Notes under the pieces: model-generated
Databases searched by the model: none
The model's input: the letters and a program-made list of their open reading frames with translations, nothing else
What the model was told of the DNA's origin: nothing
Translations under genes and position numbers: made by a program
In this document: positions 1 through 64,000 of the stretch, piece by piece
How positions within the stretch are numbered: the stretch's first letter is position 1
Layout of the letters: each line of letters opens with the position of its first letter
Source of the DNA: Acidimicrobiia bacterium
GTDB taxonomy: Bacteria > Actinomycetota > Acidimicrobiia > Acidimicrobiales > AC-14
NCBI GenBank assembly: GCA_023264995.1
Contig: JAHFUR010000011.1
Location: forward strand, 1-64,000
Length of the DNA: 64,000 bases
Direction: 5' to 3'

Positions 1-112
1 ACATGAGCTTGTGGAGAGCCGGATGCGGTGGAAGTCGCACGTCCGGTTCGGAGGACGGGCCGAGGAGACGGACCGGCTGAAAGGCCAGCACCGCGCCTCG
101 GTCCGATCCGAC
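1..112 (+). mobile_element. 3' end of a group II intron (domains V and VI)
   Basis: Positions 16-49 fold into a canonical group II domain V: the outer stem 16-23 pairs fully with 42-49 (GAGCCGGA with TCCGGTTC), the inner stem TGCGGT/GTCGCA is closed by a GGAA (GNRA) tetraloop, and the catalytic triad AGC is at 17-19. Domain VI follows: 56-65 pairs with 96-105, including one G-U pair. The intron must end a few bases later, between about 107 and 112; both an AT (106-107) and an AC (111-112) end are possible. The reverse transcriptase and the rest of the ribozyme lie left of the window. Translating 11-112 gives a spurious peptide beginning MESRMRWKSH, which is ribozyme RNA rather than protein. 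Confidence 0.85.
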
Positions 113-295
113 CATACCTGCGTTGCACTGCTCATCGCCAAGGGTGCGCAGCAGTACGAGGTCATGGAGCACCTCGGCCACACCAACATCCAGACGACGA
201 TCAACACCTACGGGCACCTGTTCCCGAACGTCCGCGAGCGCATCCGCGTGGCCCTCGAAGACACCTGGGACGAGGGTCACCGTTCTGCTGGCTGA
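113..295 (+). pseudogene. tyrosine recombinase (phage-type integrase), C-terminal exon
   Basis: The 60 residues read HTCVALLIAKGAQ, then EHLGHTNIQTTINTYGHLFP, then a short tail and stop. This is the C-terminal half of the catalytic domain of integrases: the His of the RHT motif, the LGH motif and the nucleophilic Tyr in NTYGH. The upstream part of the gene, including catalytic Arg I, lies beyond the intron and outside the window, so the gene is interrupted exactly inside its most conserved segment. It may still be expressed if the intron splices; otherwise it is a pseudogene. tRNA-Val, a usual integration target, lies 90 bases downstream. Confidence 0.75.
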
Positions 296-357
296 ATGTT
301 CCCGCGGCCTGTACGCGGCCTGGGCCTCCGGGCGGCCTACCGGCCACAACCCGGAAA

Positions 358-382
358 GTGCCCCTGACCTGCGGTTTTGAGG
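358..382. repeat. partial copy of the GTGCCCCTGACCTGCG repeat
   Basis: Bases 358-373 are identical to the left arm of the elements at 18085 and 23250, and a TTGAGG follows as in those copies, but the right arm of the inverted repeat is missing. It lies directly downstream of tRNA-Val(GAC) read on the minus strand, as the 23250 copy does for tRNA-Cys, so it looks like half of a tRNA terminator hairpin. Confidence 0.55.
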
Positions 383-383
383 G

Positions 384-456
384 TGGGCCGTAAGGGATTT
401 GAACCCCTGACCCCCTGCGCGTCATGCAGGTGCTCTGCCAACTGAGCTAACGGCCC
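384..456 (-). tRNA. tRNA-Val(GAC)
   Basis: The minus strand gives a complete cloverleaf: acceptor GGGCCGT/ACGGCCC, D arm with AGCTCAGTTGGCAGAGC, anticodon stem CCTGC/GCAGG with loop ATGACGC (anticodon GAC), T arm GGTTCAAATCC, discriminator A. CCA is not encoded. It lies beside an integrase remnant and may be or have been an attachment site. Confidence 0.93.
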
Positions 457-468
457 TCGGCCAGGACA

Positions 469-3468
469 CTACCGCGAGTCGGCAGGGCCAACGTCGACCG
501 GGGCGAAGCCCTGGCGCAGGGTGTTCTCGCTCACGGCCCGGGGCTCGACGAACTGGAGGAGGTAGTCGGGGCCGCCGGCCTTGGACCCGACGCCCGACAG
601 ACCGAAGCCGCCGAACGGCTGGCGGCCGACGACGGCGCCCGTGATGGAGCGGTTGATGTAGACGTTGCCGGCCCGCAGTTCCGCCGTCGCCTGGCGGATG
701 TGCGCCGGCGACCGGGAGACCAGCCCGGCAGTCAGGGCGTAGTCGGTGTCGTTGGCGAGGGCGAGGGCCTCGTCGAAGGACGCGGCCCGGAAGACGCTCA
801 GCACCGGCCCGAAGATCTCCTCGGTTGCCAGCCGGCCGCCGGGGCGGACGCCGGCGACGATCGTCGGCCCGACGAAGTAGCCGCTGGCGGGCAGGTCGTC
901 CATCGCCAGCACCACCTCGCCCTCTGTCGGCGCCAGCTCGACATACGACCGCACCCGGGCGTGGGCCTCGGCGTCGATGAGTGGCCCGACGTCGACGGTC
1001 ATGTCACGGGGGTGGCCGACGCGCAGGAGCCGGGTGGCGCCGACCAGACGGTAGACCAGGTCCTCGTACACCTCGTCGAGCACGATCAGGCGGGAGCACG
1101 CCGAGCACTTCTGGCCGGCGTACCCGAAGGCAGATCCGACGGCGATCGGGATGGCCTGGTCGAGGTCGGCGTCGGCATCGACGATCAGGGCGTTCTTGCC
1201 CCCCATCTCGGCGATCACCCGCTTCACGTGACGCTGGCCGGCCCGGGCCCTGCCCGCCGCCTCGACGATCCCGAGGCCGACGGGCTTCGACCCGGTAAAG
1301 GCCACGAAGGAGACGTCGGGGTGCTCGACGAGGTAGGCGCCGACCTCCTCGCCCAGCCCGGGAAGGAAGCCGAGGACGCCCGCTGGCAGCCCGCTGGCGA
1401 CGAGCGCGTCCACCAGCCGGGCAGCCACCGCCGGCGTCTGCTCGGCCGGCTTGAACAGCACCGCGTTACCGGTGACCAGGGCGGCGGCCACCATCCCGGT
1501 CGAGATGGCGAGGGGGAAGTTCCACGGGGCGATGACCACGCCGATCCCTCGTGCGTGGTAGCTGAGCCGGTTGCGCTCGCCGGGAGGTGACTGCACAACC
1601 CCGCCGGCATCGAGACGGATGGCCTCCCGCCCGTAGTACTCGCAGAAGTCGATGGCCTCGCACACGTCGGCGTCGGCGTCCCGCCAGGGCTTCCCGGCCT
1701 CGAACACCTCGAGGGCGGCGAGCTCGTGGCGCCGGCGGCGCATCCAGTCTGCGGCTCCGAACAGGACGGCGGCCCGTTCGACGACCGGCGCCCGGCGCCA
1801 TGCCGGCCACGCCTTCCGGGCCGCATCAAGCGCCTCGTCGGCCTCGGCCGGGCCGCACCGGGCCGACCGGGCCACGACGGTCGACGGGTCGGCCGGGTCG
1901 CAGGACTCGATGGCGCCGGCAGTCGTCACGGCCCGGCCGCCGATGTGGGCGGGCACCGTGATCGCCGCGGCACCGCGGGCGCCGAACCCGTTGACGGCGG
2001 CGGCCATCCCGGCGCGGGCCGATCCCCTGCGCCACTCCCCTGCCGGCTCGGGGTCGTACCTGCCGGGGCCGGCGGGGTTGGTGGGCACCCGGTGGGCGGC
2101 CGGAGCAGGGCCGGGGAGCACGTCGACCGCCGGCGGGGCCAGGAGGGCATCGAGGTCTTGGCCCTCGACGAACCGCCGGCGCACGAAGCTCTCATTGGCC
2201 GTGTTCTCGAGGAGCCGGCGGACCAGGTAGGCCATGCCCGGCACCAGCTCCCCCACCGGGCAGTAGACCCGGAGCCGTAGTCCGACCTTGCGGACGGCGG
2301 AGTGGAGGGGCTCGGCCATCCCGTAGAGGAGCTGGATCTCGTAGCCATTGTCGGGGATCCCAACGGACCGGGCGTACTCGACCGCGTAGGCCAGGGAACG
2401 CAGGTTGTGGGTACCGAAGGCGGCGCGCACGGTGCCGTGGTTGTCGTGGAGCAGGCGGGCGCACCGTTCGTAGTTGGCGTCGGTCTGGACCTTGTCAGCG
2501 AAGACGGGAACGGCCCACCCCTCCGCCTCGGACTGGACCGTCTCGGTGTCCCAGTACGCCCCCTTCACCAGGCGGACGGTGACCGGGCGGGTGCGCCCCG
2601 CGGCCCAGGCGATGAGGTCGGCCAAGTCGTCGCGGGCGTCCCTGAGGTAGGCCTGGACCACGATGCCGGCATCCAGCCCGGCCAGCTCCGGCTCGTCGAG
2701 GAGATCGCGGAACAGCTGCAGGGTGAGATCCTTGACCTCGTAGTGCTCGGCGTCGAAGTGGACGTAGGCGCCGGCGGCCATGGCCTGGGCCAGCAGGGGC
2801 CGGAGCCGGGCCTTGGCGCCGGCCAGCCCGTCGGCCCGGGTCAGGGGCCCGTAGCGGGTGGCCAGGGCGGTCGGCTTGACGCTGACGTTGACCCGGGGCA
2901 GCGGTCCCAGGTCGTCGGCCTCGAGCAACGGGTCGGCGGACCACGCCGGCGCCGCCGTCACCAGGGTGCGCAGGAGGTCGCCGACCCGGGCCGCGTAGCG
3001 GTCGGCGTCGGCTTCGGTGAGGGTCTTCTCCCCCAACAGGTCGACGGTCGACGCCCGGCCTTTGGCCCACAGCCGGCCCAGGCCGGGGACCGCCTCGGCC
3101 GGGCTCTGGCCGACGATGAACTGCTCGGCCACCCGGGAGATGCCCCGGCGGGCCAAGCCGGCCGCCGCCGCCTTGCCCATCGGCACGTGATCGGCCAGGT
3201 CGAGGCCCAGGTCGAGGAGCCGGGGGACGTCGGCGCCGCCGTGGAGGTACTCGTCGAGGTGGCGGACGACGTCGTCGTCGTCCGTCGTCGCCGGGAACAC
3301 GTCGACGAACCGGAAGAGCTGGGTCTTGAACGAGGGGTGCGACATGGCCCACTCGAGCATCCGTTCGCTCCACCACGATGACGACACGATGCCGGTGCGC
3401 TCCTCGCCGCCCAGCTCGGCCAGGCGCCGGGCGAGTGCGGCCGCGGCCGTGTCGATCGTCGTTGCCAT
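469..3468 (-). CDS. putA: bifunctional proline dehydrogenase / 1-pyrroline-5-carboxylate dehydrogenase
   Basis: PutA-type enzyme oxidising proline to glutamate in two steps, passing electrons from FAD to the quinone pool and then to NAD. The N-terminal half carries the proline dehydrogenase barrel ([20 protein letters not shown], and the substrate motif [12 protein letters not shown]). The C-terminal half is an aldehyde dehydrogenase with the general-base motif AEMGGKNA, catalytic Cys in [12 protein letters not shown] and [11 protein letters not shown]. About 1000 residues, normal for a PutA without the DNA-binding domain. The frame is open to an ATG at 3531, but the ATG at 3468 has an AGGGG just upstream and gives the family-like N-terminus [19 protein letters not shown], so I prefer it. 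Confidence 0.93.
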
Positions 3469-3722
3469 CACCCCTGACGTTACGGCGGTCCCCGACTGAG
3501 TGACTCGCGCATCTATTTGGGTCATGGACATAGATGTGATCGTCGACTACCGTCCGTTGCGCACCGTTTGCCCACCATCCCAGGCCACCGATCCGGGGGG
3601 ATCCCATCCACGCCTGCCGACGTGCTCCCGCGCGCGCACTGCATCTGGTCGCCCTATCGGCGACCGTCCTGGCCGCCTCCGCCCATGGTGGGGCCTGGGC
3701 CGCCGACGCCGGCGCCACGGCT

Positions 3723-4661
3723 GTGGAGCCGGGCTGGGCCCTGCCCAGCGTGCGCATTGAGGCGCTGGGGCCGGCGGGGATCACCTTGGCCGGGAACGGG
3801 ACCTACCGGGGGACGGTCGAGGTGCGGCGCAACGGCGGCGCCGTCGCCGTCGTCAACCATCTCGCCCTCGAGGACTACGTGCGGGGCATCGACGAGGTGC
3901 CGCCCTCATGGCCGGCCGCCGCCCTCCAGGCCCAGGCCATCGCGGCGCGGACCTACGCCGCCAATACGGCGCTGAGCGGTGACGCCCGGTGGCAGGCCGT
4001 CGGCGCCGACATCTGCGCCACCTCAACGTGCCAGGTCTACCGCGGCCTCGACGCCGAGGCCCGGGCCGAGGGGCTCGGCTGGCTGCCGGCGGTCGAGGCC
4101 ACGGCCGGCCGGGCCCTCCTCGCCGGGGGGCGCCCCATCCGGGCCAGCTACTCCTCCACCGCGAACGGCCCGCTGGCCATGAGCCAGAACGGCGCATTGG
4201 CCATGGCCAACGAGGGTCGCACCGCCGGCGACATCCTCCAGACCTACTACGGCGTGCGCCCGACGCTGGCTCCCGACCGCCTGCCGGCTGGGATCCGGGT
4301 GGCCCTGGCCACCAGCGCGGCCAGTGCCAGGATCTCCTCCGCCGGCGGCCTCCTCCGCATCGTGGACGCCGCCGGCGTCGAGCTGGCCCGGTCGGCGGGC
4401 GAGTGGCGGTTCGTGGCCGGCGGCCGAGGAATCCAGGTCTTCCCACCGGCGTCTTGGACCAGTGCCTCCACCGCCGCGCCGGCGCCCCTCCCTGCGGTCC
4501 CCCCCGTCCCAGACCAGCCCCAACCCGGCCCGGTGCTGGCTGTCACCCCGCCCCGCCGGGCACCGGTGTGGCCCGCAGTCGGCGTCGGGCTGGCCGCGCT
4601 GGTCGGGGCGGGAGCGGCCTCCGTGGCCGTCTGCCGCCGGCGCCGAGCTGTCGCGGGTTAG
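3723..4661 (+). CDS. SpoIID/LytB-domain protein, secreted
   Basis: The core matches the SpoIID domain of sporulation and cell-wall lytic transglycosylases: HLALEDYVRGIDEVPPSWP, then LQAQAIAARTYA, then a paired-Cys segment and AVEATAGRALL. The C-terminus is Pro-rich with a single membrane segment (VWPAVGVGLAALVGAGAAS) and a basic tail, so it is probably membrane anchored with the domain outside. The first usual start is the GTG at 3723, but the same frame upstream (about 3615-3720) reads like a signal peptide (ARALHLVALSATVLAASA) with no ATG, GTG or TTG in frame; see findings. It ends tail to tail with the HAD gene, overlapping by 4 bases. Confidence 0.72.
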   Translation: MEPGWALPSVRIEALGPAGITLAGNGTYRGTVEVRRNGGAVAVVNHLALEDYVRGIDEVPPSWPAAALQAQAIAARTYAANTALSGDARWQAVGADICATSTCQVYRGLDAEARAEGLGWLPAVEATAGRALLAGGRPIRASYSSTANGPLAMSQNGALAMANEGRTAGDILQTYYGVRPTLAPDRLPAGIRVALATSAASARISSAGGLLRIVDAAGVELARSAGEWRFVAGGRGIQVFPPASWTSASTAAPAPLPAVPPVPDQPQPGPVLAVTPPRRAPVWPAVGVGLAALVGAGAASVAVCRRRRAVAG

Positions 4662-5845
4662 GGCCCGACCGGGGGTGGCGGGCGGTCACAAGGCGGGCGA
4701 GGACGGCGCCGGCCAGGGACGATCCTGGCCAGGCCCCCGGCGATGCCGGCGACGTTGTGGGCCGCCACGCGGTGGAGCGCGTAACGGGCCCGGTGCTCGG
4801 GCTGGTTGCTGGCCAGCGGCGAGTAGCGGTCGATGTGGGCCGACACCTTGTTGCCCTTCCCCACGGTGATGTGCAGGCTGTGGGTGGGCGAAACCTCCCG
4901 CAGGGAGACCCGGCCCAGGTGGAAGATGGCGCCCAGGCGGGTGTCGCGCCGGAACCGGCCGCTCCCCTCCAACTCGCGCAGCAGGGCGTCGGGGTCGTCC
5001 GTCGTGAAGTGGTGGGCCGCGCCCCGTCGGGCCGGCGGGCGATCAGGCTCGACGGGCGACTCCAGCCCGAGCTCGGCCAGGCGGTGGGGCACGGGTGCGG
5101 CGCCGGGCGCGGTCGGCCGCCGGGTGGCGGGGCGGACGTCGTGCACCCGCCATCCCCTCCGCTCGGCCACCCTGCGGAGCTGGCGGTCGGGGTTGACGAC
5201 CTCGGCGTTCCCGACCAGCTCCAAGAGGGGCAAGTCGTTGATCGAGTCCGAGTAGGCCACCGACGCGGACAGGTCGATGCCGGTGCGGGTGGCATGGGCT
5301 TCGACCGCGCCGGCCTTGGCCTCGCCCTGGAGGACGGTGCCGGTGAGGCGGCCGCTGTAGCGCTCCTCGTCATCGACCTCGGCGGTCGTTCCCAGCCCCC
5401 CGGTCATGCCCAGGCCCTGGGCCACGATCTCGGCCAGCTCCGCCGGCGCCGCGGTGGCCACGAACGTCAGGGCGCCGGCGGCCCGGTGGGCGTCGATGAG
5501 CTCGGCCAGGTCGGGGTACACCTGCGGCATGATGCGCTCGTCGGCGATCTCACGGGCCAACGCCCGCAGCTCCGGCCGGTGCCGGCCGGCCACGAAGGAC
5601 AGAGCGGCCTCCTGCGAGGTCCGCACCTGCGGCCGACCAGCGGGGCCGGTACGAGACACCAGCCGCTTCCAGGCGAAGCCGGCCAGGTCGGCCCGGCCAT
5701 AGAAGTGACGGGACTGCAGGCCCTTGGCCAGCAGGTACAGGCTCGACCCGGGGATCAGGGTGTCGAGCCCGAAGAAGGCGGCGCGGTAGGGAGTGGGTTG
5801 GGGTGGAGGCGGTCCGGGTTCGGGCGCGCCGAAGGCGGCAGGCAT
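4658..5845 (-). CDS. HAD-IB-like phosphatase-fold protein, probably lacking the nucleophile
   Basis: HAD-superfamily fold of the HAD-IB/SerB-like type over the first ~230 residues: motif II region FVATAAPAELAE, and motif III/IV AYSDSINDLPLLELVGNAEVVNPD typical of the family, with a helical cap. Motif I, normally FFDLDxTL, reads FFGLDTLIPGSS: the nucleophilic Asp is Gly and one residue is missing. The last ~110 residues form a separate domain I cannot name. Start ATG follows GAAAGGA. It could be an inactive binding protein or carry a local sequence error; no substrate can be assigned. Confidence 0.7.
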   Translation of the reverse strand: MPAAFGAPEPGPPPPQPTPYRAAFFGLDTLIPGSSLYLLAKGLQSRHFYGRADLAGFAWKRLVSRTGPAGRPQVRTSQEAALSFVAGRHRPELRALAREIADERIMPQVYPDLAELIDAHRAAGALTFVATAAPAELAEIVAQGLGMTGGLGTTAEVDDEERYSGRLTGTVLQGEAKAGAVEAHATRTGIDLSASVAYSDSINDLPLLELVGNAEVVNPDRQLRRVAERRGWRVHDVRPATRRPTAPGAAPVPHRLAELGLESPVEPDRPPARRGAAHHFTTDDPDALLRELEGSGRFRRDTRLGAIFHLGRVSLREVSPTHSLHITVGKGNKVSAHIDRYSPLASNQPEHRARYALHRVAAHNVAGIAGGLARIVPGRRRPRPPCDRPPPPVGP

Positions 5846-5999
5846 ACGGGAGGGTCCTTTCGGAAAGGTGCGAGGTGGCGTGGCCCGCGCCTCCCTCGGT
5901 ACGGGGAGTGGCGGCTGGACCGTTGTCAGTGGCTCTACGTCGACCTTAGCAGCGCTCGTCCCAGTTCGTGATCCATTTCACAAGCTCGCCCGCCAGTGT

Positions 6000-6899
6000 T
6001 CAAGCGCCGTTCACGTCAACCAGCGCGTAGGTCGGCGGGCGCCCCTCGGCCTCGGCGCCGCAGCTCAGCGGCCGGGCGTCGGCCGCGGCGGCGATCGCCA
6101 CCCGGACCACCCAGGACCGCCGGCCCGGCCCCGAGAAGCGGACCTCCACCAGTCCCCCGGCGGTGCGGGCGACCGCGTCGACCACGAGGTCGTCGATGCC
6201 GGACAACGCCTCGCGCTCACGGAGGAAGTGCTCGGCCGCCTGGGCCGCGAACGGCTCGCCGGCCCGGCCGCGGTAGTGGTCCAGGCTGACCTCGCCTCGC
6301 TCGTAGGCGGCGACGACCCGGACCGCGTCGGCCGGCAGCAGGCGCCCGTAGTAGAGCCCGTGGGGCAGGCACACCAGGTTGCCGGCAAAGCGGTCGCCGC
6401 CGAAGTGCGACGACTCCCACACCGCGCCGTCGCCCCGGGCCTGCAGCGCCCGGGCCACAGGGCGGCCGAGGTTGGCACAGCACGGGTCGTGGCGGCCGTT
6501 CGTGCAGACCAGGTAGAGCGGCGCCTCGCGCCGAGATCCGAAGCCGACGGGCTCGCCGCCGCGTAGCGGGGAGAAGTCGACGTCGAGAAGCTCGGCCACG
6601 TCGGCGAGCACCCGCTCCTCGACCCAGCGCCGGCGCCGGCCGGAATGGACGACAAAGCACTGCCGGGACCCATCGGCCGGACGGACTGGCCGGCGGACCA
6701 ACAGCACCCGGAACCGGTGCCGGCGGGCGGCAGCCGCCAGTCCCTGGGCCACGTGGGCCGGCAACCCGCTGTCGGTCAGCGCCGCCGGCCCCCAGGCGCC
6801 GGGGTGCTCGACCAGGACCCAGTTCCGCACCACCGACGCCGTGGCCCGGAGCGGCTCCCCGCACGCCAGGGACACGGCAGAGCACGTCGGTTCAGCCAC
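6000..6899 (-). CDS. sucrase/ferredoxin-like family protein
   Basis: 299 aa protein of the sucrase/ferredoxin-like family (thioredoxin-like ferredoxin fold). It shows VCTNGRHDPCCANLGRP near the centre and SSHFGGDRFAGNLVCLPHGLYYGRL, the conserved signature of these proteins, in which the Cys residues are thought to bind a 2Fe-2S cluster. The start is a GTG at 6899 overlapping the last 8 bases of the cupin gene, so the two are translationally coupled. The frame is open far upstream, but that part is the shadow of the cupin gene. Physiological role unknown; a redox partner of the upstream cupin dioxygenase is an inference from the overlap. Confidence 0.8.
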   Translation of the reverse strand: MAEPTCSAVSLACGEPLRATASVVRNWVLVEHPGAWGPAALTDSGLPAHVAQGLAAAARRHRFRVLLVRRPVRPADGSRQCFVVHSGRRRRWVEERVLADVAELLDVDFSPLRGGEPVGFGSRREAPLYLVCTNGRHDPCCANLGRPVARALQARGDGAVWESSHFGGDRFAGNLVCLPHGLYYGRLLPADAVRVVAAYERGEVSLDHYRGRAGEPFAAQAAEHFLREREALSGIDDLVVDAVARTAGGLVEVRFSGPGRRSWVVRVAIAAAADARPLSCGAEAEGRPPTYALVDVNGA

Positions 6900-8088
6900 C
6901 CGGCTCCACGACCTCCAGCACGCCCTCGACCACCAGCCGGCGGCCCAGGACCAGGCGGCTCGGCTCGTCCAGCAGGTCGCCAAGGTCGCCCAGCCGCAGC
7001 TCCTGGGCGCCGTTGATGCGCCGGAGGGCCGGAGCCAGCGCCGCCGGCATGTCGAGCTCCCGCCCGCCGCCCAGGACGGCGGTGAGCCTGCTCCCCCCAG
7101 CCACCAGGTGGCACACGGCGCCCTCACGCCGGCGCAGGACCGTGGCGTCATCGAGCCGCTCGGCCAACGCCTGCTGGCGGAGCTGGCCGGACAGGACCGG
7201 TGCCCGCCCGGCGAAGAAGCGCCGGGCGGCGACGGCGGCCACCTCGGCTGCGTCGACGCCGGCGAGCCACGCCCGGAGCCGGCCCAGAGCCTCGTCGACC
7301 CCACCGGCAAGGGCCACCGGGTCCCCGGTCCACCCGGCGGGGAGCGATCGGCGCAGCTCGGGTTCGCCGGCCATGCCGGCCACCACGTCGCGCAGCACGT
7401 CGTGCCACGTCGTGGTGACCACCCCGATGGTGAGGTGCGCCGACATGGCCTCCTGGGCCCGGGCCGAGTGCAGGAAGCCCCGCGGGACGTACAGGCAGTC
7501 GCCGGCCTGCAGCTCCACCGACAGGAGCACGGGGCCGGCGTCGGCGGCGTCGCCCTTCCAGGGCTGGGACGGCAACGGGTCGACGAGCACCGGCGCGTGG
7601 ACCGACCACGCTTTGGTGCCGGCCAGCTGGAGCACGAACACGTCGTGGGTGTCGTAGTGGACGCCGAGGCCGCGGGCGCCGGCCGGCGTGACGTACCCGT
7701 TGGCCTGGACGCTGTGCGAGAGCTCCAGCTCCAGGGCCCGGCAGAAACGCGTGAGGGGCGGGTGCGAGCGCTGGAGCCCCTGGAGGACGATCGTGGCGCC
7801 GGCCCGGACTTCTTCGAAGATCCGGGCCGCATCAGCGAGGCCGGCGACCGGCTGGCTCCCGACCGTGGCCGTGCGTGTGTACCGGGCGGGGTCGAGAGGC
7901 GCGCCGTCCCGAACCAGGCGGAAGGTCGGCAGCCGGGGCGACGAGGTGACGAACTGGTCGACGTCGGCGAGGGAGAACAGGTCGGCGAAGGCTCCCGGGT
8001 CAGCCCCGGGTGCGTAGAACGGTCGGCTGCTCCAGTACTGGTCGAGGAAGCCGGCGGCATCGCCGACGCACCGGGCGAGCCCGGTCAC
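6892..8088 (-). CDS. cupin (JmjC-like) domain protein, probable Fe(II)/2-oxoglutarate oxygenase
   Basis: 398 aa. The cupin-4/JmjC fold of the ribosomal oxygenase group is visible: GLGVHYDTHDVFVLQLAGTK carries the HxD metal ligands, and the distal ligand is in GDCLYVPRGFLHSA. The C-terminal half (winged-helix-like in ROXA proteins) is less clear. Starts at an ATG shortly after the acidic 73-aa gene and is overlapped at its end by the sucrase/ferredoxin-like gene. By family it would hydroxylate a protein or small substrate; which one cannot be told. Confidence 0.82.
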   Translation of the reverse strand: MTGLARCVGDAAGFLDQYWSSRPFYAPGADPGAFADLFSLADVDQFVTSSPRLPTFRLVRDGAPLDPARYTRTATVGSQPVAGLADAARIFEEVRAGATIVLQGLQRSHPPLTRFCRALELELSHSVQANGYVTPAGARGLGVHYDTHDVFVLQLAGTKAWSVHAPVLVDPLPSQPWKGDAADAGPVLLSVELQAGDCLYVPRGFLHSARAQEAMSAHLTIGVVTTTWHDVLRDVVAGMAGEPELRRSLPAGWTGDPVALAGGVDEALGRLRAWLAGVDAAEVAAVAARRFFAGRAPVLSGQLRQQALAERLDDATVLRRREGAVCHLVAGGSRLTAVLGGGRELDMPAALAPALRRINGAQELRLGDLGDLLDEPSRLVLGRRLVVEGVLEVVEPGG

Positions 8089-8124
8089 CCGGTGCCCGCC
8101 GGCCGTGAGAGGCCCAGGGTCGGG

Positions 8125-8346
8125 CTAGGCGTCGGTGCCGTCGACGTCGGCGGCGTCGTCGGAGTCCCCGCCGTCGGCGTCGGTGCCGTCAGAGTCCGAG
8201 CCGCTGTCGGCGTCGGTGCCGTCGGCATCGGACGCGTCGTCGGAGTCGGTCTCGGTCGTGTCGTCGGTGTCAGCCGTCATGCGGGCGCCGGTGGCGCGCC
8301 GGGTGACGATGTCCTCGTCGGTCAGGCCTGTCAGGAGATCGGTCAT
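8125..8346 (-). CDS. small highly acidic Asp-rich protein
   Basis: 73 codons. The first 22 residues (MTDLLTGLTDEDIVTRRATG) look like a normal protein start; the rest is almost all Asp, Ala, Gly, Ser and Thr in short DAD/DSD/DGTDA units. It lies just before the cupin gene on the same strand. Such tails can bind divalent cations or result from expansion of a GAC/GGC repeat. No family recognised and no clear ribosome binding site, so it is plausible rather than certain. Confidence 0.5.
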   Translation of the reverse strand: MTDLLTGLTDEDIVTRRATGARMTADTDDTTETDSDDASDADGTDADSGSDSDGTDADGGDSDDAADVDGTDA

Positions 8347-8375
8347 GGCCGCACTCTACGCGGCGCGGCCCGGGC

Positions 8376-9359
8376 TCAGGGAAGGAGCGGCAGGCCGCCG
8401 AGGACGAAGACGCTGCCCAGGATGGCGGTGTTGGACGCCGTCGGCGTGGACGTGCTCGCCGCCGGGGCCGACGGCCCCGTGGCCCCGGAGAGCCCGGTCA
8501 GGCCCAGGGGCCCGGTGAGCGACGAGCTGGTGGCCGACCCGGTCCGGCCAAAGTTGTGCGACGAGGAGCCGGCGGTGGTGAACCCGGAGGCGCCCGATGT
8601 GGCCACCGGGTTGGCCGACAGGAACGAGGCGCCGCCCGTGGCACCACCGGCCGACGATGACCCGACGCTGGAGCCGCCGACGGCGGCGGCCAGGCCGCTG
8701 GGCGAGAGCAGGGCGATCAGGCTGGGACCGCCGCCGGCCGAGAACGGCAGGGCCAGGCCGCCGGGGCCACCCTGCCCGCCGATCGAGACGGCCAGGATCC
8801 CGTTGGACGCGAGCCCCGTGTTGCCGGAGAGGGCGGCGGCATTGGACGCCGCGCCGCTGTTGGCCGACGAGTCGGCACCGCCGGCCGCGAAGGCCGCGCC
8901 CGTGGGGCCGGAATGACCGGTGCTGCCGCTGACGACCTCGCCGCCGACGGCGGTGGCCGAGCCGAGGATGGCCGAGTTGGTGGCCGTGGGCGACGAGGTG
9001 GCCCCGCCCGTGGCGCCGGTGCCACCGGAGCTGCCCGACTGGGCCGCGGGCTGGGCCGCGGCGGTGGAGCTGGCCGCGCCGGTGTCGCCGGTGTTCGTGC
9101 TGCCGGACTGGGCGTTGGACGCACCCGAGGAGCCCGATGTGGCCGTCGGGTTGATGGTGACGGTGGAGGCCCCGCCGGCGCCGCCGTTGGCCGTCCCCGT
9201 GGAGACGCCGCTGCCCCCCGAGCCACCGACGACCTGGGCGCCGGCCGGGTGCACCGCGCCGACAAGGGCGGCGGCGGCCATGGCGAACGCGAACGCGACC
9301 TCTGAGCGGCGCCTGGCGGTCGCCGACTGGGCCGGCAGGGCAGAACTTCTCGTTGCCAT
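8376..9359 (-). CDS. secreted Ser/Gly/Ala-rich low-complexity protein
   Basis: 327 aa starting at the ATG at 9359. A clear signal peptide (RRRSEVAFAFAMAAAALVGAVHPAGAQ) is followed by a mature chain composed almost entirely of Gly, Ser, Ala, Thr, Asn and Val, with no Cys. A loose unit recurs: NPTATSGSSG, SPTATNSAILGSATAVGG and TPTASNTAILGSVFVLGG, the last followed by the C-terminal hydrophobic GGLPLLP. Composition resembles surface or sheath-like proteins; no catalytic domain is visible. Upstream, 9360-9489 holds the divergent start region with the aldo/keto reductase gene. Confidence 0.75.
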   Translation of the reverse strand: MATRSSALPAQSATARRRSEVAFAFAMAAAALVGAVHPAGAQVVGGSGGSGVSTGTANGGAGGASTVTINPTATSGSSGASNAQSGSTNTGDTGAASSTAAAQPAAQSGSSGGTGATGGATSSPTATNSAILGSATAVGGEVVSGSTGHSGPTGAAFAAGGADSSANSGAASNAAALSGNTGLASNGILAVSIGGQGGPGGLALPFSAGGGPSLIALLSPSGLAAAVGGSSVGSSSAGGATGGASFLSANPVATSGASGFTTAGSSSHNFGRTGSATSSSLTGPLGLTGLSGATGPSAPAASTSTPTASNTAILGSVFVLGGLPLLP

Positions 9360-9489
9360 CGTCACATGCACCTCGTTCACCGCCATAGGGGAAGCCGTAC
9401 CGCCCGACAACCCTACCAAGCGCGGCGACCGTGGCCACCACGCGTGCCGGCGCGCCCATACTGTCTCGGTCTCCAGCGGAAGGACGTCG

Positions 9490-10527
9490 ATGCGATACAA
9501 GCTGTTGGGCCGCACCGGGCTCCGAGTCTCCGAGCTGGCGCTCGGCACGATGACCTTCGGCTCCGATTGGGGCTGGGGCGCGGATAAGGACGAGTCGCAG
9601 GCCCAGTTCGACGCCTTCGCCGAGGCCGGCGGGAACTTCGTCGACACTGCCAACCGGTACACCAACGGCACCGCCGAGCGGTACGTCGGCGAGTTCGTGG
9701 CGGCCGACCGGGCCAGCTTCGTCATCGCCTCCAAGTACACGTTGAGCCGCGACGGGCGCGACGCCAACGGGTCGGGCAACCACCGCAAGAGCCTGGTCGA
9801 GTCCCTGGAGGCCAGCCTGCGCCGGCTGGGCACGGACTACATCGACATCTACTGGGCCCACATCTGGGACCCGTGCACGCCCATCGAAGAGATGATGCGG
9901 GCGCTCGACGACCAGGTCAGGGCGGGGAAGATCCTCTACACCGGCATCTCCGACGCCCCGGCCTGGGTGATTTCCCGGGCCAACACCATGGCCGAGGCCC
10001 GGGGTTGGACCCCGTTCTGCGCCCTTCAGAGCCAGTACAGCCTGGTCGAGCGCAACGCCGAGCGCGAGCTGCTGCCCATGAGCGTCAACCTCGACATCGG
10101 CTTCACCGCGTGGGGGGCTCTGGGCACCGGGCTGCTTACCGGCAAGTACAACAACGACCCGACCGGCGGCGGGGGCCGCATCCACTCGGCGGGCTGGGGC
10201 GGGCTCGAAGCACACAAGCTGGCCATCGCCCGCGAGGTGGTCGCCGTGGCCGAGGAGATGGGCGCCAGCGCGTCGCAGGTGGCCCTGAGCTGGGTGCGCC
10301 AGCAGTCGCCCACGATGATCCCGGTGATCGGCGCCCGCAAGGCCAGCCAGCTCGTCGACAACCTGGGCTGTGTCGACGTTGTCCTGGGCGCCGAGCACCT
10401 GGAGCGGCTCGACGCGGTGAGCAAGATCGAGCTCGGCTTCCCCTACGACTTCATCCGCGGCGGTCGGTCGTCGTTCATGGGCCAGGTCGCCGAGCAGATC
10501 GACGATCACCGCCACACGGTCGTCTAG
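9490..10527 (+). CDS. aldo/keto reductase
   Basis: 345 aa NADPH-dependent aldo/keto reductase of the Tas/YajO-like group. The start MRYKLLGRTGLRVSELALGTMTFG is typical; the catalytic Asp and Tyr are in NFVDTANRYTNG, the Lys in IASKYTL, and the His replacement region in YIDIYWAHIWDP. The C-terminal cofactor loop is VIGARKASQLVDNL. ATG at 9490 follows GGAAGG. Substrate unknown. It converges on dinB with a 4-base overlap. Confidence 0.9.
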   Translation: MRYKLLGRTGLRVSELALGTMTFGSDWGWGADKDESQAQFDAFAEAGGNFVDTANRYTNGTAERYVGEFVAADRASFVIASKYTLSRDGRDANGSGNHRKSLVESLEASLRRLGTDYIDIYWAHIWDPCTPIEEMMRALDDQVRAGKILYTGISDAPAWVISRANTMAEARGWTPFCALQSQYSLVERNAERELLPMSVNLDIGFTAWGALGTGLLTGKYNNDPTGGGGRIHSAGWGGLEAHKLAIAREVVAVAEEMGASASQVALSWVRQQSPTMIPVIGARKASQLVDNLGCVDVVLGAEHLERLDAVSKIELGFPYDFIRGGRSSFMGQVAEQIDDHRHTVV

Positions 10528-11720
10528 TCGGGCAGCATCGGGGCTTGGATGCCCTGGCGCCGGCCGAGCTGGACGGCCCGGGTGACGGCCGACGAGCCGA
10601 AGCGGTCTCGGACGCCGTCGAGGGCGGCGTCGAGGGCGGCGCCATCGGAATGGTCGAAGGGCAGGGCCAGCTGGACCGCCCGGTCGTCGTCGAGATTGGC
10701 GACGGCCAGGCCGACGAGGGTCAGGCCACGGGCACGGACGAGTGGGGTGGCGTCGGCGAGCAGGCGCCGCACCGCGGCCAGCACGGTCCGGGTGTCGGCG
10801 GTGGCCCGGTCGAGGGTGTGCGACCGCGTAGCCCGCGAGAAGTCGTCGAAGCGGAGCCGGAGCGTGACCGTGCGGCCGACTCGGCCGGCCGCCCGCAGCC
10901 GGCGGGTGACCCGGTCGACCAGCCCAAGCAGCACCGCGTCGATGTCGGAGAACGTGCGCCGCGACCGGCCGAGCGCGCACTGCGAGCCGATGGACCGGCG
11001 CCGGCGACCGACCACCACGGGCCGGGGGTCGAGGTTGTGGGCCAGGGCGTGGAGGTGCCGGCCCGAGGCCGGCCCGAGTATCGAGACCAGGGCTTCGGCC
11101 GGGAGCTGGGCCACGTCGGCCACGGTGGCGATGCCGCGGGACCGCAGCGTGGCCGAGGTCACCCGCCCGACGCCCCAGAGGCGCTCGATGGCCAGAGGGT
11201 GCAGGAACGCCAGCTCGCCCTCGGGCGGGACCACGAGCAGCCCGTCGGGCTTGGCCACCCCGCTGGCCACCTTGGCCAGGAACTTGGTGCGGGCCACCCC
11301 GACGGTGATGGGGAGGCCGACCCGCTCGAGCACGTCGCGCCGGAGCCGGGCCGCGATCTCCTCCGGGGGCCCAGCCACCCGCCGCAGGCCGCCGACGTCG
11401 AGGAAGGCCTCGTCGATCGACAGGCCCTCGACGATCGGGCTGGTGTCCTCGAAGACGGCGAACACGGCCCGGCTGGCCTCGACGTAGGCCGAGATCCGCG
11501 CCGTCACCACCACCGCGCCCGGGCACAGCCGGCGGGCCTGGGCCACGCCCATCGCCGTCCGAACGCCGTACGCCTTGGCCTCGTAGCTGGCGGCGAGCAC
11601 CACACCAGGACCGACGATGACCGGGCGGCCCCGCAGGCTCGGGTCGTCGCGCTGCTCGACCGACGCGTAGAAGGCGTCCAGGTCGGCGTGGAGGATCGAC
11701 GCAGTCCCACTCACGAACAT
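10524..11720 (-). CDS. dinB: DNA polymerase IV (Y-family)
   Basis: 398 aa translesion polymerase. Catalytic motifs HADLDAFYASVEQ and GLSIDEAFLDV supply the metal-binding carboxylates; the steric gate region (VIVG...AASYEAKAYGVRTAM) and the little-finger domain follow, ending in LALPFD. The C-terminus lacks a clear beta-clamp motif, ending RRQGIQAPMLPD. The ATG at 11720 lies inside a LexA box; the in-frame GTG at 11714 is an alternative start. Expected to be induced by DNA damage. Confidence 0.92.
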   Translation of the reverse strand: MFVSGTASILHADLDAFYASVEQRDDPSLRGRPVIVGPGVVLAASYEAKAYGVRTAMGVAQARRLCPGAVVVTARISAYVEASRAVFAVFEDTSPIVEGLSIDEAFLDVGGLRRVAGPPEEIAARLRRDVLERVGLPITVGVARTKFLAKVASGVAKPDGLLVVPPEGELAFLHPLAIERLWGVGRVTSATLRSRGIATVADVAQLPAEALVSILGPASGRHLHALAHNLDPRPVVVGRRRRSIGSQCALGRSRRTFSDIDAVLLGLVDRVTRRLRAAGRVGRTVTLRLRFDDFSRATRSHTLDRATADTRTVLAAVRRLLADATPLVRARGLTLVGLAVANLDDDRAVQLALPFDHSDGAALDAALDGVRDRFGSSAVTRAVQLGRRQGIQAPMLPD

Positions 11721-11727
11721 ATGTTCG
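11714..11727 (-). promoter_or_regulatory. LexA (SOS/Cheo) box at dinB
   Basis: CGAACATATGTTCG is a perfect palindrome matching the CGAAC-N4-GTTCG operator of actinobacterial and Bacillus LexA. It covers the ATG start codon of dinB, so repressor would sit on the transcription start of a leaderless or very short-leader mRNA. Confidence 0.85.
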
Positions 11728-11741
11728 CACAGCCCGGACCG

Positions 11742-12470
11742 CTACGGCTTGGTGGCGGGGTCGCTCCCCTCGGTCGGGCGCCGGTCGACGATGCGCTGCG
11801 CGATGTCGCGCAGCTTGACGTTCTCGCGCTGTGAGGCCTTGCGCAGCAGGTCGAAGGCATCGTCGGCGCTCAGCTGCGCGGACCGGGCCATGAGGATGCC
11901 CTTGGCCTGCTCGATCACCGCTCGGCTCTCCATGGCCTGCGTCAGCTGCTCGCTCAGCTGCGAGGCCCCCCAGTACGCGCTGGCGTTGGCCAGCACGATG
12001 GCCGCGGCGGCCGCCAGTTCGCTCCCGACAGACTGGTCCTCGTCGGAAAAGCCGAGGCGGGTGCGGGCGTAGAGGTTGAGCGCCCCGACCCGCTGGTCCC
12101 CGGCCACCAGCGGCAGGGACAGCGTGCTCATGATGCCGTGGGCCTGCGCCGCGCTCACGAAGGCGGAGTAGGCGCCGCCCGTGTCCTCGAGGTCGTCGAG
12201 GCGGACCACCTTGCCCTGGCGCCAGCTGTCGAGGCAGGGGCCCTCGCCGGAGGAGTACTGGGCGGCGTCGATCTCAGGCGCCGCCTGGTCAGTGAAGACG
12301 CTTGTCGTCGGCTTCCCGTCGTCGCCCATCATGGTGATGCTGGCCATGGCTGCGGCCGGCAGTGCGTCGAGGGTGATCTCGCTGACCCGGAGCAGCGTGT
12401 CGCCCATGGAGGACTGGGCGACGAGGAACCGCGACAGGGCGGCCAGAGCATCGGAACCCGCGTTCGACAT
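11742..12470 (-). CDS. GAF-ANTAR domain transcription antiterminator
   Basis: 242 aa. Residues ~20-165 form a GAF sensor (SSGEGPCLDSWRQGK, STLSLPLVAGDQRVGALNLYA); residues ~175-235 are an ANTAR RNA-binding domain (MESRAVIEQAKGILMARSAQ, AFDLLRKASQRENVKLRDIA). By family it binds paired hairpins in mRNA leaders to prevent termination; its targets are not evident here. The start region lies 83 bases before the next minus-strand gene, suggesting its own promoter. Confidence 0.88.
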   Translation of the reverse strand: MSNAGSDALAALSRFLVAQSSMGDTLLRVSEITLDALPAAAMASITMMGDDGKPTTSVFTDQAAPEIDAAQYSSGEGPCLDSWRQGKVVRLDDLEDTGGAYSAFVSAAQAHGIMSTLSLPLVAGDQRVGALNLYARTRLGFSDEDQSVGSELAAAAAIVLANASAYWGASQLSEQLTQAMESRAVIEQAKGILMARSAQLSADDAFDLLRKASQRENVKLRDIAQRIVDRRPTEGSDPATKP

Positions 12471-12553
12471 TCGGATGGCGTCCCTTTCTGCGGGGCCATC
12501 CCTGTGTCTGAAGGACGACGAAAACGGTGAGCTTACCTGCCAGGACCGTGGCG

Positions 12554-13030
12554 TCAGCCGCTGTAGACGGCGGCCCTCCAGCGCCCGGTCAGCGGGACGG
12601 TCGACAGAAGTCGGGCGGCACGCAGCAACCAGCCCAGGGCGGCGGAGGACTCGACAGTTGCTGGTACGGCGACCACCAAACCCTTGCGGACATGGTCCTG
12701 CATGACGACCCAGCCGTCGGGCACCGGGTGCCCGAACCCGGCCAGCAGCGGCTTGGCCTTCGACCCGGCCGGGTGCTGCAGACCCAACATCACCGGCTCC
12801 GCCCGGCCCCGCCGCGTCGAGGTGCCGGCCGTCCAGGTACCGAGCGGCACCGACGGGCCCCGTCCCGAGAACAGCGAGAACGTCCCGCTCTCGGCGGGGA
12901 CGTCGTCGACGTCGACCGCCGGCTCGAAGTTGACCCAGCCCTTCCCCGCGCCGGACATGGCGTCCATCGTGGCCACGACCTCCCCGGGCTGGTCCGGGTC
13001 GAACTCGAGGTAGCGCGGCTCACTGGTCAC
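12554..13030 (-). CDS. conserved protein of unknown function
   Basis: 158 aa, begins with GTG at 13030 (TSEPRYLEFDPDQPGEV). No signal peptide or membrane segment; moderate aromatic content, with GKGWVNFEPAVDVDDVP early, then GTWTAGTSTRRGRAEPVMLGLQH and a C-terminal helix ending in RWRAAVYSG. Coding is supported by strict GC-ending codons across the frame. No family recognised. It overlaps by 4 bases (GTGA) the end of one reading of the small ORF upstream. Confidence 0.65.
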   Translation of the reverse strand: MTSEPRYLEFDPDQPGEVVATMDAMSGAGKGWVNFEPAVDVDDVPAESGTFSLFSGRGPSVPLGTWTAGTSTRRGRAEPVMLGLQHPAGSKAKPLLAGFGHPVPDGWVVMQDHVRKGLVVAVPATVESSAALGWLLRAARLLSTVPLTGRWRAAVYSG

Positions 13031-13034
13031 TGCG

Positions 13035-13170
13035 TCAGCTGTCCGAGTTGTCCTCGTCGAAGACCCGGCTGGCCGGGATGTCCTCCGCCTCGAACGACCG
13101 CGTCGTCGGGGAGCCGCTCGGCTCCGAGACAGTTCGCCTCCGGCACGCTCAGACCCGTGGAGCCGCTCAT
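13035..13170 (-). pseudogene. small ORF, apparently frame-broken
   Basis: From the ATG at 13170 the frame MSGSTGLSVPEAN has GC-ending codons, but after about 13130 that frame turns codon-poor while another frame becomes perfectly GC-ending and reads SFEAEDIPASRVFDEDNSDS to a stop at 13035, 4 bases before the start of the next gene. This is what a single-base shift inside a ~45-aa gene looks like. No family recognised; weak confidence that it is a gene at all. Bases 13171-13231 hold nothing evident. Confidence 0.3.
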
Positions 13171-13231
13171 TTGCACCAACCCTACGTGGCGGCCATGGCC
13201 ACTCCTGCCCGCCTTTCCCCGCCGGCAGGGG

Positions 13232-15970
13232 TCAGACGTAGCCCGGGAACTGGGTGTCGGCGGCGCGCACCTGGAGGGAGGCGTCCACGTCGGCCGCCGT
13301 GATCGTTCGCAGCTCGTCGTCGGTCGGAGCCTCGACGGTGCTCAGCCGCCCGGCTTGGGCGGCGAGCAACCGCTCGAACAGGTTCCGGACCGTGCGCCCA
13401 TTGGCGAAGGTGCGGTCCCGTGGCAGGGCGGCGAGGTACTCGCCGATCCGCATCGATGCCGCGGGCTCGGCGCGCGCGCCGGACCGCCGGCAGAACAGCT
13501 CGAAGATGGCCACCAGCTCGTCGGCGTCGTAGTCGGGGAAGGCCAGCGTGCGGGCGAAGCGGCTGGCGAAGCCGGGGTTGGTGTCGAGGAACGCTGCCAT
13601 CTCCCGGGGGTACCCGGCGACGATGACCACCAGCTCGTCGCGGTGGTCCTCCATCAGCTTCAGGAGGATGGCAACCGCCTCGTGGCCGTAGTCGCTCCCG
13701 TACCCCTGCACCAGGCTGTACGCCTCGTCGATGAAGAGCACGCCCCCGATGGCCCGCTCGACCTGCGCGGCGACTCGCGGCGCGGTCTGGCCGATGTAGC
13801 GGGCCACCAGGTCGGCGCGGGTGACCTCGACCAACTGCCCGGTGGCGAGGAGCCCGTTGGCAGCCATGGCCCGGGCCAGGAGCCGGGCGATCGTGGTCTT
13901 GGCCGTGCCCGGGTTCCCGGTGAAGACCATGTGACGGGTGGGGCTGGGCACCCGCAGGCCGGCACGAGCCCGCGGACCGGCCAACACGGCCTCGGCCACC
14001 ATCCGGGCCAGCTCCTGCTTCACCTCGGCCAGGCCGATCAGCTGGTCCAGCTCGGCCATGACGTCGGCGGACGCCGGTGCGGAGCCGGTGGACAGCCTGG
14101 GCAGCCCCCCGGTCCGGATGTCGGCAGCGTCGAGCCGCAACCCGGCCCCTGCTCGGCGAGCGTGCTCGGCCTGGGCCCGGTCGAGGAGGGCCTCGGCGAC
14201 CCGGGCGTTACGGAAGCTGCCCGCCGGCCGGGCCGAGCCGAGCACCTCGCGGGCCGCCGCCTCGCCATCGGCGTCGACCTCGAAGCCTCGGTCCCGGGCC
14301 AGGCGCACGAACAGGCGGCAGAGGGCATCCGGGCCGAGGTCGGCCACGCGAGCGGTGCGGAAGCGCCGAGCCAGGTCGGGGTTGGCCGCCGCCAAGGACC
14401 CGGCACCGTCGGCCGTACAGGTGGCGACCAGGGTGACGCCACAGGTCGTGTCCGACAGCCGGCGACGGATCTCCTCGAGGGCGGTCGGGCCGCCGTCGGC
14501 GATCACGAGGCGGTCGATCCCTTCCACGAGGAGCACGCCGTTGCCGGCGGCGTCGAAGGCGTCGGCGACCTTCACGAGGGGGTTCAGCTGCCAGCTCGCC
14601 GGGCCGACCAGATCGGTGGCGGTCATACGCCGCACGAGACCGGAGCCGACCCCTACGCCGGCCAACGCCCGGGCGTAGGCCCGGCTGGCCAGAGGCTGCC
14701 CGCTGCCCTCAGGCCCGGTGATGAGCAGGTGAGGACCGTGTCGGCCGGCCATGGCGCCGGCGATCCGCACGCAGGCGCGCAGCTCGCCGAGGAGGTCGGG
14801 CTGCTCGGTGACCTCGGCGAGCGGGTCGCTGTCGACCGTGGGTGCCGCGGCACCGGCGCCCGGGCCACCGACCGGCCGCGGCGTCGCCTGCCGGGGGGGC
14901 CGGGGGTAGGCGACGAGCGAGCGGGCCTGTTCGGCCAGGCGGTCGCCGACCCACGTCATGTTGTTGGCGACGTTCCACGTGTCGGCACCCGACGCTCCGA
15001 GGGCGATGGCCACGCTGAGCCGGCACCGGGTGTCGACGAGCGCCCGACCAAGGTCGGACCGGCCCCGGAGCAGGAGCCGGCCGGACTCGCCCAGCTGGAC
15101 GATGTCACGGGCCGCGAAGGTCGTCGGGTCGGCATCGGGGAGGCATGCCGTCACCCGTAGGGCCCGTCCCGGCTCGACCCGCTCGAGGGCGGCTTCGAGG
15201 AGCGCAGGGACAGCGGTGAAGCCCAAGCGCTTCAGCTGCACGGCCAGCTCGACGTCGACATCGTCGGTGGGCTCGCGCAACGACTCAGCGGCACCGGCGC
15301 TCAGCGCGTCGAGCCGGCGCAGGCACCACTCGATGTACCCGGCCAAGCCGAAGAGCTCGGGGACGAGGTCGAGCGTGGCGGCGTCGGCGGCGGCCGCCCA
15401 GAGCCGGGCCAGGCCGGCGCCGTCGACCGACCGGTCGAACGTCGCCGCTCCGTCCCGCTGGGCGATGGCCAGGTCGGCCAGCGCCAGCGCCTTGGCTCGG
15501 AGCGGCGGCACCGTCGCCCAGGCTCGGCACTGCCCCACGAACACGTCGACGGCCGCGGCCCGCAGGTCGCGGGCCCGGCCGGCGCCCCAGAAGAGGTGCG
15601 TGTCGGGCGGGCGGAACGGGGTCTGGCGGACCACGCAACCCGGGCCGTCGTTGTCGTAGGGAGCCTCCCGCCAGGGGTCGAGGGCGTGCAGGAGCCGGGG
15701 CGGCACCGCGCCGGCGACGATCGACCCGACGCCGGCCAGCAGGAAGAACACGTTCTGGAGGTCGGCTGCAGCCGCGGCGCCGGTCCCCTGCCACCCGCTC
15801 GGGGCACGCACCTCCCGGAGGCCTGCCGGCAGGTCGTCGAGGGTGGAGAGGAGGGTCGACTGGACGGCTCCGATCTCGCCCTCCGACGCCGGCCACGGGT
15901 CCGCCCACAGCGCATCGAAGGTGGCCTCGGCCGACCGGTAGGCGTCAGGAATTCCGAGAGGCTCCTCCAC
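13232..15970 (-). CDS. large AAA+ ATPase, CbbX/EccA-like C-terminal module
   Basis: 912 aa from the GTG at 15970. The N-terminal ~430 residues are helical and unrecognised. A first AAA module follows with a degenerate Walker A (TGPEGSGQP, Lys absent) and VLLVEGIDRLV. The second, C-terminal module is canonical and of the CbbX/EccA/SpoVK type: FTGNPGTAKTTIARLLARA, GGVLFIDEAYSLVQ, VIVAGYPREM and NPGFASRF, with the sensor-2 region FANGRTVRNLFERLL. CbbX members remodel inhibited RuBisCO; EccA members act in ESX secretion. With RuBisCO ~19 kb away and no ESX genes here, neither role can be chosen. The frame stays open upstream only as a shadow of the P450 gene. Confidence 0.78.
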   Translation of the reverse strand: MEEPLGIPDAYRSAEATFDALWADPWPASEGEIGAVQSTLLSTLDDLPAGLREVRAPSGWQGTGAAAAADLQNVFFLLAGVGSIVAGAVPPRLLHALDPWREAPYDNDGPGCVVRQTPFRPPDTHLFWGAGRARDLRAAAVDVFVGQCRAWATVPPLRAKALALADLAIAQRDGAATFDRSVDGAGLARLWAAAADAATLDLVPELFGLAGYIEWCLRRLDALSAGAAESLREPTDDVDVELAVQLKRLGFTAVPALLEAALERVEPGRALRVTACLPDADPTTFAARDIVQLGESGRLLLRGRSDLGRALVDTRCRLSVAIALGASGADTWNVANNMTWVGDRLAEQARSLVAYPRPPRQATPRPVGGPGAGAAAPTVDSDPLAEVTEQPDLLGELRACVRIAGAMAGRHGPHLLITGPEGSGQPLASRAYARALAGVGVGSGLVRRMTATDLVGPASWQLNPLVKVADAFDAAGNGVLLVEGIDRLVIADGGPTALEEIRRRLSDTTCGVTLVATCTADGAGSLAAANPDLARRFRTARVADLGPDALCRLFVRLARDRGFEVDADGEAAAREVLGSARPAGSFRNARVAEALLDRAQAEHARRAGAGLRLDAADIRTGGLPRLSTGSAPASADVMAELDQLIGLAEVKQELARMVAEAVLAGPRARAGLRVPSPTRHMVFTGNPGTAKTTIARLLARAMAANGLLATGQLVEVTRADLVARYIGQTAPRVAAQVERAIGGVLFIDEAYSLVQGYGSDYGHEAVAILLKLMEDHRDELVVIVAGYPREMAAFLDTNPGFASRFARTLAFPDYDADELVAIFELFCRRSGARAEPAASMRIGEYLAALPRDRTFANGRTVRNLFERLLAAQAGRLSTVEAPTDDELRTITAADVDASLQVRAADTQFPGYV

Positions 15971-16099
15971 GCCGGCGATTCCATCATGAACCGCCCCCCG
16001 CCGGCGCCGGCCATCGACCCGAACGAGCCGAAGGAGTCGCACCCCTTTCCCGCCGGAGGGGCGTCGTTCCCTGGGCCCAACTTGGTAGGTTCGGTCCCG

Positions 16100-17476
16100 A
16101 TGGCTTCTCCGAAGCCCCCGCTCGTCGGTGGTTCGTGGTTGTTCGGGGCCGCTCGCGACCTGCAACGTGACCAGCTCGGCACCTACGGGCGGGCACTGCG
16201 TGAGCATGGCGGCGATCTGGTGCGCTTCAGGGTCGGCCCGCCGAGGGTCGGCATCGAGTTCGACACCGTGTTCCAACCCGACGCGGCTCGGCAGGTCCTG
16301 GCCACCGATGCCGCCTGCTACGACAAGGCCGTTCCCGCGTTCGACGAGTTCCGCTGGGTCATGGGGAACGGGTTGATCACCAGCGACGGGGACCTGTGGC
16401 GACGCGACCGGCGCATCGTGGCCCCCCTCTTCACCCGCCGGCGGGTGGCGTCGCACGTCGGCACGATGTCGCTCGCGGCAGCACGACTCGTGTCGTCGTG
16501 GGAGGACACCGCTCGCCGTGGCGGGCAGGTCGACCTCCAGGACTCCGGGATGCACTACGCGCTCGACGTACTCGGCCAGACGGTCTTCGGCGACGACGTG
16601 GAGCGCCTCGTACCCGTCCTCCGGGGAACGGTGCCGCTCCTCAGCGATTTCGCGGCGCGGCGGGCCCTGTCCGCCGTACGCGTGCCGCATTCGTGGCCGA
16701 CGCCGGCCAACCGCAGAGCCGATCGTGCCCGACGGCAGCTGTGGGGCGTCGTCGACGAGCTGATCGCCAACCGCCGCAAGGCCGCGACTGCCGGCGACGA
16801 CCTCCTGGGCCTCCTCCTGACGGCGCACGACCCTGAGACCGGGGCGACGCTCGACGATCCGGCCGTGCGCGACCAGGCGCTCACGTTCCTCATCGCCGGC
16901 CACGAGACCACAGGCACCACGCTGGCCTTCGCCCTCTCTCTCCTCGGTCGCCACGACGCCGAGCAGGAGCGGGTGCGCGAGGAGGTCAGGACCGTCGTCG
17001 GCGATGGAGACCTCGCCGGTACCCACCTCGACGGGCTCCGGTACACGGCGCAGGTCGTCAACGAGGCTCTCCGGCTCTTCCCGTCCGGCCACACGATCGT
17101 TCGCCACGCGCATCAGCCGGCGAGCATCTCCGGCCACGAGGTCCCGGCCGGACGGGTCGTGGCCATCAGCGTATGGGGCATTCACCACAACCCCGACGTG
17201 TGGCCCAACCCCGAGCACTTCGACCCCGGGCGTTTCGACCCGAGCCACCATGAGGGGGACCCCGACTCCCAGGGCACCCGCTACGCCCACCTGCCGTTCG
17301 GGGGTGGTCCTCGAGGCTGCATCGGCCAGCACCTGGCCATGGCCGAGCTTGTCGTGGCCGTGGCGTCCGTCGTTCGGGCCTTCCGGCTGGAAAGTGCGGC
17401 GGCGGAGCCCGAGCTGGACGTGGCCGCCACGCTCCGGCCTCGCGGCGAGCTGCTGTGCCGGCTCCGACCCGTGTAA
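16100..17476 (+). CDS. cytochrome P450
   Basis: 458 aa. I-helix oxygen motif LIAGHETTGTTLAF, K-helix ExxR in NEALRLFPSG, PERF-like region EHFDPGRFDPS, and heme-ligand loop LPFGGGPRGCIGQHLAMAE with the axial Cys. Closest in style to the CYP110/CYP4-like group acting on fatty acids or terpenes; substrate unknown. An ATG at 15986 would add 38 Pro-rich residues; the start MASPKPPLVGGSWLFG at 16100 fits the family better. Divergent from the AAA+ gene with only ~130 bases between. Confidence 0.9.
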   Translation: MASPKPPLVGGSWLFGAARDLQRDQLGTYGRALREHGGDLVRFRVGPPRVGIEFDTVFQPDAARQVLATDAACYDKAVPAFDEFRWVMGNGLITSDGDLWRRDRRIVAPLFTRRRVASHVGTMSLAAARLVSSWEDTARRGGQVDLQDSGMHYALDVLGQTVFGDDVERLVPVLRGTVPLLSDFAARRALSAVRVPHSWPTPANRRADRARRQLWGVVDELIANRRKAATAGDDLLGLLLTAHDPETGATLDDPAVRDQALTFLIAGHETTGTTLAFALSLLGRHDAEQERVREEVRTVVGDGDLAGTHLDGLRYTAQVVNEALRLFPSGHTIVRHAHQPASISGHEVPAGRVVAISVWGIHHNPDVWPNPEHFDPGRFDPSHHEGDPDSQGTRYAHLPFGGGPRGCIGQHLAMAELVVAVASVVRAFRLESAAAEPELDVAATLRPRGELLCRLRPV

Positions 17477-17661
17477 GGCCGGGCAGGCCCGCCGTCTCAG
17501 GATGGCCCGTGCTCTGCTGTCGTGAGCCGGCGAGCAGGACCGACCTCGTGCCAAGGGCCTTGCAGGACGTTTCGAGGCGGCTTCCTCGGTCCTCCGCGAC
17601 GCTCGACAGCGGGCGGCGAGCCCGGGCACAATTTCGGGCTGTCGACTTGATCGGAGGCCCA

Positions 17662-18039
17662 GTGACCCGTACTCGTTCGGTGACAGGTGGCTATGTCATC
17701 CTTGGCATCCTCGCCCTGGCCGACGCCACCACCTTTGCCCAGGGCAGCGGGGAGGACGCCCCACCGTTCGTCATCGCCCTCGTCAGCACGATCCTTGGCC
17801 TGATCACTTTGGGAGCCCTCTATTTCCTCTGGTCCCGGCGCAAGGCAGCCCCGCCCGATCGCCGTATGGTGATGACGGTGCTTGTGAGCCGGGCCGCCTC
17901 CGGCGTGTTCAGCATCCCGGCCTTCTTCGTCGACATCCCCGGGTTCATCAAGGTCATCGTTGCCGTGTTCATCGTCCTGACCATCGTCGGTGTCCAGCTC
18001 GTGCGACCGGACCTGGAGCGGGCACAGCGCGCCACGTAA
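17662..18039 (+). CDS. small membrane protein, four predicted TM helices
   Basis: 125 aa, GTG start at 17662 with GGAGG five bases upstream. Hydrophobic stretches: GYVILGILALADATTFA, FVIALVSTILGLITLGALYFL, LVSRAASGVFSIPAFFVDI and VIVAVFIVLTIVGVQLV, with basic residues on the intervening loop. It resembles small uncharacterised actinobacterial membrane proteins; no function assigned. Bases 17477-17661 before it hold no gene. Confidence 0.75.
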   Translation: MTRTRSVTGGYVILGILALADATTFAQGSGEDAPPFVIALVSTILGLITLGALYFLWSRRKAAPPDRRMVMTVLVSRAASGVFSIPAFFVDIPGFIKVIVAVFIVLTIVGVQLVRPDLERAQRAT

Positions 18040-18084
18040 CGCATCCTGCCCGAGGGGCGCCGGTGGCGGCGGTCGCCACGAAGA

Positions 18085-18129
18085 GTGCCCCTGACCTGCG
18101 CCGATACAGGTCGGGTGCGCTTGAGGCGG
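18085..18129. repeat. left copy of 45-bp direct repeat (tRNA-Cys 3' end/terminator-like)
   Basis: 45 bases match 23250-23294 with 4 mismatches: GTGCCCCTGACCTGCG, then GATACAGGTC, then GCGCTTGAGGCGG. In the right copy this sequence is the tRNA-Cys 3' end plus its terminator; here no tRNA is attached. The two copies bracket the RiPP-like cassette and the PIN remnants, as attL/attR would. Confidence 0.7.
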
Positions 18130-18250
18130 TGCGGCGAGAGCAAACAGATCTGCCGATCGGGCAACCGTGCCGACGCATTGACGGGCGAAGGCGGTGTCGG
18201 AATAATGACCCCAGTCGCGAGCCGCCAGCCTGGAGGGGAGACGAAGAAAA

Positions 18251-18457
18251 ATGCTGGATGACCGGGAGCAGCCCTCAGCAGCGATCGACGAGGACGTCCT
18301 CGATGGGGACTTGGAGCTCGAGCCGCAGGACGCCGAGCAGGTGACAGGGGGTGCCCGGTATGTGTGCCCTGGCTGCCACCACGTCCACGCCCAGTTTGAC
18401 CCGCCATGCAACCCCGGCTGCGCGCACGGCACAGGAGGGGGCGGCGGCTTCTACTAG
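18251..18457 (+). CDS. putative RiPP/bacteriocin precursor with double-glycine leader
   Basis: 68 aa. The acidic leader (residues 1-34) ends LELEPQDAEQVTGG, a double-glycine site with Val at -4 and Leu at -12, as C39 peptidases require. The 34-residue core begins ARYVCPGCHHVHAQF and continues DPPCNPGCAHG, then a glycine run ending GFY. Its four Cys form a CxxC and a CxxxC pair with nearby His, suited to two disulfides or a metal site; it has one Thr and no Ser, arguing against a lanthipeptide. ATG at 18251 follows GGAGGGGAG. The next two genes are a PpiC-like protein and a C39 peptidase exporter, so role follows from context; no homolog recognised. Confidence 0.75.
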   Translation: MLDDREQPSAAIDEDVLDGDLELEPQDAEQVTGGARYVCPGCHHVHAQFDPPCNPGCAHGTGGGGGFY

Positions 18458-18468
18458 CAGCCCTTGCA

Positions 18469-19494
18469 GTGCACGAAGCAGTCGCCTCGATCGGGGACCA
18501 GGAGTTCGACCGGACCGACATCGTGCTCGTCGGCTTCGTGGACGGGAGCTGGCCGCCGTTCGAGGGCGTGGTACGGGCCGGGTTGGCGTGTGACCGGGAC
18601 GCCGGCGGGAAGGTCGGTGTCGACGACTTGCGACAGGCCGCGGTGGCGTTCCGTCGGTCCCTCGGCCTCCTGGCCTCCGACGAGCTGGACGCCTGGCTGG
18701 AAGCGCGTGACCTCTCCCGGGCTGCCCTGACCGCCTACCTGCGCCGGCGGGCCCTCGTGGAGGCGCACGCCGGCAAGCTGGACGAGGTTGTCCAGCGGAA
18801 CCCGGTGTCGAAGGACGACGTCGCCACGATCCTCCTTGCCGAGGCGGCGTGCGACGGGATCATGCGCCGCTGCGCCACGACGGCCGTCAAGTGGGCCGGG
18901 GCTCCGGGGGACGCAGGTCTCGGATCGTCGGGGCCGGCCCTTGCCGTGGCCGCCGATGTGCGCCGCAGCGCGGCCAGCCGCTTCCTCGAGCTCGACGACA
19001 CGGAGCTGGCCGCTCGGATCGGCAGCCTCCTCGACCTCCGGGCCGCGTTCGAATGTTGGGCGGCCTCGGTGGCGACCGAACCGGCGATCGCCGCGTGCAT
19101 CGACGCCCATCGCATGGATTGGCTGCGCGTCGACTTCGTGGAACTTGACTTCGACGGTGACGACGCGGCCCGCGAGGCGGCGATGTGCCTGCGGGAGGAC
19201 GGACTGGAGGTAGGCGACGTCGCTCGCACGGCCGGAGCTGCGCTGACCGAACGCAGCGTCATCCTGGGTGCCGCCGACCGGTCGGTCGCCTCCCTGCTCG
19301 TGGCCGCCCAGCCTGGCGACGTCCTCGGTCCGATGTCGGCAGAGGGGGTCACGAGCCGGCTCCTGGTCGTCGCCGGCCGCCGGCCGCCGACCGGCGACGA
19401 TCCAGCCGTCGTCGCCCGCGCCCGCCAGGTGCTCGTGGCGGCCGCGCTCGAACCTCTCGTGGCCGGGATGGTGCGCTGGCATGCTCCGCTCTGA
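18469..19494 (+). CDS. PpiC/parvulin-related putative peptide maturation protein
   Basis: 341 aa from the GTG at 18469, 11 bases after the precursor stop. The layout is SurA-like: an N-terminal ~60-residue segment (DIVLVGFVDGSWPPFEGVV), a long helical middle, and a parvulin-like C-terminal part (AAQPGDVLGPMSAEGVTSRLLVVAGRRPP, then ARQVLVAAALEPLVAGMVRW). It resembles PpiC-related proteins encoded beside peptidase-type exporters, thought to chaperone or mature the exported peptide. No signal peptide, so it would act in the cytoplasm before export. The exporter gene overlaps its last 14 bases. Confidence 0.68.
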   Translation: MHEAVASIGDQEFDRTDIVLVGFVDGSWPPFEGVVRAGLACDRDAGGKVGVDDLRQAAVAFRRSLGLLASDELDAWLEARDLSRAALTAYLRRRALVEAHAGKLDEVVQRNPVSKDDVATILLAEAACDGIMRRCATTAVKWAGAPGDAGLGSSGPALAVAADVRRSAASRFLELDDTELAARIGSLLDLRAAFECWAASVATEPAIAACIDAHRMDWLRVDFVELDFDGDDAAREAAMCLREDGLEVGDVARTAGAALTERSVILGAADRSVASLLVAAQPGDVLGPMSAEGVTSRLLVVAGRRPPTGDDPAVVARARQVLVAAALEPLVAGMVRWHAPL

Positions 19495-22400
19495 CAGCGA
19501 ACCCATGGCGGAGAGCCGCCAGGTCCTGGTCGACCTGCCCGCGGTGTCGTTCCTCAGCGCCGAGGCCCGGGAGCTCGTGGTCGAGGCGTTCGTCCCGATG
19601 CGCTTCGCCTTCGGGCAGTCGATCATTCGCCAGGGCGAGCCGGGCGACGGGTTCTACGTGCTCGCCTCGGGGCTTGCCCGGGCCGTCCTGGTCGAGCCGG
19701 GGGGTCACGAAGTCGCCCTCGGCGTCGTGCGCCCTGGCGACTCCTTCGGCGAGGACGCCCTCCTCACCGGGGCACCTCGCTCCGCCACTGTCCGGGCGTC
19801 GGGTGACGTCACCGTGTTCCGGCTGGAGCCGGCGGTGTTCCAGGCCCTGCTCCACCTCCACCCCCAGATCGAGTCGGCGCTGCGGCTCCAGTCCCGAGCC
19901 CGCCACCTGGAGACCTTCCTGCGCGTCCACTCCGCCTTCTCCCACCTCCCTCGGTCCGCCATCGCCCCCATGCTGGCCGAGCTCGAAGAGATCGAGCTGC
20001 CGGCCGGCGCGTGCGCCGTCCGCGAGGGCGATTCGCCCGGGCCCCTGTACATCGTGATGGAGGGCCGGCTGGTCGCCTACCAGGGCGAGGAGCGGCGACT
20101 GGTCGGCTACGAGCGCGCCGGCGACTTCTTCGGCGAGCTGTCCCTGTTCCGCGGCGCGCCGCGGGCCGCGACCGTCGAGGCGGTCACGCCCGTCCGCCTC
20201 CTCTCCCTCGGGGAGACCACGTTCCGGCGCCTGCTCGCAGATCACCCCGGGTTCCGGGTCCGGATAGAGGAGCAGGTGGCGGCGTACGAGCGGGCCGGAG
20301 ATGCCGCCGTGCCCCTCGACTTCGCCGAGGAGCTGCTGCCCGCGGGGGCCAGCGAGCTGCGGTTGACCGCGGCGGTGGCGGCAGCGGGCCACACCGCGGA
20401 CGGCACCGTCGATGGTGTCGCCGAGTTCGCCCCCGACCACGGAGAGTCGCTCGGACGAGCGGAGGCGTCGCCCGATCGGCGCCGTTTCCCGCTGGTGTAC
20501 CAGCTCGACGAGATGGACTGCGGCGTTGCCTGCGTCGCCATGGTCTGCCAGTACTTCGGCCAGGAGGTCGCTCGCCCGCACATCCGCTTGGCCGTCGGCA
20601 CGTCCGTCGACGGGACGAGCCTCCGGGGCATCCAGCGGGGGGGCGAGTTCGTCGGCCTGGCCGTCACGCCGGTGCGGGCCTCCAAGGCCCGGCTCGACCA
20701 GCTGCCGCTCCCGGCCATCGTCCACGTCGACCAGAACCACTGGGTTGTGCTGCATCGCGTCATGCCGAACCGGGTGGAGGTGGCCGATCCGTCGCGGGGG
20801 CGCCAGCGCCTCAGTCGCGAGAAGTTCCTTGCCCGCTGGAGCGGGTACGCCGCGCTCATCCGTCCCACCGACCGGTTGCAGCAGGCCCCGCTGGCCGCCG
20901 TCGGTCGGAGCCGGTGGCTGTGGCCCTTCATCCGCCCGCACCTCCGGCGCCTGCTGCTCGCCCTCCTGCTGACGATCGTGGGCGCGGGGGCGCAGATGCT
21001 GATCCCGGTGGTGACCCAGCGCATCGTCGACGACGCCCTCGTGCGCCGCGACTACAGCTTCCTGCACCTGCTGAGCCTGGCCCTCCTGGCCGTGCCGGTG
21101 GCGGGACTGGCCACGTCGCTCGTGCGCGGCCGGCTGCTCTCACGCGTCGCGGCCCAAATCGACGCCGCCGCCCTGGACTTCGTGACCGCCCGCCTGTTGC
21201 GGCTGCCCCTGGCCTACTTCGAGACGCGTCGCACTGGCGATCTCCAGGCCCGGCTCGACGGTCTCCGCCAGGCCCGCCAGATCGTCATCCAGCAGGGGAT
21301 GGACGGGCTCACGAGCCTGGTCCAGTTCGGGGCGGCGATGGCCGTCATGCTGGCCTACTCCTGGGCCCTCGGGCTGGCCTTCGCGGCGACGATCCCGCTC
21401 TATGCCGTTCTCCTTCGGGTCGCCGGCCGTCGCCTCCGGCGGACGTTGGAGGGGCTGGAGGAGGGCTACGGTCGCTACCGGTCCGCCCAGGTCGACGCCG
21501 TCCAGGGCATCGAGACCGTCAAGTCGCTCGGCGCCGAGGAGGGCCTTCGCCGCCGGCTTCTCGGCGAGTTCTCGGCCCTGACCGGGCGGATCGTGCGGGG
21601 CGACTTCGTCATGTTGGCCTTCGGCGGGGCGGTGAACCTGGCGACATCCGCCGTCGTCGTCGCCTTCGTCTGGCTCGGCGCTCTCCGCGTCCTTTCGGGG
21701 GCCTTCTCCGTGGGCGACTTCGTCGCCTTCAACTCACTGGTCCTCCTGGCCGTCGGGCCCCTCCAGGCCCTGCTCTCCATCTGGGACCAGCTGCAGCTCA
21801 CGTCGGTCCTGATCGCTCGCGTGCAGGACGTGGTGGAGAACGACCCCGAGCAGGGCGACGACACCGGTCTGCAGCCCGTGACGACGCTGCAGGGGCGGGT
21901 GACGCTCCACAATGTCAGCTTTCACTATCCCACCGCACCGAGCGCGCCGATCCTCTCGGACATCTCGCTCGAGGTCGCCCCGGGAACGAAGGTCGCCATC
22001 GTCGGGCGCTCGGGCTCGGGGAAGTCGACGCTGCTGAAATGCCTGGCCGGGTTGCTCGACGTCACGGCTGGGTCGATCGCCTACGACGGCGTCGCCCTGG
22101 CCGACGTGCGCCATTCCGACTTGCGGAGACATCTCGGCTTCGTCGTCCAGCAGCCCCACGTGTTCCACGACACGATCGCCCGCAACATCGCCTTCGGCGA
22201 GGACGAGCCGGACATGGGCCGGGTGCGGGCCACGGCCGAGGTGGCCGACGCGCATGAGTTCGTGGTCCGGTTCCCCCTCGGGTACGACACGCTGGTCGGC
22301 GAGAGCGGGTTACGGCTATCCGGCGGGCAGCAGCAACGGATCGCCATCGCTCGCGCCCTCTACCATCGCCCGCCCGTCCTGTTGCTCGACGAGGCCACCA

Positions 22401-22624
22401 GCTCCCTCGACACCGAGTCCGAGCGGAACGTGAAGCAGAACATCGACAAGCTGCTGCACGGGCGGACCTCGTTCGTCGTCGCCCACCGCCTGAGCACCGT
22501 TCGCGACGCCGACTTGATCGTGGTCATGGACGGCGGCCGCATCGTCGAGGTCGGCGACCACGAGGCCCTCGTCCGGCGTGAGGGCCTGTACTTCTACCTT
22601 CAGGGCCAGCAGCTGGCCCGCTGA
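19481..22624 (+). CDS. ABC exporter with two cNMP-binding domains and a C39 peptidase domain
   Basis: 1047 aa. Residues ~15-130 and ~150-265 are two cyclic-nucleotide-binding domains (FGEDALLTGAPRSATVRA; FFGELSLFRGAPRAATVEA). Residues ~338-460 are a C39 bacteriocin-processing peptidase with Cys347 (EMDCGVACVAM), His420 (NHWVVLHRV) and Asp436 (VADPSRG). Then six membrane helices (~490-770) and the nucleotide-binding domain: Walker A GRSGSGKST (842-850), signature LSGGQQQR (946), Walker B VLLLDEATSSLD. It should cleave the double-glycine leader of the 18251 product during export. ATG 19481 overlaps the upstream gene; ATG 19505 is an alternative. Confidence 0.9.
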   Translation: MLRSDSEPMAESRQVLVDLPAVSFLSAEARELVVEAFVPMRFAFGQSIIRQGEPGDGFYVLASGLARAVLVEPGGHEVALGVVRPGDSFGEDALLTGAPRSATVRASGDVTVFRLEPAVFQALLHLHPQIESALRLQSRARHLETFLRVHSAFSHLPRSAIAPMLAELEEIELPAGACAVREGDSPGPLYIVMEGRLVAYQGEERRLVGYERAGDFFGELSLFRGAPRAATVEAVTPVRLLSLGETTFRRLLADHPGFRVRIEEQVAAYERAGDAAVPLDFAEELLPAGASELRLTAAVAAAGHTADGTVDGVAEFAPDHGESLGRAEASPDRRRFPLVYQLDEMDCGVACVAMVCQYFGQEVARPHIRLAVGTSVDGTSLRGIQRGGEFVGLAVTPVRASKARLDQLPLPAIVHVDQNHWVVLHRVMPNRVEVADPSRGRQRLSREKFLARWSGYAALIRPTDRLQQAPLAAVGRSRWLWPFIRPHLRRLLLALLLTIVGAGAQMLIPVVTQRIVDDALVRRDYSFLHLLSLALLAVPVAGLATSLVRGRLLSRVAAQIDAAALDFVTARLLRLPLAYFETRRTGDLQARLDGLRQARQIVIQQGMDGLTSLVQFGAAMAVMLAYSWALGLAFAATIPLYAVLLRVAGRRLRRTLEGLEEGYGRYRSAQVDAVQGIETVKSLGAEEGLRRRLLGEFSALTGRIVRGDFVMLAFGGAVNLATSAVVVAFVWLGALRVLSGAFSVGDFVAFNSLVLLAVGPLQALLSIWDQLQLTSVLIARVQDVVENDPEQGDDTGLQPVTTLQGRVTLHNVSFHYPTAPSAPILSDISLEVAPGTKVAIVGRSGSGKSTLLKCLAGLLDVTAGSIAYDGVALADVRHSDLRRHLGFVVQQPHVFHDTIARNIAFGEDEPDMGRVRATAEVADAHEFVVRFPLGYDTLVGESGLRLSGGQQQRIAIARALYHRPPVLLLDEATSSLDTESERNVKQNIDKLLHGRTSFVVAHRLSTVRDADLIVVMDGGRIVEVGDHEALVRREGLYFYLQGQQLAR

Positions 22625-22629
22625 CTGCC

Positions 22630-22836
22630 CACCATGAGAAGCGGGGCGGCGACCGCAAGCGCTGGACCGCCGGCGCCATCTCCGACGATCGGTTCGCCGA
22701 GGCCATCGACGACCGAGAAGCCATCGAGCTGGAGCGCAGCCCGACGCTCCCCTTGATGCGGCGCGCCGACGAGCTGCGTGCCAACAATTGGGCGCTCAGC
22801 GATTCGTCCGGACCTGAACGCCTGGCAGGTCCGTGA
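22630..22836 (+). pseudogene. PIN-domain (VapC-like) toxin remnant
   Basis: In this frame, right after the exporter stop, HHEKRGGDRKRWTAGAISDD, then RFAEAIDDREAIELERSPTL and MRRADELRAN match the middle of VapC toxins (..LPLMRRAWELRAN..), but the match stops there and the frame ends at 22836. The first part of the toxin, including the catalytic Asp strand, and the C-terminal third are missing. No start codon is evident. A decayed gene. Confidence 0.6.
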
Positions 22837-23080
22837 AGGCCGCGTGGTCGGCGCTGACAACCGTGCGGGAGGCTGACCTCGCAGTTGCCGCGATGATCAG
22901 GTCGTGCGCCCCCCGGGGTCGTCCGTGGTGCCGAACATGAACGAGCAACTCTGCATGGACCTCTGCGATGGCCCGGTCGTAGTCGAGCACGGGGATGACG
23001 GCCAGTACGTCTTCAAGGCAGGCGAGGCGGGCCGCTCGCCTCTTCCCGTCGACAGGAGCACACGTCCCGCCTTCCGGCAC
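22796..23080 (-). pseudogene. PIN-domain (VapC-like) toxin, N-terminally truncated
   Basis: 94 codons. RRAARLACLEDVLAVIPVLD, then DRAIAEVHAELL, then GRPRGAHDLIIAATARSASR and TVVSADHAAFTDLPGVQV match the second half of VapC ribonuclease toxins, with the later acidic residues (E of AELL, D of GAHDL, D of SADH). The first ~60 residues with the DTN strand are absent, and no antitoxin gene is found upstream. It overlaps the tail of the plus-strand PIN remnant, so two broken toxins meet here. Bases 23081-23249 hold nothing else recognisable. Confidence 0.6.
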
Positions 23081-23249
23081 CGAGGGCGGCCGGCCGGCGG
23101 TAGCTGGCAGGTCGCGGTCCCCGAGCGCCCTTGCCGATAGCGGGCACCCCTCGCCGACCCCAACGCAACGCGGTGCCCATGCGCGATGCTGGCAACCGGC
23201 ACGTGTCGTGTTGGCGGGTGACTGGGGTGCCTCGCGGTCACAACAAAAC

Positions 23250-23284
23250 GTGCCCCTGACCTGCGATGATACAGGTCAGGGGCG
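23250..23284 (-). terminator. intrinsic terminator of tRNA-Cys
   Basis: Read on the minus strand, GCCCCTGACCTG and CAGGTCAGGGGC form a perfect 12-bp stem with an 8-base loop, followed by ACGTTTTGTTGT, just downstream of tRNA-Cys. The same sequence with the tRNA 3' end (23250-23294) is the right copy of the repeat found at 18085. Confidence 0.8.
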
Positions 23285-23288
23285 CTTG

Positions 23289-23360
23289 AGGCGGCGAGGA
23301 GAATCGAACTCCTGTACAGGGCTTTGCAGGCCCTTGCCTAAACCACTCGGCCACGCCGCC
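23289..23360 (-). tRNA. tRNA-Cys(GCA)
   Basis: Cloverleaf on the minus strand with acceptor GGCGGCG/CGCCGCC, anticodon stem AGGGC/GCCCT and loop CTGCAAA (anticodon GCA), T arm AGTTCGATTCT, discriminator U73 as expected for tRNA-Cys. CCA not encoded. Confidence 0.93.
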
Positions 23361-23407
23361 CTCGTCGGACACCTTACCGGGCGCCACACCTTGCGCCGCA
23401 CGCGCCA

Positions 23408-23455
23408 GGGCCCGCCGGCGGACGGAAGGGCCTCGAGACCGCGGACGGCGGGCCC
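23408..23455 (-). terminator. hairpin after dabA, possible operon terminator
   Basis: GGGCCCGCCG (23408-23417) and CGGCGGGCCC (23446-23455) are a perfect 10-bp inverted repeat beginning 6 bases after the dabA stop. No T run follows, so termination is an inference from position. Confidence 0.4.
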
Positions 23456-23460
23456 CGGGC

Positions 23461-26058
23461 TCATTGAACCTCCAGCGAGGCGTTGCTGTGATCCGCGCTG
23501 TCGTCGGCCGGATGCCACGTCGTCCAACTGCCGCCCGGGCTGCGGATGGACCAGCGCTCGTCCCCGCGCGAGCGGCCGGCCACGGTGATCCACTTCCCGC
23601 CGATCAGTTCTCGAAGCACCTGGTTGCGCTGGATGATCGCCTCGATGCGATCGAGGGGCGCCTGGATCACTGCGAGCAGGCGCAGGGGTTCATGCATGCG
23701 CCGGTCTCCGACGCCCACCGCCTGCGCGGGGAGGCCGACCTGGAGGTCGCCGCCCTCTCCGAGGACGACGCCAATGCCGCCCACCGGGTTGTGCAGCGTC
23801 TTGTCTCCCGCGCCGAACTGGTCGGGGTCGACCGCCGAGAAGTAGTACTGAGCGGAGATCCACTGGCCGACGACGAGCGGCGCGGTCATGATCGTCTCCA
23901 GGGCGCTGCCGTCCTCATCGCCGTCGGCGTCGTAGGCGTGCAGGAAGACGCGAGAAGCCAGGTCGAGCCCCGCGGTGATCGAGCGCGGCCCGACGACGAA
24001 CGCAGCGTTGCTGGCCAGCCCCCATTCGGGGCGCACCTGCGCCCAGTCGTGCCCCCGGACCCTGACCCCCGCCGGATCTCCGGGCAGCCGCCCGGCCCGC
24101 TCCCGTGCGAGCCGTTCGCCGGCCATCGCAACATCCCGTTCGAAGACGGCGACCAGCCCTTCGTGGGCGTCGGGCACGGTGTCGCGGTCGAGAACGGTCA
24201 CTCGGTCAGAGACGGTGTCGTGCTGGGCGGCAATGAAGAGGGTGCTGTCGGGCACCAGGATGCCCTGCTCCGCGAGGCCGGCACGCACCCCAGGGTCGTT
24301 GAGGATGGCCACGGCCACGCGGGCGCTCGGGCCCCCGGGGGCACCGCCGCAGGCACCGCAGTCATAGGAGGATGCGTGCGGGTTGTTGACGTTGTGGCTG
24401 CCGTGCCCGCAGAACACGACGAGGCGGGCGAAGCGCGTCAAGCCCATGGTCCGGACGATGCTCTTCCCGAAGGACACCCGGTCCTCGAGTGACAAGCCGG
24501 AGCTGTCGTCGTTCTTCTCCGCCTCGATAGCCGGTCGTGTCTGTGGGCGCACAGTTCGGCCCGTCGTCAGTGCTTTCAGGCGACGCACCAAGCCCGGTGC
24601 CAGCGTCCTGGCTGCCGCGGAAGGTCCCAGGATGTAACCCGCCGCCTCGGCGAGGGCGAACGGACCGCCCGGGCTCCCTTTGGCGGCGTGGAAAGCCTCG
24701 AATCCTGCGCCGACAGCTCGCTGCGCGGTGAGATAACCGACGGCGCCGTCAGGGACGAGCGGCTGTTCGGCTACCTCGTGTTCGGGCCTCAACAGCACCG
24801 GGCAGCGCGGCTCGCTTTCCGCCGACCCCAGCGGCCGCCAGCGCACAGGAACGCCGAAGAACCCGGCGAACCCGAGGGTGTCGTAGGGGCCACATGCCTC
24901 CAGGTGCCTTCGCAGGCCTTCGGAACGGGCGTCGATGCAGAAGGCCGCTTGCACGTCTGGCTGCTCGGTCAGCGGGCCGGGATCCAAGCGGGTCATCAGC
25001 CCCAGCAGGCGATCGCGGAAGTTGCCCTCCTGCGCCTCGAGCCACATCGACTTCCGCATCCGTGGCGACACCTGCTGCAGGACGGCACGCACGGCGGAGG
25101 TAGCAAACGGGTCGTCGGAACGGCTGCCGAGTGCGGCGAGAACCGCTGCCGCCCGTTGGGAGAGAAGCTCCTCGTTCTCGGCCTCCTCGTCCCGAAGCTC
25201 CGCTGGCCGGGAAGCTACGCCGTGGGCCGCAGCCGCCGTCGCCGCCACTTGGGCGGCGAGCAGGTCCACAAGGCGCAACGGGGGACGGTGGTGGTTTGGC
25301 GGAGCCCACTCTTCGCTCCAGCGCGCGTACCCGGCCCAGCCGGGCAGCCGGCCGAGGTGCTCACGAAGGGCGCCGACGCGATCGCCACCGACATCCAGCG
25401 CGTCGAGGGAAGCGGCGAGGGCCTCGACCGGCCGATCAGGTAGTTGCGCCAGCCACTGCAAACCACTCGGGCCAGCGATGCGCCGGAGTCGCCTGTCGCT
25501 CGGCGCCAGCACCTTCCACGCACGGAAGAACCCGTCCTCGCGGCCCGGCATGGGCCACGGAACGTGGGCCTCGTCGACGAAGACGGCGCACCACGCGGCG
25601 ACAAGCTGACTGACCGCCCGGACGGTCGCAACATCGGTGCGGCCGACCCTGTCGCCGGCGGTCTCCCGTGGTCTGTCGTCCGGTCCACGGAGGAGGTCCA
25701 GGCGAACGAGCTCCACCACGTCGACCATTCGCGCCCCGATCTCCACGCTGGGCTGCGACGCGAGCTTCGAGTTGACTTCGACAATGGCGCGCCGGAGATC
25801 GGCATCGGTGACGGCCCCGCGTGCATGGGCTTCCCGGAATGCGACGAGCGTCAGATGGGTACGCGCCCGCAACCACCGGCGGGCGACGGCGGTGGCCTCG
25901 TCAAAGGGCAGGTGCTGCAGGCCGAGGAGGGGGTTGACTGCCACGAAGCTGGTCACCGGCCAGAGCGGGGCGATGATCTCCGCCGCCTCGGAGACATCGG
26001 CGAGGAGCTCCGTCTCGCGCGTCGAGAGCCCGCGGTGCTCTTCGTCGTGGTTGCTCAT
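23461..26058 (-). CDS. dabA: inorganic carbon transporter subunit DabA (DUF2309)
   Basis: 865 aa, the usual length of DabA. It is the soluble, beta-carbonic-anhydrase-like subunit of the energy-coupled CO2 hydration pump. Zinc-site motifs are present: FCIDARSEGLRRHLE (Cys and Asp ligands) and VVFCGHGSHNVNNPHASS followed by YDCGACGG (His and Cys ligands). Other conserved segments are LLGLQHLPFDEA near the N-terminus and LHNPVGGIGVVLGEGGDL near the C-terminus. It overlaps dabB by 4 bases (ATGA) and closes the carboxysome-linked unit, supplying bicarbonate for the carboxysome. Confidence 0.93.
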   Translation of the reverse strand: MSNHDEEHRGLSTRETELLADVSEAAEIIAPLWPVTSFVAVNPLLGLQHLPFDEATAVARRWLRARTHLTLVAFREAHARGAVTDADLRRAIVEVNSKLASQPSVEIGARMVDVVELVRLDLLRGPDDRPRETAGDRVGRTDVATVRAVSQLVAAWCAVFVDEAHVPWPMPGREDGFFRAWKVLAPSDRRLRRIAGPSGLQWLAQLPDRPVEALAASLDALDVGGDRVGALREHLGRLPGWAGYARWSEEWAPPNHHRPPLRLVDLLAAQVAATAAAAHGVASRPAELRDEEAENEELLSQRAAAVLAALGSRSDDPFATSAVRAVLQQVSPRMRKSMWLEAQEGNFRDRLLGLMTRLDPGPLTEQPDVQAAFCIDARSEGLRRHLEACGPYDTLGFAGFFGVPVRWRPLGSAESEPRCPVLLRPEHEVAEQPLVPDGAVGYLTAQRAVGAGFEAFHAAKGSPGGPFALAEAAGYILGPSAAARTLAPGLVRRLKALTTGRTVRPQTRPAIEAEKNDDSSGLSLEDRVSFGKSIVRTMGLTRFARLVVFCGHGSHNVNNPHASSYDCGACGGAPGGPSARVAVAILNDPGVRAGLAEQGILVPDSTLFIAAQHDTVSDRVTVLDRDTVPDAHEGLVAVFERDVAMAGERLARERAGRLPGDPAGVRVRGHDWAQVRPEWGLASNAAFVVGPRSITAGLDLASRVFLHAYDADGDEDGSALETIMTAPLVVGQWISAQYYFSAVDPDQFGAGDKTLHNPVGGIGVVLGEGGDLQVGLPAQAVGVGDRRMHEPLRLLAVIQAPLDRIEAIIQRNQVLRELIGGKWITVAGRSRGDERWSIRSPGGSWTTWHPADDSADHSNASLEVQ

Positions 26059-27698
26059 CTCGATCGTGTCGATCGGGCCAGCTCCGGGTCCGGTCGCAGG
26101 TGGCGGGATTCAGGCACGGGCGCGACCCCGGTCGAACTGCCTCGGGTCGTCAACGAGGAGGCGACGGGCGCCGACGTGAGCGCGAAGGCGTACACCCGGC
26201 TGCGCAACCTGCCCATCCGCTCCCCTGGTGTGAGCCAGCCGACGGCGACCACAAGGGCGATCGCCGCGAGTGTCGCAACGAGGAGGGTGGCGCTGACCGG
26301 CTCGGCGACTTGGCCGGGGATCGCCTCGGCGACGTAGGTCTCCAGCGCAGCCAACCCGCCGATGTAGGCGAACACTCCGGCGGCGGCACCCAACGCCGCG
26401 GTTGCGATCGCCGGGACCGGCCGGAACGGGGCCGAGCGGAGCCACCCGTCGGCGGCCCGGGCTGCCGTCGCCCATGCGAACAGCGTCACGAGCACGCCCG
26501 CCGCCGACGACAGGTGCGGCTGGATGACCAGGTACGCGGCCCATAGTGCCGCAGCCGGCACGACCAGCGCGACACCCAGCCGAACGCTACGGGCGACGAG
26601 ATGTGGGGCGGGGCGTTGCCGGTGCCGGTGATGAGCCGTGACCGAGCCACCCGCCCCAAGGAACAGCGCCGCCTTGTACATGCCGTGCCCGACGATGTGG
26701 AGCAACGCTGCGGGGAGCGCCCCGATGGCCACCTGCACCGTCATGAACCCCATCTGCCCGGCTGTGGACCACGCCAGGTTCCCCTTCACGTCGCTGCGCA
26801 CCAGCTTCACGGTCGTCGCGTAACAGGCCGTGATGGCGCCCGCGGCGAAGGCCAGGTGCGTCGCCGCAGCCGAGGACCCGAAGACCGGAGCCAGTCGCAC
26901 CAACAGCATGCCGGCGCCGTTGACCACGCCGGCGTGGAGCAGCGCCGAGACCGGCGTAGGGGCGGCGATCGTGGTGGGTAGCCACTGGTGGACGGGTACC
27001 AGCGCGGACCGGGAGATGCCGGCGACGGTCAGCAGTACGGCGACTACCCACAGGACGTTCCCACCGAGCACCGGTATCGACGCGTGAGCGAGCTCGCTGG
27101 CGGCGGCGCCCGGCGAGCGGAGGTCAACTTCACCGACGGAGACCAAGGCGACCAGCGTGGCGACCAGGAGCGCCGCGTCTCCGATCCAAAGGCTGCGCAG
27201 GGTTCGCCGGGAGGCCCGCCGCGCCGGTTGCCAGGTCGCCCGGTGGGTCACCAGCGAGGCCAGCGCCACGCCGGCCACGATCCAGGCGGCGCACAGGAGG
27301 CTCAGGGTCGCGGCGAGGGCCACCGATGTCGTCGCGGCGGTCAGCAACGAGGCCAGCGCGAAGAAGCGGCTGGCGAAGAGATCCCCCTGCATATTGCGGC
27401 TGGCGAAGGACTGCACGACCAGGCCAACGCCGGTGGTGAGCAAGCCCAACAGAGTGGTGACCCGGCTCGCATACAGGCCAAAGAGCGCATGGCCATCGCC
27501 CCCCTCGACCACGGCTGCCAAGGGCCCGTTCACGGCCACGACGACCGCCACCACGACCGCGGCGGCGAAGGCAGCAGCTGCCGCCCGTACCGCCCACCGG
27601 GAGGCCCGGTCCCCGGCGGGGCGCAGCAGGGCGATCGCCGCGGCGGCGGTCACCGGCAGCGCGGGGACGACAATGACCAACGTGTCGGACAGCGTCAT
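26055..27698 (-). CDS. dabB: proton-conducting membrane subunit DabB (NuoL/MrpA-like)
   Basis: 547 aa with about 13 hydrophobic helices of the NADH-quinone oxidoreductase subunit 5 family. Conserved antiporter segments include VPVHQWLPTTIAAPTPVSAL, LHAGVVNGAGMLLVRLAPVF, KGNLAWSTAGQMGFM and HIVGHGMYKAALFLGAG, with channel His and Lys residues. Paired with dabA and not with other nuo or mrp genes, it fits DabB, which couples cation flow to CO2 hydration by DabA. ATG at 27698; 48 non-coding bases separate it from the Nudix-ThiE gene. Confidence 0.92.
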   Translation of the reverse strand: MTLSDTLVIVVPALPVTAAAAIALLRPAGDRASRWAVRAAAAAFAAAVVVAVVVAVNGPLAAVVEGGDGHALFGLYASRVTTLLGLLTTGVGLVVQSFASRNMQGDLFASRFFALASLLTAATTSVALAATLSLLCAAWIVAGVALASLVTHRATWQPARRASRRTLRSLWIGDAALLVATLVALVSVGEVDLRSPGAAASELAHASIPVLGGNVLWVVAVLLTVAGISRSALVPVHQWLPTTIAAPTPVSALLHAGVVNGAGMLLVRLAPVFGSSAAATHLAFAAGAITACYATTVKLVRSDVKGNLAWSTAGQMGFMTVQVAIGALPAALLHIVGHGMYKAALFLGAGGSVTAHHRHRQRPAPHLVARSVRLGVALVVPAAALWAAYLVIQPHLSSAAGVLVTLFAWATAARAADGWLRSAPFRPVPAIATAALGAAAGVFAYIGGLAALETYVAEAIPGQVAEPVSATLLVATLAAIALVVAVGWLTPGERMGRLRSRVYAFALTSAPVASSLTTRGSSTGVAPVPESRHLRPDPELARSTRSR

Positions 27699-27746
27699 CT
27701 CGACCGAGGATCCCTACCCAGCAAACGCTTGACTGCCATTTGGTTG

Positions 27747-28745
27747 TTAGGCGCTGTCCCCGTTGCCGCGCGACCCCGAGAGGCGGGAAATGTCGACCGC
27801 CACACCCAGCGCCCCTGCCGCTCGCGCCGCTTCGACGTGACCAGGTCCCAGGCCCCCTTGGGCGTAGACGGGCAAGGGGCTGGCCGCCACCAGCGCCTGC
27901 AGTCCGTCCCAGCCAAATGCCTGGTCTCCAGGATGCGCAGCGGTGGGTAGCACTGGCGACAGGAGGGCGACGTCGGCACCCAGTGCGCTAGCGCGCTCGA
28001 GGTCTCGTGCGTTGTGAGCAGACACCGCCCACAGGCCCGTCGGCGGCCGCTCTATCAGACCGGCCAGCGCGCCGGCGGAGCTGTGAAGCCCGCAGGCACC
28101 AGCCTGGCGTGCCTCCAGCGCTGTCCCAGAGAGGAGCACGCGCAGCCCGGTCCCCCGCCGGAGCTGGCACAGCCGACGGGTGAGCTGGACACGCTGACCA
28201 GGTGCGAGATCCAGTGCTCGCACGATCAAGAGGCGCAGGCCGCCGGCTGCCAACCACGGAATGCTCGCCAGCAGCTCTTCGGGTGCGCCCGGCGCGTGGT
28301 CCACCCGGGCGACGCCCACCAGCTCAGGGAGCCCCAACGTGGCAATAGCGAGCTCGTTGCTCGGCAGCAGTGGCCCGACCGTCGGACGGGCGGGCTCCAC
28401 CCATGCCACCTGCTGGCCTTCCCTCCCCTTCGGCTCGCCCGACCACCGGCGCACGTTGAACCAGTGCAGCCGCACCCGCTTGGTCGGGAAGTCGTGCTCG
28501 TAGACCCGCCACGGCGCCAGCTCGAGCGCGTGGACACCGACCTCCTCAAGCAGCTCGCGGGCTGCGGCCTGGACCGGGCTCTCGCCGGGCTCGACCTGGC
28601 CCCCGGGCAGCTCCCAGAAGCCGGCCGCGTCCTTGCCGGGCTTGCGCTGCGCGAGCAACACGCGCCCATCGGGCGCGCGGAGGACGCCGACCGCCACGTC
28701 AACCACCGGACGACCGAGGAGGGGCAACCGGCGGGCGGGCGGCAT
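27747..28745 (-). CDS. Nudix hydrolase (MutT-like) fused to a ThiE-like domain
   Basis: 332 aa. Residues 1-140 are a MutT-type Nudix domain: GFWELPGGQVEPGES and AARELLEEVGV form the Nudix box, and the KPGKDAAGFWELPGG context is that of 8-oxo-dGTP diphosphatase. Residues ~160-325 are a thiamine-phosphate-synthase-like barrel (GLHSSAGALAGLI, WAVSAHNARDLERASALGAD, VYAQGGLGPGHVEAARAAGA). This fusion is usual in gammaproteobacteria and unexpected in an actinobacterium. Its ATG overlaps the end of the 83-aa gene by one base, placing it in the carboxysome unit. Confidence 0.85.
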   Translation of the reverse strand: MPPARRLPLLGRPVVDVAVGVLRAPDGRVLLAQRKPGKDAAGFWELPGGQVEPGESPVQAAARELLEEVGVHALELAPWRVYEHDFPTKRVRLHWFNVRRWSGEPKGREGQQVAWVEPARPTVGPLLPSNELAIATLGLPELVGVARVDHAPGAPEELLASIPWLAAGGLRLLIVRALDLAPGQRVQLTRRLCQLRRGTGLRVLLSGTALEARQAGACGLHSSAGALAGLIERPPTGLWAVSAHNARDLERASALGADVALLSPVLPTAAHPGDQAFGWDGLQALVAASPLPVYAQGGLGPGHVEAARAAGALGVAVDISRLSGSRGNGDSA

Positions 28746-28996
28746 CAGTCCGGCCAGACGGGTAGCGGGTACAGCGCACTGGGTCGCCGTCGCAACTGCG
28801 TCGTCGCCCGGTGCTCAGGGTCTACCGGCGCGGTCTCGGTCGCAGGGGCCGCGACCCCACCGGCATCCCCGGTCCGGGCATCCTGGGCGAGAGGCTCGCC
28901 CTCGGCGCCGAGCTGTTGGGCGCCATCCTTCGCCTCCGCCGAGGCCTCGGGCCGCTGGCTCGCTGGGGAGGTGGTGCGGCGTCTGGCGGGTGTCAT
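28745..28996 (-). CDS. small Ala/Pro/Glu-rich protein of the carboxysome operon, unknown
   Basis: 83 aa, not recognised. ATG at 28996, one base after the acRAF stop, with GGAGG about ten bases upstream; its last base is the first of the next start. The N-terminal part is basic (MTPARRRTTSPASQR), the middle is Ala/Glu/Gln/Pro-rich and looks disordered, and the C-terminus is a compact basic-aromatic tail, RRRPSALYPLPVWPD. Position between acRAF and Nudix-ThiE and strict coupling indicate it is translated with carboxysome genes. It could be a disordered adaptor, but this is only inference. Confidence 0.65.
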   Translation of the reverse strand: MTPARRRTTSPASQRPEASAEAKDGAQQLGAEGEPLAQDARTGDAGGVAAPATETAPVDPEHRATTQLRRRPSALYPLPVWPD

Positions 28997-28997
28997 G

Positions 28998-29273
28998 TCA
29001 GGTTACCTCCAACCTAGCGATTGCCTCGGCGCGCGTAGCGAAGTCTCGTGCCTCCGCGTCGACAGCCCCTCCATCCGGGCCATGCACCGAGACGGTGACA
29101 TGGGTCCGGGTGAAGCTCAGATCCGGATAGAGCCCGGTCTCCTTCGACAGGCTTGCGAGCCGGTCGAGGAAGCCTGCTGTTTCGGAGTAGTCGGCGAACT
29201 CGAAGCGGCGGTACAACGACGGTGGTCGCTCGACCGCTTTCCAGCCTTCCGGCAATCGGGATTCTGTCGTCAC
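28998..29273 (-). CDS. acRAF: alpha-carboxysome RuBisCO assembly factor (pterin dehydratase-like)
   Basis: 91 aa, GTG start at 29273 preceded by GAGGAG. Pterin-4a-carbinolamine-dehydratase fold: LPEGWKAVERPPSLYRRFEF, FADYSETAGFLDRLASLSKE, and THVTVSVHGPDGGAVDAEARDFA. The dehydratase active-site motif (HHP..) is not intact: the corresponding region reads LYPDLSFTRTHV, as expected for acRAF rather than a true PCD. In other alpha-carboxysome operons this protein assists RuBisCO folding or assembly. Located after csoS1 as the first gene past the hairpin spacer. Confidence 0.85.
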   Translation of the reverse strand: MTTESRLPEGWKAVERPPSLYRRFEFADYSETAGFLDRLASLSKETGLYPDLSFTRTHVTVSVHGPDGGAVDAEARDFATRAEAIARLEVT

Positions 29274-29297
29274 GTGATTCTCCTCGTCGGTGAATGG

Positions 29298-29391
29298 GAT
29301 CCTGAACGCCAGCCGAACTCCTGGCGTTCAGGATCGCCGCCCGAGCTGGGCGCCTGGCCCAGCTCGCCGCCTCCGCAGTACCGCGGCGGAG
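29298..29391 (-). promoter_or_regulatory. three consecutive hairpins between csoS1 and acRAF
   Basis: GATCCTGAACGCCAG (29298-29312) pairs perfectly with 29321-29335 (15 bp, 8-base loop). GAGCTGGGC (29343-29351) pairs with 29357-29365 (9 bp). CTCCGC (29371-29376) pairs with GCGGAG (29386-29391). All lie in the 140-base spacer of the operon and none has a T run, so mRNA processing or partial attenuation separating abundant shell-gene mRNA from downstream genes is likelier than full termination. Confidence 0.75.
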
Positions 29392-29413
29392 CGAATCATC
29401 ACCTTGAGGACGC

Positions 29414-29743
29414 TTAGACCGGCGCGACCTGGGTCTCGCGGGGGCTGTCGGGAAGGATCGCCTCGACCTCGCTGTGGGGCCGGGCGATGATGTGGGCGGC
29501 GGCCAGGCCGTCGCCCACGCGCTCGCACGCGTCAGCACCGGCACGGACTGCCGCGTTGACGGCACCCGTCTCACCACGCACCAGCACGGTGACGTAGCCG
29601 CCGCCGACGAACTGCCGGCCGATCAGCCGCACCTCTGACGCCTTGGTCATGGCGTCGGCAGCCTCGATCGCGGGGACGAGGCCCCGGGTCTCGATCATGC
29701 CCAGGGCAATCCCCGGAATGTCAGAACTTCCATTGTTGGCCAT
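29414..29743 (-). CDS. csoS1: carboxysome hexameric shell protein CsoS1 (BMC domain)
   Basis: 109 aa single BMC domain. IALGMIETRGLVPAIEAADAM, EVRLIGRQFVGGGYVTVLVRG (pore loop region) and GAVNAAVRAGADACER are diagnostic, and HIIARPHSEVEAILP closes the domain. It forms the hexagonal tiles of the shell facets. ATG at 29743 with GAGGAAAG upstream. It is the only BMC-H gene in the window, where many alpha-carboxysome operons carry two or three paralogues, so others may be elsewhere in the genome. Confidence 0.96.
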   Translation of the reverse strand: MANNGSSDIPGIALGMIETRGLVPAIEAADAMTKASEVRLIGRQFVGGGYVTVLVRGETGAVNAAVRAGADACERVGDGLAAAHIIARPHSEVEAILPDSPRETQVAPV

Positions 29744-29805
29744 CTGCTTCGCTTTCCTCCGTATGTGAGTTGAGATCGGGTGTTACAGGGTGGGAGTCGA
29801 CCGGG

Positions 29806-30066
29806 TCAGCCGCGCCATCGCTCCTCGCTCCAGTGGTCGATGATCCCGCCAATGGTGAGGTCGGTGGTGATGCTGTAATCGCCGGCGGCATGGCGGGCCG
29901 CCGAGGTGCTGATGGTGATGACGAAGTCGCCGGGTCTTGTGCCAACCGGGTCCAGCGCCACTTCGAGTTCGCCGCCTTCGTCCTCGACCACTCGTAGCGA
30001 CTTGCTCTGGAGCGTGGGGGTTCGACTGGTGGCGACGAGGTCCCCCACAACGCGCTGGATGTTCAT
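29806..30066 (-). CDS. csoS4B: carboxysome pentameric vertex protein CsoS4B
   Basis: 86 aa EutN/CcmL-type protein: MNIQRVVGDLVATSRTPTL, LKSLRVV-like strand, ALDPVGTRPGDFVITISTSA and TDLTIGGIIDHW. Pentamers cap the vertices of the shell. The ATG overlaps the csoS4A stop (ATGA). Upstream frame extension is only the shadow of csoS4A. Confidence 0.94.
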   Translation of the reverse strand: MNIQRVVGDLVATSRTPTLQSKSLRVVEDEGGELEVALDPVGTRPGDFVITISTSAARHAAGDYSITTDLTIGGIIDHWSEERWRG

Positions 30067-30410
30067 CGCCCCGCCCCTCGGCTTCGAGATGGAGCGACCG
30101 GCTCCACGACCGACAGCTCCGGCTTCGCAGCGGGCGCCTCCCCTGGGGTGGCTTGTCCCGGGGCGTCCTCGTCCCAGTAGTCGATGATGCCGACGATGGT
30201 CAGGTCGCTCGGGTAGTCCTTGTGGCCAGCGGCTTCGCGCGCCGCCGAACTCCCACACGCGATCACCCAGTCGCCGGGCTTGCAGCCGACGGGGTCAACC
30301 GCCACCTGCTTGCTTCCCTTGCGGTCCACAACGACCAGCAGCCGCTGGAGCTCGAGGCCTTGGATGCGAGCTGTTGCCACCAGCGTGCCTTCGACACAGA
30401 AGATCTTCAT
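30063..30410 (-). CDS. csoS4A: carboxysome pentameric vertex protein CsoS4A
   Basis: 115 aa EutN/CcmL-type protein: MKIFCVEGTLVATARIQGLE, AVDPVGCKPGDWVIACGSSA and DLTIVGIIDYWDE. It has an extra ~35-residue Ala/Pro/Glu-rich C-terminal tail (APGQATPGEAPAAKPEL) absent from CsoS4B and from typical CsoS4A. The ATG overlaps the csoSCA stop, and the stop overlaps the csoS4B start. Confidence 0.94.
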   Translation of the reverse strand: MKIFCVEGTLVATARIQGLELQRLLVVVDRKGSKQVAVDPVGCKPGDWVIACGSSAAREAAGHKDYPSDLTIVGIIDYWDEDAPGQATPGEAPAAKPELSVVEPVAPSRSRGAGR

Positions 30411-31954
30411 CGTGCCTCCTCCCGTCGCTCGGCCTCGACCAGCTCCAGCCGCGACTGGCCCCGTGCTCGCACGAACCCTTGGACGACGAGGCCGTCGGTG
30501 CCGGCCCGACCTGCGTACCGGGTCTCGATGGCGGCGGTGAGGCGGCGAGCACGTGCCTGCGCGCTGGCGCAGGCGCCGGGGATGCGCTCGTCGTAGGCGA
30601 CGTGCACGAGCACCGGCACCGCAAGCCCGTGCGGCGCATTCGTCCTGCGGAGGATGTTGAAGCCGACGTCGAGGTCGACGGCACCTTCCTCGAGCGTACG
30701 CATCTGGGCCTGGAAGGCAAGGTTGCGCAGCTGCACGTCGTCGATCGCGTCGCCGGCCACGAGCAGCTTCTCGGTGTGGCCGGGATCGGCGTACATGCCG
30801 CCGATCCAGCCCAGAACTGCGTCGACTTGACCGATGTTGTTCTTCAGTAGGTAGCCACAGAGCCAGCGCATGCCCTCGGTGGCGGCGTCGGCCGCGTCCA
30901 CGCCCGTGGCGTCGGCGACCGCTTGGCGGATGTACTCCTTGGCCGCCTCACGCTCGAGGCTCGCAGTCTGCTCGTAGAGCGCGGCGCTGGAAACGAAGCG
31001 GCTCACGTCGGTCTTCCCAGCGGCGTCGGGAACGTGGACGCGGATGGCGTCGGTGTCAGTGTCCACCCCGACGAGCAGGGTGGCCACGCTCGCCCCACAG
31101 CACTGGGTGGACTCGACGGCCCCCTCGAACTGCTGGAGCAGCGCCAGCAGGGCAGTGGCAGCGCGCGTCTCGTCACTGCCGTGGGCGGCACAGCCTTGAT
31201 GGCGGGGGTCGGCGCTGCTGAAGTGGTAGAGCCCGATCTTCAGGTAGCGGGTGGGCTCGCTGGCGTCGTTCGGACGGCCTTCGCGCCAGCGCCGCAGCTC
31301 CACCGACTCCCAGCGGTGCAGCGCGTCCTCCACGTCGAACATGGCGCCGGCGTAGGCGTCGTGCCACACCACGACCGCAGGCGGCACTCGCAGGATGAAG
31401 TCCACCGCGCCCAGGAGGCGCCCATCGGAGCAGGAGGTGATGTCGACGGCGTGGAACCCGAAGCGCTGGATCAGCACCTCGGCGCTCTCGCCCTCGTCGA
31501 GCAGGGCGGCGAGGTTGCGTTCGAACTCGCGCTCCACCAGGTTGGCGAAGGTCCCGAGCACGCACCGGGCATGGAGGCGGCCGAGGTCCAGCGGTGTGCT
31601 CCAGGACGCCTCGCACTCGCTCGCCGGGATGTCGACCCCGAGTGAGTTGGCCAGCTCGTGCTGCGCAACCTCGGGGAAGCCGTCGTCGAACTGGCGCGGC
31701 GCCAGCCGGCGCAGGACGGGTTGGATCATCTCGAAGGCGGCCTCGATCTCCTCGGCTCGCTGCTTCAGTGCCGCGCTGAGCGCCGGCTCCGCCAGCGGAT
31801 GCCCGCCGGCCGGGGCACCGGACCTGACCGCCCCGTTCGGGGCTGCCCGGCCCGACGGCGCCTTCACCGTCGCCACCGCGACCGGGCGCGGCCACGCAGC
31901 AGCCTCGCCCCATGGCGCGAGCCACCGGCCATCGGGCTGGAGCAGGGACTTCAT
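30407..31954 (-). CDS. csoSCA: carboxysomal carbonic anhydrase CsoSCA
   Basis: 515 aa, the family's usual length. It converts bicarbonate to CO2 inside the carboxysome. Zinc-site region: DITSCSDGRLLGAVDF (Cys, with the Asp-Arg dyad), GCAAHGSDETRAA (His) and VESTQCCGASVATLLVGVDT (Cys). The N-terminal extension of ~60 residues, WLAPWGEAAAWPRP and onward, is low complexity, where a RuBisCO- or CsoS2-binding segment sits in other species. The C-terminal third carries the degenerate second CA-like domain. Overlaps csoS2 and csoS4A by 4 bases each. Confidence 0.95.
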   Translation of the reverse strand: MKSLLQPDGRWLAPWGEAAAWPRPVAVATVKAPSGRAAPNGAVRSGAPAGGHPLAEPALSAALKQRAEEIEAAFEMIQPVLRRLAPRQFDDGFPEVAQHELANSLGVDIPASECEASWSTPLDLGRLHARCVLGTFANLVEREFERNLAALLDEGESAEVLIQRFGFHAVDITSCSDGRLLGAVDFILRVPPAVVVWHDAYAGAMFDVEDALHRWESVELRRWREGRPNDASEPTRYLKIGLYHFSSADPRHQGCAAHGSDETRAATALLALLQQFEGAVESTQCCGASVATLLVGVDTDTDAIRVHVPDAAGKTDVSRFVSSAALYEQTASLEREAAKEYIRQAVADATGVDAADAATEGMRWLCGYLLKNNIGQVDAVLGWIGGMYADPGHTEKLLVAGDAIDDVQLRNLAFQAQMRTLEEGAVDLDVGFNILRRTNAPHGLAVPVLVHVAYDERIPGACASAQARARRLTAAIETRYAGRAGTDGLVVQGFVRARGQSRLELVEAERREEAR

Positions 31955-34257
31955 CCCTGGGCTCCGCCGGAGACGGTGACCCTGACCCCGTCCTTCGGGC
32001 TTCCACCAACTCGGCCAGTGACCCTGGCGTTCTCATTCGGCGCCCCGGGCGTGGCCAGGTCCTTGAACCGGCGTGCGCCGGCCCAAGCGTTGGAGTCGCC
32101 GCCGCCCTCGGTGGGGTTCCGCCCGGCCGCGATGTAGCCCTCGGTGCCGGTCACCAGGCCGTGAGACGTCCAGGCGGCGGCGGAACCGGTGATCGCACGA
32201 CCGTCGGTGCGCCCTTCGCCCGTGATCGGCGTTCGCGTGCCCTCACGAGCCTGGACGGTGCGGGGCCGGAACAGGAACTCGCTGTTGCCGGTCACCTTGT
32301 CGGCGCTGATGGCGAAGGCCCCGGTGATGCGACCAGGCACGCAGGACGCGGGCGGTGCCACCTCGATGTCCTTCTTCGCCGACTCCCTGCCGGCCAGACG
32401 ACGGGCCTGGGCCACCGGGAAGGACCCGCGGGCCCAGTCGGCGGCCGCCGGCTCTGCGGGCCGCATGTCGCCGTAGTACGACGACCCGGTGATGTCGTTG
32501 CGAGCGCCGCGCTGGATGCCGGTCACCAGCTTGGACTGCATGGGGAGATCGCCGGTCACCGCCACACCGCCGAGCCTGGGCCCGAGGCGGTCGGTCGCCG
32601 GGTCGACCTCGCCGGGCTCGCACCTTCCGAACATGCCGGATGGCCCCTGGTAGGGCGTGCCCGTCACCGGGCGGCAGACACCCGGCTCGTCGCCGGTGAC
32701 ATTGGGGCGGTGTTCAAGGCTGGGGCCGGTGACCTGCTGGCCCCTCCAGGTCTGAGCCACGGTCACCTTGGTGGCGGTCACCGGGTCGAGACGTGTCCGG
32801 TCGAGGTGGGCGGCCGGCGCGGTACCGCCGCCGATGGCACCGCACTCGGTGGAGTAGAGGTTCTGGTACTGGTCGCCGGTGATCGGGCGGCAGGCGCCGG
32901 CCTCGTTCCCGGTGACCCGCCCGCTGCGGCCGACGGCCGTGCCGGTGACGGCCAGCCCTCCGTCGCTGTTCTCCAGCGCCGGCCCGGTCGGCGATTGGAC
33001 TCTCAGCCGGCCGCCGACCGCGGTCGCGCCGTGGGGGTCGGCCCGGCGGGGGAACTGCGCCGACTGGTAGGCGACGCCGGTGCGCGGCGTCAGATCGTCG
33101 TCGAGCCGCTGGTCGGCTTCGCCAGTGATGAGGAGGTGTTCGCCGGCTTCGTCACCGGTGATGGGCACGTTGCCCCGAACGGCGGTGCCCGAGACGACCA
33201 GGCCCTGCGGCGTCCGCATCAGCCCGACCTTGACCCCGGCGCCCGGCGCGGGGGCCGGGCCATCGGCCGGGAAGTACTGCGTGCCCGACACCGGGTGGGA
33301 AGCGCCGGGCTCCCCGCCCGTGACCTGCACGCCCGGACCGATCCGCACCCCGGTCACGTGCTGGCCGCCGTGGGTGGGCGACGCGATGACCTTGGGAACG
33401 TACCTGACCTGGCCCTGTCCCTGCGGCCCGCTGATCCCCGCGTTGCCCACCGGGGTGGCCTCGGCGCGCTGGGCGCGGGTGCGATCGAGACCCGAGGCGG
33501 CGTTCTCGACGGGCACGTTCTCCAGCGCCGGCGGCGCGCCGGCGCCCATCAGCGCCTGCTTGCCCTGGGACAGCTGGCGGCGGCGCTCCTTGGACACGGT
33601 ACGGCCGAAATGGGCGGAAGCAACGGCGTCGGTCGGGTCGGCGCCGTGACCGTTGGCCGCGGGAGGGGCGCTGGCCCGATTGGCCTGCACGCTTTCGGCG
33701 CCGGCGCCCATCAGCGCCTGCTTGCCCTGGGACAGCTGGCGGCGGCGCTCCTTGGACACGGTACGGCCGAAATGGGCGGAAGCAACGGCGTCGGTCGCGG
33801 CGGCTCGTTCTTCCTGAGCCGCTCGCGTTCCGTTCGGGTCGCCTTGAGCATTGGGGGCGGGGGCCGGCCCCGCCCCGTTGACGTCGAGGTTCTCCGCGGC
33901 GGGCAGTGCGCCGGCGCGGTTCATCGCCTGCTTGCCCTGGGACATCTGGCGGCGGCGCTCCCTGGACACGGTACGGCCGAAGTGAGCCGCCTCCACAGCG
34001 TCGGTCGGGACGGCCCCTTGCTCCCGGGCCCCTTGCGTCCCGTTCGGCTCGACCTGACCGCTGGGAGCAGCGGGAACCGCCCCCGCGCCGGCGGCCTGCT
34101 GGTTCTCTCCGGCGGACGTGCTGGCGCCGTTCAGCGCCTGCTTGCCCTGGGACAGCTGGTGGCGACGGGTCCTCGCCGCGGTGCGACCACCACGGGCAGC
34201 ATCTCGGAACTCGCCCAGCTCAGCGGCGTCGGCGGTGTCGACCGCGTACATTCCCAT
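31951..34257 (-). CDS. csoS2: carboxysome scaffold protein CsoS2
   Basis: 768 aa, intrinsically disordered linker between RuBisCO and shell. The N-region has four RuBisCO-binding repeats: TRRHQLSQGKQALNG, ERRRQMSQGKQAMNR and two of ERRRQLSQGKQALMGAG, spaced 70, 70 and 54 residues. The M-region carries repeated VTG..ITG units (VTGTAVRGNVPITGDEAG, VTGVRIGPGVQVTGGEPG, VTGNEAGACRPITG and others). The C-region ends in the shell-binding peptide GVRVTVSGGAQG. Start ATG at 34257, two bases after the stop of the 50-aa ORF; ATG at 34251 is an alternative. Programmed frameshifting is known in csoS2 of other bacteria. Confidence 0.95.
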   Translation of the reverse strand: MGMYAVDTADAAELGEFRDAARGGRTAARTRRHQLSQGKQALNGASTSAGENQQAAGAGAVPAAPSGQVEPNGTQGAREQGAVPTDAVEAAHFGRTVSRERRRQMSQGKQAMNRAGALPAAENLDVNGAGPAPAPNAQGDPNGTRAAQEERAAATDAVASAHFGRTVSKERRRQLSQGKQALMGAGAESVQANRASAPPAANGHGADPTDAVASAHFGRTVSKERRRQLSQGKQALMGAGAPPALENVPVENAASGLDRTRAQRAEATPVGNAGISGPQGQGQVRYVPKVIASPTHGGQHVTGVRIGPGVQVTGGEPGASHPVSGTQYFPADGPAPAPGAGVKVGLMRTPQGLVVSGTAVRGNVPITGDEAGEHLLITGEADQRLDDDLTPRTGVAYQSAQFPRRADPHGATAVGGRLRVQSPTGPALENSDGGLAVTGTAVGRSGRVTGNEAGACRPITGDQYQNLYSTECGAIGGGTAPAAHLDRTRLDPVTATKVTVAQTWRGQQVTGPSLEHRPNVTGDEPGVCRPVTGTPYQGPSGMFGRCEPGEVDPATDRLGPRLGGVAVTGDLPMQSKLVTGIQRGARNDITGSSYYGDMRPAEPAAADWARGSFPVAQARRLAGRESAKKDIEVAPPASCVPGRITGAFAISADKVTGNSEFLFRPRTVQAREGTRTPITGEGRTDGRAITGSAAAWTSHGLVTGTEGYIAAGRNPTEGGGDSNAWAGARRFKDLATPGAPNENARVTGRVGGSPKDGVRVTVSGGAQG
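33536..33635 (-). repeat. 100-bp direct repeat within csoS2, copy A (copy B at 33698-33797)
   Basis: The 100 bases are identical to 33698-33797, offset 162 bases (54 codons, in frame). They encode DAVASAHFGRTVSKERRR and QLSQGKQALMGAG, i.e. the last two N-repeats. Perfect nucleotide identity points to recent tandem duplication or gene conversion; the other N-repeats differ at synonymous sites. Confidence 0.92.
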
Positions 34258-34259
34258 GC

Positions 34260-34412
34260 TCAGCCAGCTCCCCCGCGGGAGACGACGAAGGCCGGCGCGC
34301 CCTTCGGCGCCCGGTTGCCCTGGGACGGCTGGCGGCGTCCCTGCATGGAGAAGGCATCCAGGGGCGCGGCCAGACCACCGCTGTCGGCGATCTGGACCAC
34401 GTTCATGTCCAT
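34260..34412 (-). CDS. 50-aa ORF with a CsoS2 N-repeat-like motif
   Basis: Encodes MDMNVVQIADSGGLAAPLDA, then FSMQGRRQPSQGNRAPKGAP and a short tail. GRRQPSQGNRAPKG parallels the CsoS2 repeat RRRQLSQGKQALMG. It starts two bases after the cbbS stop and stops two bases before csoS2; about 88 percent of its codons end in G or C, so it is surely coding. Its tail has a run of five G (CGC GGG GGA): one extra base or a -1 slip there joins it in phase to csoS2, giving a fifth repeat with 58-residue spacing. So it is a stand-alone RuBisCO-binding peptide, a frameshifted csoS2 start, or the product of a sequence error. Confidence 0.7.
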   Translation of the reverse strand: MDMNVVQIADSGGLAAPLDAFSMQGRRQPSQGNRAPKGAPAFVVSRGGAG

Positions 34413-34414
34413 TT

Positions 34415-34753
34415 TCAGCGTGACCCAGCGCGGTGGACGATGAAGGCCGTGCCCTGAGACTGCTGGAAGTTGTCGTAGCCAAGAAGGCGCACGTGGTGAC
34501 CGGGGTTGGCACGGTGGCACGCGTCGAGCTCGGCCAAGACCCTGTCGACCGAGCGCTCCCCGAAGAAGGGAAGCCCCCAGAGGTACCAGAAGTTGGACAT
34601 CGACTTCTCTGGCTCGGTGTGTTCGATGGCGGGGCTCCAGCCGGACTCGATCAGGTAGGTGATCTGCTGGCGAAGCCGCTCGGGCGTCATCGGAGGCAGG
34701 TAGGAGAACGTCTCCACATGGCGGGGGGTGGGCCCGTAGGGTTGAACTTGCAC
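34415..34753 (-). CDS. cbbS: RuBisCO small subunit, form IA
   Basis: 112 aa: [20 protein letters not shown], then [34 protein letters not shown] and [20 protein letters not shown] are diagnostic. GTG start at 34753 after AAAGGAGAGA. Assembles as L8S8 with CbbL. Lies 66 bases after cbbL in the same unit. Confidence 0.97.
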
Positions 34754-34819
34754 GTCAATCTCTCCTTTCGGGGCCCTTCGGGGCCAGGGGTGAGGATGGG
34801 CCCGGCGACCGACCCGCGA

Positions 34820-36256
34820 TCAGGCGGTGATCTTGTCCACGGTGTCGAACTCGAACTTGATTTCCTTCCACGTCTCCATGGCGATCGCCAGCTCGGGGCT
34901 GTGACGGGCCGCTTCGGTCAGGATCTCGCGACCCTCCCGTTCGACCTGCCGGCCCTGGTTGCGAGCCTCCACGCAGGCTTCGAGCGCAACCCGGTTGGCA
35001 TGGGCGCCGGATGCGTTGCCCCATGGGTGGCCGAGCGTCCCGCCGCCGAACTGCAGGCAGGCGTCGTCGCCGAAGATGGCAACCAGGGCGGGCATGTGCC
35101 AGACGTGGATGCCTCCGGAAGCCACGGGCATGACGCCCGGCATGGATGCCCAGTCCTGGTCGAAGAAGATGCCGCGCTTGCGGTTCTCAGGGACGAAGGC
35201 CTCCCGCATCAGGTCGATCCAGCCGAGGGTGGCCTCGCGGTCGCCTTCCAGCTTGCCGACCACTGTGCCGGAGTGAAGGTGGTCCCCGCCGGACAGACGA
35301 AGGCACTTGGTGAGGACCCGGAAGTGGATGCCGTGCATCGGGTTGCGGTCGACCACCGCATGCATGGCGCGGTGGATGTGGAGCAGCATGCCGTTCTCCC
35401 GGCACCAGTTCGCCAAGCCCGTGTTGGCGGTGAAGCCGGCCGTGAAGAAGTCGTGCATGATGATCGGGGCGCCGAGCGACTTTGCGAACTCGGCTCGCTT
35501 GTACATCTCCTCAGGCGTGGCCGAGGTGACGTTCAGGTAGTGGCCCTTCTTCTCGCCCGTCTCGGCCGTGGCCTTGTGCACCGCTTCCATCACGAACTCG
35601 AAGCGGTGGTTCCAGCGCATGAACGGCTGGCTGTTGATGTTCTCGTCGTCCTTGGTGAAGTCGAGCCCGCCTCTGAGGCACTCGTAGACGGCGCGCCCGT
35701 AGTTCTTGGCCGACAGGCCAAGCTTGGGCTTGATCGTGCAGCCCAGGAGGGGGCGCCCGTACTTGCCGAGGCGGTCGCGCTCCACCTGGATGCCGTTGGG
35801 GGGGCCTCCGCAGGTCTTGACGTAGGCCACCGGGAAGCGAATGTCCTCGAGGCGCAGGCTGCGCAGGGCCTTGAAGCCGAAGACGTTGCCGACGAGCGAG
35901 GTCAGGACGTTGACGACAGAGCCTTCCTCGAACAGGTCCATCGGGTAGGCGACGAAGGCGAAAAAGGCGCCGCTGGGGTCGCCCTTCACCGGTTCGATCC
36001 GGTAGGCCCGGCCCTTGTAGTAGTCGAGGTCGGTGAGCAGGTCGGTCCACACCGTGGTCCAGGTGCCGGTGGACGACTCGGCGGCCACCGCCGCGGCCGC
36101 TTCCTCGCGCGGCACGCCCTCCTGGGCGACCACCTTGAAGCAGGCCAGGAGGTCGGTGTCCAACGGCACATAGTCTGGGGTCCAGTAGTTGTCGGCGTAG
36201 TTCTTCACGCCGGCCTGGTAGCCCTTGCCGTTACTCTGGCCGTTGCTCTGTGCCAC
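34820..36256 (-). CDS. cbbL: RuBisCO large subunit, form IA
   Basis: 478 aa. Carboxylates ribulose-1,5-bisphosphate. Active-site motifs are intact: [18 protein letters not shown], the carbamylated Lys202 and metal ligands in [24 protein letters not shown], the [17 protein letters not shown] segment and loop 6. Length and the N-terminal [19 protein letters not shown] are of the carboxysomal form IA type. GTG start at 36256 with GAGGAG seven bases upstream; the frame is open further upstream but without that site. First gene of the leftward carboxysome unit, divergent from cbbR. Confidence 0.98.
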
Positions 36257-36420
36257 GCGGTTTCTCCTCGGCTGAAGCCTGATCTGGGTGCCGGGCCCCG
36301 GACAGCCTGCTCGCAGGTGTCGGGTGCCCCGGACGTTCATCCTCGTCTCTGGCGCCGATTCTGGCAGACCGAGGATTAGTCTGTCTATGACGTAATTCCC
36401 CGTTGGTTGGCCCTCACTGT

Positions 36421-36435
36421 GTAACCTAAGGTTAC
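36421..36435. promoter_or_regulatory. probable CbbR operator in the cbbL-cbbR intergenic region
   Basis: GTAACCTAAGGTTAC is a perfect palindrome (6-bp arms, TAA centre) ending 3 bases before the cbbR ATG. The 182-base gap also holds ATTAGT and ACGTAAT around 36376-36396, an imperfect dyad of the TNA-spaced type bound by LysR proteins. Position suggests autoregulation plus activation of cbbL. Confidence 0.6.
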
Positions 36436-36438
36436 GCT

Positions 36439-37344
36439 ATGACCTTCAACCAGCTCCGCACCTTCGTCGAGGTGGCGACGTCGGGGTCGGTGATCGAAGC
36501 GGCGCGGACCCTCATGGTGAGCGCGCCGGCAGTCTCCGCCGCCGTGGGCACGATCGAAAAGGAGCTGGGCGTCCAGCTGGTGGAGCGGGCTGGCCGGGGA
36601 CTGGTGGTCACCCCCGCCGGCGTGGTCTTCGCCCGCTATGCCCGCCAGGTCCTCGCCCTCCTGGAGACCGGCAAGGCGGCCACTGCCGAGGCCCTCGACC
36701 CCGAGCGCGGCCAGCTCCGCCTGGCCGCCGTCACGACCGCCGGCGAGCACGTCGTCCCCCGGTTCCTCGCCTCGTTCCGGGCCCGGTACCCCGAAGCCGG
36801 CATCACCCTCGAGGTCGGCAACCGCGACCGGGTCTGGGACGCCCTGGAGCATCATCAGGCCGACCTGGTCGTGGGCGGTCGCCCGCCCGGCGGCGGCCGG
36901 TTCGTGACGCTCGCCACCCGGCCCAATGTCCTCGTGCTGGTGTCGGCGGGAAAGGGGAAGCCGTCGGTCCGGGAGGTCGACATGGAGACGCTGGCCAACT
37001 CGGTGGTCCTGGTGCGTGAGGAGGGGTCGGGTACCCGGGGCACCGCCGAGGAGTTGCTCGACGAGCTCGGCGTCAACCCCCGCACGCTGACGCTGGGATC
37101 CAACGGCGCCATCCGGGAATCGGTCCAGGTGGGGCTGGGCATCACCCTCATCTCGCACGACGCGGTGGCCCGTGAGCTGGACGAGGGGGCCCTCGAGGAG
37201 TGGACGTGCCCGGGCATCCCCCGCCAGCGGGCTTGGCACATCGTGGCCCGGGCCCACGAGCTCCTCCCCGCCACCGCCGGTCTGTTCCTCACCCACCTGG
37301 TCGGAGCGGAAGCTGACCGCTTCACCCTGGTCCGGGAGGCCTGA
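36439..37344 (+). CDS. cbbR: LysR-family regulator, probable CbbR
   Basis: 301 aa. N-terminal winged helix: MTFNQLRTFVEVATSGSVIE, VSAPAVSAAVGTIEKELGVQ, LVERAGRGLVVTPAG. The rest is the LysR effector-binding domain (FLASFRARYPEAGITLEVGN). Divergent position next to cbbL is the classical cbbR arrangement. The ATG is essentially at the end of an operator-like palindrome and no ribosome site precedes it, so the mRNA may be leaderless. Confidence 0.9.
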   Translation: MTFNQLRTFVEVATSGSVIEAARTLMVSAPAVSAAVGTIEKELGVQLVERAGRGLVVTPAGVVFARYARQVLALLETGKAATAEALDPERGQLRLAAVTTAGEHVVPRFLASFRARYPEAGITLEVGNRDRVWDALEHHQADLVVGGRPPGGGRFVTLATRPNVLVLVSAGKGKPSVREVDMETLANSVVLVREEGSGTRGTAEELLDELGVNPRTLTLGSNGAIRESVQVGLGITLISHDAVARELDEGALEEWTCPGIPRQRAWHIVARAHELLPATAGLFLTHLVGAEADRFTLVREA

Positions 37345-37396
37345 TCGGGCTAACGTTTCCCCAGAACTCGCACCTGACCAGGAGGACCTCCACGAA

Positions 37397-38425
37397 ATGA
37401 GCGCTACTGATCTTGCTGCCGTCGCCCAGGCGATGGTGGCTCGGGGCCGTGGGGTCCTGGCCGCCGACGAAAGCAACGCCACGATCACAAAGCGTTTCGC
37501 CGCGCTCGGCATCGAGTCCACCGAGGAGAACCGCCGGGCGTACCGTGACACGCTCCTGAGCACGCCGGGCCTGGAGGACTACATCAGCGGCGTGATCCTC
37601 TACGACGAGACCATCCGCCAGTCCTCGGCCGATGGCACGCCCTTCCCGACGATGCTGGCCCAGCGGAGCATCCTCCCCGGCATCAAGGTGGACACCGGCT
37701 CGATGCCCCTCGCCAACGACAACGACGAGCAGGTCACCGAAGGCCTCGACGGGTTGCGCAAGCGCATTGCCGAGTACGTCAGCCTGGGCGCCAAGTTCGC
37801 CAAGTGGCGGGCCGTCATCATCATCGACGAGGCGCGCGGCTTCCCGTCGGACTACGCCCTCCACTGCAACGCCCACGCCCTGGCCCGCTACGGCGCGCTC
37901 TGCCAGGAAGGTGGCCTCGTACCCATCATCGAGCCGGAAGTCCTCATGGACGGCTCCAACGACATCGATGTCTGTTTCGACGTCACCGTGCACGCCCAGC
38001 GGCGCGTCTTCCAGGAGCTCGACCGCCAGCAGGTCGACCCGCGCGGCATGGTCCTCAAGCCCAACATGGTCATCTCGGGCAAGGGCTGCGCCACCCAGGC
38101 CAGCCCCCAGGAAGTGGCGGAGCGCACGCTGGAGTGCCTGTACCGCACCGTGCCGCCGGCGGTGCCGGGTATCGCCTTCCTGTCCGGGGGCCAGTCGGCG
38201 TCGGTGGCCACCGAGCACCTCGACCTCATGAACCGCATGGGCCCCCACCCCTGGCAGCTCACCTTCTCCTACGGCCGCGCCCTGCAGGACGAGGCGCTCC
38301 GCACCTGGAAGGGGTCGACCGACAACGTGGCCGAGGCCCAGAAGGTGGCGTCCCACCGGGCCAGCCTGACCAGCGCGGCCGCCACGGGTACTTACAGCCG
38401 GGACATGGAGTCCGCCGCCGTCTGA
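37397..38425 (+). CDS. fba: fructose-bisphosphate aldolase, class I
   Basis: 342 aa. Schiff-base class I aldolase: MVARGRGVLAADESNATITKRF, GAKFAKWRAVIIIDEARG, EGGLVPIIEPEVLMDG, GMVLKPNMVISGKGC (Lys forming the Schiff base) and GIAFLSGGQSASVATEHL. The C-terminus TGTYSRDMESAAV ends without the Tyr of animal enzymes. ATG at 37397 preceded by AGGAGG. In this context it makes fructose- and sedoheptulose-bisphosphate in the Calvin cycle. Follows cbbR closely and may share its transcript. Confidence 0.95.
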   Translation: MSATDLAAVAQAMVARGRGVLAADESNATITKRFAALGIESTEENRRAYRDTLLSTPGLEDYISGVILYDETIRQSSADGTPFPTMLAQRSILPGIKVDTGSMPLANDNDEQVTEGLDGLRKRIAEYVSLGAKFAKWRAVIIIDEARGFPSDYALHCNAHALARYGALCQEGGLVPIIEPEVLMDGSNDIDVCFDVTVHAQRRVFQELDRQQVDPRGMVLKPNMVISGKGCATQASPQEVAERTLECLYRTVPPAVPGIAFLSGGQSASVATEHLDLMNRMGPHPWQLTFSYGRALQDEALRTWKGSTDNVAEAQKVASHRASLTSAAATGTYSRDMESAAV

Positions 38426-38440
38426 GCACCCCGCCACGGA

Positions 38441-38484
38441 CCGGTGACGCTCCTGGGGGCTCCAGCCCCCTTGGGCGCCACCGG
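38441..38484. terminator. bidirectional hairpin between convergent fba and the 38496 gene
   Basis: CCGGTG (38441) pairs with CACCGG (38479-38484), and the inner GGGGGC-TCCA-GCCCCC (38455-38470) forms a strong stem. It sits between two convergent genes. There is no long T run, so factor-independent action is uncertain. Confidence 0.6.
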
Positions 38485-38495
38485 TTCGTCCGCGT

Positions 38496-39287
38496 CTACC
38501 GCCGGGGGAACGCAGCCAGGACGACCTCCTTGGTCTCCGGGCGCAGCGAGTAGGAGGCACAGGGGCGGGCCTCGTTGAACCCCCCGCCAGGCCCGTCGCC
38601 GGAGCGGATGGTCCAGTCGGTCAGGCCAGCCCGGTCCAGTTCGCGCCGGACCAGGGCGACGGCCGCGTTCGGTTCGACGCACGGGCTCTCGACGAAAGTC
38701 GGCGCCACCGCGTCGCGGAACGCGCTGATCCGGGCGCTGAGATCCGCCCCCGGCGCCGGTGACGACGCGGGGCCGGGCGCCGGCGTCGGCGGTGCTGCCG
38801 TCGATGGCGGTGACGGGAGGTTGAGCCGGGCACACACGTCCGAGCCGGGCGGGGCCGGGAAGACGCCGGCGACCCCGGAGTCGAGCACGCACTCGACGAG
38901 CGGCGGGACCGGTCCTCCGTCGCCGATCTTGCCCCGCCGCCACAGCTCGGCGCAGGCGGCGATCGGTCCGTCGGTGCCGACGGCGGTCCCGGTCAGGTTG
39001 GCACCGGGGTCGGCGGACTCGTAGCACGCGACGGTCTGGGGCTTGGTCACCCCGCCCCGGAGCAGGCCGTACGCGGTCGCACCCCCGAGCAGCCCGCCGA
39101 TGAGGATCACCGGGACGACGCGTCGGGCCCGCCGGCGCCGGCGTTGCGCCCACCCGACGGCACCGGCCCGGTCGGGGGCGGTGATCTCACGGAAAAGGGC
39201 CGAGCCGGGGGGCGGCAGCGTCGGGTCATCACGCAGCACCGGGTTGGCGGCCCGGAGCCGGTCGAGCGGATCGCTCAGGTTGATCAT
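38496..39287 (-). CDS. single-pass membrane protein, probable anti-sigma-like partner
   Basis: 263 aa. A cytoplasmic N-terminal ~65 residues (MINLSDPLDRLRAANPVLRD) is followed by a basic stretch and one membrane helix (VVPVILIGGLLGGATAYGLL); the outer part is Cys-containing with a Pro/Ala-rich linker and a C-terminal domain (FVESPCVEPNAAVALVRREL). The ATG overlaps the stop of the sigma factor gene by 4 bases. Position and topology match actinobacterial anti-sigma or signal proteins encoded after ECF sigma genes, but no zinc-binding anti-sigma motif is present. Confidence 0.72.
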   Translation of the reverse strand: MINLSDPLDRLRAANPVLRDDPTLPPPGSALFREITAPDRAGAVGWAQRRRRRARRVVPVILIGGLLGGATAYGLLRGGVTKPQTVACYESADPGANLTGTAVGTDGPIAACAELWRRGKIGDGGPVPPLVECVLDSGVAGVFPAPPGSDVCARLNLPSPPSTAAPPTPAPGPASSPAPGADLSARISAFRDAVAPTFVESPCVEPNAAVALVRRELDRAGLTDWTIRSGDGPGGGFNEARPCASYSLRPETKEVVLAAFPRR

Positions 39288-39886
39288 GACTCGCGACCTT
39301 CCACGTGCGGTGAGGCGCCTGCGGAACCTTCTTGTCCGTGCCGACGCTCTTCTTTCCCGATTTCCCGTCCGAGCCGACCGCGCGCCCGGTGGAGCCGGAC
39401 CGCGACCGACGCCTCCGAGCACCCCACCACCTGGGCGATCTCGCGATGGGGCAGCTCCTCCCAGACGGCAAGCCGGAGGATTTCCTGGTCGGCGTCCCGC
39501 AGGCGGTGCAGGGCGGCCAGCACGATGTGACGGTCCTCCGAGGTGACCACCTCACCCTCTACGTCGACGGTCTGGGCCGGCTGGCCCCTCAGTCGCGTCG
39601 ACAGGTCGTCCCGCCGGCGGTTGCCCCGCCGCTGGTTGGCCAGCACTCTGCGGGCCACCCCGTACAGCCAGGGCAGGGCGGCGTCGATGTCGGGGAGCTC
39701 GGGAAGGCGTCGCCAGGCGATCGTGAACGTCTCGGCCAGGGCGTCCTGGGCGTCGGCCGGGTCGGGGGCCCGCCGCCGGGTGTAGGCGGCCACGGCCCGG
39801 TAGTGGGTCTCGTAGATGCCCTGGAATCGGCTGAGGGCGTCCCCTCGTCCCTGGTCCTCGTCCACGTCCCTCGAAGCCTCGTCCAC
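39284..39886 (-). CDS. ECF-type RNA polymerase sigma factor
   Basis: About 200 aa. Region 2: FQGIYETHYRAVAAYTRRRA, DAQDALAETFTIAWRRLPEL and LPWLYGVARRVLANQRRGN. Region 4: ALHRLRDADQEILRLAVWEE and LPHREIAQVVGCSEASVAVR. Starts possible at GTG 39886 or GTG 39865; the frame is open to ATG 39943. The downstream overlapping membrane protein is its probable partner. Its regulon is unknown; it sits inside the autotrophy region but need not control it. Confidence 0.9.
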   Translation of the reverse strand: MDEASRDVDEDQGRGDALSRFQGIYETHYRAVAAYTRRRAPDPADAQDALAETFTIAWRRLPELPDIDAALPWLYGVARRVLANQRRGNRRRDDLSTRLRGQPAQTVDVEGEVVTSEDRHIVLAALHRLRDADQEILRLAVWEELPHREIAQVVGCSEASVAVRLHRARGRLGREIGKEERRHGQEGSAGASPHVEGRES

Positions 39887-39991
39887 TCTGTCCGTTGCGC
39901 CAAACGCGGGAAGCGGCCGACCCCGAAGGGCCGGCCGCCTCACCGGATCCCGATCACCGCGGCGGCTGGGGAGACCGCGGTGCCGGGAGAG

Positions 39992-40588
39992 CTAGCCGAT
40001 GTAGATGGAGGAGATGGTGTCCTGCCAGTCCCAGGCCATGGCCGCCTCGCCGGCGTAGGGATAGGTCGGGCCCGGGTACCACCAACCGCCGCCGTCGGAG
40101 TACTCGGCCAGGTACACCTGGCACCCGCCGACAATGTAGGACGACGTCTGGTTGTCGAACCCGTAGTCGGCCAGGTTCTGCCAGTACCCCCGGTCCCAGA
40201 ACGAGAGACGACGACCGCTGTACCAGTTGTACTCGTAGAGGCGGAGCGGGCTCGAGCACCAGTACCCGTAGGCGGCGGTCGACGCGGTCGGCGCCGACCC
40301 GAGGCCCCTGCGGGCGAGCTGCGCCTCCCGGGCGTCGAGCGCCTCGCTGGTGCGGAAGCACTCCAAGAGGCCGCCCTGGCGCCACACGAGGCAGTCCTGG
40401 GCCTCGCCCCAGTCTTTGGAAAGGTCGATCGTGCGCCCTTCGAAGGACGCGAGCGCCGCCCCGCGGAGCGCGGCATTGCGTGCCGCCCCTTCCGCCCGCG
40501 TCTGGGCGCCGGCCGGCACGGCCGGCGCGAGCAGCATGACCAGTACGGCCGCCACGCCCACTACCCCAACCCTGCTCTTCCCCGGCAC
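39992..40588 (-). CDS. secreted beta/gamma-crystallin-like (peptidase inhibitor I36-type) protein
   Basis: 198 aa from GTG 40588, preceded by GGGGGGAGAG. Signal peptide VVGVAAVLVMLLAPAVPAGA. The mature chain ends in a small all-beta domain: LRLYEYNWYSGRRLSFWDRG, then WQNLADYGFDNQTSSY and GGCQVYLAEYSDGGG, which match the peptidase inhibitor I36/crystallin family found in Streptomyces. Two Cys in this domain and two before could form disulfides. Whether it inhibits a protease is not shown. Confidence 0.72.
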   Translation of the reverse strand: MPGKSRVGVVGVAAVLVMLLAPAVPAGAQTRAEGAARNAALRGAALASFEGRTIDLSKDWGEAQDCLVWRQGGLLECFRTSEALDAREAQLARRGLGSAPTASTAAYGYWCSSPLRLYEYNWYSGRRLSFWDRGYWQNLADYGFDNQTSSYIVGGCQVYLAEYSDGGGWWYPGPTYPYAGEAAMAWDWQDTISSIYIG

Positions 40589-40662
40589 CCGCTCTCCCCC
40601 CGCGTGCGTCTTGGCTCTGGTGGCCCGTTCGACCTGCCTGTGTCCGGGTCGGCGCGAACCTT

Positions 40663-41877
40663 TCACTCTTTCCCATGGATTCTTGTCCGCGTGACGGGCG
40701 CCGTGACAAGCACTTCCACGGTCGTCCCGGTCCCCGGCCGGGACGCCAGGGTCAGGGTGGCCCCGAGCAGCTCGGCCCGCTCGCGCATGCCGACGAGGCC
40801 GTAGGCATGCCGGTCCTCGCCGGCGTCGGCGGCGAGGACCTCGTCGAAGCCGTGGCCGTCGTCGGTCACCACCAGACGGACGCCGTCCTCGCCGCCGGAC
40901 AGGCGGAGGAGGACCGTCGTCGCCCCCGCATGCTTGACCACGTTCTGCAAGGCCTCCTGGGCGATCCGGTACAGGGCGACCTCGACGTGCGGTGGCAGCT
41001 CGACCTCTTCAACGTCAACCTCGACGGCCAACCCGGCCACGGACCGGGCCAGGCTCTCGAGGCCCGGCCCGAGCCCGAGATCGTCGAGGACGAAGGGCCG
41101 GAGGCCGGCGATGGCCGCCCGGGCCTCGGCCATCGCTTCCGTCGCCAGGTCCTTGGCCATCGCCAGCTCCCGCTGCAGGGCGGTCGGGCCCCTCGGCGCC
41201 CCCGGCGGGCCGGCGGCGTCCTCGGCGGCCAGCAGGTGGTACCACAGGCTGACCAGGCGCTGGCTGATCCCGTCGTGGATTTCCCCGGCCAGCCGGCGAC
41301 GCTCCAGCTCCTGGGCCTCCACCGTCCGGGTGGCGAGGCGCTCCAGCATCTCCTCGCGCTCGGCCAGTCGGCCGTAGAGGCGGGCGTTCTCCATGGCCCG
41401 GGCCATCAGGTTGGCCACCTGGGTGAGCAGCGCCAGGTCGTCGTCGCTGTAGGTGCGGGCGGCCCGGGAGTGGACGTTGAGCACCCCAACCACCCGGCCC
41501 CGGGCCAGCATGGGCACCGAGACCATCGACGTGAAGTCCTCGCCCCGTAGCTCGGGGATGTAGCGGTAGCGGGCGTCCTTCCACTTGTCGGGCACCACGG
41601 CAGGCTGGGCGTTCTTGGCTACCCAGCCGGCGATGCCCTCGCCCATGGCCAGCTGGACACTGCCGACCTGCTCGTCGAACGGGGGGGTGGCGCCGGCCAG
41701 CACCACCCGGCGCAGCTCCTGGTCGACGAGGTGGACGAAGCACACGTCGGACTTGGTCGCCGCGGTCACCAGGGCGGCCACCCGCTGGCTCACCTCCGAG
41801 ACGTCGACGTCGGCCGAGGTGACCTCGATGATGTGCTCCAGCAGGCGGACGCCCTCGTTCTGGTGACGATCGGGCAC
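40663..41877 (-). CDS. GAF-domain sensor histidine kinase (NarL-type partner)
   Basis: 404 aa, GTG start at 41877. Residues ~10-170 form a GAF domain (LAMGEGIAGWVAKNAQPAVV, SMVSVPMLARGRVVGVLNVH). The HisKA_3 dimerisation box is ELERRRLAGEIHDGISQRLV with the phospho-acceptor His, and the HATPase region contains HVEVALYRIAQEALQNVVKH and VVTDDGHGF. No membrane segment, so a cytoplasmic sensor. Downstream of and cotranscribed with the response regulator gene. Confidence 0.92.
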   Translation of the reverse strand: MPDRHQNEGVRLLEHIIEVTSADVDVSEVSQRVAALVTAATKSDVCFVHLVDQELRRVVLAGATPPFDEQVGSVQLAMGEGIAGWVAKNAQPAVVPDKWKDARYRYIPELRGEDFTSMVSVPMLARGRVVGVLNVHSRAARTYSDDDLALLTQVANLMARAMENARLYGRLAEREEMLERLATRTVEAQELERRRLAGEIHDGISQRLVSLWYHLLAAEDAAGPPGAPRGPTALQRELAMAKDLATEAMAEARAAIAGLRPFVLDDLGLGPGLESLARSVAGLAVEVDVEEVELPPHVEVALYRIAQEALQNVVKHAGATTVLLRLSGGEDGVRLVVTDDGHGFDEVLAADAGEDRHAYGLVGMRERAELLGATLTLASRPGTGTTVEVLVTAPVTRTRIHGKE

Positions 41878-41915
41878 GCCCTGGCCCGTCGGGCCGTCAC
41901 CAGTCGCGCCGTCGT

Positions 41916-42611
41916 TCAGTGGAAGATCCCCTCCCGGAGGGCCACGGCCACCGCCTGGGCCCGGTCGGAGACCTCAAGCTTGCGGTAGACGGCCCGGGCG
42001 TGGGTCTTGACGGTGTCCTCGCCGATCGACAGGCGCAGGGCGATGGCCCGGTTCGAAAGCCCCCTGACCATGAGGCCGAGGACCTCGCTCTCCCGCTGGG
42101 TCAGGCCGGTGCGGGCGCCGGGCCAGAACTCCCCGCTCTGCAACCGGGCCGCAGTCATGGCCACCCGCCCGGCCAGGGTGGAGTCGACGGCCACGTCGCC
42201 GTCCATCACCCGGTCGAGGTGGTCGGCCAGCTCCGGGCCGGTCGTCGTCTTCAGCAGGAACCCCGAGGCCCCCACCCGCAGGGCCTGGAACAGGTACTGC
42301 TCGTCGTCGTACACGGTGAAGAACACGACCTTGAGGCCGGGGTGGCGCTTGACCAGCTCGGCACACAGGTCGAGGCCGCTGGCGCCGCGGAGGCGGACAT
42401 CGAGCAGGACCACGTCGGGCTGGCGCTCGGCGGCCAGGCGGACGGCCTCCTCGGCGGTCGTCGTCGCCGCGGCGATGACCACCCGGCTGCTCTGCGACGC
42501 CAGCATCGAGGCCAGCCCTTCGAGGACCACCTGATGGTCGTCGACGAGCAGCAGGCGGACCGGCGGCCGGATGGCCTCGACGGCGGGGACGATCGACAGG
42601 TTCTCCCCCAT
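41916..42611 (-). CDS. NarL/LuxR-family response regulator
   Basis: 231 aa. Receiver: VRLLLVDDHQVVLEGLASML, phospho-Asp in PDVVLLDVRLRGASGLDL, and Lys in GASGFLLKTT. C-terminal LuxR helix-turn-helix: LTQRESEVLGLMVRGLSNRA, then EDTVKTHARAVYRKLEVSD. First gene of a two-gene unit with the GAF kinase; 94 bases separate it from the divergent rpe start, so one intergenic region serves both. Confidence 0.93.
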   Translation of the reverse strand: MGENLSIVPAVEAIRPPVRLLLVDDHQVVLEGLASMLASQSSRVVIAAATTTAEEAVRLAAERQPDVVLLDVRLRGASGLDLCAELVKRHPGLKVVFFTVYDDEQYLFQALRVGASGFLLKTTTGPELADHLDRVMDGDVAVDSTLAGRVAMTAARLQSGEFWPGARTGLTQRESEVLGLMVRGLSNRAIALRLSIGEDTVKTHARAVYRKLEVSDRAQAVAVALREGIFH

Positions 42612-42705
42612 GCAATCCACCTTAGGGGTGAGGCGGCGGGGACAAGGAACTCGTAGGATTTCCCAACCCCCGAACATGGCGGTCGACGCCCCGAAACGAG
42701 GATTC

Positions 42706-43428
42706 TTGTCAGTCACCGAGCACGCAACCGTGACCAACATCCGGCCCCCGGCCAGTCCGGTGCAGATCGTGCCGTCGGTACTGCCGGCCGACTACTCCAA
42801 GCTGGGAGCGGAAGTGGCGGCGCTGGAAGCGGCAGGCGTCGACAAGATCCAGTGGGACGTCATGGACGGCGTCTTCGTCCCCAACCTCACGTTCGGCCCT
42901 GACGTGATCCGGGCCTGCCGGCCCCACGCCACTGTGCCGTTCGAGGCCCACCTCATGGTGGTCAACCCCGACGCCATGATGCTCCAGTACCTCGACGCCG
43001 GCTGCGAGCTGCTCATCGTCCACGCCGAGACCACTCCCCACCTGCACAAGACGCTGAGCACCATCCGTGACGCCGGGGGCAAGGCCGGCGTGGCCCTGAA
43101 CCCCCACACCCCCCTCGACGTCGTGCGCCACGTGCTCGACCTCACCGACATGATCCTGGTGATGACGGTCAACCCCGGTTTCGGTGGTCAGAGCTATATC
43201 GCCACCATGGAACCGAAGATCGCCGAGGCGGCTCGGATGATCAAGGAGAGCGGCTTCGCCATCGACCTCGAGGTCGACGGCGGGATCTCAGCCGACACGA
43301 TCACGGGCGCGGCCACCGCCGGCGCCCGGGTCCTCGTCGCCGGCAGTGCCCTCTACCGCCACCCGGGCGGCCTCACCGAGGCCGTCACCCAGCTCCGACG
43401 CCTGGCCGAAGCGGCCGTGGCGGCTTGA
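42706..43428 (+). CDS. rpe: ribulose-phosphate 3-epimerase
   Basis: About 240 aa. Interconverts ribulose-5-P and xylulose-5-P. Motifs: QIVPSVLPADYSKLGAEVAA, KIQWDVMDGVFVPNLTFGP (metal ligands), PFEAHLMVVNPDA, MTVNPGFGGQSYIA and DLEVDGGISADTI. The TTG at 42706 with GAGGA six bases upstream is my choice; ATG 42676 and GTG 42730 are alternatives. Twenty bases before prk, as a Calvin-cycle pair. Confidence 0.94.
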   Translation: MSVTEHATVTNIRPPASPVQIVPSVLPADYSKLGAEVAALEAAGVDKIQWDVMDGVFVPNLTFGPDVIRACRPHATVPFEAHLMVVNPDAMMLQYLDAGCELLIVHAETTPHLHKTLSTIRDAGGKAGVALNPHTPLDVVRHVLDLTDMILVMTVNPGFGGQSYIATMEPKIAEAARMIKESGFAIDLEVDGGISADTITGAATAGARVLVAGSALYRHPGGLTEAVTQLRRLAEAAVAA

Positions 43429-43448
43429 CCGACGAAAGGGAGACGTTC

Positions 43449-44396
43449 ATGCCCGACAAGCAGGTCAACCTCCAGCGCGCATGGCGCAACGGCGACGGCC
43501 CCGGCCGTCCCATCATGCTCGCCATCGCCGGCGACAGTGCTGCCGGCAAGACCACGATCACCAAGGGGCTCGTCGATTCGCTGGGCGCCGACCGGATCAC
43601 GTCGATCTGCGTCGACGACTACCACCGCTACGACCGTACCGAGCGCAAGAACCTCCCGTTCACGCCGCTGCACCCCGACTGCAACTACGTCGAGATCATG
43701 GAGCAGCACCTGCAGCTCCTGGCCCTCGGTCACCCGATCCTCAAGCCGGTCTACAACCACAAGGACGGCACGCTCGGCCGGCCGGTCCTCATCGAGCCCC
43801 GCGAGTACGTGATCATCGAGGGCCTCCTCCCGCTGTACTCCAAGCTGGCCCGGGCCTGCTTCGACGCCACCGTCTACCTCGACCCGCCGGAGCCCGTGCG
43901 CTACGAGTGGAAGATCAAGCGTGACGTCTCCAAGCGGGGCTACACCGAGGAGGCGGTGCTCGCCGATCTCGAGAAGCGCGAGCCCGAGTCGGCCCAGTTC
44001 ATCCGCCCCCAGCGGTCACAGGCCGACATCGTGATCCGCTTCGACAAGATCGAGGGCCGCGACCCCGACGAGCCGCTGTCGGCCACCCTGCTGCTCCGTC
44101 CGACGATCTCCCACCCCGACCTGGCCAACATCCTCACCGACGACCACCGCGAGGCCATGCACCTCAAGCTGACTCGCGACGACGACGGCAAGCCGGTGGA
44201 CGCCCTGCACATCCACTCCTACGCCCCGCGTGAGATCACCAAGGACGTGGAGCAGCAGATCTGGAAGGAGCTGGGGGTCGACGAGGAGGTGCCCGAGTCC
44301 CTGGGCACGATCGAGGCCGGCAAGCGGAGCGAGCCCCTCGCTATTGCCCAGCTCATTCTGCTGTACCACATGTTCCAGGCCAAGCACTCGAAGTAG
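43449..44396 (+). CDS. prk: phosphoribulokinase
   Basis: 315 aa. Makes ribulose-1,5-bisphosphate from ribulose-5-P and ATP. P-loop AIAGDSAAGKTTITKGLVDS, catalytic and substrate motifs ICVDDYHRYDRTERKN, PILKPVYNHKDGTL, and EYVIIEGLLPLYSKLARACF. It is longer than many bacterial phosphoribulokinases at the C-terminus (TRDDDGKPVDALHIHSYAPR and beyond). ATG 43449 after AAAGGGAG. Completes the regeneration end of the Calvin cycle near RuBisCO. Confidence 0.95.
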   Translation: MPDKQVNLQRAWRNGDGPGRPIMLAIAGDSAAGKTTITKGLVDSLGADRITSICVDDYHRYDRTERKNLPFTPLHPDCNYVEIMEQHLQLLALGHPILKPVYNHKDGTLGRPVLIEPREYVIIEGLLPLYSKLARACFDATVYLDPPEPVRYEWKIKRDVSKRGYTEEAVLADLEKREPESAQFIRPQRSQADIVIRFDKIEGRDPDEPLSATLLLRPTISHPDLANILTDDHREAMHLKLTRDDDGKPVDALHIHSYAPREITKDVEQQIWKELGVDEEVPESLGTIEAGKRSEPLAIAQLILLYHMFQAKHSK

Positions 44397-44397
44397 G

Positions 44398-44883
44398 TCA
44401 GTCGAAGAGGTCGCGCGGAAGGTGGCCGGTGCGCAGGAACTTCCTGCGCACCGCGGCGTCTGACAGCCGGAAGCGGTGCCAGCACCAGGCGACGACCAGC
44501 GCACCCAGCAGCTCCTCGATCACCAGTACGGCCGGGCCGTGGTCGAGCGCCGGGAGGCGCCCGGTCAACGGACGGCCAAAGAACGGCCACCAGAAGGTCT
44601 CAGTGCGCGCCCACATGCCGTCGGCCACGAGGTGGGCGAACATGCCGATGGGAACAGCCAGCAGGCTCCGGCGCACGTGCCGGTGGCCACGGGTCGCAAC
44701 CATGACCGCCGTCAGCACGATCACCGCACCTACCAGCGTGTGGCCGACGCGAGCACCCCCGAAACGGGCGTCCACCAGGTCCGGCAGCAGAGCGCCGACC
44801 ACCAGCATGCGGTAGTCGAAGGCCGGGTCACGGAAGACGAGCCACACCAGGCCGAGCGCCACTCCCGCGGGCCAGAAGATCAC
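44398..44883 (-). CDS. YdjM-like membrane protein (LexA-binding inner membrane / metal-dependent hydrolase family)
   Basis: 161 aa, GTG at 44883, right after the zinc-ribbon gene. Several hydrophobic helices with conserved acidic and His residues: LLPDLVDARFGGARVGHTLV, IGMFAHLVADGMW and FGRPLTGRLPALDHGPAVLV. The PDLVD and HLVADGMW motifs are those of the DUF457/YdjM family, described as membrane-bound metal-dependent hydrolases. Function unproven. Confidence 0.72.
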   Translation of the reverse strand: MIFWPAGVALGLVWLVFRDPAFDYRMLVVGALLPDLVDARFGGARVGHTLVGAVIVLTAVMVATRGHRHVRRSLLAVPIGMFAHLVADGMWARTETFWWPFFGRPLTGRLPALDHGPAVLVIEELLGALVVAWCWHRFRLSDAAVRRKFLRTGHLPRDLFD

Positions 44884-44884
44884 G

Positions 44885-45601
44885 TCAGGGGCGGACGAGG
44901 ATGCGCTCGCACTGCTCGCACCGCACGAGCGTCTCCGCCGGCTCTTTGCGCAGCCGGGCCACCTCGGTGGCGGGCAAGGCCAGGTGGCAGCCGCCGCACC
45001 TTCCGTTGACGAGCGGGGCCGCCGCCACTCCCCCGAGACGGGCACGGAGCATTTCGTAGAGGGCACCGACCTCAGCCGGGATCGCCGCCGCGGCCTCGGC
45101 CCGGGCCACGACCTCCTCGGCCAGCTCGCGGTCGATCGCGGCCTGGCTCTCGGCCACTGCGGCGCGGAGGCGGACGCCGGCGGCATCGAGCGCGTCACGG
45201 CGGCGTCCGAGCTCGGCGAGCTGCTCGTCGAGGCGTTCCTTCCCGTCCATCGCCTCGAGGACCTCGTCCTCCATGGCTGACCGCCGCTCGCGGAGGGCCG
45301 AACCCTCGGTCTGCATGGCCTGCAGCTCCCGGGGCACGGTGACCACGCCGGAGTAGAGCTTGGCGTCGAGCTCGGCGATCTTGGCCTCGACCACCGCCAG
45401 TTCGGCTTCGAGGTGGCGCAGGGCCCGAGCCGATTCCGCCGCGTTCGCGTCGGCGCCGGCCAACGACCCCTCGACCAACGCCAACTCGTCCTCGGCGGCA
45501 GCGAGCTCGGCCAGCTCCGGGAGGTTGGTTCGCCGGTGCCGGAGGCGGTCCGCGGCGGTGTCGAGGTCCTGCACCCGCAACAGGTCGTGAAAGACCGTCA
45601 A
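44885..45601 (-). CDS. coiled-coil protein with C4-type zinc ribbon
   Basis: 238 aa. Residues ~10-175 form a long helical hairpin rich in Ala, Glu, Leu and Arg (heptads in LRHLEAELAVVEAKIAELDA). The C-terminal zinc ribbon is GRCGGCHLALPATEVARLRK and RCEQCERILVRP, with four Cys. This is the DUF164/ZnR family, widely conserved in actinobacteria and implicated in nucleic-acid or ribosome-linked processes; precise role unknown. Confidence 0.88.
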   Translation of the reverse strand: MTVFHDLLRVQDLDTAADRLRHRRTNLPELAELAAAEDELALVEGSLAGADANAAESARALRHLEAELAVVEAKIAELDAKLYSGVVTVPRELQAMQTEGSALRERRSAMEDEVLEAMDGKERLDEQLAELGRRRDALDAAGVRLRAAVAESQAAIDRELAEEVVARAEAAAAIPAEVGALYEMLRARLGGVAAAPLVNGRCGGCHLALPATEVARLRKEPAETLVRCEQCERILVRP

Positions 45602-45610
45602 GCGCGCAGG

Positions 45611-47815
45611 CTACCCGCGGTTGCGGCGGGTCGTCGGCGTCACCCTGTCGATCGGCGGGATGCTCACCTTCGGAATGGTGATGTCGGGGACCGGGATCGA
45701 GATGTTCGGGATGTTCGGGATCGTCACCGGCAACCCGTTCGGCAGTTGGCCGGGCTGGTTCGGGTTCGGGCCGCCCCCGTTGGGGCTGTTGTCGTCGGTC
45801 CGCCTATCGGTCGGCGCGACCTCGCCGTCGAGCGCCAGGAACTTCGGCGCCCGCTGGTTGGGGACGCGCTCGGGGGGGGCGAAGTCGATCACGGCCTGGC
45901 CGGCCAGGAACTGCTTCATGAAGGCGCTGAAGATCATGGCCGGGTAGGTGCCGCCGTAGACCTTGGGGAAGATGCCGACGTTGTACATGGAGATGGCGTT
46001 GCTCGCCGGGGCTCCCATCCAGACCGCGGTGGCCAACTTCGGGGTGACACCGACGAACCAGGCGTCGACATTGTTGTCGGTGGAGCCGGTCTTCCCGGCC
46101 ACCTGCCAGCGGGGCACCTGCGCCGCCGTACCCGTTCCCCGCTGCACGACCTGCATCAGGGTCTGGGTGACGGTGCGGGCGTTGGCCACCGAGACGGCCC
46201 GCTCGCCCTTGGTGGACTGCTTGAAGAGGACGTTGCCGTCGCGGTCCTCGACCCGGTCGATGAAGTACGGCTCGTGGTACTCCCCGTCGTTAGCCAGGGT
46301 GGCGTAGGCCGCCGCCATCTCGAGCGGGGTGACGTCACGCGAGCCCAGGGTGATGGAAAGCAGGGGCGCCAGATCGGCCTTCTTGACGCCCATGCGGCGG
46401 GCCACGTCGACCACCTTGTCCGGCCCGACCAGCTTGATCAGCCGGGCGAAGGCGCAGTTCACCGAGCCCACCGTGGCCTCCGTCAGGCTCAGCACCCCCG
46501 CCGACTCCCCTTCGGCGTTGGTCGGGTCCCATTTCCCGATGATGCTGTTGGGGTCGGGGATGACGCACGGGTAGGACCCCAGGATGGTGTCCGCGGGGAT
46601 GTCGCCCTGCTCGAGGGCGGCCATAAGGGTGAACATCTTGAAGGCCGACCCGACCTGGCGGCCCTTGCCGGTGACGAGGTCGATCTTGTGGTTGGCGAAG
46701 TCCAGCCCACTGACCGCCGCCCGCACCGCACCGCTGGCCGGTTCGACCGAGACCAGGGCGGCGTTGAACGGGCCTCTGTTGGCAGGGAGCGTGTCGGCGA
46801 TGGTCTGCTCGGCCATATCCTGGGCCCGGGGGATGATCGTGGTGTGGATGCTGATCCCGCCCCGGAACACGAGCCGGTTGCGCTCGGCATCGGTACCGCC
46901 GAGGTACTTCGGGTCGTTCAGGAGCTGGTCGACCACGTGGCGGGTGAAGTAGTTGGTGCCGGCCACCTCCTTCTCAGGGAGCGGCGTGGGGAGCGGCTCG
47001 GTCTTGAGCTCGATGACCTGCTCCGGAGTGATGTCGCCCAGGCGGCCCATCCGGTCGATGATCACGTCGCGCCGGCCGCGGGCGTCCTCGGGGTTGTTGT
47101 AGGGGTCGGCGCCCACCGGGTTCCGGATGAGCCCGGCCAGCAGGATGCCCTGCCCGAGTGAGAGCTTCTCGACGCCGGTCTGGTAGTAGAGCTCAGCCGC
47201 GGCCTGAAGGCCGTAGGCCCCATTGCCGAAGTACACGGTGTTCAGGTAGCGCTCGAGGATCTCCGTCTTGGTCATCTGACGTTCGAGCCGGATGGCCAGC
47301 GACGCCTCCTGGAGCTTGCGGTTCACGTCCTGCTTGGGGTTCAGCAGGGCGGTCTTGACCAACTGCTGGGTGATGGTGGACCCACCCTCGGTGACCTCGC
47401 CGGCTTCGAGGTTGGAGACGAGCGCCCGGGTCATGGACCGGAGGTCCAGGGGGCCGTGCTCGTAGAAGCGCTCGTCCTCGGCGTCGAGCACGGCCTTGAC
47501 CACGTGCGGGGGCACCTTGTCGATCGGGACAGGCAGCCGGTCCTCCTCCCCGTGGAGGTACTGGAGGATGGTGCCGTCGGCGGCGTAGAGGACCGACCGG
47601 GTGGCGAGAGGGGCCAGCTCGATCCGGGCCACATCGGACCCCGCCTCGCCGGCGGTGAAGAAGGCTCGGGCTTGGTTGAACAGGACCGCGCTACCGACGG
47701 CCAGGATCCCGCCGGCGACGGCGGTGGTGACGGCCCACTGCACGATGACCCGGAGGCCCTTGGCCGAGAGCCGGCCCACCGCCTTGCCGAGACGGCTGGG
47801 CTCCGGCATGAACAC
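45611..47815 (-). CDS. class A penicillin-binding protein (glycosyltransferase-transpeptidase)
   Basis: 734 aa. Short cytoplasmic N-terminus and one membrane helix (WAVTTAVAGGILAVGSAVLF). Glycosyltransferase family 51 domain: AVLDAEDERFYEHGPLDLRS, EGGSTITQQLVKTALLNP, ERYLNTVYFGNGAYGLQAAA. Transpeptidase motifs: SXXK in QVGSAFKMF, SXN in GSVNCAF and KTG in VAGKTGSTDN. The tail is Pro/Asn-rich with PNIPNISIPVPDITIPKVS. ATG 47815 or 47809. Builds and cross-links peptidoglycan. Confidence 0.95.
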   Translation of the reverse strand: MFMPEPSRLGKAVGRLSAKGLRVIVQWAVTTAVAGGILAVGSAVLFNQARAFFTAGEAGSDVARIELAPLATRSVLYAADGTILQYLHGEEDRLPVPIDKVPPHVVKAVLDAEDERFYEHGPLDLRSMTRALVSNLEAGEVTEGGSTITQQLVKTALLNPKQDVNRKLQEASLAIRLERQMTKTEILERYLNTVYFGNGAYGLQAAAELYYQTGVEKLSLGQGILLAGLIRNPVGADPYNNPEDARGRRDVIIDRMGRLGDITPEQVIELKTEPLPTPLPEKEVAGTNYFTRHVVDQLLNDPKYLGGTDAERNRLVFRGGISIHTTIIPRAQDMAEQTIADTLPANRGPFNAALVSVEPASGAVRAAVSGLDFANHKIDLVTGKGRQVGSAFKMFTLMAALEQGDIPADTILGSYPCVIPDPNSIIGKWDPTNAEGESAGVLSLTEATVGSVNCAFARLIKLVGPDKVVDVARRMGVKKADLAPLLSITLGSRDVTPLEMAAAYATLANDGEYHEPYFIDRVEDRDGNVLFKQSTKGERAVSVANARTVTQTLMQVVQRGTGTAAQVPRWQVAGKTGSTDNNVDAWFVGVTPKLATAVWMGAPASNAISMYNVGIFPKVYGGTYPAMIFSAFMKQFLAGQAVIDFAPPERVPNQRAPKFLALDGEVAPTDRRTDDNSPNGGGPNPNQPGQLPNGLPVTIPNIPNISIPVPDITIPKVSIPPIDRVTPTTRRNRG

Positions 47816-47874
47816 GCCGAAACGCTACTTCGCCCCGGCGCCACCGGTTGCGCGGCGGGACGGCCGGCGCTGGC

Positions 47875-48081
47875 TCAGCCCCACTCCTCGCCGAGCATGG
47901 CTTCCAGCCGTTCCTTGCGGCGGGGCTTCTCGGTCTTCGCCGTCTGCTTCGCCCGGCACCGGCCGGAAAGGCCGTGCAGCCAGAGCGTGGTCTTGGCGTC
48001 GTCGTCGGGCTCGCCCACGACCCGGGCGTAGCAGTCCGGGCAGCGGTAGACCTTGCGGATGGCGGGCCTAGGAGCGGTCAT
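47875..48081 (-). CDS. small zinc-finger-like protein
   Basis: 68 aa: KVYRCPDCYARVVGEPDDD with a CxxC pair, a third Cys in GLSGRCRAKQ and a basic C-terminal half (KTEKPRRKERLEAMLGEEWG). Conserved-looking small actinobacterial protein of unknown function. Starts just upstream of the PBP gene on the same strand and could be cotranscribed. Confidence 0.65.
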   Translation of the reverse strand: MTAPRPAIRKVYRCPDCYARVVGEPDDDAKTTLWLHGLSGRCRAKQTAKTEKPRRKERLEAMLGEEWG

Positions 48082-48270
48082 CGCTGCCGTCGCTCCGTGT
48101 CGGCCGGATCCTGCGTTGGGTTCTCATGGTCGTACGCTGTCCAGGATACGCCCTCCGGGTTTCCTAGTTGGCCAGCGCCAGTAGTCTCACTTTCGCTAGA
48201 GTCGTCCTATCCGGTCTGGTTCGATGTCGTCTGCCTGCAAGTCGGCGACGACAGAAGGAGTAGGGAAAGC

Positions 48271-48414
48271 ATGAGCAAGCTCAGCGACATCATCGCCAGG
48301 GGCACCTGTGCGCTGTGCGGCAAGGGTGTGCACATCGACAGCCACGAAGGCCGGGTCGCCTGCAACGGCTGCAACATGGCCACCGACAACTGCACCTGCC
48401 CGCCCGAGCGCTAG
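48271..48414 (+). CDS. small Cys-rich protein, 47 aa
   Basis: MSKLSDIIARGTCALCGKGV, then CNGCNMATDNCTCPPER. Six Cys, including two CxxC pairs, suggest a zinc-ribbon or iron-sulfur site. ATG 48271 is preceded by AAGGAG. No family recognised. A hairpin terminator follows the stop directly. Confidence 0.7.
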   Translation: MSKLSDIIARGTCALCGKGVHIDSHEGRVACNGCNMATDNCTCPPER

Positions 48415-48416
48415 GC

Positions 48417-48447
48417 CCCCCCCCGGGCCTGACGGCCTGTTTGGGGG
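48417..48447. terminator. bidirectional intrinsic-type hairpin
   Basis: CGGGCC-TGAC-GGCCTG (48424-48439) with flanking C and G runs (48417-48423 with 48443-48447) lies between convergent genes ending at 48414 and 48457. Only a short TTT is present. Confidence 0.6.
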
Positions 48448-48456
48448 CGACGCGAG

Positions 48457-48819
48457 TTACTCGCCCCTGAAGGTGGGGTTGTAGATGAACCCGACGATCG
48501 ACCCCATCGGGTTGGTCACGCTCCCCGTCACGATGCCGCCGCCGACCTCGGAAACCGGCGCGTGCAGCGTCGCGCCCTGGGCCAGGGCGGCGTCGACCGC
48601 GGCTCCGACGTCGTCAACGCCCCAGTAGGTCATGGCCCCGCCGGCAGGGTCGCCATCGGGGAGCAGGCCCAGCTCGTAGCCGCCGACCTCGAAACCCACG
48701 TAGAAGGTCTCCTGGAAGTAGGGGGCCACGCCGAGCAGGGCGCTCCACCACTGGGTGGCCGCGGCCAGGTCGGGCGCCGGGTAGATCACGGTGCGGAGCC
48801 CTTGCAAGGAGATGGCCAT
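48457..48819 (-). CDS. VOC-family (glyoxalase-like) protein
   Basis: 120 aa with the beta-alpha-beta-beta-beta pattern of the vicinal oxygen chelate fold: RTVIYPAPDLAAATQWWSAL, FYVGFEVGGYELGLLPDG, and NPMGSIVGFIYNP at the end. Metal-ligand positions are not obviously conserved (Glu missing near EVGG), so it may be a resistance or binding protein rather than an enzyme. Confidence 0.78.
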   Translation of the reverse strand: MAISLQGLRTVIYPAPDLAAATQWWSALLGVAPYFQETFYVGFEVGGYELGLLPDGDPAGGAMTYWGVDDVGAAVDAALAQGATLHAPVSEVGGGIVTGSVTNPMGSIVGFIYNPTFRGE

Positions 48820-48850
48820 ACGGGGATCCTGCCACCGTGGCCGGCCGGAG

Positions 48851-50896
48851 TCAGCGGGCCGCCTCGCCGTCGGGTACCTGCATCCACCGCCGGAGGGCCC
48901 GGTCCAACTCGGAACGGTGGAGGGGCTTGGAGAGGAAGTCGTCCATCCCGGCGGCCCGGCACCGCTCCTTGTCCTCCACGGTCGCGCTGGCCGTCATGGC
49001 GATCACCGGGAGGTGGTCGGGCGCCGACTCCCGGCGCCGGATCTCAGCGGTCGCTTCGAACCCGTCCATCTCGGGCATCTGGCAGTCCATCAGGACCAGG
49101 TCGTAGCGGCCCCGGCCCAGCGCCTCGAGCGCCTCGATGCCGTTCCCAGCACCGTCGCTGGCGTAGCCCAGCTTGGTCACCGTCGCCGACGTGACCAGCT
49201 TGTTGATGGGGTTGTCGTCCACGATGAGCACCCGCCGGCGAGGTCCACCTGAGCTCGACGCCTCTGGTCCGACAGGGTCGCCGGCCGGCGGTGTGGCCGG
49301 CCCGACCGGGCTGGCGACCCGGCCGAAGGGCAGGTCGACCCAGAACGTGCTGCCCTGGCCAGGCGTGCTGTCGGCTCCGATGCTGCCGCCCATGGCATCG
49401 ACCAGACGGCGACAGATGGCGAGGCCCAACCCCGTGCCCCCGTACCTGCGGGTCGTCGACGCGTCCGCCTGCCTGAAGGGCTCGAAGAGCCGCTCAGTGA
49501 TGGCCCGGTCGAACCCGATGCCGGAGTCGACCACCTCGATGTGGACGCGAACCTGGTCGGCGGTACCCTCCCCGCGCAGGGACGCCCGCACCGAAACCGC
49601 CCCGGCGGGGGTGAACTTCACCGCGTTCGACACCAGGTTCAGCAGGACCTGACGCAGCCGCCCGGCATCGCCGCGTACCCAAACCGGCACGTCGGGAGCG
49701 CGCGACACCGTCAGTTCCAGGCCGCGAGCCCGGGCGGGTTCGGCCTCCAGGGCGACGACCTCGTCGAGGGCCTGGACCAGATCGAAGTCGACGACCTCCA
49801 GCTCCAGTCGGCAGGCCTCGATCTTCGAGAAATCGAGTATGTCGTTGATGATCCCGAGCAGGGCGTCGCCCGAGGCCCGGACGCCGTCGGCGTACTCGCG
49901 CTGCACGGCAGTCAGGTCGGTGTCGAGGAGGAGCGCGGTGAGGCCGATCACCCCGTTCATCGGCGTACGGATCTCGTGGCTCATGGTGGCCAGGAACTCC
50001 GATTTCAACCGCGAGGACTCGAGCGCGCTGTCCCGGGCCTCGGCCAGCTCCCGCTCGAGGCGCTCGTGCTCGGTGATGTCGTGGAAGGTCCACACCCGCC
50101 CGACGACGGCCCCTGCCACGCGCTGTGGTTTCGACGACCGCTCGAAGACACGTCCGTCGCGCAGCGCCAGTGCGTCGTGGCTCTCGGCCTCCGGGTGGAA
50201 CCGCAGCTCCTCGGCGCCCGCGGCAAAGGCGCCGGGGTCCCTCATCTGCTCGATGACGGCGTCCATGGCTGCGTCCCTGTCCTCCGCGGTCATGGCCGGA
50301 CCAGGGAGGCCCCACATCTCCGCGAACCTGGCGTTGAAGCTGACGAAACCCCCGTCGTGGTCGGCAACGAGGATCCCGTCGGCCGTCGACTCGAGTGTGG
50401 CGGCCAGCAGGGAGTGTGTCTGGACCAGTTCGGCGTGGGACTGGCGGAGCTCGTTCGTCCGCTCCTCGACGAGCTGCTCGAGCCGCGTGGTCCGCGCCCT
50501 GCGGTCGATCTCGAGCGTGCGCCGGCGCAACGCGTTGGCCACGTTGATGATCAGCTCGTTCTGCTCGAAGGGCTTGATGATGTAGCCGTATGCCCCGGCG
50601 TCGAGCGCGGCCTGCGCCAGACTGGGATCGTCGAGGCCGGTGACCATCACGACGGCGATCTCCGGGTTGGAAACGGCAAGCCGCGTGGCAAACGAGAGCC
50701 CCGATTCGCCCGGCATGTCGATGTCGCACAGGACCAGACCGATATCTCCTTCGGCGAGCTGCGCATCGGCCGCCGCGCACCCCTCTGCCGTCCGGACCGT
50801 GTAGCCCCGCCGCGCGAGTTGCCGGGCGATCGTCCTGCGCACCGCCTCCTCGTCGTCCAGCACGAGGACCGTGGCCGGCACCTCGATAGGCGGCAC
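48851..50896 (-). CDS. hybrid histidine kinase (REC-PAS-HisKA-HATPase-REC)
   Basis: 681 aa. Residues ~5-125 are a receiver domain (VLVLDDEEAVRRTIARQLAR, LVLCDIDMPGESGLSFATRL), followed by a coiled coil and a PAS domain (VADHDGGFVSFNARFAEMWG). HisKA: KSEFLATMSHEIRTPMNGVI. HATPase: AVKFTPAGAVSVRA, GLGLAICRRLVDAMGGS. The C-terminal receiver has VLIVDDNPINKLVT and DLVLMDCQMPEMDGFEATAE. No membrane helix. GTG 50896 is two bases after the stop of the next kinase gene, so the two are cotranscribed. Confidence 0.92.
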   Translation of the reverse strand: MPPIEVPATVLVLDDEEAVRRTIARQLARRGYTVRTAEGCAAADAQLAEGDIGLVLCDIDMPGESGLSFATRLAVSNPEIAVVMVTGLDDPSLAQAALDAGAYGYIIKPFEQNELIINVANALRRRTLEIDRRARTTRLEQLVEERTNELRQSHAELVQTHSLLAATLESTADGILVADHDGGFVSFNARFAEMWGLPGPAMTAEDRDAAMDAVIEQMRDPGAFAAGAEELRFHPEAESHDALALRDGRVFERSSKPQRVAGAVVGRVWTFHDITEHERLERELAEARDSALESSRLKSEFLATMSHEIRTPMNGVIGLTALLLDTDLTAVQREYADGVRASGDALLGIINDILDFSKIEACRLELEVVDFDLVQALDEVVALEAEPARARGLELTVSRAPDVPVWVRGDAGRLRQVLLNLVSNAVKFTPAGAVSVRASLRGEGTADQVRVHIEVVDSGIGFDRAITERLFEPFRQADASTTRRYGGTGLGLAICRRLVDAMGGSIGADSTPGQGSTFWVDLPFGRVASPVGPATPPAGDPVGPEASSSGGPRRRVLIVDDNPINKLVTSATVTKLGYASDGAGNGIEALEALGRGRYDLVLMDCQMPEMDGFEATAEIRRRESAPDHLPVIAMTASATVEDKERCRAAGMDDFLSKPLHRSELDRALRRWMQVPDGEAAR

Positions 50897-50898
50897 GG

Positions 50899-52992
50899 TC
50901 AGGTGGTCCCTGCCGGTTGAAGTGCCGACGCCACCGCCGCCAGCAGGCCCTCCTCGGAGAACGGCTTCTCGAGGACATTGGCCGGGCCACCACTGTCGAT
51001 GCCTCGGCGGGCCAGCAGGTTGGCGCTGTAGCCGGACATGAACAGCACGTGCAACCCGTCCTCACGCCCTTGCAGGGTGTCGGCGAGCTGTTTCCCGTCG
51101 ACGCCGCCGGGCATGATGACGTCGGTCAGGAGCAGGTCCACCGGGCCACGGTCGAACATCTCGGCGGCATCGACCCCATTGGCGGCTTCGATGACCCGGT
51201 AGCCGGCGTGGGCCAGCATTCGCCGGGCCGCGACTCGGAGCGCGTCCTCGTCCTCGACAAGGAGGATCGTCTGCCCGTCCGCGCCGGTGGGGGCGACAAC
51301 GGGCTGAGCCTTTGCCGCCGGCTCGGCGGAGGCGCAACGGAGGACCACTTCGAACGACGAGCCATCGCCGGGGGTCGAACGGACGTCGATCGTGCCGCCG
51401 GCGCGCGCCACGATCCCGTAGACGCTGGCCAGGCCCAGCCCGGTGCCACGGCCCTGCTCCTTGGTGGTGAAGAACGGCTCGAAGACGCGGGCCAGCACCG
51501 CGGGCTCCATCCCCGTCCCGGTGTCCGTCACCGTCAGGCGGACGTGACCTGGCCCGAGGTCACCGCTCGGCCCCGGCCCGGCGTCTTCGACGAGATCGGT
51601 GGTGATCGAGATCGTGCCCGGACCGTCGATGGCGTCGCCGGCGTTGACCACCAGGTTCGTGAGGAGCTGCTCGAGCTCGGCGGCGCCGAAGCTCACCGGT
51701 GGGAGCCCGGGTGCCAAGCTGGTCCGGATCTCGACCGCTTCGCCGACTGCGTGGGCCAAGAGGCTCTGGAGCTCGAGGATCCCGGCATTGAGGTCGATGG
51801 GCTCCTCGGACGCCGGGGCATCCTTGCCGAACTGAAGGAGCTGTCGGGTCAAGCCGGCACCCCGGCGCGCCGCCTTCCTGATCTCGTCGACATCCGCCCT
51901 AGACGGTTGGTCGGCGAGGTCGTCGGCGACGAGGTCGGCGTAGCCCATGATGGCGGCAAGGATGTTGTTGAAATCGTGGGCCACCCCTCCGGCCAGCCGG
52001 CCCACCGCTTCCAACCGCTGCGCCTGGCGGAGCTGGGCCTCCAACGCGCCGCGCTCGAGGTCGGCTGCGTCACGCGCTGCCGACGCGGCATCGAGCTGCT
52101 CAACCAGAAGGAGCGCGGCGTCTCGCCGCCGGAGGTTCATCTCGATCACGCACGCCACCAGCCAACCGGCGAGCAGGAGGAGGGAGAAGGAAATCCACGG
52201 CAGCTCGGTGCTCAGGCCTCCTGAGAGGGGGTGCTTCCCCCAGACGACGTAGGTAATGGGGGCGGAGCCGATGCTGACGGTCCTCGTCACGTGGTCGCGA
52301 GCGACCGGCCCGGTGGCGATCACCAAACCCTCGGGCGAGGGTTCCGCGCCGACGTAGAGGGCAACGTTGACGTCGGCAAGACCGCCGCTGCCGGTCCCGG
52401 CCCCCTGTGATGCCGCCAAGAGCAATGGGATCTCGTAGTACGCCACGTAAGGACCGGCACCATCGGGAGCGCCAGCGGCCATGACGAGGCGCCGGGCGAT
52501 GCCCTCGCCGAGGATGCCGACCACGACGAACCTGCCGGCGAAGGCCTCCGAGATCCGGGCGTCCGCCGCCGGGCTCGGCTGGGCGACGATGGCCAGCGCC
52601 GACGCGTCCGCGCCGAGGCTCGCCGCGACGACGAGCTGTCCGGCGGTGCGGGTGAGAAGCGCCCATGACTGCCCGGCGCCGCCGGCGCTCGACGACGAAC
52701 CCGCGACCGAACGGAACACGTCGGGGTCGCCGGCGCTGTGATTGGCGACGATGGCTGCTGACACGACGGCGCTCTGTTCCTGGGCGCCGAGGCTCTGGAC
52801 GACCTGCCCGAGCTGATCGGCCTCGGAGCCCAACAGGCGCCGCTCGTTGTCGTCACGGACCGACCGGGTGAACGCGAAGGCGCTGACCGCGAGCGCGGCA
52901 ACCACGATGACCACCACCGCCGTCGTCAGGTGGTAACGCCGGTGCCGTCGGCTCTGTCCGCCGGCCACGTTGGCCCGTTCGGCAATGTCCAT
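50899..52992 (-). CDS. membrane-bound hybrid histidine kinase (sensor-HisKA-HATPase-REC)
   Basis: 697 aa. N-terminal helix (LTTAVVVIVVAALAVSAFAF), a ~250-residue extracytoplasmic sensor, a second helix (FSLLLLAGWLVACVIEMNL), coiled coil, HisKA with RLAGGVAHDFNNILAAIMGY, HATPase (ELEQLLTNLVVNAGDAIDGP, RGTGLGLASVYGIVARAGG) and a C-terminal receiver (ILLVEDEDALRVAARRML, DLLLTDVIMPG). ATG 52992; frame open further but without a likely start. Ligand unknown. The two kinases have no DNA-binding regulator in the window. Bases 52993-53197 hold no gene. Confidence 0.9.
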   Translation of the reverse strand: MDIAERANVAGGQSRRHRRYHLTTAVVVIVVAALAVSAFAFTRSVRDDNERRLLGSEADQLGQVVQSLGAQEQSAVVSAAIVANHSAGDPDVFRSVAGSSSSAGGAGQSWALLTRTAGQLVVAASLGADASALAIVAQPSPAADARISEAFAGRFVVVGILGEGIARRLVMAAGAPDGAGPYVAYYEIPLLLAASQGAGTGSGGLADVNVALYVGAEPSPEGLVIATGPVARDHVTRTVSIGSAPITYVVWGKHPLSGGLSTELPWISFSLLLLAGWLVACVIEMNLRRRDAALLLVEQLDAASAARDAADLERGALEAQLRQAQRLEAVGRLAGGVAHDFNNILAAIMGYADLVADDLADQPSRADVDEIRKAARRGAGLTRQLLQFGKDAPASEEPIDLNAGILELQSLLAHAVGEAVEIRTSLAPGLPPVSFGAAELEQLLTNLVVNAGDAIDGPGTISITTDLVEDAGPGPSGDLGPGHVRLTVTDTGTGMEPAVLARVFEPFFTTKEQGRGTGLGLASVYGIVARAGGTIDVRSTPGDGSSFEVVLRCASAEPAAKAQPVVAPTGADGQTILLVEDEDALRVAARRMLAHAGYRVIEAANGVDAAEMFDRGPVDLLLTDVIMPGGVDGKQLADTLQGREDGLHVLFMSGYSANLLARRGIDSGGPANVLEKPFSEEGLLAAVASALQPAGTT

Positions 52993-53197
52993 GCCCGCTG
53001 ACCGCCGCCTCGACTTCACTCGAAGGCTCACACCATGCACTATCGACCGGGACGCGTCGCCGCGCGTAGGGTCGTTTGCACCGTCTTCCGGGGAGTCGTT
53101 TACAGCCCGCCCAGGCCGCCCTTCACATGCGATGGCTGACCGCGTATCGTCACATCCACCGCTGAGGGAGCGGTATGGGCAAAGGGAGGTGGCCGGC

Positions 53198-54592
53198 ATG
53201 GCGGGCATTTCGGGGGACGCGGTCGAGACGCTCCGGGCTGGGATGACCGGAGTGGTCGCGCTCGCAAGCGAGACCAACTACGACGAAGCGGTCAACATCT
53301 GGAACGGCGCGGTGTCCCGCCGGCCGGCCGTCGTGGCCCGGTGCACGACAACAGCGGATGTCGCCGCCGCGCTGGCGTTCGCCCGGGAGCACGGCCTGGA
53401 GGTCTCGGTGAGGGGCGGGGGGCACAACTACGCCGGCCATGCGCTCACCGAGGGCGGCCTCATGATCGACCTGACGCCGATGAAGGCCGTCCACGTCGAC
53501 GCCGAGGCCCGCCGGGCAAGATGCGGCGGCGGCAGCACCTGGGGTGAGCTCGATGCGGCCACGCAGGGCTACGCGCTGGCGGTCCCGGGTGGCTTCATCA
53601 GCCACACCGGGGTGGCCGGCCTCACTCTCGGTGGGGGCCTGGGATGGATGTCACGTCTTGCCGGGTTGTCGTGCGACAACCTGGTCGGCGCCGAGGTCGT
53701 CACCGCCGACGGGCAGGTGCTGCGCGCCTCGGAGAGCGAGAACACCGACCTCCTCTGGGCGCTCCGAGGCGGCGGGGGCAACTTCGGCGTCGTGACCGAG
53801 TTCGAGTTCACCCTCCACCCGGTCGGGCCGATTGTCCATCTCGGGCTCTTTCTGTTCAGCCCGGACCAGGGCACTGACCTGTTCCGGTTCGCCCGTTCGT
53901 ACCTGAACGACCTCCCCGACGAGTCATGCGCCTTCCTCGCCGGCCTCAGCGCCCCGCCGGCGCCGTTTGTGCCACCCGAGCTCCACTTCACCCCGGCGTT
54001 CGCGCTCGCCGTGGTCGGCTTCGGCGACGCGGCCGCCCACGCGGCCCTGCTGGCTCCGATCAAGGCGGCCCTCACGCCGATCGTCGAGATGGCCACACCG
54101 ATCCCGTATGTCGCGCTCCAGCAGATGTTCAACGAATCGGCTCCCTGGGGCCTCTACGCCTACGAGAAGGCCGTGTACCTGGAGGAGCTGACCGACGCCG
54201 CCATCGAGGTCATCGTCGAACACCAGCCGCGCAAGCTGTCGCCGCTGTCGTTCGTCCCGATCTTCGTCCTCGGCGGCGCCTATGCACGCGCCGACGACGG
54301 GTCGACCGCGTTCGGCGGGAGCCGCGACATTCGCTACGTCGTCAACATCTCTGCCGCCACGCCCGGGCCGGAGGGCTACGAGGCGGAACGCGAATGGGTC
54401 CGCGCCTACTGGGCCGCGCTCGTCCCGCATGCCGCCGGCGTTGGCGGCTACGTGAACTTCATGAGCGAGTACGAAGCCGACCGCGTGCGCAACGCCTACG
54501 GCAGCAAGTACGAGCGTCTCCAGCAGATCAAGGCACGGTACGACCCCGGCAACATCTTCCACCTGAACGCCAACATCCCTCCCGCGTCGTGA
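53198..54592 (+). CDS. FAD-linked oxidase with BBE domain
   Basis: 464 aa. The FAD-binding PCMH fold is clear: VSVRGGGHNYAGHALTEGGL (His for covalent flavin), PGGFISHTGVAGLTLGGGLG, and the second covalent-flavin Cys in LSCDNLVGAEVVT. The C-terminal berberine-bridge-like end is YGSKYERLQQIKARYDPGNI followed by FHLNANI. Bicovalent flavoproteins of this type oxidise alcohols, sugars or alkaloids. ATG 53198 after GGGAGG. Substrate not inferable. Confidence 0.9.
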   Translation: MAGISGDAVETLRAGMTGVVALASETNYDEAVNIWNGAVSRRPAVVARCTTTADVAAALAFAREHGLEVSVRGGGHNYAGHALTEGGLMIDLTPMKAVHVDAEARRARCGGGSTWGELDAATQGYALAVPGGFISHTGVAGLTLGGGLGWMSRLAGLSCDNLVGAEVVTADGQVLRASESENTDLLWALRGGGGNFGVVTEFEFTLHPVGPIVHLGLFLFSPDQGTDLFRFARSYLNDLPDESCAFLAGLSAPPAPFVPPELHFTPAFALAVVGFGDAAAHAALLAPIKAALTPIVEMATPIPYVALQQMFNESAPWGLYAYEKAVYLEELTDAAIEVIVEHQPRKLSPLSFVPIFVLGGAYARADDGSTAFGGSRDIRYVVNISAATPGPEGYEAEREWVRAYWAALVPHAAGVGGYVNFMSEYEADRVRNAYGSKYERLQQIKARYDPGNIFHLNANIPPAS

Positions 54593-54610
54593 CCGGCCGT
54601 ACGCGCCCGT

Positions 54611-54625
54611 CCAGGGTTACCCTGG
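54611..54625. promoter_or_regulatory. palindrome before the VOC gene
   Basis: CCAGGGTTACCCTGG is a perfect palindrome (7-bp arms, one-base centre) ending 4 bases before the ATG at 54630. No Shine-Dalgarno is present there. It may be an operator for a repressor or an RNA hairpin masking the start. Confidence 0.4.
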
Positions 54626-54629
54626 GCCG

Positions 54630-55229
54630 ATGACCGCACAAACCGACGCCGTGTACTGGCGGGGCGTCAACCACCTTGCCCTCATCACGACCGATATGGA
54701 CGCCACCGTCCGCTTCTACCACGGGGCCCTCGGCGCCCGGCTCGTCATGACCATCGCCACGCCGGCGTTCAAGCACTACTTCTTCGACATTGCCGCCGGC
54801 AACACGCTCGCCTTCTTCGAGTACCTCGGCGAGCCCATCGACCGCTTCGCCAAACCGGCGGGCGTGCCGTACGCACAGGCGTCCCAGTTTGACCACCTGG
54901 CATTGGCCCTCGCCGACGAGGAGTCGCTGCTGCGCCTCCGCGACCGTCTGAAGGTCCACAACTGCGAGGTCACCGACGTGGTCGACCATGGCACGCTGCG
55001 CTCGATCTACTTCACCGACCCGAACGGCATCGCGCTCGAAGCGTCGTGGTGGGTGGCCGACCCAACCGGGCGGCCGGTGGACTACACCGATGAGCGGTTT
55101 TTCGCCGACCCCGATCCGGTCGACGCGGTCAAGGAGCTCCGGGACAGCGGCACGCTGGCCTGGACGCCTCGCACCCAGCTGGTGAGCGCGGTCACCCGGG
55201 ACCTTTCGGGGCCGACGTCCGGCGGTTGA
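54630..55229 (+). CDS. VOC-family dioxygenase/glyoxalase-like protein
   Basis: 199 aa. Vicinal oxygen chelate fold: VNHLALITTDMDATVRFYHG (first metal His), FKHYFFDIAAGNTLAFFEYL, SQFDHLALALADEESLLRLR (second His) and RSIYFTDPNGIALEASWWVA (metal Glu). All three ligands of an active enzyme are present. Resembles catechol-dioxygenase-like or fosfomycin-resistance-like VOC enzymes. Follows the flavoprotein gene by 37 bases on the same strand. Confidence 0.82.
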   Translation: MTAQTDAVYWRGVNHLALITTDMDATVRFYHGALGARLVMTIATPAFKHYFFDIAAGNTLAFFEYLGEPIDRFAKPAGVPYAQASQFDHLALALADEESLLRLRDRLKVHNCEVTDVVDHGTLRSIYFTDPNGIALEASWWVADPTGRPVDYTDERFFADPDPVDAVKELRDSGTLAWTPRTQLVSAVTRDLSGPTSGG

Positions 55230-55326
55230 GGCCGGGGAAGGTTCGGGCCGGACGGCACGGCCTCGCGTCCTTTTGTAGTGTGCGGCGGGCGCGGGATCCC
55301 CGTGCACGCTCCGAGGAGGCACCCCC

Positions 55327-55608
55327 ATGGCATTTCTGCTGACCCACTTCTGGCCGGGCGGGACTGACGACCAGTACCGGGCCATGATCGCCACGGTCCA
55401 CCCGGCTGACGGGCTTCCGGCCGGGCAGGTGTACCACGCGGCCGGACCGACCGACGGTGGCTACCTGATCGCCGCCGTGTGGGATTCCAAGGAGAGCTCG
55501 GACCGCTTCGTGAGCGAGGTGCTACTGGCCAGCCTGCCGGTGCCGGGCGGCTTCGAGGGCCATCCGGAGGAGCGCGTCGCCGAGGTCGCCAACCTCCAGA
55601 CGCAGTAG
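55327..55608 (+). CDS. small protein, antibiotic-biosynthesis-monooxygenase-like size
   Basis: 93 aa: MAFLLTHFWPGGTDDQYRAM, then GLPAGQVYHAAGPTDGGYLI and AAVWDSKESSDRFVSEVLL. The pattern of a dimeric ferredoxin-like alpha-beta barrel (substrate-binding strand WDSKESSDRF) is seen, but no catalytic residues are certain. ATG 55327 after GAGGAGGCACCCCC. Confidence 0.72.
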   Translation: MAFLLTHFWPGGTDDQYRAMIATVHPADGLPAGQVYHAAGPTDGGYLIAAVWDSKESSDRFVSEVLLASLPVPGGFEGHPEERVAEVANLQTQ

Positions 55609-55636
55609 CCCTCACCGGAGGGCGGGGAGGGGCTCG

Positions 55637-57529
55637 ATGGTGCGGTTGCGGCGGGTACTTGCCGTCATGACGTTGGCGATAGCCGCGGTCACGACGGGGG
55701 TGCAGGCCGCGCCCGCAGGGGCTGACGCGCCGGTGCGCTCCATCGTCGTCTACCGGGACCAGGTCAACGGCGACGCCTTGACGTCGCTGCTCGAGCGGCT
55801 CGAGTCGTTCCGCAGCGTCTTCCGCTACCACCGCGCCCTCAACGGCTTCGCGGCCGAGCTGACCCCCGCCCAGGCGCGCCGCATCGCCGCCCATCCCGAT
55901 GTTGCCTTCGTCTCCCCCGACCGTGCCATCACGGTCGCCATGGCCGACGTGCTGGCATCAGGTGACAGCGCGCCCACCGGCACCCGCCGCATTGCGGCGG
56001 CCACCACGACCACCGCGAACCAGGCCAGCACCGTCGGCGTGGCCGTGCTTGACACGGGCATCGACAGCAGCCACCCGGACCTCAACGTCGGGACAGGCAC
56101 CAACTGCGTCACGCCGGGTGCGGTACCGCAGGACGACCACGGCCATGGCACCCATGTAGCCGGCACGATCGGGGCGAGGAACAACGGGTCTGGCGTCGTC
56201 GGTGTCGTGCCGGGTACGACGTTGTACCCGGTCAAGGTGCTGGACGCTTCGGGCAGCGGCCTGTGGTCGCAAGTGATCTGCGGCATCGATTGGGTCGCCC
56301 AGAACGCCGCGACGCGCAACATCAAGGTCGCCAACCTCAGCCTGGCCGGTGCCGGGTCCAACGACAACAATTGCGGCAACACCAACAGCGATGCGTTGCA
56401 CAAGGCGATCTGCACCGCGACCACGGCCGGGGTCACCTTCGCAGTCGCGGCCGGCAACAGCGGCGCCGACCTGGCCAAGACAAGCCCGGCTGACTACCCG
56501 GAGGTCCTGACCGCCACCGCCATGTCGGACACCGACGGGCTGCCCGGAGGGACCGGAGGTCCACAGACGTGCGCGACCGGCGGCACAGACGACTCCGGCG
56601 CGGCGTTCTCCAACTTCGCCGTGGCCGGGACCGACATCGATCACACGATCGCCGCGCCTGGGGTCTGCATCCGTTCGTCTTGGCCGGGTGGCGGGTACGC
56701 GGTCCTGTCCGGCACCAGCATGGCCAGCCCTCACATCGCCGGCTCGATCGCGCTGTGCCTCGGCGTGGCAGGCGGAGCCGGGCCGTGTGCCGGGATGACG
56801 CCGGCCCAGGTGATCCAAAGGCTGCGGGCCGATGCCGCCGCCCACACCGCCGCCGACACGTCGTACGGGTTCACCGGGGATCCCCTCAATCGGCCGACGT
56901 CGGGCCACTACCTCGGCCACCTGGCGTGGGACGGTAGCGACTTCTCCCTCTCTGCCGCGCCGGCGAACCCCACCACATCGGTCGGTACCGCTGTCGGCTT
57001 CGACCTGACCGTCTCGCCTGCCGGCCAGTTCACCTCCGCCGTCGCCCTCAGCGCCGCCGCGTCGTCGAGCGTGACGCTGTCCCAGGCATCGCCCACGTCG
57101 GCCCGCCCGTACGCTCCAGTGCACTTCACCGCGTCGGCGCCGGCCCAGGGGACCTACGCGATCACTGTCACCGGCGTCGGCGAGGGCCTCACCCGGACGG
57201 CCACCGTCAACCTCACGGTGGCATCGTCGCCCTCGGCTCCCACGCTGACGGCCACCGCTGGGAACGCCGCCGTCAGCCTGAGCTGGCCGGCCCCCGCCAC
57301 CGGCGGCGCTCCGATCCGCGGCTACAACCTCTACCGGGGGACGGCCGCGGGGGCCGAGGCGCTTGTCAAGACCCTCGGGAACGTGAACACGTACAACGAC
57401 ACCGGGCTCAAGAACGGTGTCACCTACTACTACCGTCTCAGCGCGGTGAACGGTGTCGGGGAAGGCCCGCTCTCGGCCGAGCGCAGCGCCAAACCTGCGG
57501 CGCGGAGCTGCCTGATCATCTGTCTCTGA
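55637..57529 (+). CDS. secreted subtilisin-like serine protease (S8) with I9 propeptide and FN3 domain
   Basis: 630 aa. Signal peptide (VLAVMTLAIAAVTTGVQAAP), inhibitor I9 propeptide ~35-105 (FRYHRALNGFAAELTPAQAR), catalytic domain ~130-440 with Asp139 (AVLDTGID), His170 (DDHGHGTHVAG) and Ser361 (LSGTSMASPHIAGS), oxyanion Asn region AVAAGNSG, then a beta domain and a fibronectin type III module (~540-625, ISWPAPATGG-like with GLKNGVTYYYRLSAVNGVGE). The tail ends CLIICL. Exported proteinase K/subtilisin-type protease. Confidence 0.94.
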   Translation: MVRLRRVLAVMTLAIAAVTTGVQAAPAGADAPVRSIVVYRDQVNGDALTSLLERLESFRSVFRYHRALNGFAAELTPAQARRIAAHPDVAFVSPDRAITVAMADVLASGDSAPTGTRRIAAATTTTANQASTVGVAVLDTGIDSSHPDLNVGTGTNCVTPGAVPQDDHGHGTHVAGTIGARNNGSGVVGVVPGTTLYPVKVLDASGSGLWSQVICGIDWVAQNAATRNIKVANLSLAGAGSNDNNCGNTNSDALHKAICTATTAGVTFAVAAGNSGADLAKTSPADYPEVLTATAMSDTDGLPGGTGGPQTCATGGTDDSGAAFSNFAVAGTDIDHTIAAPGVCIRSSWPGGGYAVLSGTSMASPHIAGSIALCLGVAGGAGPCAGMTPAQVIQRLRADAAAHTAADTSYGFTGDPLNRPTSGHYLGHLAWDGSDFSLSAAPANPTTSVGTAVGFDLTVSPAGQFTSAVALSAAASSSVTLSQASPTSARPYAPVHFTASAPAQGTYAITVTGVGEGLTRTATVNLTVASSPSAPTLTATAGNAAVSLSWPAPATGGAPIRGYNLYRGTAAGAEALVKTLGNVNTYNDTGLKNGVTYYYRLSAVNGVGEGPLSAERSAKPAARSCLIICL

Positions 57530-57654
57530 CCGACAGTGACGGTCGGTCCTCCGCTGGCGTACCTCGGGTGGCCGCGGCCACCACCGCCGCTCCGGCGCGG
57601 GTTGATGCAGCCGACCGCCGGCTCCCACGCTCATTCCTGCGTACCATCGCCTTC

Positions 57655-57855
57655 ATGAGCGATCAGTCTGACGTGACGTCTAGCACCGACCCCGGTCAAG
57701 TACCGCCAGCAGCGCCGCCCGCCCCGGCGAAGCGGGTGCGGCGTACCATGCTATCGACCGGGTTCAGCGATGTCCCTGCCAAGACGTGCGGGATCTGCGG
57801 CTTCGAGGGGTTCCGCTGGCAAAAGGAGTGCCCGAACGGCCATCCGCTCGGCTGA
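57655..57855 (+). CDS. small protein with treble-clef-like Cys motif
   Basis: 66 aa: a Pro/Ala-rich first half (TDPGQVPPAAPPAPAKRVRR) and a C-terminal CGICGFEGFRWQKECPNGHP with three Cys and one His that could bind zinc. Start ATG 57655 has no good ribosome site, so the start is uncertain. No family recognised. Confidence 0.55.
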   Translation: MSDQSDVTSSTDPGQVPPAAPPAPAKRVRRTMLSTGFSDVPAKTCGICGFEGFRWQKECPNGHPLG

Positions 57856-58251
57856 ACCGGGCGCCCGCCGGCCCGGCGTACGACGCCAACGCCGGGCGAA
57901 TTGCCGCAGCCGGCGGCGCGGCTCACAAGTGGGTGCCTCAACACGCGTCGGTCCAACCCGCCGACGTTCCCCCCGACTTCAGCGCCCCTCGACCGGCGGG
58001 TAGCCGGCAGCTGCGCAGCCGCCGTCGGCGCCCACACCAGGTGGGCGCAAGCACTGCCGTTCACGAGACGCCTCCGCGCGTACAGCGTTCCATCCGGTTC
58101 TCCAGCCGGTGGACGTTGTCGGGCCTGTCAGCGACTGGGCCCGCCGAATTTCTGCGCCAGTAGCTTGAATCCTTCGGGCCGACTTTCGGGTCGTCGTCAG
58201 GACGCCGGTCCCGCGCCCGGCGCGTCGGCAGCGTCCAGTACGGTCGGGGCG
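57856..58251. other. 396-base region without a convincing gene
   Basis: Frames open on both strands, but none shows codon bias, a recognisable domain or a start with a ribosome site. Only short GC-rich inverted repeats are seen. I see no RNA gene in it. Confidence 0.4.
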
Positions 58252-58731
58252 ATGACGCTCTCAACCGACGGTGATGTCATGAAAGCCATCGTGCGGAGAC
58301 ATTTCGAGGAGGTCCTGAACCTCGGGAGCGTCGACGTGATCGAGGAGCTCTACTCGGATGACTACGTCCTCGATGCGCCGTTCAGCTCGGACGGCCTCCC
58401 CCAGGAACATGCCGTGACTTCCGGCCGCACCGGGCTCAGGGAGCGAGTGGAGCTGTTTCGGACCGCGTTTCCCGACATCACGTTCTCCGTCGAGGAGATG
58501 CTCGCCGAGGGCGATGCCGTCGCCGCCCGGTACATCTTCCGAGGCACCCACCTCGGGCCCTTCGGCGAGATCGCGCCTACCGGCAGGACGCTGTCCGTCA
58601 CCGGGATACTCGTCGCTCATTTCCGCGCCGGGACCATCTACGAAGCCTTCAGCGCGTTCGATAGCGGCGACATGTTGCGCCAGCTCAATGCAACCGAGCC
58701 GCCCAGCAGCGGCGACGGTCCGTCCGCTTAG
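58252..58731 (+). CDS. SnoaL/NTF2-like fold protein
   Basis: 159 aa (or 150 from the ATG at 58279). Ester-cyclase/SnoaL-like pattern: VRRHFEEVLNLGSVDVIEEL, YSDDYVLDAPFSS, FRTAFPDITFSVEEMLAEGD, RYIFRGTHLGPFGEIAPTGR and VTGILVAHFRAGTIYEAFSA. The fold forms a cone-shaped pocket used in polyketide cyclases and many unrelated proteins; substrate unknown. Confidence 0.82.
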   Translation: MTLSTDGDVMKAIVRRHFEEVLNLGSVDVIEELYSDDYVLDAPFSSDGLPQEHAVTSGRTGLRERVELFRTAFPDITFSVEEMLAEGDAVAARYIFRGTHLGPFGEIAPTGRTLSVTGILVAHFRAGTIYEAFSAFDSGDMLRQLNATEPPSSGDGPSA

Positions 58732-58784
58732 CCCAGACGAACCTCGACGATCCTCCACCTGGCTCCGCGAGTCCGCTGAGGGCC

Positions 58785-58802
58785 AAAACCGCAGTTCAGC
58801 GG
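58785..58802 (-). terminator. terminator of tRNA-Val(TAC)
   Basis: Minus-strand CCGC-TGAACT-GCGG followed by TTTT, starting 4 bases after the tRNA 3' end. Confidence 0.5.
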
Positions 58803-58805
58803 GGG

Positions 58806-58879
58806 TGGGCGCTGAGGGACTCGAACCCCCGACCCCATCCTTGTAAGGGATGTGCTCTAACCAGCTGAGCTAAGCGCCC
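58806..58879 (-). tRNA. tRNA-Val(TAC)
   Basis: Minus-strand cloverleaf: acceptor GGGCGCT/AGCGCCC, D arm AGCTCAGCTGGTTAGAGC, anticodon stem CATCC/GGATG with loop CTTACAA (anticodon TAC), T arm GGGTTCGAGTCCC, discriminator A. CCA not encoded. Confidence 0.92.
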
Positions 58880-58892
58880 GACGACGTCGAGG

Positions 58893-59378
58893 CTACCGGG
58901 GCGGGAGGCTTCGGCCGAGCCGCTGTAGGGCTGTCGCGGCCTCGGGGAGCAGGCCGGGCAGCTCGTCGGGCCGGAACCATCGAGCCTCGCTGATCTCAGG
59001 CGAGTGCACGGTGTCGTCCGGTCGCGCGGAGCCGGCGGCCAGCCGGGCGTTGAACACCACGTCGACCCGGCGCATCGGCGAGTCCACGACCACGATGGGC
59101 TCGCCCACCAGTTCCACGTCGATGCCCAGCTCCTCGCCGACCTCGCGCCGGGCCGCATCGGCCGGCTCCTCCCGCCGGCGCATCAACCCACCGGGGAGGC
59201 CCCACCCGCCTTTCCGGTAGGACTGCCGCACGAGCAACAGGGAGCCGTCCTCACGTTCGACGAGGCAGACCGCGCCCACGTGGAACGAGGGCGCGACCCG
59301 TCTGATCAGGAAGGTGCGCACCGCCTCCGGCAACCGCCGGTACCCGCCGAACAGTGCGGCCTGAAACCGACGGGACAC
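58893..59378 (-). CDS. Nudix hydrolase
   Basis: 161 aa. Nudix box GLMRRREEPADAARREVGEE plus LGID is complete, preceded by SYRKGGWGLPGG. N-terminal ~40 residues (RRFQAALFGGYRRLPEAVRT) are basic and helical. Hydrolyses a nucleoside diphosphate derivative; which one is unknown. GTG at 59378 directly follows the stop of the phosphatase gene. Confidence 0.88.
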   Translation of the reverse strand: MSRRFQAALFGGYRRLPEAVRTFLIRRVAPSFHVGAVCLVEREDGSLLLVRQSYRKGGWGLPGGLMRRREEPADAARREVGEELGIDVELVGEPIVVVDSPMRRVDVVFNARLAAGSARPDDTVHSPEISEARWFRPDELPGLLPEAATALQRLGRSLPPR

Positions 59379-60143
59379 TCAGCCTGCGCCGGCCGGCACG
59401 GGGAAGCCGCCGCGGGCCGCGAGCAGCTCGGCAAGCAGTTCAGGGGTCGCCGCGGCCACCGGCACACGCCGGTCGGCCCAGCCCATGGTCAGGAGGTCGC
59501 GGCCGGCGGCGTCGGCCACGGCGGCGCCAGCCTCCTGGCACACGAGCATGCCGCCCAGATAGTCCCAGGGACTGTGGGCGTGGGTGGAGCAGTCGACGTA
59601 GCCGTCGAGGTGGCCGCACGCCACCGCACACAGGTCCAGGGCGGCGGCACCCAGCGCCCGCATCTGGCGCCAGCCCATGTACGCCGGCGGGTAGCCGTTC
59701 AGCCCGAGCACGGCAGCGTCGACCCGGGTGCACGAGCTCGGCCCCGTGGGCTGGCCGTTCCGCAGCGCCCCCCCGCCCCTGACCGCCTCAAACCGCTCGC
59801 CGGTGGCCTGGTTCACGACGAGAGCTGCCCGGGCACCGCGGGCGTCGACCGCGCACACGCTGGTGGCGAACCACGGGAGCCCCAGGTCGGCATTGGTCGA
59901 GCCGTCGACCGGGTCGAGAGCGACGACGATGTCGCGATCAATGTCGTGCGGGCCGCTTTCCTCGCTCAGGACGCCGAGGCCGGCGCCGCGCAGGACGGCA
60001 AGGGCCACCCGGTCGGCGGCCAGGTCGGAGCGGTACTGGCCGGCGCGGGTGCCGGCCAGCCCCCAATCGCCCAAGTCGTCCAGCGCAGCCCGGACCGCGC
60101 CGGCCGCATCGGAAAGCACCGCCAGGAGCGCGTCGTCGGTCAC
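59379..60143 (-). CDS. inositol-monophosphatase-family phosphatase
   Basis: 254 aa from GTG 60143 (GTG 60185 is an alternative). Metal-site motifs: GLGVLSEESGPHD (Glu), VALDPVDGSTNADLGLPWFA (the DPVDGT-like motif) and HAHSPWDYLGGMLVCQEAGA (the WDxxAG-like motif). An Mg-dependent phosphatase acting on inositol phosphate, histidinol phosphate or related sugars. Forms a unit with the Nudix gene. Confidence 0.88.
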   Translation of the reverse strand: MTDDALLAVLSDAAGAVRAALDDLGDWGLAGTRAGQYRSDLAADRVALAVLRGAGLGVLSEESGPHDIDRDIVVALDPVDGSTNADLGLPWFATSVCAVDARGARAALVVNQATGERFEAVRGGGALRNGQPTGPSSCTRVDAAVLGLNGYPPAYMGWRQMRALGAAALDLCAVACGHLDGYVDCSTHAHSPWDYLGGMLVCQEAGAAVADAAGRDLLTMGWADRRVPVAAATPELLAELLAARGGFPVPAGAG

Positions 60144-60188
60144 CTTGGCCGACCCTACAGCGATAGCGCCGGCGGGCTGCGACACTGA

Positions 60189-60425
60189 ATGGGCGCGCAC
60201 AAACACGGGAGAGTGGTGCCGGACAATCAGATGGTGGGGAAGATCGGCCGGGTCACCGGCACGATCGCTCCGGGGAAGCTCGGCGAAGTCATGGTCGCGG
60301 TCCGCGGCGGCACGGAGGCCTTCCATGCCTACGCCTCCGACGCGGACGAGACGATGGCCACCGGGAGCCGCATCGTGATCGTCGAGTACTACCCACCGCG
60401 GACCGTGGTCGTCGCCCGTATGTAG
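60189..60425 (+). CDS. NfeD-like OB-fold protein
   Basis: Up to 78 aa: MVGKIGRVTGTIAPGKLGEV, MVAVRGGTEAFHAYA and RIVIVEYYPPRTVVVARM form a beta-rich soluble OB domain like the C-terminus of NfeD, without membrane helices. Start may be ATG 60189, GTG 60213 or ATG 60231. The gene for a flotillin follows by 21 bases; NfeD proteins are typical partners of flotillins. Confidence 0.75.
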   Translation: MGAHKHGRVVPDNQMVGKIGRVTGTIAPGKLGEVMVAVRGGTEAFHAYASDADETMATGSRIVIVEYYPPRTVVVARM

Positions 60426-60446
60426 CCCGATCCCGGAGGTTCTGAC

Positions 60447-61910
60447 ATGACCATTCTCATCGTCATCGGCGTGGCCCTCGCCCTGGCTGTCGCCCTGTTC
60501 AAGTCGTGCTGGAGGGTGGCCGAGCCCAACGAGGCCCTGATCATCTCCGGCATCCGGGAGCACTCCCCCGGCGACACCGTCCGCGAGAGCCTGGGCTTCA
60601 AGATCGTGACCGGCAAGGGGACGCTCGTGGTCCCCGGGGTGCAGACCGTCCGCAAGCTCACCCTCGACCTGCGCGAGGCCGAGCTGGCCATCGACTGCGT
60701 GACCCACCAGGGCATCCCGCTCGGCATCAAGGGCGTGGTGATCTTCAAGGTGGGCGACGACTTCACATCGATCGCCAACGCGGCCCGCCGCTTCCTCGAC
60801 CAGCAGAACCAGATGGACGCCCGGGTCCACAACGTCTTTGCCGGCCACCTGCGGGCGATCGTCGGCAGCATGACCGTCGAGGAGATGATCCGCGACCGGG
60901 AGAAGCTGACCCAGCTCACCCGCCAGTCCTCCGGCACCGAGATGGAGAAGCTCGGCCTGATCGTGGACTCGCTCCAGATCCAGGAGATCGACGACCCCAC
61001 CGGTTACATCGAGAACCTCGGACGGCCCCACGCCGCCGCAGTGGCCAGCCAGGCCCGCATCGCCCAGGCCCACGCCGACCGGGAGGCCACCGAACAGGAG
61101 CAGCAGGCCGACGCCCTGAAGGCCGAGGCCCGGCGGGAGAGCCAGATCAAGCAGGCCGGCTACCAGGCGGAGATCGACCGGGCCGCCGCCCTGACCCGAC
61201 AGGCCGGCCCCCTCTCGGAGGCGTCGGCCCGCCAGCAGGTGGTTGTCGAGGAGACCAAGGTGGCCGAGCTCCAGGCCCAGCTCGAAGAGCAGCGCCTCCA
61301 GGCCCAGGTGCGCAAGCCGGCCGACGCCGAGGCCTACCAGAAGGTCACCCTGGCCCGGGCCGAGCGCGACTCACGGATCTCGGCGGCGGAGGCCAAGGCT
61401 CAGGAGGTGGAGCTGGCCGCTCAAGCCAACGGCAACCGGGTGAAGGTGGAGGCCGGCGCCGAGGCCGAGCACGTCCGCTTGGAAGCGGCGGCCCAGGCCG
61501 AGGCGGTCCGGCTGCGGGGCGATGCCGACGCCGGCGCCACCCGGGCCAAGGGCCTGGCCGAGGGCGACTCGGTACGGGCCCGGGGCATGGCCGAGGCCGA
61601 GTCGATCAAGGCGCGGGCCGACGCCCTGGCCGAGAACCAGGACGCGGTCATCGGCCAGCAGCTGGCCGAGCAGTGGCCGGCCATTGTCGAGGCCGCGGCC
61701 AAGCCGTTCGGCAACATCGACCAGATGATCGTGCTCAACGGCGCCGCCGGCCTGTCCGAGGCGCTGGCCCAGGCCCTGTCCCAGGGCGTCGCCGGCCTCC
61801 AACTGGCCCGCAACCTCCTGTCCGGGGCATCGCGAGCCGCGGACGCGCCCAAGAGCGCGCCGGCCAACGGGGCCCGGCCCGACCGGGACACCGCCGATGC
61901 ACCGGGGTAG
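60447..61910 (+). CDS. flotillin-like SPFH protein
   Basis: 487 aa. N-terminal membrane helix (ILIVIGVALALAVALFKSC), SPFH/PHB domain ~30-210 (RVAEPNEALIISGIREHSPG, LREAELAIDCVTHQGIPLGI), then a long coiled coil rich in Ala, Glu, Gln and Arg (EATEQEQQADALKAEARRES and AEAERDSRISAAEAKAQEVE-like repeats) and a C-terminal oligomerisation part (FGNIDQMIVLNGAAGLSEAL). Organises membrane microdomains. Likely acts with the NfeD-like protein encoded just before. Confidence 0.92.
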   Translation: MTILIVIGVALALAVALFKSCWRVAEPNEALIISGIREHSPGDTVRESLGFKIVTGKGTLVVPGVQTVRKLTLDLREAELAIDCVTHQGIPLGIKGVVIFKVGDDFTSIANAARRFLDQQNQMDARVHNVFAGHLRAIVGSMTVEEMIRDREKLTQLTRQSSGTEMEKLGLIVDSLQIQEIDDPTGYIENLGRPHAAAVASQARIAQAHADREATEQEQQADALKAEARRESQIKQAGYQAEIDRAAALTRQAGPLSEASARQQVVVEETKVAELQAQLEEQRLQAQVRKPADAEAYQKVTLARAERDSRISAAEAKAQEVELAAQANGNRVKVEAGAEAEHVRLEAAAQAEAVRLRGDADAGATRAKGLAEGDSVRARGMAEAESIKARADALAENQDAVIGQQLAEQWPAIVEAAAKPFGNIDQMIVLNGAAGLSEALAQALSQGVAGLQLARNLLSGASRAADAPKSAPANGARPDRDTADAPG

Positions 61911-61964
61911 ACCAGTCCCATCCCCTACGCTCGGACCCGTCCGTTCCCCTGTAGGAGGTCCTGC

Positions 61965-62522
61965 TTGGCCGCAATCGACGTGGCGGGGTATGTCGCCGAA
62001 CTGAAGGACCACGCCGTGGACCATGGGTTCCATGTCCACGACGAGCGCCACTTCGTGGAGACGTACTCGCTCCGCCAGGTCTGGGAGGTCGACCTTCACC
62101 CCGAGGAGGGGTGCGGGGGGCCGCTCGACCTCCATCTGGCTCTCGAGGTCGAACCTCGGGTGCTGCTGGCGTTCGAGGACGTGGCTGCCAACCTGCCCGA
62201 GGACGATGAGCCGCCGGACGAGTTCTCGTTCCCTTTGACCTTCACCTGGGCCCTCCCCCCGCTGCCGAACGGCCCCGACCTCCTCGTCCTCGCCACCGAC
62301 CTGGCCGGCGTGGGCGGGCCCGAGCTGCCCCTCGAGGTCTCCGCCATCGATTCGTTCGGCTCAGTCACCGACGCGCCGGAGCGCAGTCTCACCATCGTGG
62401 CCCGCCAGCAGGTGTCGCTGGCCAAGGTGTGGGCCGGCGAGGAGCTCCTCTGCGACCTCCTCGACCGGTGCTTGGCTGTGAGCCGCTTCCTGCTCGAACG
62501 GGCCACGGCGTGGGGCGTCTGA
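61965..62522 (+). CDS. conserved protein of unknown function
   Basis: 185 aa. TTG start at 61965 with a strong TAGGAGG eight bases before. No signal peptide or membrane helix; acidic, with AELKDHAVDHGFHVHDERHF, the GGPLDLHLALEVEPRVLLAF segment and a C-terminal helix (EELLCDLLDRCLAVSRFLLE). I do not recognise a family. Confidence 0.8.
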   Translation: MAAIDVAGYVAELKDHAVDHGFHVHDERHFVETYSLRQVWEVDLHPEEGCGGPLDLHLALEVEPRVLLAFEDVAANLPEDDEPPDEFSFPLTFTWALPPLPNGPDLLVLATDLAGVGGPELPLEVSAIDSFGSVTDAPERSLTIVARQQVSLAKVWAGEELLCDLLDRCLAVSRFLLERATAWGV

Positions 62523-62655
62523 GGTCGCCAAAACCATCGCTTGACAGCGGGGGGGCCGGTGCTACAGTGGTCCTCGGAGTCCCAAGGGGGCAACCCAGAG
62601 ACTGGCTCTCGGGCCGGACGAAGGGGAACTTCCTCGGGGCTCCATCTTTTTTCGC

Positions 62656-62739
62656 GCCCGGATGGCGAAATCGGCAAACGCGATGGTCTCAAACACCATT
62701 GCCCGTGAGGGCTTGCGGGTTCGATTCCCGCTCCGGGCA
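62656..62739 (+). tRNA. tRNA-Leu(CAA)
   Basis: Class II tRNA: acceptor GCCCGGA/TCCGGGC, anticodon stem ATGGT/ACCAT with loop CTCAAAC (anticodon CAA), long variable arm TGCCCGTGAGGGCT, T arm GCGGGTTCGATTCCCGC, discriminator A. CCA not encoded. Confidence 0.93.
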
Positions 62740-62763
62740 CCGCCGGCGCCGGCCTGAGATCCC

Positions 62764-62799
62764 GGAAGGGCCCGGACCGTCCGCGGTCCGAGCCCTTCC
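62764..62799 (+). terminator. hairpin terminator after tRNA-Leu
   Basis: GGAAGGGC pairs with GCCCTTCC, with an inner GGACC/GGTCC stem. Starts 25 bases after the tRNA. A T run is lacking. Confidence 0.6.
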
Positions 62800-62862
62800 G
62801 ACGTTGACTGGGGCCTGGTCACGACCCCGCTTGGCGTGATCGGCCGCCAGGTTGACTTCGGC

Positions 62863-63045
62863 TCAGGCGCCCTTGCCGTGCGACTGGTCGGGCCGGGTGA
62901 GCCACGCATAGGCCTCGGCCAGGTCGAGGGCCTGGGACGCATTGTCCGTGGTCACCTTGCCGGATCCCACCTGGACGTCGATGGCCTGGAGCACCGCCAA
63001 GCGGGTGTTGATCCAAGCCTGCTGAAGTTCCTCTTCGGTTGCCAT
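62863..63045 (-). CDS. small conserved protein, 60 aa
   Basis: MATEEELQQAWINTRLAVLQ, then AIDVQVGSGKVTTDNASQAL and DLAEAYAWLTRPDQSHG: two amphipathic helices, soluble, coding-like codon use. No family recognised. Confidence 0.65.
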   Translation of the reverse strand: MATEEELQQAWINTRLAVLQAIDVQVGSGKVTTDNASQALDLAEAYAWLTRPDQSHGKGA

Positions 63046-63115
63046 GGGCGGACTCTATGCGGCGCCGGCGCCGGGTATGCACCCGATGGCACCTCGGGCA
63101 GGCCAAGATGGTCCC

Positions 63116-63310
63116 GTGAGCGCCGGGCGAGCCCTCCTGCGGGCAATGGGACGTCGTAGGTCCCGGAGGCGGGCCCTGAAGGCACCTGAAGCCCCGCCCG
63201 TGTTCTGGGGCCGGGTGGGGGCCTACGAGGGCGTGACCCGGCGGGGGGTGCTCTTCCTGCTGGCGCCCGAGCCCGTCCACCCCAGCCGGCAGGTCACGAA
63301 CGGCGCTTGA
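63116..63310 (+). CDS. small basic protein, doubtful
   Basis: 64 aa from GTG 63116: a basic start (RALLRAMGRRRSRRRALKAP) then PVFWGRVGAYEGVTRRGVLF. Codon use is reasonable, but it overlaps the end of the methyltransferase gene by 17 bases and has no clear ribosome site. Confidence 0.35.
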   Translation: MSAGRALLRAMGRRRSRRRALKAPEAPPVFWGRVGAYEGVTRRGVLFLLAPEPVHPSRQVTNGA

Positions 63311-64000
63311 CGGCCTTCGCCAGCCAGAAGAACCCCACCATCCCGGCGACGGCCGTGTGCTCCAGGAGATGGTCGACCTTGTAGCCGCGGGTGTTCATGA
63401 GCCCCATGAGGCGGTCGCTCCCCTGCCGCCAGCCCACCTTGCCGACCGCCCCGGCCAGGCTCCGGGCCGGGATGTTGCGGATGCCGGTGAGCTCCTCCAC
63501 ATCGAAGTGGGCGGACAGCTCCCGGGCGAACTCCGACCGGTCGAAGCGCCGGTAGTGGTAGTCGTTGCCGAGTACATGCTCACCCTGGCGGGCCCCCTTG
63601 TTCCCCATCGCCTGCCAGGCCCGGAAGACCAGGTTGTAGTTCAGGGTCGAGATCGACAGCGGGGCGACCGGGGCCATGACCCGCGCCAGCTCGGCGAGGT
63701 AGCGCTGGCGGTCGCCGTCGCGGAGATGGGGATGGACCTCGATGGAGATGGCGGCGGCCATGACGCCGGCCCGGATGGGCAGGGCCCGCAGGTCGGCCTG
63801 CACGGCCAGGACCCGGGCGCCGGCGGTGCGGGCCAGCATGCGGCGCAGGCACGCCTCGCTGTAGTCGACGGCGATGACCGGCTGGCCGAGGGCCACGAGG
63901 GCCTCGGTGATGCGCCCAGTGCCGCAGCCGGCATCGAGGATGGGGCCGAAGGGCCGGCCCAGGCGGCGGACGACCGACGGCACCTCGACCAGGTCGGTGT
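63294..64000 (-). CDS. SAM-dependent methyltransferase, 5' end beyond the window
   Basis: At least 230 aa. Class I motif I is PILDAGCGTGRITEALVALG, then VIAVDYSEACLRRMLAR and VLAVQADLRALPIRAGVMAA (motif II/III). The C-terminal half includes RRFDRSEFARELSAHFDVEE and a hydrophobic end. The frame continues to the right edge (DLVEV before the ATG at 63983), so the true start may lie outside. Substrate unknown. Confidence 0.85.
   Translation of the reverse strand, partial: TDLVEVPSVVRRLGRPFGPILDAGCGTGRITEALVALGQPVIAVDYSEACLRRMLARTAGARVLAVQADLRALPIRAGVMAAAISIEVHPHLRDGDRQRYLAELARVMAPVAPLSISTLNYNLVFRAWQAMGNKGARQGEHVLGNDYHYRRFDRSEFARELSAHFDVEELTGIRNIPARSLAGAVGKVGWRQGSDRLMGLMNTRGYKVDHLLEHTAVAGMVGFFWLAKAVKRRS

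Follow-up and report, generated by a model that had tools for sequence, protein, structure and literature searches.

Gene organization of the carboxysome locus

An alpha-carboxysome operon lies on the minus strand of the window (the whole 64,000-nucleotide stretch of Acidimicrobiia DNA that was analysed), with genes in the order cbbL, cbbS, csoS2, csoSCA, csoS4A, csoS4B, csoS1, acRAF, an 83-aa ORF, a Nudix-ThiE fusion gene and then genes that are presumably dabB- and dabA-like, these last names being taken from the known carboxysome neighbourhood. csoSCA (30407-31954), which was recognized by domain search and used as the query for related loci and for tree building, is followed by the shell pentamer genes csoS4A and csoS4B (29806-30410; EutN_CcmL), the shell hexamer gene csoS1 (29414-29743; BMC domain, E 4.6e-25) and the gene for the carboxysomal RuBisCO assembly factor, acRAF (28998-29273; Pterin_4a, E 6.9e-9), whose name rests on its place within the cso operon.

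The 83-aa ORF (28745-28996) runs from an ATG at 28996-28994 to a TGA at 28747-28745, on the minus strand; the plus-strand translation of this interval contains a stop. A preliminary description of this DNA had placed it between acRAF and Nudix-ThiE with one-base junctions and its own GGAGG, which was confirmed from the sequence: a single base (28997) separates the acRAF stop from the ORF, the TGA has one base in common with the ATG of the Nudix-ThiE gene, and the GGAGG, a likely ribosome-binding site, is found at 29006-29010 of the same strand, nine bases before the ATG. Both neighbours were also as claimed, with the Pterin_4a match upstream and Nudix (E 4.2e-22) and TMP-TENI (E 8.2e-21) Pfam matches in the fusion gene directly downstream (27747-28745).

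Three related loci (L025, L026 and L172) have a small ORF of its own between cbbS and csoS2, which bears motifs of the CsoS2 N-terminal type (RRRQLSQGKRAL) and ends like CbbS. Its counterpart in the window (34260-34412, minus strand) is short, at 50 aa, and looks degenerate, and in the related genome G006 this ORF seems continuous with csoS2.

Properties and relatives of the 83-aa protein

No family match was returned when Pfam and NCBIfam were searched with the 83-aa protein. The basic N-terminus (MTPARRR, 28976-28996) and the terminal motif RRRPSALYPLPVWPD noted previously are both present in the translation, and the disorder claimed for the protein is predicted by AlphaFold2 (pTM 0.13, mean pLDDT 60, a sole helix of 4 residues, and coiled coil absent judging from this model alone) and, narrowly, by charge-hydropathy (0.403 against 0.418).

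A similarity search with the ORF in 99 relatives gave matches in G002, of the same genus (E 1.2e-17, 61% identity), and G074, of the same order (E 1.1e-6), each placed between acRAF and Nudix-ThiE. These two matches show the ORF to be more than a chance reading frame. The remaining matches, at E 0.0012 or worse and in several cases interrupted by stops, were rejected as apparent chance similarity among Ala/Pro/Glu-rich sequences. At class level CsoSCA itself was found in 4 of 395 genomes, at order level in 11 of 397 and at family level in 3 of 10, with the window's own genome counted each time; neither CsoSCA nor the ORF was found in G001, of the same genus. Five of the 11 genomes of the order (G000, which is the window's own, G002, G074, G006 and G477) make up the cso lineage of the window, and the ORF is in place in all of them. 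McdA occurs in three of the other six (G040, the Ferrithrix genome G089, and G635, which holds locus L072), G503 (locus L094) carries an orphan McdB, and in G044 and G469 the contig ends before the place in question.

The five lineage proteins are 71-96 aa long, with identity to the window protein down to 44%, and share an MTPA start and a VWPD end around a loose middle; columns 2-13 of the alignment are 66% identical, the middle 51% and the last nine residues 71%. pN/pS across the five is 0.60-0.81 throughout, with 0.77 for the whole protein and 0.69 for its last nine codons, so purifying selection is evident only from the invariant VWPD and the intact frame. VWPD (28748-28759, minus strand) is invariant in all five and in 9 of 9 sequences of a second alignment. 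The residues before it, RRRPSALYPLP in the window, vary, reading LHSER in L038, LHPER in G006 and LGPE in Elioraea. Lack of the frame in relatives, or free variation of the tail, had been named in advance as refuting the preliminary interpretation; what was found is that the frame and VWPD are kept in relatives, whereas the RRRPSALYPLP part, most of the motif as first described, does vary.

Identification as an alpha-McdB

A CsoSCA alignment scanned against genome contigs recovered 66 alpha-carboxysome loci. acRAF was found in 48 of these, and in 47 of the 48 an ORF ending in [VI]WPD lies within 1300 nt downstream; the sole locus that has acRAF and lacks such an ORF is L099, whose contig runs out 99 nt past the ParA gene. 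The 66 loci hold 9048 ORFs of 40 aa or more; the [VI]WPD ending is shared by 48 of them, every one in this place downstream of acRAF. In the 18 loci where acRAF was not matched, the sequence ends no farther than about 1.6 kb from the csoSCA match. Matches ending in TGG were dropped from the pattern searches, TGG not being a stop, a match in G467 was rejected as an unrelated frame, and the start codons of the L050 and L072 proteins were set from context at the coupled start. In 33 of the 48 the gene immediately before the [VI]WPD ORF is of the ParA type, which is the published alpha-McdAB arrangement.

Alpha-McdB has been described as a protein of 51-169 aa in which WPD are three invariant residues, with the consensus R(V/I)WPD, and in Halothiobacillus neapolitanus association with carboxysomes is reported to require the Trp and to need no more than the last 10 residues (Basalla et al. 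2024, PMC11321042). A 2021 review (PMC8262871) lists disorder, biased composition, low hydrophobicity, multivalency and a C-terminal Trp as McdB features. From its VWPD end, its place by acRAF and its predicted disorder, the 83-aa protein, whose length is inside the published range, is by sequence an alpha-McdB, a peripheral carboxysome protein of a described kind. The preliminary view that it is not a known cso gene thus has to be given up, while the search which that description had suggested, for the C-terminal motif beside acRAF in other alpha-carboxysome operons, turned up its [VI]WPD end in nearly every locus that reaches acRAF.

The last nine residues, LYPLPVWPD (28748-28774, minus strand), can be set against the wider consensus L-H-P-x-R-[VI]-W-P-D from column counts over 54 McdBs, in which the W, P and D columns are conditioned on the search pattern [VI]WPD, the evidence for their invariance being the scan of ORFs in the 66 loci. 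Y replaces H in the window protein, and P replaces the R before V, which is retained in G006 (ALHPERVWPD) and G074 (ALHSERVWPD), two lineage members with near-canonical ends. Between proteobacterial McdBs and the window protein, similarity does not extend beyond the tail, the usual situation in this family. This tail had been likened to those of client peptides that bind shells or RuBisCO. What survives of this is that a conserved aromatic tail binds carboxysomes in a studied relative (PMC11321042), such a tail serving to dock an adaptor on the carboxysome; client packing and RuBisCO binding, which have a weak resemblance in their favour, are improbable here. By analogy with Halothiobacillus, the tail would bind the carboxysome here as well, and the csoS1 shell hexamer is a candidate docking surface.

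Search for an McdA partner

The order acRAF-McdA-McdB is found in three Acidimicrobiia loci (L072, G040 and G468, the latter Ferrithrix thermotolerans). In the window lineage the gene upstream of mcdB is acRAF, with no adjacent mcdA. A profile built from 20 McdAs, G468 being outside it, was run on 22 genomes and scored 274-302 bits in four (those of L072, G040, L091 and G468, the last at 287 bits). In the five lineage draft genomes McdA was not found by this profile, all best scores being below 48 bits (42.5, 42.7 and 47.7 in G000, G002 and G074, 47.0 and 46.8 in G006 and G477). ParA matches of the window's own genome by PF13614 do not score like McdA with the McdA profile, and were rejected as such. 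A second McdB was not found either, each of the five genomes having one terminal [VI]WPD with a true stop. As McdA was not found in any of five drafts, each 95-98% complete, an assembly gap is an unlikely cause.

The N-terminal motif of McdA-linked proteins

MSKLEDKLSASIK and MSVKKMGSKLAQGVRQVK exemplify the N-termini of McdBs that have McdA beside them. Within the first 20 residues, 33 of 35 McdA-linked McdBs and 1 of 19 orphans contain the pattern [DSNEK][KR]L...[IVLM], a count that is descriptive because the motif was defined by eye on the same sequences, and for which the Fisher p of 3.5e-11 ignores kinship. The two linked proteins that miss it (L060 and L065) are one flanking letter off, as is the orphan L073. 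The motif is present in all three Acidimicrobiia loci where McdA adjoins McdB; in the window McdB, which has an Arg-rich start with a net charge of +3 in its first 20 residues, this K-L motif was not found. Median N-terminal charge is +3 in orphans and linked proteins alike and does not separate them, so it is the motif, not charge, that accompanies McdA. AlphaFold2 placed a helix at residues 12-22 of the linked L072 McdB and none in the N-terminal part of the window McdB, both models being of low confidence. According to a 2025 preprint (PMC12204374), the first 20 residues of the H. neapolitanus McdB, predicted to be helical, are necessary and sufficient for McdA binding, and K7 is critical. 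The comparison splits McdB into a tail that is kept throughout and an N-terminal motif that occurs almost only with McdA next door. Two orphans, L052 and L073, retain the type 1 N-terminus, so a missing mcdA and a missing motif are not always coupled.

What remains between acRAF and mcdB in L073, at 13709-13927, reads as a piece of mcdA, such as an internal deletion would leave.

Comparison with known McdB proteins

The window McdB resembles alpha-McdB type 1, that of H. neapolitanus and its relatives, in being short and disordered, of low hydrophobicity and with a C-terminal [VI]WPD, and type 1 genes are likewise often encoded in the cso operon after acRAF. It differs from type 1 in that mcdA does not precede it, that its N-terminus shows neither the motif of McdA-linked proteins nor a predicted helix, and that P stands for R before VWPD. 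With type 2, the proteobacterial orphans, it shares a place in the cso operon with no mcdA, and its N-terminus, basic but with the McdA-linked motif not found, may likewise not bind McdA. Type 2 is described in PMC8262871 as the second copy in genomes with a distant mcdA-mcdB pair, without a charged N-terminus, whereas the window McdB is the only McdB found, with no McdA found, an Arg-rich N-terminus and an actinobacterial host. The sources differ as to where the orphan stands, PMC8262871 putting it in the cso operon and a 2026 review (PMC12918739) putting the orphan copy away from the cso locus. Cyanobacterial beta-McdB has a disordered region, a basic N-terminus and a C-terminal Trp like the window protein, but is longer (132-394 aa), oligomeric and with a coiled coil, and has no invariant WPD.

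An orphan alpha-McdB is already known in kind, since orphans have been published for cyanobacteria and proteobacteria. In the literature searched, no description of an orphan McdB was found for Actinobacteriota, although the MacCready 2021 survey may list actinobacterial cases. Among the papers listed, none combined McdA with Acidimicrobiia, and PMC9164163, on atypical carboxysome loci including an actinobacterial one, has no occurrence of McdB. As far as this search shows, the present results extend McdB and the McdA-McdB pair to actinobacterial carboxysomes.

A proposed role for McdB without McdA

If McdA is indeed missing from the window lineage, the known nucleoid gradients cannot operate there. 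We consider it very likely that the 83-aa protein is an alpha-McdB that serves as a disordered adaptor, docks through VWPD and works independently of McdA in this Acidimicrobiia lineage, where it is probably kept for a job at the shell. The VWPD tail would dock it on the alpha-carboxysome as in H. neapolitanus, so that McdB might coat the carboxysome and act alone instead of riding McdA gradients on the nucleoid; the most likely task would be for the disordered chain to prevent clumping of shells, as a coat that holds carboxysomes apart or in solution, or to tune their assembly. In Synechococcus the division defect is reported to be stronger without McdB than without McdA, and an McdA-independent role at carboxysomes, of a nature that the authors leave open, was argued from mutants in that paper, which also notes orphan McdBs in cyanobacteria and proteobacteria (PMC8406218). 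Organisms that bear McdB and seemingly lack McdA would be a natural test bed for this other function, because any McdB activity in them would belong to it.

It is possible to explain the orphan state in other ways. McdB could have switched to another ParA-type ATPase, for example the chromosomal ParA, by means of its basic N-terminus, and the genome does encode ParA-type ATPases, while partner proteins of this ATPase family are said to use N-terminal basic residues (PMC12204374). Weak binding of the window McdB to some ParA-type ATPase is possible. A switch of partner is nevertheless unlikely given an N-terminus with prolines at positions 3 and 11 and neither helix nor K-L motif; non-basic N-terminal residues matter too in H. 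neapolitanus, according to the same preprint, and another actinobacterial orphan, L083, has an acidic N-terminus. That the protein is instead a relic, decaying after mcdA was lost, appears quite improbable, since frame, tight neighbour spacing and VWPD are intact in five of five genomes despite the divergence of their sequences, although the high pN/pS, the spread in length across the five relatives and the mcdA piece retained beside mcdB in L073 are what a relic might be expected to leave.

Published type 2 copies lie in the cso operon with no mcdA beside them, the layout seen here, and lack the charged N-terminus that is predicted to bind McdA (PMC8262871). A distant mcdA-mcdB pair could have been missed by our searches; with neither an McdA match nor a second terminal [VI]WPD in the five nearly complete genomes, this is very unlikely. 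A linker between RuBisCO or other cargo and the shell, in which the tail would bind the shell and the Arg-rich start would hold RuBisCO as the N-terminal repeats of CsoS2 do, was suggested by the resemblance of the RRR start to RRRQLSQG of CsoS2 (shuffle p 0.042 for the window and 0.021 for G477, uncorrected, 14 proteins tested). The resemblance is not seen in the other three lineage members (p 0.33-0.52), AlphaFold2 gave no N-terminal helix, and the linker is the least credible of these readings; a CsoS2-like N-terminus, being a weak resemblance in two of five lineage members, was rejected for the window McdB.

Descent of the operon

A CsoSCA tree with 54 rows groups the five members of the lineage (95/93) and joins them to Elioraea (100/100), apart from the McdA-bearing Acidimicrobiia. 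The Elioraea row L050, which had a very long branch in the first tree, was replaced by L039 and L045 in the rebuilt tree, where the Elioraea branch is still long and its placement carries a warning from the tool. Elioraea has the same acRAF-McdB-Nudix-ThiE order as the window lineage, and this shared order fits transfer of the operon between Elioraea and Acidimicrobiia, which in view of the long, flagged branch is no more than suggested. Labelling rows as orphan or paired requires six changes on this tree, in which losses and gains are indistinguishable; L091 was labelled orphan despite the additional pair in its locus, L099 was labelled paired despite an McdB lying off the contig, and the labels of L039, L045 and L057 were taken from other contigs of their genomes. 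It is doubtful, though conceivable, that alpha-McdB was McdA-independent at its root, that McdA was perhaps never present in the window lineage or Elioraea, and that the motor was inserted between acRAF and McdB in the other lineage, making the shell-docking role of VWPD older than positioning. If this were true, VWPD would mark a site of docking on the shell that serves carboxysome assembly or solubility.

The Nudix-ThiE fusion gene was seen after mcdB in this Acidimicrobiia lineage and in Elioraea, at 27747-28745 of the window, at 9230-10249 of L050, and in L179 and L181.

Other orphan McdBs

Aciditerrimonas (L094) has an orphan McdB and a best McdA-profile score of 48.9 bits, and for the actinobacterial orphan L083 no McdA match at E 1e-8 was found in 1.4 Mb of sequence. 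Best scores in three Elioraea genomes with orphan McdB were 115, 43 and 120 bits. Eight proteobacterial orphan loci were of the Thiothrix-Lamprocystis-Leucothrix kind; seven of their genomes had best scores of 49-116 bits, and the L091 genome a full McdA. With the Elioraea and proteobacterial orphans scoring this low, the combination of an orphan McdB with a genome poor in McdA may not be confined to actinobacteria, and a divergent, distant McdA is possible in those proteobacteria. ParAs of 95-120 bits in Elioraea (G454 and G456), Lamprocystis (G458, two) and Thiothrix (G459 and G460) were the ones whose neighbours were checked; they have no neighbouring [VI]WPD ORF and were not counted as McdA. 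Weaker ParAs, of 65-101 bits, occur in G457, G461, G462, G464, G465 and G467.

L091 (12973-13383 and 16717-16956) nearly reproduces the published type 2 layout: its cso operon includes an orphan McdB, and some 3.3 kb away the opposite strand carries a second set, acRAF-McdA-McdB. Three orphan McdBs are Lys/Ala-rich and histone H1-like, 141-195 aa in length with net charges of +27 to +34 (L047, 13529-13954; L080, 13147-13734; L084, 13148-13657), and the McdA-linked McdB of L061 matches PF07382 (HC2) at E 1.4e-5, below the cut-off of that family. PhaF and AlgP are listed in a table of PMC13052382 as tethering their granules directly to DNA, and by analogy the Lys/Ala-rich McdBs might tether carboxysomes straight to DNA.
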